Program-made: the position numbers and the translations under genes
In this document: positions 1 through 32,707 of the stretch, in pieces
How positions within the stretch are numbered: position 1 is the first letter of the stretch
How the letters are laid out: the number at the start of each line of letters is the position of its first letter
The notes under the pieces: model-generated
Databases searched by the model: none
What the model was told of the DNA's origin: nothing
The model's input: only the letters and a program-made list of their open reading frames with translations
NCBI GenBank assembly: GCA_022564935.1
Contig: JADFKM010000018.1
Coordinates: 1-32,707 of the forward strand
DNA length: 32,707 bases
Direction: 5' to 3'
Origin: Candidatus Dadabacteria bacterium
GTDB taxonomy: Bacteria; Desulfobacterota_D; UBA1144; Nemesobacterales; JADFKM01

Positions 1-711
1 GGGGCCTACGGTTTCCTACGGGTTTCGCTGCCCATCCTTCCCGATGCCGTGCAGCTCTTCCTGACGCCCATGCTCATCGTCTCCGTGATCGCCATCGTGT
101 ATGGCGCCTACGTGACCCTGGCCCAGACGGACATCAAACGCCTCATCGCCTTCTCGAGCATCAGCCACATGGGCTTCGTCACCCTGGGGATCTTCACCCT
201 CAACCGGAGCGGGGTGGAGGGCGCGATCCTGCAGATGATCAACCATGGGATCGTCAGCGCGGCCCTCTTCTTGTGCGTCGGCATGATCTACGAGCGTACC
301 CACACGCGCGAGATCGCGGACTACGGTGGAGTGGCCAAAGTCGCGCCGGTCTACGCCACCTTCCTGGCGCTCTTCTGCCTGGCCGCCGCGGGCTTCCCGG
401 GGTTGAACTCATTTATCGGAGAGTTCCTCATCATCTCCGGTGCCTTCCAAACCAACGCCTGGCTGGGCGGCATGGCCATCTGGGGTGTGGCCCTGGGAAC
501 GATTTACATGCTTTGGCTCTACTACCGGGTGGTCATGGGCGAGCGGAACCCGGGGCTTGACGGGCTCAAGCTCGAGCTCAACGCCCGTGAGGTGGCCACG
601 TTGGCCCCCCTCGCCTTCCTCGCCGTGGGTCTGGGCCTCTACCCGGAATGCGTCCTCTCGTATCTTCGTGAAACCGTGAAGGAACTTTTGGCGACCGGAG
701 CCACTCCATGA
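1..711 (+). CDS. nuoM: NADH-quinone oxidoreductase subunit M, 3' part
   Basis: C-terminal 236 residues of the antiporter-like membrane subunit NuoM of respiratory complex I, which helps couple quinone reduction to proton pumping. The frame is open from base 1, so the gene starts outside the window. The family signature around TLAQTDIKRLIAFSSISHMG (a lysine within a broken transmembrane helix, then the conserved SSISHMGF) is present, followed by about six hydrophobic helices. The stop overlaps the nuoN ATG in an ATGA arrangement, so translation is probably coupled. Codon use is strongly GC-rich at third positions, like the next three genes and unlike everything after about 3.1 kb. NuoL and MrpD are relatives; adjacency to nuoN and the C-terminus support NuoM. 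Confidence 0.93.
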   Translation, partial: GAYGFLRVSLPILPDAVQLFLTPMLIVSVIAIVYGAYVTLAQTDIKRLIAFSSISHMGFVTLGIFTLNRSGVEGAILQMINHGIVSAALFLCVGMIYERTHTREIADYGGVAKVAPVYATFLALFCLAAAGFPGLNSFIGEFLIISGAFQTNAWLGGMAIWGVALGTIYMLWLYYRVVMGERNPGLDGLKLELNAREVATLAPLAFLAVGLGLYPECVLSYLRETVKELLATGATP

Positions 712-2129
712 ACGGCGCGAACCTGACGGACGTGGCCCTGCTCTTGCCGGAGCTGATTCTGGTCGGCACGGCATTGGCGCTCCTCCTCGTGGCCCGCCGG
801 GTCCGGAAAGTACCCCGGGTCGCGGCCGCGACGGTTCTCGCGGCGCTGGTTGCCGCCTTCGTCTCCGGCTGGCAGTTGTCCGGAGGCACCCAAACCGGGT
901 TCGGCGGCATGTTCACGGTGGACGCGTACTCTCAATTCTTCAAGATTCTCATCCTCGCCGCCTTGGCGCTGGCCACACTCCTCTCCGTTCGGCGCATCGA
1001 CGAGGAGCGGATTCGGCCCGCCGAGTACCATGCCCTGCTCCTCCTGGCCTCGACGGGCATGATGTTCGCGGTCTCCGCCCTCGATCTCCTGACCCTCTAC
1101 CTGGGCCTCGAACTCATGACGCTCTGCTCCTACATTCTGGTCGGAATCACGGTGGAGCGATCCGCGTCAAACGAGGCCGCGATCAAGTACTTTCTCCTGG
1201 CGTCCTTCGCGTCGGCCCTCCTCCTTTACGGGATCGCCCTGACCTACGGCGTGACCGGCGCTACGGACTTTGCCGCCATTGCCTCGGCTCTCTCCGGGGT
1301 CGACCCCGCGAGCAACCCCATCCTCCTGGCGGCCATAGGGCTCATCGCCGCGGGCCTGGCCTTCAAGATTTCGGCGGCACCGTTCCACGCCTGGACCCCG
1401 GACGCGTACCAGGGTGCGAGCGTACCGGTCGCGGCCTTTTTGGCGGCCGCCTCCAAGGCGGCGGGCCTGGCCGCGATCGGACGCGTCTGCCTGGTCGCCT
1501 TCGCCTCTGAATCCCGCTTCTTGTCCGTGGTCCTGGCCGGGCTCGCCGGCCTTTCCATCCTCGTAGGGAGCATCATCGCTCTGGCCCAAACCGACATGAA
1601 ACGCCTACTGGCCTATTCCTCCATTGCCCATGCCGGCTACGCCATCCTGGGCTTCATTTCCGGAACTCCCGACGGGGCGTCGGCGACCATGACCTATACC
1701 TGCTTCCATGTCTTTATGACGTTGGGCGCCTTCGGCGTGGTGATCGCGCTGGGCGCTCGAGGCGAGAAACTGGACGGGTACCAGGGTCTGGCGGCGCAGC
1801 GCCCCGGAACCGCTGCGCTCATGCTCCTTTTCCTCTTGTCCCTGACCGGCATCCCGCCCACGGCGGGATTCGCGGCCAAGTTCGTCGTGATCCTCAGCGT
1901 CATGCGCGCGGGCTATCCGGGGTTGGCCGTATTGGCCGTGGTGTGCAGCGTGGTGTCGGCTTTCGTCTATCTGCGTGTGGCCGTCCTCATGTACATGAAA
2001 GAACCGCAGGAGCCGGCACCGTCCGGCTGTCCGGCGCCGGTGTTCGCGGCGCTTGCGGTGGCTGCGCTGGTCACTATACTAGGGGGAATCTTCCCGGGCA
2101 GCTTCTTGCGGTGGGCGGTGTCGCCATGA
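708..2129 (+). CDS. nuoN: NADH-quinone oxidoreductase subunit N
   Basis: Full-length NuoN (473 aa), an antiporter-like proton-channel subunit of complex I in the inner membrane. About 14 hydrophobic segments are visible. Conserved features include the helix-breaking FHAWTPDAYQGA motif, the AQTDMKRLLAYSSIAHAGY signature and the LTGIPPTAGFAAKF loop, all typical of NuoN. It begins inside the nuoM stop (ATGA overlap) and ends 43 bases before nuoA. Reading nuoN directly into nuoA is the reverse of the common nuoA-to-nuoN order, so the operon is circularly permuted or two copies lie in tandem. Confidence 0.95.
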   Translation: MNGANLTDVALLLPELILVGTALALLLVARRVRKVPRVAAATVLAALVAAFVSGWQLSGGTQTGFGGMFTVDAYSQFFKILILAALALATLLSVRRIDEERIRPAEYHALLLLASTGMMFAVSALDLLTLYLGLELMTLCSYILVGITVERSASNEAAIKYFLLASFASALLLYGIALTYGVTGATDFAAIASALSGVDPASNPILLAAIGLIAAGLAFKISAAPFHAWTPDAYQGASVPVAAFLAAASKAAGLAAIGRVCLVAFASESRFLSVVLAGLAGLSILVGSIIALAQTDMKRLLAYSSIAHAGYAILGFISGTPDGASATMTYTCFHVFMTLGAFGVVIALGARGEKLDGYQGLAAQRPGTAALMLLFLLSLTGIPPTAGFAAKFVVILSVMRAGYPGLAVLAVVCSVVSAFVYLRVAVLMYMKEPQEPAPSGCPAPVFAALAVAALVTILGGIFPGSFLRWAVSP

Positions 2130-2172
2130 TGCTTACAGCTCTGTTTCCTGATGAAAGCGAGGCCCTCTGCCG

Positions 2173-2526
2173 ATGAGCGAGTACATCGGGCTAGCGGTCA
2201 GTTTCGTCCTGGCCGGAGGGATCACGGGAGCGATGGTGCTGTTGGCCTCCACGCTGGGGAAAAAGAAGCCCTCACCCGTAAAGTTATCGACTTTCGAATG
2301 CGGAAAGGATCCCATCTCCCTCCCCTTCGGGAGGTTGGCGGTTAAGTTTTATTTGACGGCAATCCTTTTTATTCTCTTTGACGTCGAACTCGTTTTCCTC
2401 TACCCGTGGGCCGTCGTCTACCGCACGCTCGGAATCGTGGGCCTGGTGGAGATCGGGTTCTTTCTGGGGATCCTGATGGTGGGCTACATCTACGCCTGGG
2501 ACAACGGCGCCCTGGACTGGACTTGA
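2173..2526 (+). CDS. nuoA: NADH-quinone oxidoreductase subunit A
   Basis: NuoA (117 aa), a three-helix membrane subunit at the junction of the hydrophilic and membrane arms of complex I. The diagnostic stretch KLSTFECGKDP with the loop cysteine, followed by the FILFDVELVFLYPWAV helix with conserved acidic residues, is clear. Length is normal for the family. The ATG lies about 10 bases after a GAGG element. It is 1 base from nuoB and 43 bases from nuoN, so it is probably cotranscribed with both. Confidence 0.95.
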   Translation: MSEYIGLAVSFVLAGGITGAMVLLASTLGKKKPSPVKLSTFECGKDPISLPFGRLAVKFYLTAILFILFDVELVFLYPWAVVYRTLGIVGLVEIGFFLGILMVGYIYAWDNGALDWT

Positions 2527-2527
2527 C

Positions 2528-3028
2528 ATGCTGAACGATACGTTCATGACCAGTCGCCTCAACGCGGCCCTTGGCTGGGCCCGGAAGTTCTCGATCTTTC
2601 AGTATCCCTTCGTGACCGCGTGCTGCGGGATGGAGTACATGGCCACCGCCTGTTCTCACTACGACGTGGATCGCTTCGGAGCGGGCTTGCCCCGGTTTTC
2701 CCCGCGCCAGGCGGACGTGCTTTTCGTCGTGGGCACGATCAGTCACAAGATGGCGCCGGTCTTGAAACGCATCCATGACCAGATGGCCGAGCCGAAGTGG
2801 GTGGTCGCCTTCGGAGTTTGCACCTGCACGGGCGGCTTCTATGACAACTATGCGACCGTGATGGGGATCGACACGATCATGCCGGTTGACGTCTACATCC
2901 CGGGCTGCCCCCCGCGGCCGGAGATGGTCCTTGACGGGCTGATGAAACTTCAGGACAAGATCCAGGACCAGCATTCCACCGGCCGGCGGAGCGCGGCGGA
3001 AACTCGCCCGGACATGGACAACAAATGA
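2528..3028 (+). CDS. nuoB: NADH-quinone oxidoreductase subunit B
   Basis: NuoB (166 aa) carries the N2 [4Fe-4S] cluster that passes electrons to quinone. All four cluster cysteines can be seen: the tandem pair in TACCGMEYMA, the cysteine of FGVCTCTGG, and that of YIPGCPPRPE. The stop lies within an ATGA that could start the next gene (normally nuoC), but no nuoC-like gene follows. Base composition changes abruptly immediately after this gene. The C-terminal tail (RRSAAETRPDMDNK) is poorly conserved in the family, so the normal end cannot be verified from this alone. Confidence 0.94.
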   Translation: MLNDTFMTSRLNAALGWARKFSIFQYPFVTACCGMEYMATACSHYDVDRFGAGLPRFSPRQADVLFVVGTISHKMAPVLKRIHDQMAEPKWVVAFGVCTCTGGFYDNYATVMGIDTIMPVDVYIPGCPPRPEMVLDGLMKLQDKIQDQHSTGRRSAAETRPDMDNK

Positions 3029-3081
3029 ATAATAATACCTCTTTAGTTGGGATTGTCGGTAACCGCTATTCCGATGTATAA
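3025..3081 (+). other. possible 5' fragment of nuoC, cut at the joint
   Basis: An ATG overlaps the nuoB stop in ATGA form, the usual way nuo genes are chained, and opens an 18-codon frame (MNNNTSLVGIVGNRYSDV) before TAA. Its end faintly resembles the start of NuoC proteins, which often read R-[FY]-x-D-x-V near the N-terminus. This is too short to prove. If true, the GC-rich block ends near base 3077 rather than at the nuoB stop. Confidence 0.25.
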
Positions 3082-3118
3082 CCTGCCCGAAAATAATGAT
3101 AGCAGACATACCAAAGGT
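3029..3118. other. composition breakpoint / probable sequence joint
   Basis: A GC-rich block with rightward nuo genes meets a block of balanced composition with leftward genes here. No terminator, repeat, tRNA or transposon end is visible. The nuo operon stops after nuoB, and the converging ornithine-cyclodeaminase-like gene loses family similarity near base 3119. Its frame then runs on without a stop through the antisense of nuoB and into nuoA (to about 2369). Two genes broken at one point is what a chimeric contig or an illegitimate recombination would give. Confidence 0.6.
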
Positions 3119-4018
3119 CGTGGCAATGGCTATGTCCTCAACGGCTATGCCGAGCGATTTAAATAGTGTAATGTCCTCCTCGCTCTTCCTCCCGGACGCG
3201 CTGCCGACAACCACATCTCCAAGCTCTATGAGTTTGTCCCACTCAAGCCGTCCTTTCTCTACTAAAGGCAGCAGCTCCCCGGCTTCGACCTTCGACTGCT
3301 CCCTCGACTCCACAACAATAGTGCCGCACTGTCTCAGCGTTTTCTCATCGATCTCACGCCTGTAGAGGAAGTTCCCTCCGATTGCATTTATGTGAACTCC
3401 GCTTTCAATCGAGCCTCCTTTAAAAACCGGCTCCGCAGCCGTGGTGGCCGTTATAACGATATCAGAGCCTTCAAGCGCCTCTTGTGCGCTGTCCACAGGG
3501 ATAACCTCGACGCCCAAGACCGACTCCATCTCCTTCGAAAAGGCCTTTCTGTTCTCTTCTCTCCTGCTGTATGCCTTGAATCGCTTTATACCTCTTACCT
3601 CCTTGACGGCCATAAGCTGACCTCTGGCCTGCCACCCCGTGCCGAAAATGCCTGCCGATGTGCAATCCTCCCTGGCCATATACTTCGTAGCAACGCCTGT
3701 GGCGGCTCCGGTGCGTATCATTCCCATATAGTTGCCGTCCATAATCGAAAGCAGCTCGCCAGTCTCGATGTCATGGAGAAATATCCTGAACTTTATGCCC
3801 GCACGGGAAGATGTGTACGCCTTGTACCCCATAACACCTATGCTCGGCACCGCTCCGGCCAGGTAATGGAGCATGCTCTTTCCCGTCCGTACCCTGTGGC
3901 GGGGGTGGTTTATAACAGCGCCCCTGCCCTGCTCCCTGAAAGTATCCTCCAGCACAGCCATTGCGTCGCGCATAGTGAGCAGCTCTTCGACTTCGCTCTC
4001 TCCCAGGAAAAGTACCAA
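3082..4018 (-). CDS. ornithine cyclodeaminase / mu-crystallin family protein, 3' truncated
   Basis: NAD(P)-dependent enzyme of the ornithine cyclodeaminase/mu-crystallin/alanine dehydrogenase family. The substrate cannot be told: members act on ornithine, alanine, cyclic imines or opine-like compounds. About 300 residues are homologous, with the RTGAATGVATKYMARED region, the Rossmann glycine motif AGIFGTGWQARGQ (about residues 122-133) and VHINAIGGNF. Family members are about 320-330 aa. Similarity stops after EDIAIAT (near base 3119), where 20-30 residues should follow, and the frame then continues antisense into nuoB. The end given here is approximate. The start is TTG at 4018, chosen because AAGGAG (4025-4030) sits 6 bases upstream. 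It has its own promoter, 98 bases after the rsmG stop. Confidence 0.8.
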
Positions 4019-4050
4019 TTCTGTCTCCTTTTCGTTATATATGGTTCATG

Positions 4051-4078
4051 ATTCTAACATTCCGAATCAATAGTTCAA
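4051..4078 (-). promoter_or_regulatory. sigma70-type promoter of the ornithine cyclodeaminase-like gene
   Basis: On the - strand TTGAAC (4078-4073), a 16-base spacer and TAGAAT (4056-4051). Transcription would start near 4044, about 25 bases before the TTG start and just ahead of the AAGGAG site. Confidence 0.5.
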
Positions 4079-4116
4079 CAAAACAAAATCCCCTCTATCG
4101 CTTCGCCCGGACACTG

Positions 4117-4767
4117 CTAACCCTTCCTCTCCAGAACCAAAATAACCCTCTGCCCGCCTCCGAACGGAAGCGACAATTCACGTAGCTCCGATAGGTCAAA
4201 CCCTTCAGTCACCTTATCCTTAGCTTCCTCCCACTCCTTCACACCGCGCTTCCCTCTCATGAGCACAACACTCCCCCCGGCGTCGAGATACGGTACGGCC
4301 AGCTCCACTACGCACCTTATTGACCCGACGGAGCGCGTCACCACACAGTCAAAACGCAACCCGCCAAGCCCTTCTACCTCATCCCCCGCCCTTCCACAGA
4401 CCGCGGTTATACCCTCAAGCTCCAGCTCTCTTATCACGTGCTTCATAAAAAACACCTTCTTCTCAGTGGATTCAATAAGGGTCACTTTCAACGTCGGGTT
4501 GAGTATCCTGAGCGGGATGCCCGGAAACCCCGCCCCGGAGCCTATGTCCAGAACGGTAGAGCTATCGGATATAAACGGAGCTATTGTGATGGAGTCCAGG
4601 AAGTGCTTTATCGCTATCTCTTTATCGTCCCTTACTGAGGTAAGGTTTATCTTGGTGTTCCAGTACTTCAGGCTCTCCAGGTACGTCGCAAGCTGCTTGA
4701 GCTGCAATTCGGAAAGGGATAAGCCAAGCTCCGAAGAGCCCGTCAGCAGTATTTCCTCAACACTCAT
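4117..4767 (-). CDS. rsmG: 16S rRNA (guanine(527)-N7)-methyltransferase RsmG
   Basis: RsmG (GidB), 216 aa, methylates N7 of G527 in the 530 loop of 16S rRNA using S-adenosylmethionine. The N-terminal helix includes LKYWNTKINLTSVRD, followed by the SAM-binding motif VLDIGSGAGFPGIPLRI (about residues 71-87), the family hallmark. The C-terminal part includes VVTRSVGS and VVLMRGKRG. The ATG is preceded by GAGG at 8 bases and overlaps the stop of the upstream nuclease gene (ATGA). It is the last gene of the four-gene leftward operon MFS-trmI-nuclease-rsmG. The usual gidA/parA/parB neighbours are absent. Confidence 0.95.
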   Translation of the reverse strand: MSVEEILLTGSSELGLSLSELQLKQLATYLESLKYWNTKINLTSVRDDKEIAIKHFLDSITIAPFISDSSTVLDIGSGAGFPGIPLRILNPTLKVTLIESTEKKVFFMKHVIRELELEGITAVCGRAGDEVEGLGGLRFDCVVTRSVGSIRCVVELAVPYLDAGGSVVLMRGKRGVKEWEEAKDKVTEGFDLSELRELSLPFGGGQRVILVLERKG

Positions 4768-5582
4768 TCCAGCAACCTCAGTGCAATGGGGTGGCGTACA
4801 ATTATTTGGGGTCTTGAGTGATAAACAGAAACCCTGCCTATGACCTCCACATTCTTATTCATATAATAGGTCAGGGGCTCTATACCGAAAAAACTGAAGT
4901 CCCCCCAGCTTCCTTTAAAAATAACCACTTCCATACCCCCCTCCATATTCAAAACCAATACTTTTTCCTTTTTTATTCCATCCGCTATCACACCCCTGAC
5001 CACAACTCTCTGACCGATGTAATTTCCGGCATCCTCAAGCTTAATGAGAAACTTTTGATTTGCGGGAAGCAGTTTCAACTCGGCAACATTTCCCCAAATG
5101 CCCTTCTTATCACGTTTAGCCAGCGTCTCAGCATTCAAGAGCCGTTCAAAATGCTTCTCGTTGGGCTTGATCCTCATTACTCGGGCAAGGCCGCTTCCGA
5201 CAATAAGCTCATTGACAAACTTGTCGTCCACGAACACGTAGCCGAGCATTCTTCCGAAGCGGTCGTACTTCTCTTTATCGAACTCAACCCTAACGGCTCT
5301 GCCTTCAACCAGGGAGCGATTGAATTGCGTGGAGGCCGCACCAAACGGGTCTCCAGGGGAGTCATCTCTAAGCGTTTCGGGCGCGTCTACGCCTATATAC
5401 CTGAGCGTATAGGGCATATCTTCAAGCAGAATCGTGTCCCCATCGATGACGTCTTTGACAACATACGTTCTTGACTTATCGGTAGAGTAGTAAGCGGCGG
5501 CTAGGAAAATGACGGCCGCTATGGAAATTAGAACAGCATAAAATGCCCTTTTGGTAAGTTTTATTCTCAAGCCCTCCCCCAA
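4764..5582 (-). CDS. membrane-anchored SNase-like (thermonuclease) protein with extra C-terminal domain
   Basis: 272 aa. A transmembrane segment at about residues 13-31 puts the rest outside the cytoplasm. Residues about 38-165 form a staphylococcal-nuclease (TNase) domain: VIDGDTI, LRYIGVDAPE and DRFGRMLGYV supply the counterparts of the S. aureus nuclease residues Arg35, Asp40, Glu43 and Arg87 (here R61, D66, E69, R111), so it is probably an active Ca-dependent nuclease. The C-terminal roughly 95 residues (IGQRVVVRGVIADG onwards) look like an OB-type beta barrel; that is inference. The start is uncertain: TTG at 5582 is used, and a second TTG lies four codons on. Coupled to rsmG by a 4-base overlap and 24 bases after trmI. 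Confidence 0.85.
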   Translation of the reverse strand: MGEGLRIKLTKRAFYAVLISIAAVIFLAAAYYSTDKSRTYVVKDVIDGDTILLEDMPYTLRYIGVDAPETLRDDSPGDPFGAASTQFNRSLVEGRAVRVEFDKEKYDRFGRMLGYVFVDDKFVNELIVGSGLARVMRIKPNEKHFERLLNAETLAKRDKKGIWGNVAELKLLPANQKFLIKLEDAGNYIGQRVVVRGVIADGIKKEKVLVLNMEGGMEVVIFKGSWGDFSFFGIEPLTYYMNKNVEVIGRVSVYHSRPQIIVRHPIALRLLE

Positions 5583-5606
5583 AGTCCTAATCTGTTCTCA
5601 AAAACC

Positions 5607-6440
5607 TCATATCCCGCTGAACCCTTCATCCCCTTTTATCATGGCCTTTCGCGCAAACGTGAGAAAGCCCGTGTGACCTATCATCCTGTCGGCGGGCCTT
5701 GTTTTGCCCGGCCTGGCCATAATCCTGCGAATGAGCAATTCCACCGTCTCGATGTATACGAAGCCCTCCTCCGCCATACTTACCACGGTCTTTTCGACCT
5801 GGTTGTAGGTCGGCGACAGACTGGCTATCCTGCCCCCGCCCCTCAAAGCGTCGTATGAGGCATGTACTCCATCCCAGGGAGACGGCAGATCGAGCATTAC
5901 CACATCCACGTCAGTTTCTTCGAACCCTCCGCCGGCAACCCCGACCTTAAACTCGACGTAGTCGGCGAGTCCGTTTTCCTCCACGTTCTTCCCGCAGATT
6001 TCGAGAAAATCCTCCCTCCTGTCATAGGCGAACACCTTCCCGTTTGGGGACACGGCGTTGGCAAGCGCAATCGTGAACGCCCCAGAGCCCGAGCCGCACT
6101 CTATTATGCGCATGCCGGGCCGAATACCGGTTTTAAGAACGATGAACCCGGCGTCTTTCGGATAGATTATCTGGGTCTTACGCCGCACCTTCATCATCCT
6201 GTCCGAGATCGTGGGCTCCAGGATGACAAAGGGCTTGCCCATGTGAGTATTCACAACCTCACCGTACCCTCGCCCTATCATCTCGTTGTGCTCCAGATTA
6301 CCCATGTGGGTACCGAAAGTCCCGTCTTCGGTGACCTTTATCATGTAGGTTTTCTGATCCTTGGACAAGAGCAGAACGTAATCGCCGGGTTTAACCTGCA
6401 TAGCAACGGCAAGGTTAAACAATAAGCCCCCGGTTTTCAA
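5607..6440 (-). CDS. trmI: tRNA (adenine(58)-N1)-methyltransferase TrmI
   Basis: 277 aa class I SAM methyltransferase forming m1A58 in the tRNA T-loop. An N-terminal beta domain (KPGDYVLLL...) precedes the SAM motif IIECGSGSGAFTIALA (about residues 112-127) and MLDLPSPWD. The C-terminal RPADRMIGHTGFLTFARK is characteristic of TrmI/Trm61. The start is TTG at 6440, overlapping the MFS gene stop (TTGA); GAGG lies just upstream. The in-frame ATG 13 codons later (MQVKPGDYV) matches the usual family start but has no Shine-Dalgarno site, so TTG is preferred with some doubt. Confidence 0.92.
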   Translation of the reverse strand: MKTGGLLFNLAVAMQVKPGDYVLLLSKDQKTYMIKVTEDGTFGTHMGNLEHNEMIGRGYGEVVNTHMGKPFVILEPTISDRMMKVRRKTQIIYPKDAGFIVLKTGIRPGMRIIECGSGSGAFTIALANAVSPNGKVFAYDRREDFLEICGKNVEENGLADYVEFKVGVAGGGFEETDVDVVMLDLPSPWDGVHASYDALRGGGRIASLSPTYNQVEKTVVSMAEEGFVYIETVELLIRRIMARPGKTRPADRMIGHTGFLTFARKAMIKGDEGFSGI

Positions 6441-7594
6441 CCCCGCCTCTTTAACTCAAAAGACACGAAAATCAAAAAGCCCACAAACGAAAACACCGCA
6501 GCCGCAAGGTACATCCCTTCATACCCCCATCCCTCAGCAGCCAATCCGAATCCGAAGGCAAGGAAATTAATCCCGAAGCTGAAAGTGGCGTTGAACGCCC
6601 CCATGGCCTTGCCCCTTTCGGTATCCATGGCCTTGTCCATCACAAGGGCGGACAGTGTCGGGTACAGCATCCCGTAGCTCAAGCTGAACAGAAGGGCGAC
6701 AACAATCAACTCCCAGGTTCTATCAATGAGAGAAATTGCGCCGAGCGCTATGGAGAAAAACAGCAAAGACGGAGCGATAATCTTCGTCCTGTCAACCACA
6801 TCGGATATCCTGCCTGCAAAGACCCTTATGGCTGTTACGACTATTGAGTATGTGAGAAAGAAATAATAGACGTTAAGCTCCTTTGATTTTAAATATGTGG
6901 AAATGAAGTTGAGGAACGCCCCGAATCCTCCAGCAAGGGCAAGGTTCGTCAGGAACACGGGGGCGAACCTCGATGAGAACGCCAGCCTGAAGAAATCCAG
7001 TCCTGACGAGTCGCCCGCCCTTTTCACATCTGCATCTTCCGAGGCGTAAGCCAGGGCGCAAGCTATCAGACTGAAGGACGAAGAGGCGATGAAAAACGCC
7101 TTGAACCCGACACTGTTGATAAGCGCCTCGCCCACAGGGGGGCCGATGGCATAAGAGGCGATTGTAAAGGCGCCGAAAATGCCGAGGCCCTGACCCCTCC
7201 TCTCGAAGGGGACGAAGTCTGCCGCCGCAGTGGCAGCGGAGGTGAAAAAGAACGCAAATCCCACGCCCTGCAAAAGCCGCGGAATATAGATCAAATAACC
7301 TATCTCTGTAATGAACAGGTTTCCGAAGGACGCCAGGCTCATCACCGCGGCGCCGAGCAGCATGAACTTCCTTCTTCCGTATTTGTCAATGAGATATCCC
7401 ACTATGGGTAACGAGCCCAGGGATGTGATGCCGAACGAGCCCATTATGAACCCAATCTGTGCCTCGCTGCCGCCGAGACTTTTTATGAAGAGCGGAAGGA
7501 GGAAAAAAGAAGAGAAGTTGCAGAAAAGAAAGAAATTTGCAAGTGTTACAAGGTTGAAATTTCTCTTTTGATGCTTATCTAATCCGTATAACAT
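6437..7594 (-). CDS. major facilitator superfamily transporter
   Basis: 385 aa inner-membrane MFS protein with about 12 hydrophobic helices in two halves. The loop 2-3 signature is seen as GYLIDKYGRRKFML, and a proline/glycine-rich motif C-like stretch (ASYAIGPPVGEALI) suggests a drug-type exporter, but the substrate is unknown. The ATG is preceded by AGGGG at a good distance. First gene of the leftward operon leading into trmI, the nuclease and rsmG, with a 4-base overlap with trmI. The promoter lies about 50 bases upstream. Confidence 0.85.
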   Translation of the reverse strand: MLYGLDKHQKRNFNLVTLANFFLFCNFSSFFLLPLFIKSLGGSEAQIGFIMGSFGITSLGSLPIVGYLIDKYGRRKFMLLGAAVMSLASFGNLFITEIGYLIYIPRLLQGVGFAFFFTSAATAAADFVPFERRGQGLGIFGAFTIASYAIGPPVGEALINSVGFKAFFIASSSFSLIACALAYASEDADVKRAGDSSGLDFFRLAFSSRFAPVFLTNLALAGGFGAFLNFISTYLKSKELNVYYFFLTYSIVVTAIRVFAGRISDVVDRTKIIAPSLLFFSIALGAISLIDRTWELIVVALLFSLSYGMLYPTLSALVMDKAMDTERGKAMGAFNATFSFGINFLAFGFGLAAEGWGYEGMYLAAAVFSFVGFLIFVSFELKRRG

Positions 7595-7647
7595 TGGGAC
7601 CCCTGCAGAGCGGGTGAACGGACGAGTCCGGTCTATTGACGGTCTCT

Positions 7648-7676
7648 ATAATATCCGTGCAGGGGGTTTTTGACAA
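7648..7676 (-). promoter_or_regulatory. promoter of the MFS-trmI-nuclease-rsmG operon
   Basis: On the - strand TTGTCA (7676-7671), a 17-base spacer and TATTAT (7653-7648), each one mismatch from consensus. The -35 overlaps that of the rightward tRNA promoter. Transcription would start near 7641, giving a leader of about 47 bases. Confidence 0.55.
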
Positions 7677-7697
7677 AGACTTCCGCCGTGATATAAT
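7670..7697 (+). promoter_or_regulatory. consensus sigma70 promoter of the tRNA-Lys/tRNA-Glu unit
   Basis: TTGACA (7670-7675), a 16-base spacer and TATAAT (7692-7697): a perfect match in both boxes. The tRNA-Lys begins 14 bases after the -10 box, so the primary transcript has a very short 5' leader. It shares its -35 bases with the divergent operon promoter. Confidence 0.75.
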
Positions 7698-7711
7698 TGC
7701 ATTTTTGATCC

Positions 7712-7785
7712 GGGCCGTTAGCTCAGTTAGGTAGAGCATCTGCCTTTTAAGCAGAGGGTCGCAGGTTCAATCCCTGCACGGCTCA
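7712..7785 (+). tRNA. tRNA-Lys (anticodon UUU)
   Basis: A full cloverleaf of 74 bases can be drawn. The acceptor GGGCCGT pairs with ACGGCTC (one G-T pair), the D arm is GCTC/GAGC, the anticodon stem TCTGC/GCAGA has loop CTTTTAA with anticodon TTT (7746-7748), and the T arm is GCAGG-TTCAATC-CCTGC. The discriminator is A. The 3' CCA is not encoded. It is followed after 11 bases by tRNA-Glu on the same transcript. Confidence 0.96.
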
Positions 7786-7796
7786 CTCCCAAATCC

Positions 7797-7871
7797 GTCC
7801 CCGTCGTCTAGCCTGGCCCAGGACACCGGCCTTTCACGCCGGCAACAGGGGTTCAAATCCCCTCGGGGACG
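7797..7871 (+). tRNA. tRNA-Glu (anticodon UUC)
   Basis: A 75-base cloverleaf: acceptor GTCCCCG/CGGGGAC, anticodon stem CCGGC/GCCGG with loop CTTTCAC and anticodon TTC (7833-7835), T arm AGGGG-TTCAAAT-CCCCT. The discriminator is G and no CCA is encoded. Cotranscribed with tRNA-Lys. No clear terminator is seen in the 109 bases before the converging EVE-domain gene. Confidence 0.96.
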
Positions 7872-7980
7872 CAACTCCTCCTTCAATATCAGATCTCACT
7901 TTAAACCTGCCTATTTATACCAAGCGGTGCAGTTGCAGATTCAGCGCTTACAAGGTAAAACCGTTAATGATTGAATTCAA

Positions 7981-8388
7981 CTAACCCCTTCCCAAATCCA
8001 AAATTGCCTCGAATTCCCCTTTCGTAAGCGGTATCACCGAGAGCCTGCTCTGCTTTATGAGAGCGACATCGCCGAGCCTCTTATCCTCCTTTATTTCCTT
8101 CAAGCTAACGGGTCTCTCAAGGGCCCCTACCGGCTCCAAATCCACGACGACCCACCTCCGGTCATCGGTTGTTGGGTCCTGGTAGGCCTCCTTCGTCACC
8201 TTCGCAACGCCCACCACCTCAAGGCCCTCGTTGCTGTGGTAAAAAAGCACCTTGTCCCCCGCCCTCATGACCTTGAGGTTGTTCCTGGCCTGGTAGTTCC
8301 TTACGCCGTCCCAGTACGTCCGGCCGTCCTTAAGAAAATCGTCCCAGGAGTATTTAAACGGCTCAGACTTCACCAGCCAGTAGTTCAT
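7981..8388 (-). CDS. EVE domain-containing protein (thymocyte nuclear protein 1 family)
   Basis: About 135 aa. The EVE fold belongs to the PUA-like superfamily; members are thought to bind modified nucleobases in DNA or RNA, and no enzymatic role is implied. The sequence begins MNYWLVKSEPFKYSW and has WDGVRNYQARNNLK, GDKVLFYHS and VGVAKV, the conserved series of this family. The start is placed at the ATG at 8388 because family proteins begin at this point; an in-frame ATG at 8430 would add 14 unconserved residues. Neither has a strong Shine-Dalgarno site. It converges on the tRNA-Glu gene. Confidence 0.88.
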   Translation of the reverse strand: MNYWLVKSEPFKYSWDDFLKDGRTYWDGVRNYQARNNLKVMRAGDKVLFYHSNEGLEVVGVAKVTKEAYQDPTTDDRRWVVVDLEPVGALERPVSLKEIKEDKRLGDVALIKQSRLSVIPLTKGEFEAILDLGRG

Positions 8389-8556
8389 GAACTGTATATT
8401 AAACTCCGAGGAGGGATTTTTAAACCCCATGCCCGGACCATTTACACAACTTTTTTGATTTAAAATGGTTAGTGGTATCGTAACTCCACCAACAACTCAT
8501 TCAAACAGCATGAGTGGAAGGAACCTGCAAATAACGACTCTAAGAACCTTGAGATA

Positions 8557-8808
8557 ATGAAGCTTCAGGGCTTTAAGCCCTAAGAGCTTAAGATCTCGAT
8601 GATCGAGCACTGCCCCGGCTGCGGGCAGGGCGCATAGGGGCTTTACGCAACGCCGGAGCTGGAGGCAGACCTCGAAGAAGGGGAGCCATACGGCATATGC
8701 CTCGGATGCGTCTCGACGATATTTATAGACGGCTCAGGGAACGTAATGAGCACCCCTGTAAGCGCGACCGATGTGCTAGTTAACTCCGGCATTGGGAAAG
8801 GTAAATAA
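8557..8808 (+). pseudogene. decayed gene for a small zinc-ribbon protein (two in-frame stops)
   Basis: One frame reads as protein from about 8473 to the TAA at 8806-8808 but is interrupted by TAA at 8581 and TAG at 8635. Between and after the stops it contains HCPGCGQGA and, about 30 codons later, ICLGC, a CxxC...CxxC zinc-ribbon arrangement, then a hydrophobic STIFIDGSG stretch. Cysteine pairing and codon quality point to former coding. No convincing ribosome site precedes any start. I do not recognise the family. It fills most of the 430-base gap between the EVE gene and pckA. Confidence 0.55.
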
Positions 8809-8862
8809 CCGTATCGGGTCACACCCCGCCTTGGGTCCGGCTTTCAAAACCGGGTGATGCAT

Positions 8863-10419
8863 TCAACTCTCGTACTTCTTGTATACCTCGGCAAACCTGG
8901 CGGCGAGCTCTCCTGCCTTTGCGTCGTATTCGGAGGGGTCGGGCCAGCACTTTCGAGGCTCGAGAAGCTCATCGCTTACTCCGGGGCAGTGCTCAGGCAC
9001 CTGAAGCCCAAGAATATCGACCACTTCAAAAGACGCTTTTTGTAGAGTGCCGGCAAGAGCGGCCCTTACAAGCGCCCTGGTCTCATTCAAGGGTATCCGT
9101 GAGCCGACGCCATACGGCCCTCCCGTTATGCCGGTGTTGAGCAGCCATACCGTGGCGTTATGCTCCTCAAGCTTCTCTCCGAGCATCTTTGCGTACACCA
9201 TGGGGTGTCTGGGAAGGAAGGGGGCTCCAAAACACGTGCTGAATGTGGCCTGGGGCTCGTCCACTCCCCTCTCGGTTCCCGCTACTTTGGCGGTGTATCC
9301 CAGAAGGAAGTAGTACATCGCCTGCTGGGTGGTGAGCTTAGAAATCGGGGGAAGCACTCCGAAGGCGTCGAAGGTAAGCATAAAAATAGTCTTTGGGTTC
9401 GCGCCTACGCCTTCCGGCACGATCTTACTCAGGTGTGTGATGGGATAGGCGCTTCGGGTGTTTTCGGTGAGGGAGTCGTCGTCAAAATCAATCTTGTTCG
9501 TACTGCCGTCAACCACCACGTTTTCAATTATTGCGCCCCGCATTGTGGAAGCCTTGTAAATATCCGGCTCAGTCTCGGAGCTTAGACGAATGACCTTCGC
9601 ATAGCAGCCGCCCTCAAAGTTAAAAACACCGTCGCTAGCCCAGCCGTGCTCGTCGTCGCCTATAAGCCAGCGGTCGGGGTCGGCCGAAAGCGTGGTCTTT
9701 CCCGTTCCCGACAGCCCGAAGAAAATAGCGGTATTGCCATCCGCATCCTTGTTGGCTGAGCAGTGCATGGGGAATACACCCTTATCGGGCAGGAAGAAAT
9801 TGAGGGAGCTGAAGACGGATTTCTTTATCTCCCCGGCGTAGTAAGTGCCCCCGATCAGGGCGATCTTTTTCTCCAGGTTGAGAATTATAAAGGTTTCTGT
9901 GCGTGTGCCGTCTCTCTCAGGGTCGGCCTTGAAGCTCGGCACATCAATAACGGTAAACTCTACGTTGCTATGCGGCACATCCGAGGGATCGGGACAAACG
10001 AACAGATTGGTGGCGAAGAGGTTGTGCCATGCAAGCTCGGTGATCACCCTAATAGACATTTTATAATCGGGATGGGCACAAACACAGAGGTCTTTCGCAA
10101 ACAGCTCCATACCCTCCAGATGGTCCATCACCCTCTCGTACAGCTTATCGAACTGTTCGCTCCCGAAAGGCTTGTTTACCGCTCCCCAGTCCACACTATC
10201 TTGAGTGGTGGAGTCCTTGACAATAAACCTGTCCTGCGGAGAGCGACCGGTGTGCTTACCGGTGGTTACAACTATCACATCGCCTTCGGTGACTTTTCCC
10301 TCTTCCCTGTTGACGATCTCGGCGTAAAGCTCGTCTGCCGAAAGGTTCCAATGTACCTTGCCGGGGTTAAGAATACCGTGGCGATGAAGCTGGGTAGCTA
10401 AATCCGGGTTTGCTTCCAT
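8863..10419 (-). CDS. pckA: phosphoenolpyruvate carboxykinase (ATP)
   Basis: 518 aa, normal length. Converts oxaloacetate and ATP to phosphoenolpyruvate, ADP and CO2, the first committed step of gluconeogenesis, in the cytoplasm. Key motifs: TGRSPQDRF (about residue 57), the substrate/metal region GGTYYAGEIKKS, the P-loop GLSGTGKT (235-242), the metal-binding GDDEHGW (254-260), ENVVVD, and FLLGYTAKVAGTE. The P-loop and overall pattern identify the ATP-dependent rather than the GTP-dependent family. The ATG follows GGAGG closely. It stands alone with its own promoter. Confidence 0.97.
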   Translation of the reverse strand: MEANPDLATQLHRHGILNPGKVHWNLSADELYAEIVNREEGKVTEGDVIVVTTGKHTGRSPQDRFIVKDSTTQDSVDWGAVNKPFGSEQFDKLYERVMDHLEGMELFAKDLCVCAHPDYKMSIRVITELAWHNLFATNLFVCPDPSDVPHSNVEFTVIDVPSFKADPERDGTRTETFIILNLEKKIALIGGTYYAGEIKKSVFSSLNFFLPDKGVFPMHCSANKDADGNTAIFFGLSGTGKTTLSADPDRWLIGDDEHGWASDGVFNFEGGCYAKVIRLSSETEPDIYKASTMRGAIIENVVVDGSTNKIDFDDDSLTENTRSAYPITHLSKIVPEGVGANPKTIFMLTFDAFGVLPPISKLTTQQAMYYFLLGYTAKVAGTERGVDEPQATFSTCFGAPFLPRHPMVYAKMLGEKLEEHNATVWLLNTGITGGPYGVGSRIPLNETRALVRAALAGTLQKASFEVVDILGLQVPEHCPGVSDELLEPRKCWPDPSEYDAKAGELAARFAEVYKKYES

Positions 10420-10525
10420 TAACCCCTCCGATTAATTACTGTAAATACTCCTATCACTGCCGTGTGCGTGCCTATTCCCACATGCTTCGAGCAATAATCC
10501 ATACATATTTGTAGCGGAGAACTGA

Positions 10526-10553
10526 ATTATATCCGAGTATGAAAATAAAACAA
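10526..10553 (-). promoter_or_regulatory. probable pckA promoter
   Basis: On the - strand TTGTTT (10553-10548), a 16-base spacer and a perfect TATAAT (10531-10526). The weak -35 suggests help from an activator, which would suit a carbon-source-regulated gene; that is inference. The leader would be about 100 bases. Confidence 0.45.
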
Positions 10554-10621
10554 TCTGTGTAAATGAATAATCTTTATCGAGCTCACCAATGCAATAAAAC
10601 AACCTGCTGTATGCTCAAATG

Positions 10622-11032
10622 TTATTCACCTACTGCTACGGCATTGAGGATTTCAATACCGCCAAACCCAAATCCGCTTGAACCCATACCTAGTGTAGCA
10701 CCACTCTTAAGGTAGGTTTTTTTACTCCTAGGGGGGACGGTAATTTTCAGCACACCCGACGTACTTGCAATCATCACCCCGGCACTTGGCGCACTCCTGG
10801 AATAGTATTTAACCTTTACCAATACGTCTGTATAAGTAAAATCACTGGTGTTCTCAAGCGTTACGTGATGTATGACCGCCACTCCGCCCCAAGATACGAA
10901 GAAGTTCCAGTCTATGACCTTAATATCACGCACCGGATTGGGCTCGCCGCGTGCCTCCCCTTCAAGTCCTACGCCTAACGCTACCCAACAAAAAAGTGCC
11001 AACGCTAATGCTGTGAAAATCGATAATCTCAT
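10622..11032 (-). CDS. exported hypothetical protein
   Basis: 136 aa with a classical signal peptide (MRLSIFTALALALFCWVALG..., cleavage likely near residues 26-30). The mature part looks all-beta: HHVTLENTSDFTYTDVLVKV and VLKITVPPRSKKTY recall the small FxLYD-like Ig-fold domains of secreted proteins with unknown function. The ATG is preceded by GGAG at 7 bases. A TATAAT (11060-11055, - strand) lies upstream but without a good -35. Located between pckA and another small unknown gene; function not known. Confidence 0.7.
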   Translation of the reverse strand: MRLSIFTALALALFCWVALGVGLEGEARGEPNPVRDIKVIDWNFFVSWGGVAVIHHVTLENTSDFTYTDVLVKVKYYSRSAPSAGVMIASTSGVLKITVPPRSKKTYLKSGATLGMGSSGFGFGGIEILNAVAVGE

Positions 11033-11115
11033 TTTTACTCTCCGGATATTATTTATTATAATCTTCTTCGGTGCAAAGTTACTATCCTTACATAATAATC
11101 CTGCTCAGTCTCGTT

Positions 11116-11424
11116 TTAGATGAGCTTCGACATGACCTTCGCCTCCCAATCCGTAGCCAGTTCTCCCAGAGTTTTCGCAAGCGTGCGGCCTTCCTTGTCG
11201 GCAGCAAAAACCCTGTTCCACTCATCAAGGTCCGAGTACTCAGAAAACTCCCAAATACCGACGTAATGGGGTCTTGAGCCAAGAAGGACGTTCCTAGCGT
11301 ATAAACCTACAAATTTAAAGTTCGGTAGGACAGTTTGGAAATGGTTTGCGAACTTTTCATAAGCCTCGACAATTTGTCCTCTTTTTGATCCGTCACAAGG
11401 ATCGAACTCTACAAAATAATACAT
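11116..11424 (-). CDS. hypothetical protein, possible dimeric alpha/beta-barrel fold
   Basis: 102 aa with no signal peptide. The alternating pattern (MYYFVEFDP, helix, FKFVGLYARNVLLGSRPHYVGIWEFSEYSDLDEW, helix) resembles small ferredoxin-like alpha/beta-barrel proteins such as the EthD/NIPSNAP group, whose members report on or bind small molecules. This is a fold guess only. GGAGG lies 6 bases before the ATG, a strong start. A 16-base perfect palindrome sits 73 bases upstream and could be its operator. Confidence 0.65.
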   Translation of the reverse strand: MYYFVEFDPCDGSKRGQIVEAYEKFANHFQTVLPNFKFVGLYARNVLLGSRPHYVGIWEFSEYSDLDEWNRVFAADKEGRTLAKTLGELATDWEAKVMSKLI

Positions 11425-11742
11425 TCTTAACCTCCTTCGTTTAGTACCTCGTCACATCAATTCGGACGGTATAGGCCTAAGCCTCTTACATACCTTAATA
11501 TTGTACAATATTTCGGATGACGATTACCTTCCTCTAAAGATAAGGGATCATTCGCCGGTCTGGGGTATGAATTTAAAATGAACAAAATGGGCGAATGGAC
11601 ATTAAAACCCTAAGAAAATTGGGAACAACAGCTTAACTGTTTTATAAAATGGATTGGCTAATTTGCAGGGATAGTTTATCGATTACGCACGCAATACCAA
11701 GTCATAAATACTCATTCAACAATCACAGGTTCGGGGTCATAA
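11425..11742. other. 318-base intergenic region, no gene seen
   Basis: AT-rich, with stops in all frames and no convincing start. The only structure noted is the palindrome at 11497-11512. Confidence 0.6.
11497..11512. promoter_or_regulatory. perfect 16-base palindrome, candidate operator
   Basis: AATATTGTACAATATT reads the same on both strands and lies 73 bases upstream of the leftward 102-aa gene. Size and symmetry suit a dimeric regulator. No regulator gene is next to it. Confidence 0.35.
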
Positions 11743-11985
11743 CTAATTACCCTTGTAGTTTATCATTTCTTTGAACAGTCCGGGCTCGTCAATAAACTTG
11801 CCGGCAAGGCCCTTGGCAGCCAGCCATTCAGGGGCCTGACCCAGATCATAACGCTTCTGAGTCTTTGCGCCCTTTACATAAAGAGTTCCCGTACTGGAGT
11901 CCCACAGCAGCTGCCAGTTCTCATCACGTATGTCTCTTATCCAGCCGAATGGAAAAGTGCCCATGACCTTAGAACCCAGCACCAA
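11743..11985 (-). CDS. small hypothetical protein
   Basis: Up to 80 aa, soluble, no signal peptide. The plausible core is GTFPFGWIRDIRDENWQLLWDSSTGTLYVKG, which looks like a short beta-hairpin structure. The start is uncertain: TTG at 11985 gives 80 aa, the ATG at 11964 gives 73 aa with an AAGG placed too close (2 bases). Unknown family. It follows the 161-aa anchored protein on the same strand, 63 or more bases away. Confidence 0.45.
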   Translation of the reverse strand: MVLGSKVMGTFPFGWIRDIRDENWQLLWDSSTGTLYVKGAKTQKRYDLGQAPEWLAAKGLAGKFIDEPGLFKEMINYKGN

Positions 11986-12048
11986 TGCTCATACTTGATG
12001 TGCTTTGTATATCTCTAGAAAACGTATCAATCGCAGTGCTGCACGAAG

Positions 12049-12534
12049 TCACTTTGGAACTTCCCTGGTGACTTCGTTAATGCCCTGTCCGCCTGCAAAG
12101 ACAGCCTGTGTAAATCCGCATTCCTTAATCCTGTCCATACCCGTCATATCCTGGTATTCGGTGGTAAGGAACGGCTCTATAAAATGATCTTCGAGGGTGC
12201 ATATGGAGCAGAAAAAGACCACTATTTCGTCTTGTTCTCCTCTGGTGGAGACTATTATATCAACCTTTTCTTTCTCATAGTAGGCGTTCCAGTTGATGGA
12301 GCATATTGTGCGCTTAGGATTAGGCTTGACCTTTTCTTCGGTTTCCGCCACGGCTCCTTCGGTCTCTCCATCAACCTCCTCTCCGGGGATTCGGGCATCT
12401 TCTGTCTTAGACTCCTCCACCGCTCCCACACCATCCCCGTTTCCGAAAGCAGGCACATAATACAGCACACCGGCCAACACAAATGGAACTGTGAACCAAT
12501 ATAAGACTGATGCCCTTAAAATCAGTTTTTTCAT
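12049..12534 (-). CDS. hypothetical membrane-anchored protein with acidic linker
   Basis: 161 aa. A hydrophobic anchor (about residues 9-30) is followed by an acidic low-complexity linker rich in Glu, Asp and Gly (about 32-70) and a C-terminal domain with cysteines at TICSINW, FFCSICTLEDHF and KECGF, which may form disulphides outside the cytoplasm or bind a metal. The ATG at 12534 is chosen because GGAG lies 8 bases upstream; the frame could extend to a GTG at 12540, which would be too close to the Shine-Dalgarno site. Function not recognised. Confidence 0.6.
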   Translation of the reverse strand: MKKLILRASVLYWFTVPFVLAGVLYYVPAFGNGDGVGAVEESKTEDARIPGEEVDGETEGAVAETEEKVKPNPKRTICSINWNAYYEKEKVDIIVSTRGEQDEIVVFFCSICTLEDHFIEPFLTTEYQDMTGMDRIKECGFTQAVFAGGQGINEVTREVPK

Positions 12535-12564
12535 TTCCACCTCTCCAAGTAAGAGTTTCTTTTC

Positions 12565-12593
12565 ATTTTACCACACATTTGTTAATTATTGAA
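12565..12593 (-). promoter_or_regulatory. possible promoter of the anchored acidic-linker protein
   Basis: On the - strand TTCAAT (12593-12588), a 17-base spacer and TAAAAT (12570-12565). The -10 is good, the -35 weak. Confidence 0.3.
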
Positions 12594-12648
12594 CCTTTTT
12601 CTTAACAAATTGACAAAACTTATGGCAATCGTTAATAATTTTGAGATT

Positions 12649-13266
12649 TTAAAGGTCGTAATTTGATTCGAGCGACCTCAAATCATTTCTTATTTGAGAG
12701 GTTTCTATCTTAAAAACACCGATATCGTCACTGCCCTGAATCTCCGAGATTCCCTCAGACCTTCCGAATACAGGGACCAAAATAATCCCCAAGCCCAACC
12801 CGAGACATCCCCCCCACAAAAGCCATAGGAGCATTGGCGAGCTTCCGGTCAATCCGCTGAGAGCGATTACGCTGCCGCCCAAGAAAATGGCGACCGGGAG
12901 CCAGAAGGCGCCTTTGAGTATCATCACGACCATCTCCAGCGCGGCTCCGGGCTTTTCCCCTCTTTTCGCCAATCCGCCTCCAATACTGGCTCCCGTTATT
13001 AGGGCGGCAAACAGTGGAAAGAGCGGGGATATCAAACCGTATACCAACCCCGAAAGGAGGCCCGTAACAAAATTCCCCGCTACAGGGGCTTTTGACCTAA
13101 ATACCAATGGTACGGAAACCGACACCGCCGCGAAAAGCGAAGGGAAAAAGAGGTAGTCGTACACAGGCAGTTCCCCCAAAACCGATGAATAAGCTGCATA
13201 CACGCTAGCCCCGCTCGCGCTCCCAATCACCGAAGCTAGAATCAATTTGTAAAGGCGGTTGTTCAT
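12649..13266 (-). CDS. hypothetical polytopic membrane protein
   Basis: 205 aa with about five hydrophobic helices (roughly 7-27, 38-56, 65-92, 108-130, 140-162), small-residue rich (GLLSGLVYGLISPLFPLFAALITGASIGGGLAKRG), and a soluble charged C-terminal tail of about 40 residues (GISEIQGSDDIGVFKIETSQIRN...). The ATG follows AGGAGA at 8 bases. It lies 78 bases after the vWA gene on the same strand, so it may belong to the sigma/PspA/vWA group. Family not recognised. Confidence 0.7.
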   Translation of the reverse strand: MNNRLYKLILASVIGSASGASVYAAYSSVLGELPVYDYLFFPSLFAAVSVSVPLVFRSKAPVAGNFVTGLLSGLVYGLISPLFPLFAALITGASIGGGLAKRGEKPGAALEMVVMILKGAFWLPVAIFLGGSVIALSGLTGSSPMLLWLLWGGCLGLGLGIILVPVFGRSEGISEIQGSDDIGVFKIETSQIRNDLRSLESNYDL

Positions 13267-13344
13267 CTTTAATTTCTCCTGGATTCCTTAATCACTAACA
13301 CAGGGGGGAGGAATCAACCCTCTCCCCTCAATGCGATGCTAACG

Positions 13345-14736
13345 CTACTTCTGTAATTCTCTTGCCCTAGCCTTATGCTGCTTCAAGAACCTTTTCCCCT
13401 CGACAGATTGCGGCGAAGGCGCGGAGGTCTGCATATATCTCAATGCCCCTCTCATCTCAAACTCCTGCCTCTCGGTCTCTTCAGTCCTGAAAGAGGACTT
13501 ATTCAGATTAGATAGCTCTTCCAGCGCACTCTGCACCTTACCTATTGCGTCGTTCCGCCTGCCGCCCTCGTAATCTCCCGCAGCGCGGTACAGGGATAGA
13601 GCGGCATCTTTGGATACTTTCTGAGCGATAACGAGCTCGTTCTTGTTCACTTCCACCATTTTCTTGTCCTCAGTGCAATGGTATGAAAGCGTCTTAACAA
13701 GCCTTACGGGCTTAGCGCCGTTGTTCATATCCATGTACTGGAAAGTGGCCGACCCAAGGGATTGCTTTCCGGGTTTGTCCGTAGGCACCTTGATCTTAAC
13801 CATGATGTTCCGCTCCTGACCGCCGTAAAGGTCGCCGGTGTTTATGCGAATCCCACCGTCAACTTCTGAGTATTCGTACCCGTAAACCTCCTTTACCTCC
13901 ACACCTTTGGGGAAACGGAAGTAAACGGCCGGAGACTTCGCCACCGTGTTTATCATTTCCCCAAACTCACGTTCAAAGATCGAGGCGACCTGAGCAGGCG
14001 ATTCGATGAAGTAATAATTCCCCGTGCCGTGCTCGGCAAGGCTCATCAGGAGGTTTTCGTCGAAATGTAACCCAAGTCCCATCGTGGTAATACCGATGCC
14101 CGTCTCTGCGGCGTCGCTTGCAATGCGGGAGAGCTGCGGTATTGCTGTGATTCCCCTGTTGGCCAGGCCGTCTGAGAGCAGTATCAACCGGTTCAATCTC
14201 CCCTTCCCGTCAACGCCTTTTAGTTCCTCAATGCCCTTAACCAACCCCCCTGATAGGTTGGTCGAGTTTGTAGGTGTAAGAGAATTTATAGCGATAATGG
14301 CTACATCTCTCGCCTCAAGAAACTGGAGCGGATAAAGCAGCTGCACGTTGTCCGAGTAGGAGACCAGTCCAAGCCTGTCTGTAGAGCGTAAGGCGCTTAC
14401 TATCTGAGTGGCCGCCTTCTTGGCATATTCCAGCTTGCCCTTATCGGCCATCGAACCGCTCCTGTCAATCACGAGTACCAGATTCAAAGGCGTACGTTTG
14501 CCCTTAGCTTTCCTTTCAGTGCCTTTGAACCGTAGATTCAACACCAATTCGCCGTCCGAATTCTGAGCCACATACGGGTGGCTTAGCTTCAAATCCCACT
14601 TCACGGATTGGGAGTTAAAAACAGCCGGATTATCAATAACCGGAAACGCCAAAAAAAACCTGACGCCGAGTGGAATCAAAAACAAAGCGGCTAAAACGCC
14701 TAATACAATTAAAAGATCGCGCTTCTTATTCATCAT
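13345..14736 (-). CDS. membrane-anchored von Willebrand factor A domain protein
   Basis: 463 aa. An N-terminal transmembrane anchor (about residues 8-30) is followed by a beta-rich stretch, then a vWA domain (about 84-265) with an intact metal-ion-dependent adhesion site: D91-R-S93-G-S95, T159 in TNSTNLSGG, and D189 in LLSDG. After it comes a beta domain (to about 370) and a helical Arg/Glu-rich C-terminus. It resembles YfbK-like and other bacterial extracytoplasmic vWA proteins, which act as divalent-metal-dependent protein-binding modules. GGAGG lies 6 bases before the first of two ATGs. The start overlaps the PspA stop (ATGA), strongly implying a joint function. Confidence 0.88.
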   Translation of the reverse strand: MMNKKRDLLIVLGVLAALFLIPLGVRFFLAFPVIDNPAVFNSQSVKWDLKLSHPYVAQNSDGELVLNLRFKGTERKAKGKRTPLNLVLVIDRSGSMADKGKLEYAKKAATQIVSALRSTDRLGLVSYSDNVQLLYPLQFLEARDVAIIAINSLTPTNSTNLSGGLVKGIEELKGVDGKGRLNRLILLSDGLANRGITAIPQLSRIASDAAETGIGITTMGLGLHFDENLLMSLAEHGTGNYYFIESPAQVASIFEREFGEMINTVAKSPAVYFRFPKGVEVKEVYGYEYSEVDGGIRINTGDLYGGQERNIMVKIKVPTDKPGKQSLGSATFQYMDMNNGAKPVRLVKTLSYHCTEDKKMVEVNKNELVIAQKVSKDAALSLYRAAGDYEGGRRNDAIGKVQSALEELSNLNKSSFRTEETERQEFEMRGALRYMQTSAPSPQSVEGKRFLKQHKARARELQK

Positions 14737-15395
14737 GCGTGACCTCCTTTTTTAATGTTCTTTTTTATTCTCTGTAGCTCCTCTTCTATCAACTTGTCCT
14801 CTTTTTTGATTGCGGCCTCATCTATCCACAGAGCAGCACTTAGGGCCCTTTCCCTCTCGACCCTCTCTTCCATTCTTCCAAGAATACCGAACGGGTCATC
14901 GGAGCTAACCGTATCCCCTCGCTGAGGCGCTCCTACACCTTCGGGCATGACACCCCTGTTCAACCTGATGGTTTTGAGAAGCATCTCCCTTTTCGAGCGT
15001 GCCGTCCTTACCCTTGCTTCAAGCTCCTTGAGCTTCGCGCTCATCTCCCCCAACGCCTCACAGTCGTCTTTTTGCAGCAGCGTCAGGTTGCGTCGCTGCT
15101 CTTCGAGGAAGCGCTTTCTCCTTATCGCCTCCCTTGCGTTCTCTTCCATCTCATCGCGCACAAACTCCTGCGCGCTCCTGAGTGCCTCTTCTATTTGCTC
15201 ATCAACGCTTTCGATGAGCTTTTTCCTTCCTTCAACCCTGGACCCCAGGGCCACCGCCTTTCCCCTGACTTTCAGAAGCGCCTCGTCAATCTCCTCAACC
15301 GCCTGATTGATTATCTTCTCGGGGTCTTCGGAAAGGGTGACCCAGTGGTTAAACTGTGATTTTACTACCGTTTTTAATCTGCCTTTGAATCCCAT
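14733..15395 (-). CDS. PspA/IM30 family protein
   Basis: 220 aa and almost entirely alpha-helical, with long coiled coils (about residues 25-145 and 165-215). The start (MGFKGRLKTVVKSQFNHWVTLSEDPEKIINQAVEEI) matches the PspA/Vipp1 beginning, including the amphipathic N-terminal helix and the EDPEK motif that precedes the hairpin. Members are bacterial ESCRT-III relatives that assemble on the inner membrane and protect it under stress. Proteobacterial PspA is normally beside pspBC/pspF; none is here, and instead it is coupled to a vWA protein. GAGG lies 9 bases before the ATG. The 319 bases upstream suggest an own promoter. Confidence 0.85.
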   Translation of the reverse strand: MGFKGRLKTVVKSQFNHWVTLSEDPEKIINQAVEEIDEALLKVRGKAVALGSRVEGRKKLIESVDEQIEEALRSAQEFVRDEMEENAREAIRRKRFLEEQRRNLTLLQKDDCEALGEMSAKLKELEARVRTARSKREMLLKTIRLNRGVMPEGVGAPQRGDTVSSDDPFGILGRMEERVERERALSAALWIDEAAIKKEDKLIEEELQRIKKNIKKGGHA

Positions 15396-15714
15396 TGTTC
15401 TTTGCCTCGGTGAAAAGTATTTTAATTGTTCATACGACTCGGAGCCGGATAGGTTTTAAAAAATTTTTCGACTCGACAAATTCCAGGGAGACAAGGTAAG
15501 GCGCTGTGGATATTAATATTCACCACATTGCTCTAAACCGGGGGGAGCTACAGTCGAACAAGCAGCTCTACGAACATCAATGAGTTGGGGTAAGTAATTG
15601 TTTAGCTCAAAGGCAGGCGGCATTAAAGCAAAACCCCGTAATGATACTCAAGACCTCTTTGGGAAATTTAGGGACAGCGCTTATTTCGTCATCCGTCCTT
15701 CTTTGGTCTCAGCC
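15396..15714. other. 319-base intergenic region upstream of pspA-like gene
   Basis: No coding frame convinces. An AT-rich imperfect hairpin is centred on ATATTAATAT (15506-15523, extending to a TGTGG/CCACA pair), and a GAGCT...AGCTC pair lies at 15545-15567. I found no clear sigma70 promoter, and no sigma54 (GG-N10-GC type) site that I could defend. The region probably holds the control of pspA-vWA. Confidence 0.4.
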
Positions 15715-16995
15715 TCAGTGTTTTGCTTTGGGCTCGGAGCGTATCTGCTTCAAATTAAGGGACTGGATCTTGCGGTTTGAAAAATCGGTTTGCGAAGGCG
15801 ACACGAGCTTTAGACTGTTGTAAGTGTCGATCGCCATCTGCCACCGACCCGTCTGCTCGTAGCACTGGGCAAGGGATAGATATGCCTGCTCTCGAACCTC
15901 CGTTGGGGCTTCCTCGGAGGAGCCGAGCAGCGAGTTGTTGGTTTTAATCGAAGCTTCGCAGTCCCCCGAGGCCTGCTGCTTCAGGGCCAGCCTTAACTGT
16001 GTGGTGTGTACGCTCTCTTCGTTCTCGACCACAGTACCCGCATCCGCGCGCATCTCTTCGAGGACGGGTTCATCAACATGTAAAGATTCGGTTTGCTCAT
16101 CGTCCGACAACACTCCCTCCGTTTCCAGAGCTTCGGTGCGGTATGAGGGACCGGGCGGAGACACGGCAGCCACTTCTTTTGACTCTTTTGCCCGCTTCTT
16201 TCGTGGGTCTTCTGGATAGGGCTTTTGTGAGGCCGGCCAGCCGGTTTTGTGGCCGAGCTCATACACCGGAGAGCTAACGGAGGATGCGGGCGACGATTCC
16301 GGTTTCTTGCTCGCGGCACCGAACAGCGCAGCTCCACCGCTGATTCCTTCACCCGAGCCCTGTAATTTAACGTCCTCAGTTGAGGCATTCTTATCCTTTA
16401 CCTCTCCCGATTTAACAATTTCCCTTCGTTTCTTCATTGGTGAAATTTTATCCTGGGCTACATCTTGCCTGGCGACAATATCGCCCTCCACTACTCCGGC
16501 AGCTTCGTCTCTACCCTCAGCTCCTCCAACTACAAAATCGCCACCAATATCCGCCTTTCTCTCTCCCGCCTCAGGCCGCCCCTTGGTTTGGAGCTTCTTT
16601 GCAACCGCCTTGGTAGAGTAGTCGTCGTACAACCCCCTATCTTGCTCAGAAACAGTGCGGGGGGAAGTATCGATTATCTCTCCTGTTTCGTGTCCATAGT
16701 TAACCCACAGCATTATTGCGATTGCGGAGCTTAAAACGGGGACGAGAACAGGGGAGAAGAACCACCTTCTCCACAACGGGGGTTTATGTGAGCGCACCGC
16801 CTTCTTTGCGGCCTCAGACAGCCCGGCGATAACCTCGGCAGAGGGCTCTTCGGTGTAGCTTTTGTTGAAAGCCCGGCTTATCTCGAGGTACTGCTCAATT
16901 TCCTGCGGACTGATGCCCTCGCCTCGTACGGCACCCGTTTCTTCCCCCTCATTCGAGGTGTCCTCAATGAGGTCTTTGTATTTCCTTTCGTCCAT
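15715..16995 (-). CDS. putative anti-sigma factor with TPR-like C-terminus
   Basis: 426 aa, 5 bases downstream of the ECF sigma gene. The cytoplasmic N-terminus (about 1-75) is charged and helical and would be the sigma-binding part; the zinc anti-sigma motif HxxxCxxC is absent. One transmembrane helix lies at about 78-98 (WFFSPVLVPVLSSAIAIMLWV). A long disordered extracytoplasmic region rich in Lys, Glu, Ser and Pro follows (about 100-320). The C-terminal roughly 90 residues look like tetratricopeptide helices (EVREQAYLSLAQCYEQTGRWQMAIDTYNSL). Assignment as anti-sigma rests on position, topology and length; sequence similarity to a known family was not recognised. A rich AG tract in the end of the sigma gene serves as ribosome site. 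Confidence 0.65.
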   Translation of the reverse strand: MDERKYKDLIEDTSNEGEETGAVRGEGISPQEIEQYLEISRAFNKSYTEEPSAEVIAGLSEAAKKAVRSHKPPLWRRWFFSPVLVPVLSSAIAIMLWVNYGHETGEIIDTSPRTVSEQDRGLYDDYSTKAVAKKLQTKGRPEAGERKADIGGDFVVGGAEGRDEAAGVVEGDIVARQDVAQDKISPMKKRREIVKSGEVKDKNASTEDVKLQGSGEGISGGAALFGAASKKPESSPASSVSSPVYELGHKTGWPASQKPYPEDPRKKRAKESKEVAAVSPPGPSYRTEALETEGVLSDDEQTESLHVDEPVLEEMRADAGTVVENEESVHTTQLRLALKQQASGDCEASIKTNNSLLGSSEEAPTEVREQAYLSLAQCYEQTGRWQMAIDTYNSLKLVSPSQTDFSNRKIQSLNLKQIRSEPKAKH

Positions 16996-17000
16996 AATTT

Positions 17001-17627
17001 TTATGCCCTCTTCCCCTCCTCAAAGTATCCCACGCGGATAAACACTTCTCTCAACTTTTTGTAAGCGTACCTGAGGCGGCTTTTTACGGTGCCAAGAGGC
17101 GCATCCACTATATCGGCGATTTCCTTAAGGGCCATGTCTTCGATCTCCCTCAGCAAAAAAACCTCTCTTATCTCATCACTCATGTCCTCCATACCCCTGT
17201 CCATAATCTCCCTTATCTCGCTGTCCATTGCCTTTTGCTCCTGGTCTCTCTCCTCGCTCTCAACAACGTTGAAAAGAACAGGGCCCGCACCTTCGCGGCC
17301 GTAAACGGGGGCCTCAAATAATTCATGCCGCCTGTTTTTGTGAACCCGCATGTAATCAATGCAATGGTTCCTAGTAATCGTGTAAAGCCATGTGGTGAAT
17401 TTCTTATCCGGGTCATAACTCCCGCGCCGCTCAATCACTTTAAGAAACACCTCCTGCATCAGGTCTTCGGCCGAGCACTGCTCTATGTGCAGCATCTTCA
17501 TTACATATCTCAACACAGGGGCTCCATGCCTGTCCAGAAGGATTTCAAACGCTCGCCCGTCCCCGTCCTGATACATACGCATTGCATCTTCATCGCTCAG
17601 GTCGAGATGGAATTTTAAATTCAACAC
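17001..17627 (-). CDS. ECF-type RNA polymerase sigma factor
   Basis: 208 aa group IV sigma-70. The sigma2 domain lies at about residues 20-95 (FEILLDRHGAPVLRYVMKML, AEDLMQEVFLKVI, FTTWLYTITRNHCIDYMR: core-binding and -10 recognition). An acidic linker follows, then sigma4 at about 140-200 (FLLREIEDMALKEIADIVDAPLGTVKSRLRYAYKKLRE, a helix-turn-helix for the -35). Sigma1.1 and sigma3 are absent, as expected. The start is GTG at 17627, overlapping a following TTG; no good Shine-Dalgarno site is seen, so it may start a few codons later. Heads the leftward group with the anti-sigma gene. Its target promoters probably include this locus, but that cannot be shown from sequence. Confidence 0.92.
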   Translation of the reverse strand: MLNLKFHLDLSDEDAMRMYQDGDGRAFEILLDRHGAPVLRYVMKMLHIEQCSAEDLMQEVFLKVIERRGSYDPDKKFTTWLYTITRNHCIDYMRVHKNRRHELFEAPVYGREGAGPVLFNVVESEERDQEQKAMDSEIREIMDRGMEDMSDEIREVFLLREIEDMALKEIADIVDAPLGTVKSRLRYAYKKLREVFIRVGYFEEGKRA

Positions 17628-17740
17628 TGTATGCGCACGCCTAAACTTGAATCACTACAAATCTCTTATAATTTATTATACGATATAAACACGAAATTGT
17701 TTTATCTATTTTAAACGGGAAAGCGGGGGAGTCTAAAAGT

Positions 17741-17770
17741 TTGCAACCACTGGGCACAACTCAGTATATT
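17741..17770 (+). promoter_or_regulatory. possible yjbQ promoter
   Basis: TTGCAA (17741-17746), an 18-base spacer and TATATT (17765-17770), giving a leader of about 97 bases. Confidence 0.35.
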
Positions 17771-17873
17771 AACTAAGTAGAGGAAGAAGGAGCCTGTGAA
17801 GAACGTCAAAGTACCTGGGCCCATCAAAACACTCCTCCATTCGTAGAAAAATCATAGGAGAGGACAAAGGACA

Positions 17874-18287
17874 GTGAAAAGTCATACCGAATACATGTGG
17901 TTCAACACTAATAACAAGAAGGAAATCGTACATATTACCGACGATGTAAGGGACATCCTTCAAAAAAGCGGCATAAAAGAGGGATTTGCCCTCGTATCTG
18001 CCATGCACATCACAGCTGCAGTTTACGTCAACGACCTCGAGGACGGACTGATCGATGATATATGGGAGTGGCTTGAGGTACTGGCCCCCTTCAGAAAGGA
18101 TTACAGACACCATCAAACCGGTGAGACGAACGGAGACGCCCACCTCAAAAACCTCATCATACACCATCAGGTCATGTTGCCCGTCACCGAAGGGGATTTA
18201 GACCTCGGTCCATGGCAGAGGGTATTCTACGCCGAATTTGACGGGCAGAGGCGCAAGAGGGTGGTCGTCAAGATAATTGGCGAATAA
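17874..18287 (+). CDS. yjbQ: YjbQ family protein (UPF0047)
   Basis: 137 aa, the usual length. The hallmark histidine/acid pattern is present: [25 protein letters not shown], and [22 protein letters not shown]. YjbQ proteins are trimeric beta proteins, some reported to have weak thiamin phosphate synthase activity, but their cellular role is unsettled. The start is GTG at 17874 with AAAGG close upstream; a GGAG lies too far. Divergent from the sigma gene across 246 bases. Confidence 0.9.
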
Positions 18288-18317
18288 AGGCTTCGGGAGC
18301 AAACCTGTCTTTTGCGC

Positions 18318-18346
18318 TTACATTACACCTCAACTTTTCATATAAT
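18318..18346 (+). promoter_or_regulatory. possible promoter of the DUF1285-like gene
   Basis: A perfect TATAAT (18341-18346) lies 17 bases after a weak TTACAT (18318-18323). The start codon is 38 bases further on. Confidence 0.35.
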
Positions 18347-18383
18347 TAAATAAAGAACTCAAGCGGAGGTTTTTTTTCGATAC

Positions 18384-18842
18384 ATGTCACCTACCCCAAC
18401 CAATTACGACCCCATGAAGCCCCGAATATACATAGATAAAGAGGGCAACTGGTACCAGGACGGCCTGCCCATCATTCATAAGCGCACTTACCTTCAAAAC
18501 AACAAAAATCTCAAAAGGGACCAAGAGGGAAGATATTACGTGGATGAAGGGAGGGGCAGGGTTTACGCCGTAGTCGAAGACACCCCCTTCGTAGTAAAAA
18601 TGGTGACACGGCGCGGGGGCAACCTCTATCTTGTTCTTAACGACGAGACCGAGGAGATACTGGACTTTTCCACTCTAACCCTCAGCGTTGACAACGTGCC
18701 GTACACCAAAGTGAAAGGGGGGCAATTCGATGCTAGGTTCGTAAGACCCGCCTACTACGAGCTCACCAAGATGCTCCGTCAGGAAGGTGACAAATACTAC
18801 ATAGAGCTGCAAGGGAGAAAACACGTCCTTAAAACCAAATAA
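18384..18842 (+). CDS. DUF1285-like protein
   Basis: 152 aa, soluble and beta-rich. The N-terminal part follows the DUF1285 layout: DKEGNWYQDGLPIIHKR, NLKRDQEGRYYVDEGRGRVYAVVEDTPFVVKMV, that is a W-x-x-D-G-x-P-I element, a D-x-x-G-x-Y strand and the VEDxPF motif. DUF1285 has no established function. The ATG at 18384 has GGAGG about 13 bases upstream, which is long, and an in-frame ATG ten codons later (MKPRIYIDKEG) is possible. It converges on hemW with 5 bases between the stops. Confidence 0.7.
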   Translation: MSPTPTNYDPMKPRIYIDKEGNWYQDGLPIIHKRTYLQNNKNLKRDQEGRYYVDEGRGRVYAVVEDTPFVVKMVTRRGGNLYLVLNDETEEILDFSTLTLSVDNVPYTKVKGGQFDARFVRPAYYELTKMLRQEGDKYYIELQGRKHVLKTK

Positions 18843-18847
18843 TGCGC

Positions 18848-20032
18848 TCACATCGGCGCACATATTGCAGACCCGACAACGCTCATTATCAATCCGTCCA
18901 AAAGAGGGGTCCCCTTATCCGTAACCCTCAAACGACCTTTCCTTTGCTCCAAAAACCCGTCGTCAAAGAGGTACCTCATCGCACCGCTGTCGAACTGCGC
19001 TCCATACTCGTCCCTAATCTCCGATGTATTCAGCCCTTCCCTCAACCGCAGTCCCATTAGAATCCTGTCTTCAAGCGCCTGCTGTTTACTCAGGTTTTCC
19101 TTAAATACAACGGGAGAGCCCCCAGCCATAAGGGTTTTTATATAAACATCGGGGTTCTTGATGTTCGCCCACCTACGGCCCCAGGACGACTGGTCGACCG
19201 AATCGGAAAAATCTTTTTTTATGTGAGAATGGGCGCCAGCGCCAAGACCCAGATAATTCTGCCCCTTCCAATACAAAACGTTATGCAGGCACTGCCTACC
19301 CTCAAGAGAGTAATTCGACACCTCGTACTGCCGGTATCCCGCGTCCTCTAAATATTCTTTTGTAAGCTGAAGCATCGAAGCAGCCGTGTCATCACCCGGA
19401 AGCTCCATAGACCCTTCGCGCTGAAGGGCGGCGAATTGTGTGCCTTCTTCTACCGTGAGGCAGTAGCATGAAATATGGGTCAGCGGCAGATTGACGGCCC
19501 GCTCCAAATCGCTGCGCCAACCCTCAAGGGACTCGCCCGGCACTCCAAACATCAGATCGATGCTTATATTGTCGAAACCAGCCCGCGCCGTATCATGCAC
19601 GGTGTTGACGCTGTCTTCGGCGGTGTTGATCCTTCCGAGAAATTCAAGCTTCTCCATTGCAAAAGACTGCACGCCCACGCTTATACGGTTTATCCCGGCG
19701 CTGCGAAACCCCAGGAGCTTCTGGGAGTCGACGGTTTTGGGATTAACCTCGACGGTTGCCTCAATGACGTGTCCCTGAGTGCAGTGGCTCAATAACTTAT
19801 TCATGATTTTCTCAATGCTCCCGGAGGAGAATAGCGAAGGGGTGCCCCCGCCGAAAAAAACGGTGTCCAGCTCTTTGCCGCCGATAATATTGCTGTTAAG
19901 GTCTATCTCTTTTAATAGAGCTTCTGTATATTTTTCTTCGGGTACCAGCTTGCTCAATGCGTAAGAATTAAAGTCGCAATATGGACATTTTTTCACGCAG
20001 TACGGAATATGGATATAGATACCGAACGCCAC
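18848..20032 (-). CDS. hemW: radical SAM heme chaperone HemW
   Basis: 394 aa. HemW (earlier misnamed oxygen-independent coproporphyrinogen oxidase) binds heme and a [4Fe-4S] cluster and delivers heme to membrane proteins. The cluster motif is C12-VKK-C16-PY-C19-DF after IYIHIPYC, with no further upstream cysteine, as expected for HemW rather than HemN. GGGTPSLFS, the SVGVQSF motif and the C-terminal HemN_C domain (EDRILMGLRLREGLN) follow. The start is GTG at 20032, without a Shine-Dalgarno site; a -10 box ends 6 bases upstream, suggesting a leaderless transcript. Divergent from the efflux operon. Confidence 0.93.
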   Translation of the reverse strand: MAFGIYIHIPYCVKKCPYCDFNSYALSKLVPEEKYTEALLKEIDLNSNIIGGKELDTVFFGGGTPSLFSSGSIEKIMNKLLSHCTQGHVIEATVEVNPKTVDSQKLLGFRSAGINRISVGVQSFAMEKLEFLGRINTAEDSVNTVHDTARAGFDNISIDLMFGVPGESLEGWRSDLERAVNLPLTHISCYCLTVEEGTQFAALQREGSMELPGDDTAASMLQLTKEYLEDAGYRQYEVSNYSLEGRQCLHNVLYWKGQNYLGLGAGAHSHIKKDFSDSVDQSSWGRRWANIKNPDVYIKTLMAGGSPVVFKENLSKQQALEDRILMGLRLREGLNTSEIRDEYGAQFDSGAMRYLFDDGFLEQRKGRLRVTDKGTPLLDGLIMSVVGSAICAPM

Positions 20033-20038
20033 TCTTGT

Positions 20039-20066
20039 ATTTTACGCAAGCGTTTTTATGTTGCAA
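20039..20066 (-). promoter_or_regulatory. hemW promoter, apparently leaderless
   Basis: On the - strand TTGCAA (20066-20061), a 16-base spacer and TAAAAT (20044-20039). The usual start point 7 bases after the -10 falls on the G of the hemW GTG (20032). TTGCAA is self-complementary, so it could also be the -35 of the divergent tolC gene (AATAGT at 20084-20089, 17-base spacer). Confidence 0.45.
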
Positions 20067-20118
20067 CTTTAATATGGGTAAGCAATAGTTACTTTTCGAC
20101 CGAACGGGAGGTATTACA

Positions 20119-21360
20119 ATGAATCAAGCCTGCGCCGCCCTGGTATTTTGTTTTTTTCTCATCCTCAGTACGGGCGTCTTGAACACCTATGCGCAAAACG
20201 AAGACAACGTCCTAACCCTCGATGACGCGATCGACCTCGTTATCAAAAAAAATCCCGGCCTTAGGGTATCGGAAGCTGAAATTTCGGTGAGCCGCTCCAA
20301 GCTAAGAAAAGCGCAATCCAATCTATACCCGCAGCTACACTTCAAATTCATCCTCCCGTTTATAGAGCGAGAATCGGGGGTATTTGTCGACCAGCTCATA
20401 TGGGATTTTGGGAGAACTCCGAATTTAATAAAACTCCACAAGGCAAACCTTAAAGCGTCCAAGTACGACTGGAGCACTGAAATTGCCGACGCGGTACTGA
20501 ACACAAAGATCCAGTACTACACCGCTCTCGGGGAAAAGCTCAGGTGGAAGGCGGCTAAAAAGCTTCTCCTGGAGAAAGAGAAAAAGCTGGATCAGCGTGA
20601 AAACTTCTTGAAGCTGGGAAGAGCCTCACAGCTCGATGTAATGAATTCAAGAGTGGAGCTTGGAAACGCCAAACTGCACATGCTGAGCATAAAATACGCT
20701 ATGGAAGGGGCCAGAATCGAACTTGCGAAACTCACCGGAATAAAAGGCGATTTTAACTACCAACTCCAAGATATGTTAGACTATATACCAGTATACATAG
20801 ACCTGGATGCCGCGATAAAAAGGGGGTTGTCGCTTCGTCCAGAACTTAAGAGCCTCAAAGTAAAAGCAGTGGGAATGAAGGCAAATGTAAGGGCATCTCT
20901 ACAGCGCTTTTATCCGATCATAGTTGCAAGGGCGGCCTACAGGTTTGAGGGAGCCGGAGCCACCGGCCCCGATCTTATAGGAGGCGTTGGTATCAAGATG
21001 CCGATATTCGACGGGTTCTCAACCCTCTCCGACGTAAGGGAGTCAAAGGCCAAGCTCCGCCGCACACAGGCAGAAATCGCATCCCTTGAGCAAAATATCA
21101 TCTCCGATATCAAGCACCTCCATTTGGACTTAACACTGGGGAAAGAGAAAGTAGAAGTGACGCGCACTTCCAAAACACAAACCAAAGAAAACTACAGGTT
21201 GATGAAAGAGAACTTCCGTCTCGGACGACTGTCTGAAATTGAATTGATCGGGGCCGAAGCCCTTTTTGAATCTACTAAAGCCGAGCACTACAAGGCGATC
21301 TACGATTATAAGATTGCCCTTGCAAAACTGGGAAGAGCTATTGGGGAGAGCATCGAATAA
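20119..21360 (+). CDS. TolC-family outer membrane efflux protein
   Basis: 413 aa. A signal peptide (to about residue 25, ...NTYA) is followed by two tandem outer-membrane efflux protein repeats with long helices, for example TLDDAIDLVIKKNPGLRVSEAEI and RVELGNAKLHMLSIKYAMEGARIELAKLTG. It would form the trimeric outer membrane channel of a tripartite exporter. It is slightly shorter than E. coli TolC (mature about 470 aa). GGGAGG lies 7 bases before the ATG. The stop overlaps the next start by one base (TAATG), so it is the first gene of a coupled tolC-macA-macB-macB operon. Confidence 0.9.
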   Translation: MNQACAALVFCFFLILSTGVLNTYAQNEDNVLTLDDAIDLVIKKNPGLRVSEAEISVSRSKLRKAQSNLYPQLHFKFILPFIERESGVFVDQLIWDFGRTPNLIKLHKANLKASKYDWSTEIADAVLNTKIQYYTALGEKLRWKAAKKLLLEKEKKLDQRENFLKLGRASQLDVMNSRVELGNAKLHMLSIKYAMEGARIELAKLTGIKGDFNYQLQDMLDYIPVYIDLDAAIKRGLSLRPELKSLKVKAVGMKANVRASLQRFYPIIVARAAYRFEGAGATGPDLIGGVGIKMPIFDGFSTLSDVRESKAKLRRTQAEIASLEQNIISDIKHLHLDLTLGKEKVEVTRTSKTQTKENYRLMKENFRLGRLSEIELIGAEALFESTKAEHYKAIYDYKIALAKLGRAIGESIE

Positions 21361-22526
21361 TGAATATCTTCCAAAACCGAATATTACTAATGTCTGGCGC
21401 AGCCGTTTTAGCCTTGATCCTGATATATGCATTCTTTCTGAAAGATACCAGCCCGGATGTCATATATAGCATGGCAAGTGTGGACAAAGGCGATATAAAA
21501 TCATACGTCAGGGCCACGGGAACCATAAATCCGGTCACCACAGCAGAAATAGGCACTCAGTTCTCTGGTATAGCTAAAAAGGTGTTTGTTGATTTCAACT
21601 CCAAAGTCAAAGCCGGAGACCCCCTCGTTCAGCTTGACCCCAAACCCTTCGCCGCAAAGGTTAACAGCGCTGGGGCCAACCTCAATAAGGCGAAGGCAGA
21701 AGCCGAGCTTGCCCTCGGACTATACCAAGGCAATAAAGAGTTGTTTTCAAAGCGCCTTATATCAAAGCAAGAATTTTCTGACTCAAAAGCAAAATACGCT
21801 TCGGCAAAAGCTTCCGTGGAACAGGCTGAAGCCGCCCTAACCTTGGAAAATGCAAACCTCGAATCCACAACGCTGCGCTCCCCCATCGACGGCATAGTCA
21901 TATCGAGAAAGGTCAACGTGGGTCAGGCCTTATTCCCCGGCGACCCTTCCAAGCACCTGTTTCTAATAGCCGAGGACATCGCCAGAATGCAGCTTTCAAC
22001 GCATGTCAGCGAGGCCGACATCGGAAGAGTAAAGGAAGGTCAGACCACCACGTTCACCGTAGACGCCTATAGAAAAGAAACATTTAAGGGTAAAGTTTTG
22101 CAGGTAAGGAACGAGCCGATAACCGAAAATAACGTGGTCACATACAACGTGATTATCCTCGTAAACAACGACGACCTCAAGCTCAAACCGGGTATGACCG
22201 CTGCTGTGAGCCTTCTCACCGCCGAGAAAAAAAATGCTCCCAGAGTGCCTAAAGAGGCCCTCAGATTCCTTCCCCCTCCTCTTGCCCGCATGGACGAAAA
22301 ATCTAAGAATATTTACGGCCGCAACGTGGTATGGATAAAAGTTAAGATGAACATGATATCCGCAGTTCCAATTACTACCGGTATTAGCGACGAATATTTT
22401 ATAGAAATTCTCGAGGGAAGCGACCTGAAAGAAGGCCAGAAGGTAATAGTAGCCGCAACTCAAACAAGGTCTGCCGAGGGCAACAACCTGGGCCCCCTTA
22501 AACTCCCTCAACCAAAGAGGTTCTGA
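21360..22526 (+). CDS. macA: MacA-like periplasmic adaptor (HlyD/RND family)
   Basis: 388 aa. An N-terminal transmembrane anchor (about 9-27) is followed by a barrel-sandwich (lipoyl-like) domain split around a helical hairpin (YVRATGTINPVTTAEIGTQFSGIAKKVFVDFNSKVKAGDPLVQLDP ... STTLRSPIDGIVISRKVNVGQ in two halves), then beta-barrel and membrane-proximal domains (LKPGMTAAVSLLTAE). It bridges the MacB pump and the TolC channel. Coupled to tolC and 4 bases before the ATPase gene. Substrate unknown: MacA/B systems export macrolides, lipopeptides, siderophores or heme-related molecules. Confidence 0.9.
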   Translation: MNIFQNRILLMSGAAVLALILIYAFFLKDTSPDVIYSMASVDKGDIKSYVRATGTINPVTTAEIGTQFSGIAKKVFVDFNSKVKAGDPLVQLDPKPFAAKVNSAGANLNKAKAEAELALGLYQGNKELFSKRLISKQEFSDSKAKYASAKASVEQAEAALTLENANLESTTLRSPIDGIVISRKVNVGQALFPGDPSKHLFLIAEDIARMQLSTHVSEADIGRVKEGQTTTFTVDAYRKETFKGKVLQVRNEPITENNVVTYNVIILVNNDDLKLKPGMTAAVSLLTAEKKNAPRVPKEALRFLPPPLARMDEKSKNIYGRNVVWIKVKMNMISAVPITTGISDEYFIEILEGSDLKEGQKVIVAATQTRSAEGNNLGPLKLPQPKRF

Positions 22527-22530
22527 ACCG

Positions 22531-23256
22531 TTGGGGAGCCTTATTGAGCTGGAAGATATAACGAAGATCTATTGTGTGGGAGCCGTTGAAGTTCATGCAT
22601 TACGCAGGGTTTCTCTCATTATAGAAGAGGGTGAATTCGTCGCTATAATGGGTCCTTCCGGCTCGGGTAAAAGCACCCTGATGAACATAATCGGGTGCCT
22701 TGATGTACCAACAACCGGGACGTACAAACTCGAGGGCAGAGATGTGGGAGCGCTCCAGAGCGACTCACTCGCAGAAATAAGAAACCATGCGCTGGGTTTT
22801 GTATTTCAGAGTTTTAACCTTCTTCAACGAGCGACGGCTTTAGAAAATGTAGAGCTGCCGCTCGTATACAACAACACCCCTACAAACACGAGGAAAATGC
22901 TTGCACTCAAAGCGCTGAAGAGCCTAGGGCTCGAAGGCAGGGAAAAACACTTACCCACGCAGCTCTCCGGCGGACAGCAGCAGAGAGTGGCGCTTGCAAG
23001 AGCCATTGTCAACTCCCCTCGTACCATTCTTGCAGACGAGCCTACAGGGAACGTTGACACTAAAACAAGCATGGAGATAATGGATATTCTCACCGACCTC
23101 AATAGAGGGGGCAAAACCGTCATCATGATCACACATGAGCAAGAAATCGCCTCCTTTGCTCAAAGGATAGTTAAGCTGAGAGACGGCCTAATAACGTCCG
23201 ACACACCCCGGAACGATTCAGCCGCGAACAAAACCATAGCGGGTGAAAAGCTATGA
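22531..23256 (+). CDS. MacB-type ABC transporter ATP-binding protein
   Basis: 241 aa nucleotide-binding domain of the LolD/MacB (FtsE-like) group. Walker A GPSGSGKST (about residue 41), Q-loop FVFQSFNLL, signature LSGGQQQR, Walker B ILADEPTGNVD and switch histidine ITHE are all present, so it should be active. In E. coli MacB the ATPase and permease are one chain; here they are separate genes. The start is TTG at 22531; AGAGG lies about 11 bases upstream, inside the end of macA. The stop overlaps the permease ATG (ATGA). Confidence 0.93.
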   Translation: MGSLIELEDITKIYCVGAVEVHALRRVSLIIEEGEFVAIMGPSGSGKSTLMNIIGCLDVPTTGTYKLEGRDVGALQSDSLAEIRNHALGFVFQSFNLLQRATALENVELPLVYNNTPTNTRKMLALKALKSLGLEGREKHLPTQLSGGQQQRVALARAIVNSPRTILADEPTGNVDTKTSMEIMDILTDLNRGGKTVIMITHEQEIASFAQRIVKLRDGLITSDTPRNDSAANKTIAGEKL

Positions 23257-24467
23257 GTCCCCTAATTGCGCTGATGATATCCTGGAGGGCTCTCAGAGCA
23301 AATAAGGCACGCTCGATACTCACAACCCTCGGCATTATCATTGGCGTTTCCGCCGTCATAACGATGGTCGCTCTTACCAACGGAGCAAAGAAGATAATAG
23401 AAGACCAGCTAATCAGTCTCGGCGGCAAATCCCTGATCATTAATTCGGGAAGACGCACTTCGAGCAGGGTTCTGGCCGGAACAGGCCCAGTGGTCACTCT
23501 CAGCGCGCAGGACGCCGAGGCAATTAAGAGACTGGGAGTGGTAAATTACACAGCACCAATCATCAAAACAGCCAAACAGGTGGTATCGGGCAACCGGAAC
23601 TTGTATACGGCAATCGTAGGCACGGGTGTGGATTTTCCCCCCATAAACGACTGGTATCCGGAGCAGGGCAATTTTTTTATACCGGAAGATATTGAAACGG
23701 CTGCCTTAGTGTGCGTACTCGGAAAGACCGTAGCAAACAATCTGTTCGGGTTCATAAACCCCATAGGCGCACAGGTAAGAATAGACAAAAACTCCTACAC
23801 CGTACTGGGTGTCCTAAGCTCTAAAGGGCAGACCCCGAGCGGAAAAGACCAGGACGACATAATCATAATACCCTACACCACATACCAGAAGCGGTTGGAG
23901 AGGATGGACAAGGTCGAGGACATAGCCGTGTCGGTGCGAACTCCAAACGAAGTACCGATAGCCATGGAGCAGATTGCGCTTCTACTGAGAGAGCGCCATA
24001 ACATATCTTCCTCTATGGAGGATGATTTCTACATAAAAAGTCAGCGACATGTCACTGAGCGCATATTCTCTGTTTCAAAAATAATGACAATACTTCTGGC
24101 AAGCATTGCTTCGGTTTCACTTCTGGTCGGTGGAATCGGGATAATGAACATAATGCTCGTGTCGGTGACCGAAAGGACAAAAGAAATAGGCATCAGGATT
24201 GCCGTTGGGGCGAAAAAACGCGACATTCTCGTCCAATTTTTAATCGAGGCGGTTCTTCTCTCCATCGTGGGTGGACTGGTAGGCGTATTCTTGGGAATCG
24301 CAGGCTCAAAGACATCTTCTCTCATCACAGGCTGGCCGACCGTGATTTCTATCACTTCGGTTATAGTCTCGTTCAGCTTCTCGGCTATCGTAGGTATATT
24401 CTTCGGTCTTTACCCTGCGGTCAAGGCATCGTCGCTCGACCCCATAGAGGCGCTTAGGTACGAGTAG
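23253..24467 (+). CDS. MacB-type ABC transporter permease
   Basis: 404 aa. Four transmembrane helices in the type VII ABC arrangement: one near the N-terminus (ILTTLGIIIGVSAVITMVAL), a large periplasmic MacB_PCD domain (about 45-270), then three FtsX-like helices (ILLASIASVSLLVGGIGIMNIMLVSVTERTKEIGIR..., AVLLSIVGGLVGVFLGIAG, VSFSFSAIVGIFFGLYPA) and the typical SLDPIEALRYE end. These pumps drive periplasmic substrates out through TolC rather than transporting across the inner membrane. Last gene of the efflux operon. Confidence 0.93.
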   Translation: MSPLIALMISWRALRANKARSILTTLGIIIGVSAVITMVALTNGAKKIIEDQLISLGGKSLIINSGRRTSSRVLAGTGPVVTLSAQDAEAIKRLGVVNYTAPIIKTAKQVVSGNRNLYTAIVGTGVDFPPINDWYPEQGNFFIPEDIETAALVCVLGKTVANNLFGFINPIGAQVRIDKNSYTVLGVLSSKGQTPSGKDQDDIIIIPYTTYQKRLERMDKVEDIAVSVRTPNEVPIAMEQIALLLRERHNISSSMEDDFYIKSQRHVTERIFSVSKIMTILLASIASVSLLVGGIGIMNIMLVSVTERTKEIGIRIAVGAKKRDILVQFLIEAVLLSIVGGLVGVFLGIAGSKTSSLITGWPTVISITSVIVSFSFSAIVGIFFGLYPAVKASSLDPIEALRYE

Positions 24468-24541
24468 AAAAGTCGCATTAATATCTTCAGAAATCCTGGG
24501 CAAATATATTACTAACAGTGGATAATGCTTGGTAGGAATTG

Positions 24542-24559
24542 GCATGAGACGGCTCATGC
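24542..24559. repeat. small perfect hairpin between converging genes
   Basis: GCATGAG-ACGG-CTCATGC: 7-base stem, 4-base loop. It lies between the ends of the macB permease and the FG-GAP gene. No T-tract follows on either strand, so it is at best a weak bidirectional terminator or RNA end stabiliser. Confidence 0.3.
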
Positions 24560-24577
24560 TCAAATGGTCTCAGCACA

Positions 24578-26416
24578 CTAAAAAACGACCCTCGTAACGT
24601 TATTTCCCGAAGCGGCAAAATCGTTTTCATTGTCCCCTGTTACGTCCCCAAGCGCTTCAAGGGTTATTCCGAGCTTCTCGCCGGGTTCATCGCCCTCTAT
24701 AGTAAAAGCGGCCCCCTCTGCATCTACAACCCCGGGTAAAGAGGGGCTTCCAAAAAACACATAGACGGTCCCATTTGGCGTCCCGGGAGCCCCCACCGCA
24801 AAATCGGAGTTTCCTCGCAAAAGATCGAGGATTATTCCCCCTTCCTCTTGAGTCTTTTGTATATCGGGGTTCATATCACCCAACACACTCACCGAAGCTC
24901 CGAACCTGTCCCCGGGTGCATCTCCCATGTAGCGTGTTTTAACCGCCGGGCTGACGCCCGTTCCGCGGGCAGCCGTTACGTCATCTCCCGAATAAAGAAG
25001 CACAGCCCCGGTGCCCATGCTGTCCCCCGGAACCCCTACAACCAGGTCGCTCGGCCCTTCGTTGACACCAAAAATATCCGATACCACCACACCGTCAATG
25101 TCACCCCCGCCGGAAAATGCGGTTCCAAACCCTTCGCTCGGATCACCGGTTATTACCGTGACATCGGCAATACTCTGTGCAAGGTCGATATTATTAATCC
25201 CGCCTGAAACAAAAAATACGTAAACCTTTCCTGCTCCCGGCGCGCCAACGCCAAACTCATCGAACCCCTCATCATCCATATCGCCCACAACCTCCACATC
25301 AAACCCAAACATATCTCCAGGGGTCTCGCCGTCAAAGGTGGCAATTGCTTCGGCGGCCGAAGAATTGTCGTTGAGCTCTTCCGCATCGATCAAATAGACC
25401 CTGCCTGTAGATGAATCGAAACCCGGAGCCCCCACAAGAATATTCCTATCCAGCACGGTGATTACATTCCTTGTGTCGGCAATAGAAAAACCAAAATTGT
25501 CGCCGGGATTTTCTCCCGTAATTATAAAATCGGGGCTATCTCCTGCAGTGAGATCAATAACGGGGGGCAAATTGTTCTCATCTCCGTTAATTATCACCAC
25601 CCTTCCGCGTCCGCCTGCGAACTCAGGCGAGCCGATTGCGATCTCATCGGATTGGTCGTCTACGAAATCAAATACTTTTGATACCGCTGCTCCGAATGCC
25701 TCGGCAGGGTCGCCGATTATCGTCACATCAGCCGAATCCGGCCCGTCGAGATCAAAAACCCCGTCACCATTCAGATCAGAGGTGACAAGGTCGTTCTTGC
25801 CATAAAACAAAAATACCATACCGGCGCAGGGGTCTCCTATAAGGATGTCCTCTATCCGGTCGTCGTTAAAGTCTCCGTTTGCGCTTGAGCTCCCAAAACA
25901 GCTCTGCTCCGCAGTCCGATGGAACTGGACGGACGCAATAGATATTTCGACCTCCACAACATTGGAAGGAGGCGATTCATTTCCAACCTCATCTCGTGCG
26001 ACCAGAGCAAAGAAAAACCTTTTTAAGCCGAATATATCAAGCCTGTCCACAACAAAGCTCTGCGGAGTGCCGGCCTCCTCCGGGCTAACTTCCCTTTGAA
26101 TTTGTGTCGCTGCAGAAAAATTGTTGATCATGGCGGCCGATATTTCCGGGAGACCAACCCCATCGAGGTTTGGCAGACCCAATAAAGAGGCTATCTCGAA
26201 ATCTTCGAAAAATCTCAGGTCGTATACTGTTGCTGCCCCTTCCCGATCATCGTCGCCGGGAGCCGTCCAGTTTAAAATCCTTGCTGAGGGCTCAAAGCTT
26301 AAATCTCCAATCCTTGCCGGAGAGTCGTCATCACCCACGCTGCACGCTGCAACTGTTAAGAAAACGACCAGGCCTAGAAAACGCTTTTTCCACCCCCTGA
26401 AAATGTTGTGATCCAT
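24578..26416 (-). CDS. FnIII plus FG-GAP beta-propeller lipoprotein
   Basis: 612 aa. The lipobox LTVAAC places the lipidated cysteine at residue 25; the next residues (SVGDDD) give no clear inner-membrane retention signal, so outer membrane or surface location is likely. Residues about 34-155 resemble a fibronectin type III domain (ILNWTAPGDDD ... FFFALVARDEVGNESPPSNVVEVEI). The rest holds about seven FG-GAP repeats, with FG motifs, D-x-N-x-D loops that would bind calcium, and VGAPG, as in the integrin-alpha-like seven-bladed propeller. The last repeat ends at the stop, so there is no C-terminal sorting domain. Probably an adhesion or binding protein. AAGGG lies 7 bases before the ATG. Monocistronic. 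Confidence 0.88.
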   Translation of the reverse strand: MDHNIFRGWKKRFLGLVVFLTVAACSVGDDDSPARIGDLSFEPSARILNWTAPGDDDREGAATVYDLRFFEDFEIASLLGLPNLDGVGLPEISAAMINNFSAATQIQREVSPEEAGTPQSFVVDRLDIFGLKRFFFALVARDEVGNESPPSNVVEVEISIASVQFHRTAEQSCFGSSSANGDFNDDRIEDILIGDPCAGMVFLFYGKNDLVTSDLNGDGVFDLDGPDSADVTIIGDPAEAFGAAVSKVFDFVDDQSDEIAIGSPEFAGGRGRVVIINGDENNLPPVIDLTAGDSPDFIITGENPGDNFGFSIADTRNVITVLDRNILVGAPGFDSSTGRVYLIDAEELNDNSSAAEAIATFDGETPGDMFGFDVEVVGDMDDEGFDEFGVGAPGAGKVYVFFVSGGINNIDLAQSIADVTVITGDPSEGFGTAFSGGGDIDGVVVSDIFGVNEGPSDLVVGVPGDSMGTGAVLLYSGDDVTAARGTGVSPAVKTRYMGDAPGDRFGASVSVLGDMNPDIQKTQEEGGIILDLLRGNSDFAVGAPGTPNGTVYVFFGSPSLPGVVDAEGAAFTIEGDEPGEKLGITLEALGDVTGDNENDFAASGNNVTRVVF

Positions 26417-28051
<1,635 letters not shown>

Positions 28052-28135
28052 CCTCCCCTTGTACACATTAACCAAACGTGATACCACGGTGTTTGTCGTG
28101 GCGATTACCACACCCAACATGCTAAACATCGCTGC

Positions 28136-28163
28136 TTGACATAGAACCTAATTAATATATATT
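28136..28163 (+). promoter_or_regulatory. strong rpmG promoter
   Basis: A consensus TTGACA (28136-28141), a 16-base spacer and TATATT (28158-28163). Start point near 28170, about 15 bases before the ATG, with AAGGAG in between. Confidence 0.6.
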
Positions 28164-28184
28164 TTCACCGCAAGGAGCTCAACG

Positions 28185-28346
28185 ATGGCCAAGACAGGAA
28201 CAAGGGTACAGGTAAAGCTCAAGAGCACGGAGAGCTCTCATCTGTACTACACCACCAAGAACAAGCGCAATACTACAGAGAGGCTCGAGCTTAAAAAATA
28301 CGACCCGAAATTACGCAAGCACGTAATTTACAAAGAAACGAAGTAA
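28185..28346 (+). CDS. rpmG: 50S ribosomal protein L33
   Basis: A 53-aa basic ribosomal protein beginning [20 protein letters not shown] and ending [12 protein letters not shown], with the typical [21 protein letters not shown] core. Neither CxxC pair is present, so it is the zinc-independent (C-minus) form. AAGGAG lies 7 bases before the ATG. It is alone, whereas L33 is often followed by tRNA-Trp, secE and nusG; none of these follow here. Confidence 0.95.
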
Positions 28347-28361
28347 ATTCCTCTTTTCCCC

Positions 28362-28373
28362 GCCGGCGCCGGC
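28362..28373. repeat. GC palindrome between rpmG and cupin gene
   Basis: GCCGGCGCCGGC, a perfect 12-base palindrome framed by C runs, between converging genes in AT-leaning surroundings. A CTTTT lies before it on this strand. Possibly a transcript-end element. Confidence 0.25.
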
Positions 28374-28407
28374 CCCACAGACATTTGCAGCTACAAACTT
28401 CCTTAGT

Positions 28408-28698
28408 TCAAGCACTCATTTTGTACCCGTACAGCCACTTGGCCGTTATCGAGCCCGCATTCTTCACCGAATGAAGCGACAGGGCCGGAATGAGTACCTC
28501 CTCGCCGATTCCGGGACGCAGCACGGCCCCGTTAAGCTCCAGCTCCACAGTACCTTCGACGACCATAAAAAGCTCATCGTTGTTATGTACGTAGTCCTTC
28601 CACTCGCGCCCCGGCGGGTCGGTCCACAGCCCGCAGCTAAACCCCCTCGCACCCCACTCCTCCTCTACCTTATTCCTATCTACACCCCATTTATTCAT
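28408..28698 (-). CDS. small cupin domain protein
   Basis: 96 aa single-domain cupin. Cupin motif 1 is visible as YVHNNDELFMVVEGTVELELNG, with His, Asp/Glu ligands and the conserved Gly, and motif 2 as LIPALSLHSVKN with His, so a metal-binding barrel is likely. Function cannot be assigned. The ATG overlaps the stop of the SRAP gene (ATGA) and has AGAGGAG inside the end of that gene, so translation is coupled. Confidence 0.85.
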   Translation of the reverse strand: MNKWGVDRNKVEEEWGARGFSCGLWTDPPGREWKDYVHNNDELFMVVEGTVELELNGAVLRPGIGEEVLIPALSLHSVKNAGSITAKWLYGYKMSA

Positions 28699-29366
28699 GG
28701 CTCCTCTTTTATGCAGAGCGGGGAGTCGTTTTTGGCGGAATTCACAGCCCTCGAAACCCTGAACGTCTCCATCTCATCCGCTTCGTAAGGCATCAAGAGT
28801 AACTGTAGCTTTACCGGATTCTTTTCCCCGGGGTCAAGCCATTTCCCCTCGTCCTCTTTCCGTAGGATCACAGGCATCCTGTTGTGTATTTGTTGTATGA
28901 GCTCGTTGGGCGTCGTGGTAATGATCGTAAAAGTGCTGAGCATCTCCCCCTCAGGACTCCTCCACGCGTCCCACAGCCCCGCAAAGGCAAACGGCTCGCG
29001 GCTCTTGAGCGCAATATGCATCGGAATTTTTTCGCCTCCCCCAACACTGCTTGTCCATTCGTAAAATCCGTCCGCAACCACCAGGCAGCGCCGCTCAGCA
29101 AATGATTTCTTGAAGCTCGGCTTCTGCGCAACGGTCTCAGCCCTGGCGTTTATCATCTTGTACCCGACACCTGCATCCTTTGCCCAATAGGGCACAAGCC
29201 CCCACTTCATCATCTGCAGGCACCTGCGGCCGTCATGCACAACTACAGGGGCCAGTTGTCCGGGGGCGATATTGTACCGGGGCTCGATGATTACAAGACC
29301 AGGGTCGAAACCGAACCTCTCAATGAGCACGTCAAGCTCCGAGAATTGAGCAAACCGTCCGCACAT
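28695..29366 (-). CDS. SOS response-associated peptidase (SRAP, YedK/HMCES family)
   Basis: 223 aa. SRAP proteins crosslink through the N-terminal cysteine to abasic sites in single-stranded DNA and protect them during replication. The start MCGRF fixes the initiator Met and the catalytic Cys2. The other active-site residues can be placed against E. coli YedK: Asn73 in INARAET, Glu103 in GFYEW, His161 in QIHNRMPVIL. No Shine-Dalgarno site precedes the ATG, while a promoter sits only 9 bases away, suggesting a near-leaderless message. First gene of a pair with the cupin gene. No LexA box was recognised. Confidence 0.95.
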   Translation of the reverse strand: MCGRFAQFSELDVLIERFGFDPGLVIIEPRYNIAPGQLAPVVVHDGRRCLQMMKWGLVPYWAKDAGVGYKMINARAETVAQKPSFKKSFAERRCLVVADGFYEWTSSVGGGEKIPMHIALKSREPFAFAGLWDAWRSPEGEMLSTFTIITTTPNELIQQIHNRMPVILRKEDEGKWLDPGEKNPVKLQLLLMPYEADEMETFRVSRAVNSAKNDSPLCIKEEP

Positions 29367-29375
29367 ACTTATTTG

Positions 29376-29404
29376 ATTCTAATGAATAACAAATGCCAGG
29401 ACAA
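29376..29404 (-). promoter_or_regulatory. SRAP gene promoter
   Basis: On the - strand TTGTCC (29404-29399), a 17-base spacer and TAGAAT (29381-29376). The start point would be within about 1-3 bases of the ATG, which explains the missing ribosome-binding site. Confidence 0.45.
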
Positions 29405-29432
29405 CCCGGGGCGGCAATGGATAGACTGTAAC

Positions 29433-29534
29433 CTACAGCTTTAAATCCGCTATGTCCGCCATGCTCTCCTCAACCGGGTAGTACTCGAGCAGCCTCTCCT
29501 TTTCAACTATGACCTTTTGATAACATAATAATTA
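29433..29534 (-). pseudogene. possible 3' remnant of an unknown gene
   Basis: The - strand reads KVIVEKERLLEYYPVEESM ADIADLKL before a TAG at 29435-29433, a protein-like charged helical stretch with a TAA just upstream and no start codon in frame. It lies in the 211-base gap between the radical SAM and SRAP genes. Origin unknown; could be chance. Confidence 0.25.
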
Positions 29535-29577
29535 CCGGGGGATTTGAGTTATAGGAATTAAACTCCTCAGGAGTAGT

Positions 29578-30711
29578 TCAATCAAAGAGCGAGAGCTGAG
29601 ATTTATCATCAGACCTATCAGGCATCGTGAACGAGTCGGTGGAAAGGGAGGGCAGGACTCTTGCGATTCCAGCTTTCCTGCAGGAAAGCTCAAACAGCGA
29701 TTGTATCTGCTCGGCAAACACACCCTCCCCCTTCATCCGGGAGCCAAAGCGGGGATCATTGAGTCTTCCTCCCCGTAACTCGCGTACCCTGTTAAGCACC
29801 TTACCCTTTTTGTTCGGGAAATGCGCTTCCAGCCATCTCTCAAAAAGGTGTTTCACTCCGAGGGGCAGCCTCAGCGTAACGTAGCCTGCAAACTGTGCTC
29901 CCGCCATTGCTGATTTCTCGATTATCGAAGGTATCTCCGAATCCGTGAGTCCGGGGATAATGGGAGCTACGAGTACCCCGGTCTTTATCCCCGCCTTCGA
30001 TAGGGCATCCACGGCGCGCAGTCTCCGCTCGGGCCGGGAAGTGCGCGGCTCCATCACATTGCATAGCTCGACATCAAGCGTGGTAATGGAAATGTAGACC
30101 GCAGCCGCATTCGCATCCGCCAGCTCCTGAAGCAAATCGATGTCCCGTGTTACAAGATGATTTTTCGTAACCACCATCACGGGATTTCTAAACATCGCCA
30201 GCACCTCTAGGCAGCGCCTCGTAAGGCCAAGCTTCTTCTCAATGGGCTGATATGGGTCGGTGACTCCGCTCAAAGCAAGGACTTGAGGTTTCCATTTGGT
30301 AGAAGACAGCTCCGCACTCAATAGCTCAGGGGCATCCTCTTTCACAACGATCTTTGTCTCAAAATCAAGGCCGGCGGAAAACCCAAGGTACTCGTGTGTG
30401 GGACGCGCATAGCAGTATACGCATCCGTGCTCGCATCCCCTGTAGGGGTTTATGCTCGCATCGAAGGGAACATCGGGGCTTGAATTGTAGGCAATCGCAG
30501 TATGGGACGTGTCTTTAAGAAAGCGTGTCTTCGGGCGGCTGTCATGAACGGGGTCGAAGTCAGGGTCGGGCTCAATCGATATCTCCTCGAACCTGTTGGG
30601 GGGGTTGTATGCAGTGCCCCTGCCCTTTATCTTTCGCGTCTCGTGGAACTTTATGCCCTCGTCATGAAATTCGTACCGACCCTCTACAGGTTTAGAATCC
30701 CTTTTACTCAC
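29578..30711 (-). CDS. PA0069 family radical SAM protein
   Basis: 377 aa. The radical SAM cluster motif is C93-EHG-C97-VY-C100, within NPYRGCEHGCVYCYARPTHEY, which is typical of the PA0069/Rv2578c group related to spore photoproduct lyase-like enzymes. The reaction is unknown. ALSGVTDPYQPIEKKLGLTRRCLE, VVTKNHLVTRDIDLL and LVAPIIPGLTD follow in the TIM-barrel order, and the tail ends SQLSLFD. It is monocistronic on the - strand, with gene remnants on its upstream side. Confidence 0.9.
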   Translation of the reverse strand: MSKRDSKPVEGRYEFHDEGIKFHETRKIKGRGTAYNPPNRFEEISIEPDPDFDPVHDSRPKTRFLKDTSHTAIAYNSSPDVPFDASINPYRGCEHGCVYCYARPTHEYLGFSAGLDFETKIVVKEDAPELLSAELSSTKWKPQVLALSGVTDPYQPIEKKLGLTRRCLEVLAMFRNPVMVVTKNHLVTRDIDLLQELADANAAAVYISITTLDVELCNVMEPRTSRPERRLRAVDALSKAGIKTGVLVAPIIPGLTDSEIPSIIEKSAMAGAQFAGYVTLRLPLGVKHLFERWLEAHFPNKKGKVLNRVRELRGGRLNDPRFGSRMKGEGVFAEQIQSLFELSCRKAGIARVLPSLSTDSFTMPDRSDDKSQLSLFD

Positions 30712-30754
30712 CGCCAGCCTCCCTCAAACCGTATCTTTATAGCCATGATACCCC

Positions 30755-30994
30755 CTATCGGTACAGATGGGCTACATACTCCCCGTATCCGTTATAAACC
30801 ACCGTATTATATTTGCTGTGCGTTCCTATCATGTGCTCCTTTTTCTGAGACCACCTGGTATGGGGCTTGTCGGGATTGACGTTTGAATAAAACCCGTATT
30901 CACCGGGGGCGACCTTATGCCAGAAAGTCTCAGGCTCGTTATCTACAAACTCGATCCTCTGTATCGCCTTTGGACTCTTACAAAGAAATATAAT
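30755..30994 (-). pseudogene. C-terminal remnant of msrP (yedY)
   Basis: An open stretch of 79 codons ending in TAG at 30757-30755 matches the C-terminus of the molybdopterin methionine-sulfoxide reductase MsrP: KSPKAIQRIEFVD, EYGFYSNVNPDKPHTRWSQ and VVYNGYGEYVAHLYR. It is closed upstream by TGA at 30997-30995 and has no start, so the molybdopterin-binding N-terminal two-thirds are missing. No msrQ (heme membrane partner) is nearby. Confidence 0.75.
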
Positions 30995-31057
30995 TCACCG
31001 CTATTACATCTGCAAGTAAAAAGTCTGTCCGTACATCCGTCTACAGACCGCCGACTA

Positions 31058-31317
31058 TCAAAACACGTAACTTAGGGTTATCATTCCCCCTTTCTTTGAG
31101 CTTAGGAACTTCCACTTCTTAACCGTTTCAATTAAACAGCTCTCAATGGATTTGAGCGGCAGCCTGTCTACGTCGGGCTTGTCTCTATTAATGAAAAAGT
31201 ATGGCGAGAGCGTTTTGCCATCGTCATAGACATATCTACCGCCCCCAGCCCCTGCGTACGTGGCGCCTAGGAATAAATTGATAGAATCAATGAAGCGAAG
31301 TATACGAATCTTTTCAT
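31058..31317 (-). pseudogene. frameshifted gene for a small exported AgmX/TonB-C-like protein
   Basis: An ATG at 31317 with GGGAGG 5 bases upstream opens a signal peptide (MKRFVYFASLILSIYS) that hits TAG at 31269-31267. In the adjacent frame the sequence continues perfectly: LGATYA (a signal cleavage site), GAGGGRYVYDDGKTLSPYF, then SIESCLIETVKKWKF...GGMITLSYVF and TGA at 31060-31058. The end resembles the AgmX/TonB C-terminal motif (C-x7-KxWKF, GG, beta strand). One missing base near 31270 explains everything; recent mutation or a sequencing error are both possible. The corrected product would be about 86 aa. Confidence 0.65.
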
Positions 31318-31428
31318 GCCGGCCTCCCGTTTAATCGATTTGACAATATGTACGAACGAATTTCTAAAAGGATTTAATGAACGGTAAATAACGAATGGAT
31401 ATTTGAAATGAGGTAAGTGCTCTTTCAA

Positions 31429-32610
31429 CTAGAGCGAGTTGAGGAAGTTCTTTATGAAGTAGGTAAGTTTTTCGTGCTCGATAAGGAACGAGTCGTGGCC
31501 GTAGGCCGATTCTATCTCGCAATATATAACGTCCAGGTCTTTTGCAACCATAGCGTTAACAATCTGTTTCGATTGGTAAGACGGGTAGAGCCAATCGGCC
31601 GTAAAAGAGGAGACAAATACCTTACGACACTCCAGGCGTCCAAACGACTCGACAAGGCTCCCGAACCCTTCGGCGGCGTCGTAGATGTCTATCGAGCGCA
31701 TGAGGAACAGGTAGGTGTTGGCGTCAAACCTGTCTACGAATTTTTTACCCTGGTACTCCAGGTAGCTTTCAACCTCGAACTGACTCCTGAGGTCTTGCTT
31801 CATCGTCGCCAAGTTCTTATGCTTCCTGCCGAACTTCTCCCACAGAATTCCGTCGGAGAGATACGTGATGTGCCCAAGCATCCTCGCTACGGCGAGGCCC
31901 TTTCCCGGCACGCCCCTGCCGTAGTAGTTCCCGTCGTTCCAGTCCGGGTCGTCCATGATGGCCTGAACCCCTACTTTGTGTATTGCGATGGATTGTGGCG
32001 TCACCTGCGGGGCAGTGGCTATCAGTATGAGCGACTCAACCATCTCGGGGTAAATCAGCGCCCATTCCAGCGCCTGCATACCGCCCATAGAGCCGCCGGC
32101 GATCGAGTGGATTCTCCTAATTCCCAAGAAGTCAAGGAGCTCCTTCTGCACCCTCACCATATCCCTTATACTGACCAGCGGGAAGCTCAGACCATAGGGT
32201 TTTCCCGTCTCGGGGTTTACCGACTTCGGCCCGGTGGACCCGTAGCAGCTTCCGAGCAGGTTTGTGCATATCACATAATACCTGTCGGTATCAAACGCCC
32301 GACCCGCCCCCACCATTATGTCCCACCAGCCGGGGTGCTTGTCATCAGGTTTGTGCCTTCCCGCTACATGGGCGCTTCCCGTGAGGGCGTGCTCGATCAA
32401 TATCACGTTGTCTTTTGCTTCGTTAAGCTCCCCACAGGTTTCATAAGCGACGGTCACAGGGCCCAGCTTCTCGCCGTTATCGAGCTCGAACAGCTCAGGC
32501 GGTTTCGCAAAGGTGTAGGACTTCGTCTCCACGATCCCAACAGAGCCCATTTCCGCCTCAAATACCGGAGATTCGTCCAGTTTTTTCTCACTCACTCCGC
32601 AAATCCTCAT
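31429..32610 (-). CDS. metX: homoserine O-acetyltransferase (or succinyltransferase) MetX
   Basis: Up to 393 aa alpha/beta hydrolase that activates homoserine with an acyl-CoA in methionine synthesis. NLLGSCYGSTGPKSVNP, the nucleophile elbow AGGSMGGMQ (Ser174), Asp339 in FTADWLYP and His372 in AYGHDSF make the catalytic triad. MetX proteins use acetyl- or succinyl-CoA; which one is not decided here. Start uncertain: ATG 32610 is used, but the ATG at 32550 (MGSVGIVETKSYTF) has GAGG 5 bases upstream and matches the usual family start. It is 3 bases after a metY-like gene, a normal pairing. Confidence 0.93.
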   Translation of the reverse strand: MRICGVSEKKLDESPVFEAEMGSVGIVETKSYTFAKPPELFELDNGEKLGPVTVAYETCGELNEAKDNVILIEHALTGSAHVAGRHKPDDKHPGWWDIMVGAGRAFDTDRYYVICTNLLGSCYGSTGPKSVNPETGKPYGLSFPLVSIRDMVRVQKELLDFLGIRRIHSIAGGSMGGMQALEWALIYPEMVESLILIATAPQVTPQSIAIHKVGVQAIMDDPDWNDGNYYGRGVPGKGLAVARMLGHITYLSDGILWEKFGRKHKNLATMKQDLRSQFEVESYLEYQGKKFVDRFDANTYLFLMRSIDIYDAAEGFGSLVESFGRLECRKVFVSSFTADWLYPSYQSKQIVNAMVAKDLDVIYCEIESAYGHDSFLIEHEKLTYFIKNFLNSL

Positions 32611-32613
32611 CCA

Positions 32614-32707
32614 TCATCTTTGAGACCTAACGATAGCTTGTTCGATATCCCATATAATATCATCCAGGGTTTCGAGGCCTATCGATAGCCTTACCATATC
32701 GGGCGTT
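32614..32707 (-). CDS. O-acetylhomoserine sulfhydrylase (MetY-like), C-terminal end
   Basis: Only the last 30 codons are inside the window: TPDMVRLSIGLETLDDIIWD and a short tail, ending in TGA at 32616-32614. The V-R-L-S-x-G-x-E-x-x-D-D-I pattern is the conserved C-terminus of Cys/Met-metabolism PLP enzymes. Position directly upstream of metX makes MetY (O-acetylhomoserine to homocysteine) the best guess; MetB/MetC/MetZ share this motif. Confidence 0.8.
   Translation of the reverse strand, partial: TPDMVRLSIGLETLDDIIWDIEQAIVRSQR

Follow-up and report, generated by a model that had tools for sequence, protein, structure and literature searches.

A candidate ECF sigma factor regulon in Candidatus Dadabacteria with PspA, a vWA protein, a membrane protein and a secreted cysteine-rich protein

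The window analysed here, 32,707 nucleotides in length, is an entire contig from a metagenome-assembled genome of 1.99 Mb that is 89% complete. The original prediction, made from the sequence of the window, placed five same-strand genes together as an envelope-stress module: an ECF sigma factor, an anti-sigma-like protein, PspA, a vWA protein and a membrane protein. We found all five on the minus strand at the positions collected in Table 1. A sixth gene, which encodes a secreted protein and had been overlooked, joins the unit by its conservation.

Table 1. Genes and predicted promoters of the unit, in window coordinates
Feature	Position	Strand	Basis
ECF sigma factor	17001..17627	-	Pfam; SigW as nearest solved structure; adjoins anti-sigma
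Predicted sigma-dependent promoter of the sigma gene, AAAACAATTTCGTGTTTATATCGTATAAT	17670..17707	-	13.8 bits, left-out matrix
Anti-sigma, degenerate zf-HC2 N-terminus, one TM, TPR end	15715..16995	-	20-homologue alignment; hydropathy
Predicted sigma-dependent promoter of pspA, AAAACCTATCCGGCTCCGAGTCGTATGA	15424..15461	-	18.6 bits, left-out matrix
PspA/IM30 (ESCRT-III type) protein	14733..15395	-	PF04012; family profile
vWA protein, N-terminal membrane anchor, predicted periplasmic	13345..14736	-	PF00092; metal site; hydropathy
Multi-TM membrane protein, proposed PspA partner	12649..13266	-	Co-occurrence with PspA; model
Secreted cysteine-rich protein	12049..12540	-	11-homologue alignment; neighbourhood conservation

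Two other parts of the window deserve a remark. Positions 1-3000, which hold NADH:quinone oxidoreductase-type antiporter genes, have a G+C content of 0.61-0.65 compared with about 0.50 elsewhere, from natural variation or an assembly join. On the plus strand, TolC-like, HlyD-like, ABC ATPase and MacB-like genes stand in a row at 20119-24467 and make up a tripartite efflux operon close to the stress module; there is no strong sigma motif at its start.

The sigma protein has 208 residues and is matched in Pfam only by sigma-70 regions 2 and 4 (Sigma70_r2 at 5.4e-18, r4 at 6.9e-10), as expected of the ECF factor it was said to be. The best PDB match of the family profile is Bacillus SigW (5wuq, 3.2e-31), and the protein falls below the NCBI curated cut-offs for SigW itself (108.7 bits against 209 for PRK09641, 100.5 against 243 for TIGR02948). 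The sigma gene adjoins the anti-sigma gene in all loci that hold both. There are about 10 other sigma-70-family matches in the same genome, and some of these will be primary or flagellar types.

By hydropathy, the anti-sigma has a single transmembrane segment (residues 80-98). Pfam finds weak TPR matches at its C-terminal end, a part that is predicted to lie outside the membrane and is preceded by a long variable linker, so we agree with the first description of a membrane anti-sigma ending in TPR-like repeats. That description also had the protein lacking a zinc motif, which is right for the window copy and wrong for the family. An alignment of 20 homologues shows an early cysteine and HxxxCxxC near the N-terminus in most members, then one transmembrane segment and a long region that varies between members; the TPR end is conserved, and within it two cysteines (C346 and C378 in the window protein) are shared by all 20. 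The zf-HC2 profile, PF13490, matches 19 of the 20. The sole exception is the window copy, which has neither a zf-HC2 match nor HxxxCxxC. Judged by the profile matches, the family is of the ordinary zinc-finger (zf-HC2) type, and because 19 of 20 homologues match, the window copy reads as a degenerate descendant of it. The f7 member at L058 is also without the cysteines, yet the zf-HC2 profile matches it. We rejected two other accounts of the missing motif. A frameshift does not explain the loss, as the motif region is in frame, and in the other frames there are stop codons but no motif; a zinc-less class of anti-sigma is at odds with the 19 matching homologues.

The PspA assignment stands, with a PF04012 match at E 3.8e-16 (60 bits against a cut-off of 34) and a family profile that matches solved PspA/Vipp1 from residue 1 (E 4.9e-24). 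It is the sole PspA match in its own genome. A single-sequence PspA scan of genome contigs gave no match. When 100 relatives were searched, this type of PspA turned up in 13 further members of the order (E values between 1e-12 and 6e-50), and matches elsewhere were weak. The classical partners PspB, PspC and PspF had been called absent. This holds at the locus, where no PspB, PspC, PspF or Lia-type partner occurs among the annotated neighbours, and PspC was not found in the 89% complete genome. It does not carry over to the relatives, since 20 of 42 in the order have stand-alone PspC genes, with or without PspA.

The gene that follows PspA from genome to genome is the one for the membrane protein. 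Its profile matches 13 of 57 genomes: 13 of the 14 with PspA and none of the 43 without (Fisher p 6e-12, ignoring shared ancestry). In the fourteenth PspA genome, the PspA itself is cut by a contig end. For vWA the counts are 12 of 14 and 4 of 43, and the membrane protein looks to us like the better candidate for a PspA partner. PspA and the membrane protein appear to form an optional module on a core of sigma, anti-sigma and vWA. The membrane protein has no Pfam family; it has six predicted helices and a C-terminal helix in a model of middling confidence (pLDDT 70), and a fold search returned no significant match, though the protein may still have a known fold. Because of the co-occurrence we propose that PspA docks on this protein, and the C-terminal helix is a plausible place for it.

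The vWA protein (PF00092, E 1.4e-19) has its metal-site residues D91, S93, S95, T159 and D189 invariant in 15 homologues. Hydropathy gives one hydrophobic segment, N-terminal at residues 7-25 after a basic start, and then a long predicted periplasmic part, so we predict that the vWA domain lies outside the membrane. The earlier description of a membrane-anchored vWA protein with an intact metal site agrees with both of these results. In one relative (G007; L025 7072-8639) the vWA gene is broken up into two open reading frames that overlap, probably by a frameshift or an assembly error.

The secreted protein of the window has a single conserved domain, about 90 residues long, with four invariant cysteines in an alignment of 11 homologues; several relatives have the domain duplicated in tandem, in two copies. 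The protein is conserved in the neighbourhood of the locus in relatives, and members of the family also occur away from it in G003, G015 and G025. The window protein has no Pfam family. The structure model is a confident alpha-beta one from residue 70 on, for which Foldseek gave no significant match (best E 0.36) and structure comparison gave low Z only, the best being 5.9 with the AspS pilotin; the domain may still have a known fold.

The original prediction expected the linkage of these genes to be kept in relatives, and it is kept across the order. Within Candidatus Dadabacteria, other genera and other families of the order also have sigma, anti-sigma, pspA, vWA and the membrane protein as neighbours; the vWA proteins are 43-50% identical. 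Where the contig permits, most of the surroundings are shared: sigma and anti-sigma come first, followed by pspA, vWA and the membrane protein, with the secreted protein last. There are cases with fewer members. In three g9 genomes and one f7 genome, sigma, anti-sigma and vWA stand directly in a row and no PspA was found in the genome; one f6 genome has only sigma, anti-sigma and the secreted protein. From these loci without PspA or without vWA, the core is sigma and anti-sigma, nearly always with vWA, and the other members are optional. Outside the phylum, PspA neighbourhoods in about 20 genomes held no homologue of vWA, the membrane protein or the anti-sigma. In one genome of another phylum (G183, L234 4953-7104) an ECF-type sigma gene and a pspA share a strand, the sigma gene being upstream by about 500 bases, with no anti-sigma recognised, and this is possibly an independent ECF-PspA link.

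A search for a shared ECF-type motif before sigma and pspA had also been suggested. We found one motif common to the upstream regions of sigma genes, of pspA genes and, where the genome is without PspA, of vWA genes. The motif, TAAAACYTTTC...TCGTATTA with TAAAAC-N16-CGTA spacing, matches the Bacillus sigmaW consensus TGAAAC-N16,17-CGTA (PMC2375139). All 19 sigma genes examined have it upstream, with an AAC-type -35 and a CGT-type -10. Because this placement is like that of autoregulation, we infer that this sigma factor reads the shared motif, and the sigma gene itself would be autoregulated from the predicted promoter.

Sites were selected by a consensus derived from the same sequences and the scoring alone left each locus out, each site being scored with a matrix trained without its locus; scored in this way, 34 of 35 sites take one of the top two places when all positions in their own locus are ranked, usually far ahead of the next. 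The exception is the sigma site of the window, at rank 3 of 65,340 positions, with a chance of about 1.7e-6 per position. The pspA site of the window has a score reached by 0 of 3.0 million simulated positions. Both are weak compared with the sites of relatives (13.8 and 18.6 bits against mostly 25-41), and since the zinc ligands of the anti-sigma are lost as well, regulation in this particular genome may have drifted. In G025 the unit is in two places, with sigma and anti-sigma on one contig and pspA, vWA and the membrane protein in the interior of another. The motif precedes each of them, which favours regulation over mere adjacency. We conclude that the sigma factor very probably does induce pspA-vWA, as had been proposed, by a promoter common to both units in relatives.

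The regulon appears to consist of two linked promoters. With a strict pattern in 42 genomes of the order, other matches, where scorable, fell well below the operon sites. In the genome of the window the pattern had 6 matches against 7 for a reversed control, and beyond the two operon sites nothing stood above chance. A further match in the window, of 21.7 bits at 31342-31379 on the minus strand, lies a short way downstream of the gene for an alpha/beta hydrolase (homoserine acetyltransferase-like). No open reading frame of at least 35 codons starts after it on that strand for about 600 bases, and there is no Rfam match; the site could drive a small RNA or be a chance match.

Taken together, we think it reasonably probable that Dadabacteria have a small ECF regulon, complete in itself, for the protection of the cell envelope, working in the following way. 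The sigma factor would be held by the single-pass anti-sigma through its zf-HC2-type cytoplasmic N-terminus (degenerate here), with the TPR end outside. The TPR end may sense envelope stress, upon which the anti-sigma would be inactivated, probably by regulated proteolysis as in other membrane anti-sigmas. The freed sigma factor would transcribe its own gene from the predicted sigmaW-like promoter, giving self-amplification, and from the other such promoter the operon of pspA, vWA, membrane protein and secreted protein. From the cytoplasmic side PspA would support the inner membrane, and it would probably dock on the membrane protein by the C-terminal helix of that protein. On the outer face, vWA and the cysteine-rich secreted protein are most likely metal-dependent adhesion or scaffold partners, which is a guess on our part, and they may feed back to the TPR sensor.

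A bolder form of this proposal takes the locus to be a distinct type of Psp system. It would have a dedicated two-promoter ECF regulon, the membrane protein family as the obligate docking partner of PspA, and vWA, the secreted protein and the TPR anti-sigma with its two family-conserved cysteines as a periplasmic sensing arm that reports the state of the envelope to PspA. We offer this tentatively, as the odds seem to us to lie somewhat against it.

The strongest competitor to a dedicated envelope-stress regulon is that sigma, anti-sigma and vWA are an older envelope or surface system, into which PspA and the membrane protein were inserted behind the promoter as an extra output, so that it is not a Psp response as such. 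The same predicted promoter directly precedes vWA where PspA is absent, and in Bacteroidota, Ignavibacteria and a planctomycete vWA homologues occur near ECF sigma genes, some with a zf-HC2 anti-sigma, without PspA. However, four families of the order (f1-f4) have PspA with its partner, and the absence of PspA from g9, a genus within f2, looks like loss, although our gene trees do not decide between loss and gain of PspA there. We regard this account as unlikely.

The original prediction had the vWA protein controlling or anchoring PspA assemblies, with the PspA-vWA pair as the functional core, and this did not hold up well. The pspA stop does overlap the vWA start as ATGA, in keeping with the translational coupling that had been noted, and in relatives, too, pspA and vWA either adjoin or overlap. 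Proteins of the PspA family are found in the cytoplasm, though, while the vWA domain is predicted to be on the other side of the membrane; four genomes (G006, G012, G024, G029) keep vWA with sigma and anti-sigma and have no PspA that we could find; and the gene that tracks PspA is the one for the membrane protein. Because of the predicted periplasmic location and the genomes that keep vWA without PspA, direct control of PspA by vWA seems unlikely to us, and we give very little credence to the reading as a whole. It is more improbable still that the neighbours are functionally unrelated and held together by slow rearrangement: some relatives likewise have flanking genes such as a UPF0047 gene and hemW nearby, but the motif precedes both units even on different contigs, pspA and vWA overlap, and the linkage is conserved across families at about 45-50% protein identity.

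If the dedicated ECF regulon is the right reading, an uncultured phylum gains a concrete candidate for an envelope-stress circuit, together with strong candidates for a new membrane partner of PspA and a new secreted domain. It also suggests that pspA is under sigmaW-like promoter control far outside the Firmicutes. The combination had been put forward as one not recognised as described. Our literature searches on ECF factors with zf-HC2 and vWA and on Dadabacteria sigma factors returned nothing on this system, and the terms vWA and ECF are absent from the main text of two recent Psp surveys (PMC11237479, PMC9239133); however, an ECF factor is already known to control pspA in Bacillus (PMC8581546). 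What is new here is an anti-sigma that carries TPRs, together with two families of partner proteins that have no Pfam entry.

The classical Psp system (PspF, PspA, PspB, PspC) and the Lia system share with this locus a PspA/IM30 protein as envelope effector. They differ in that they are under the control of an enhancer-binding protein or a two-component system, in place of the ECF sigma factor predicted here, and no PspB, PspC, PspF or Lia-type partner is recognised at the Dadabacteria locus. Another likeness is to neighbourhoods in Bacteroidota and Ignavibacteria, where a homologous vWA gene neighbours the gene for an ECF sigma factor and some loci also have a zf-HC2 anti-sigma. There, however, vWA is mostly on the strand opposite the sigma gene, and neither PspA nor the membrane partner nor the cysteine-rich secreted protein is present in the flanks examined.

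The closest likeness is to sigmaW and RsiW of Bacillus. RsiW is a zinc-finger type membrane anti-sigma. Both systems have an ECF sigma factor, a membrane anti-sigma and a nearly identical promoter (TGAAAC-N16,17-CGTA in Bacillus, TAAAAC-N16-CGTA as predicted here; PMC2375139), and in both pspA is first in an operon with membrane partners: sigmaW drives the pspA-ydjGHI operon of Bacillus subtilis, where PspA needs its partners for its localisation (PMC8581546). There are also clear differences. In Bacillus pspA is one of many targets, whereas in Dadabacteria two linked promoters are apparent. The Dadabacteria anti-sigma carries a long linker and TPRs, and where the Bacillus partners are YdjG, YdjH and the SPFH protein YdjI, those in Dadabacteria are vWA, a previously undescribed multi-TM protein and a cysteine-rich secreted protein.
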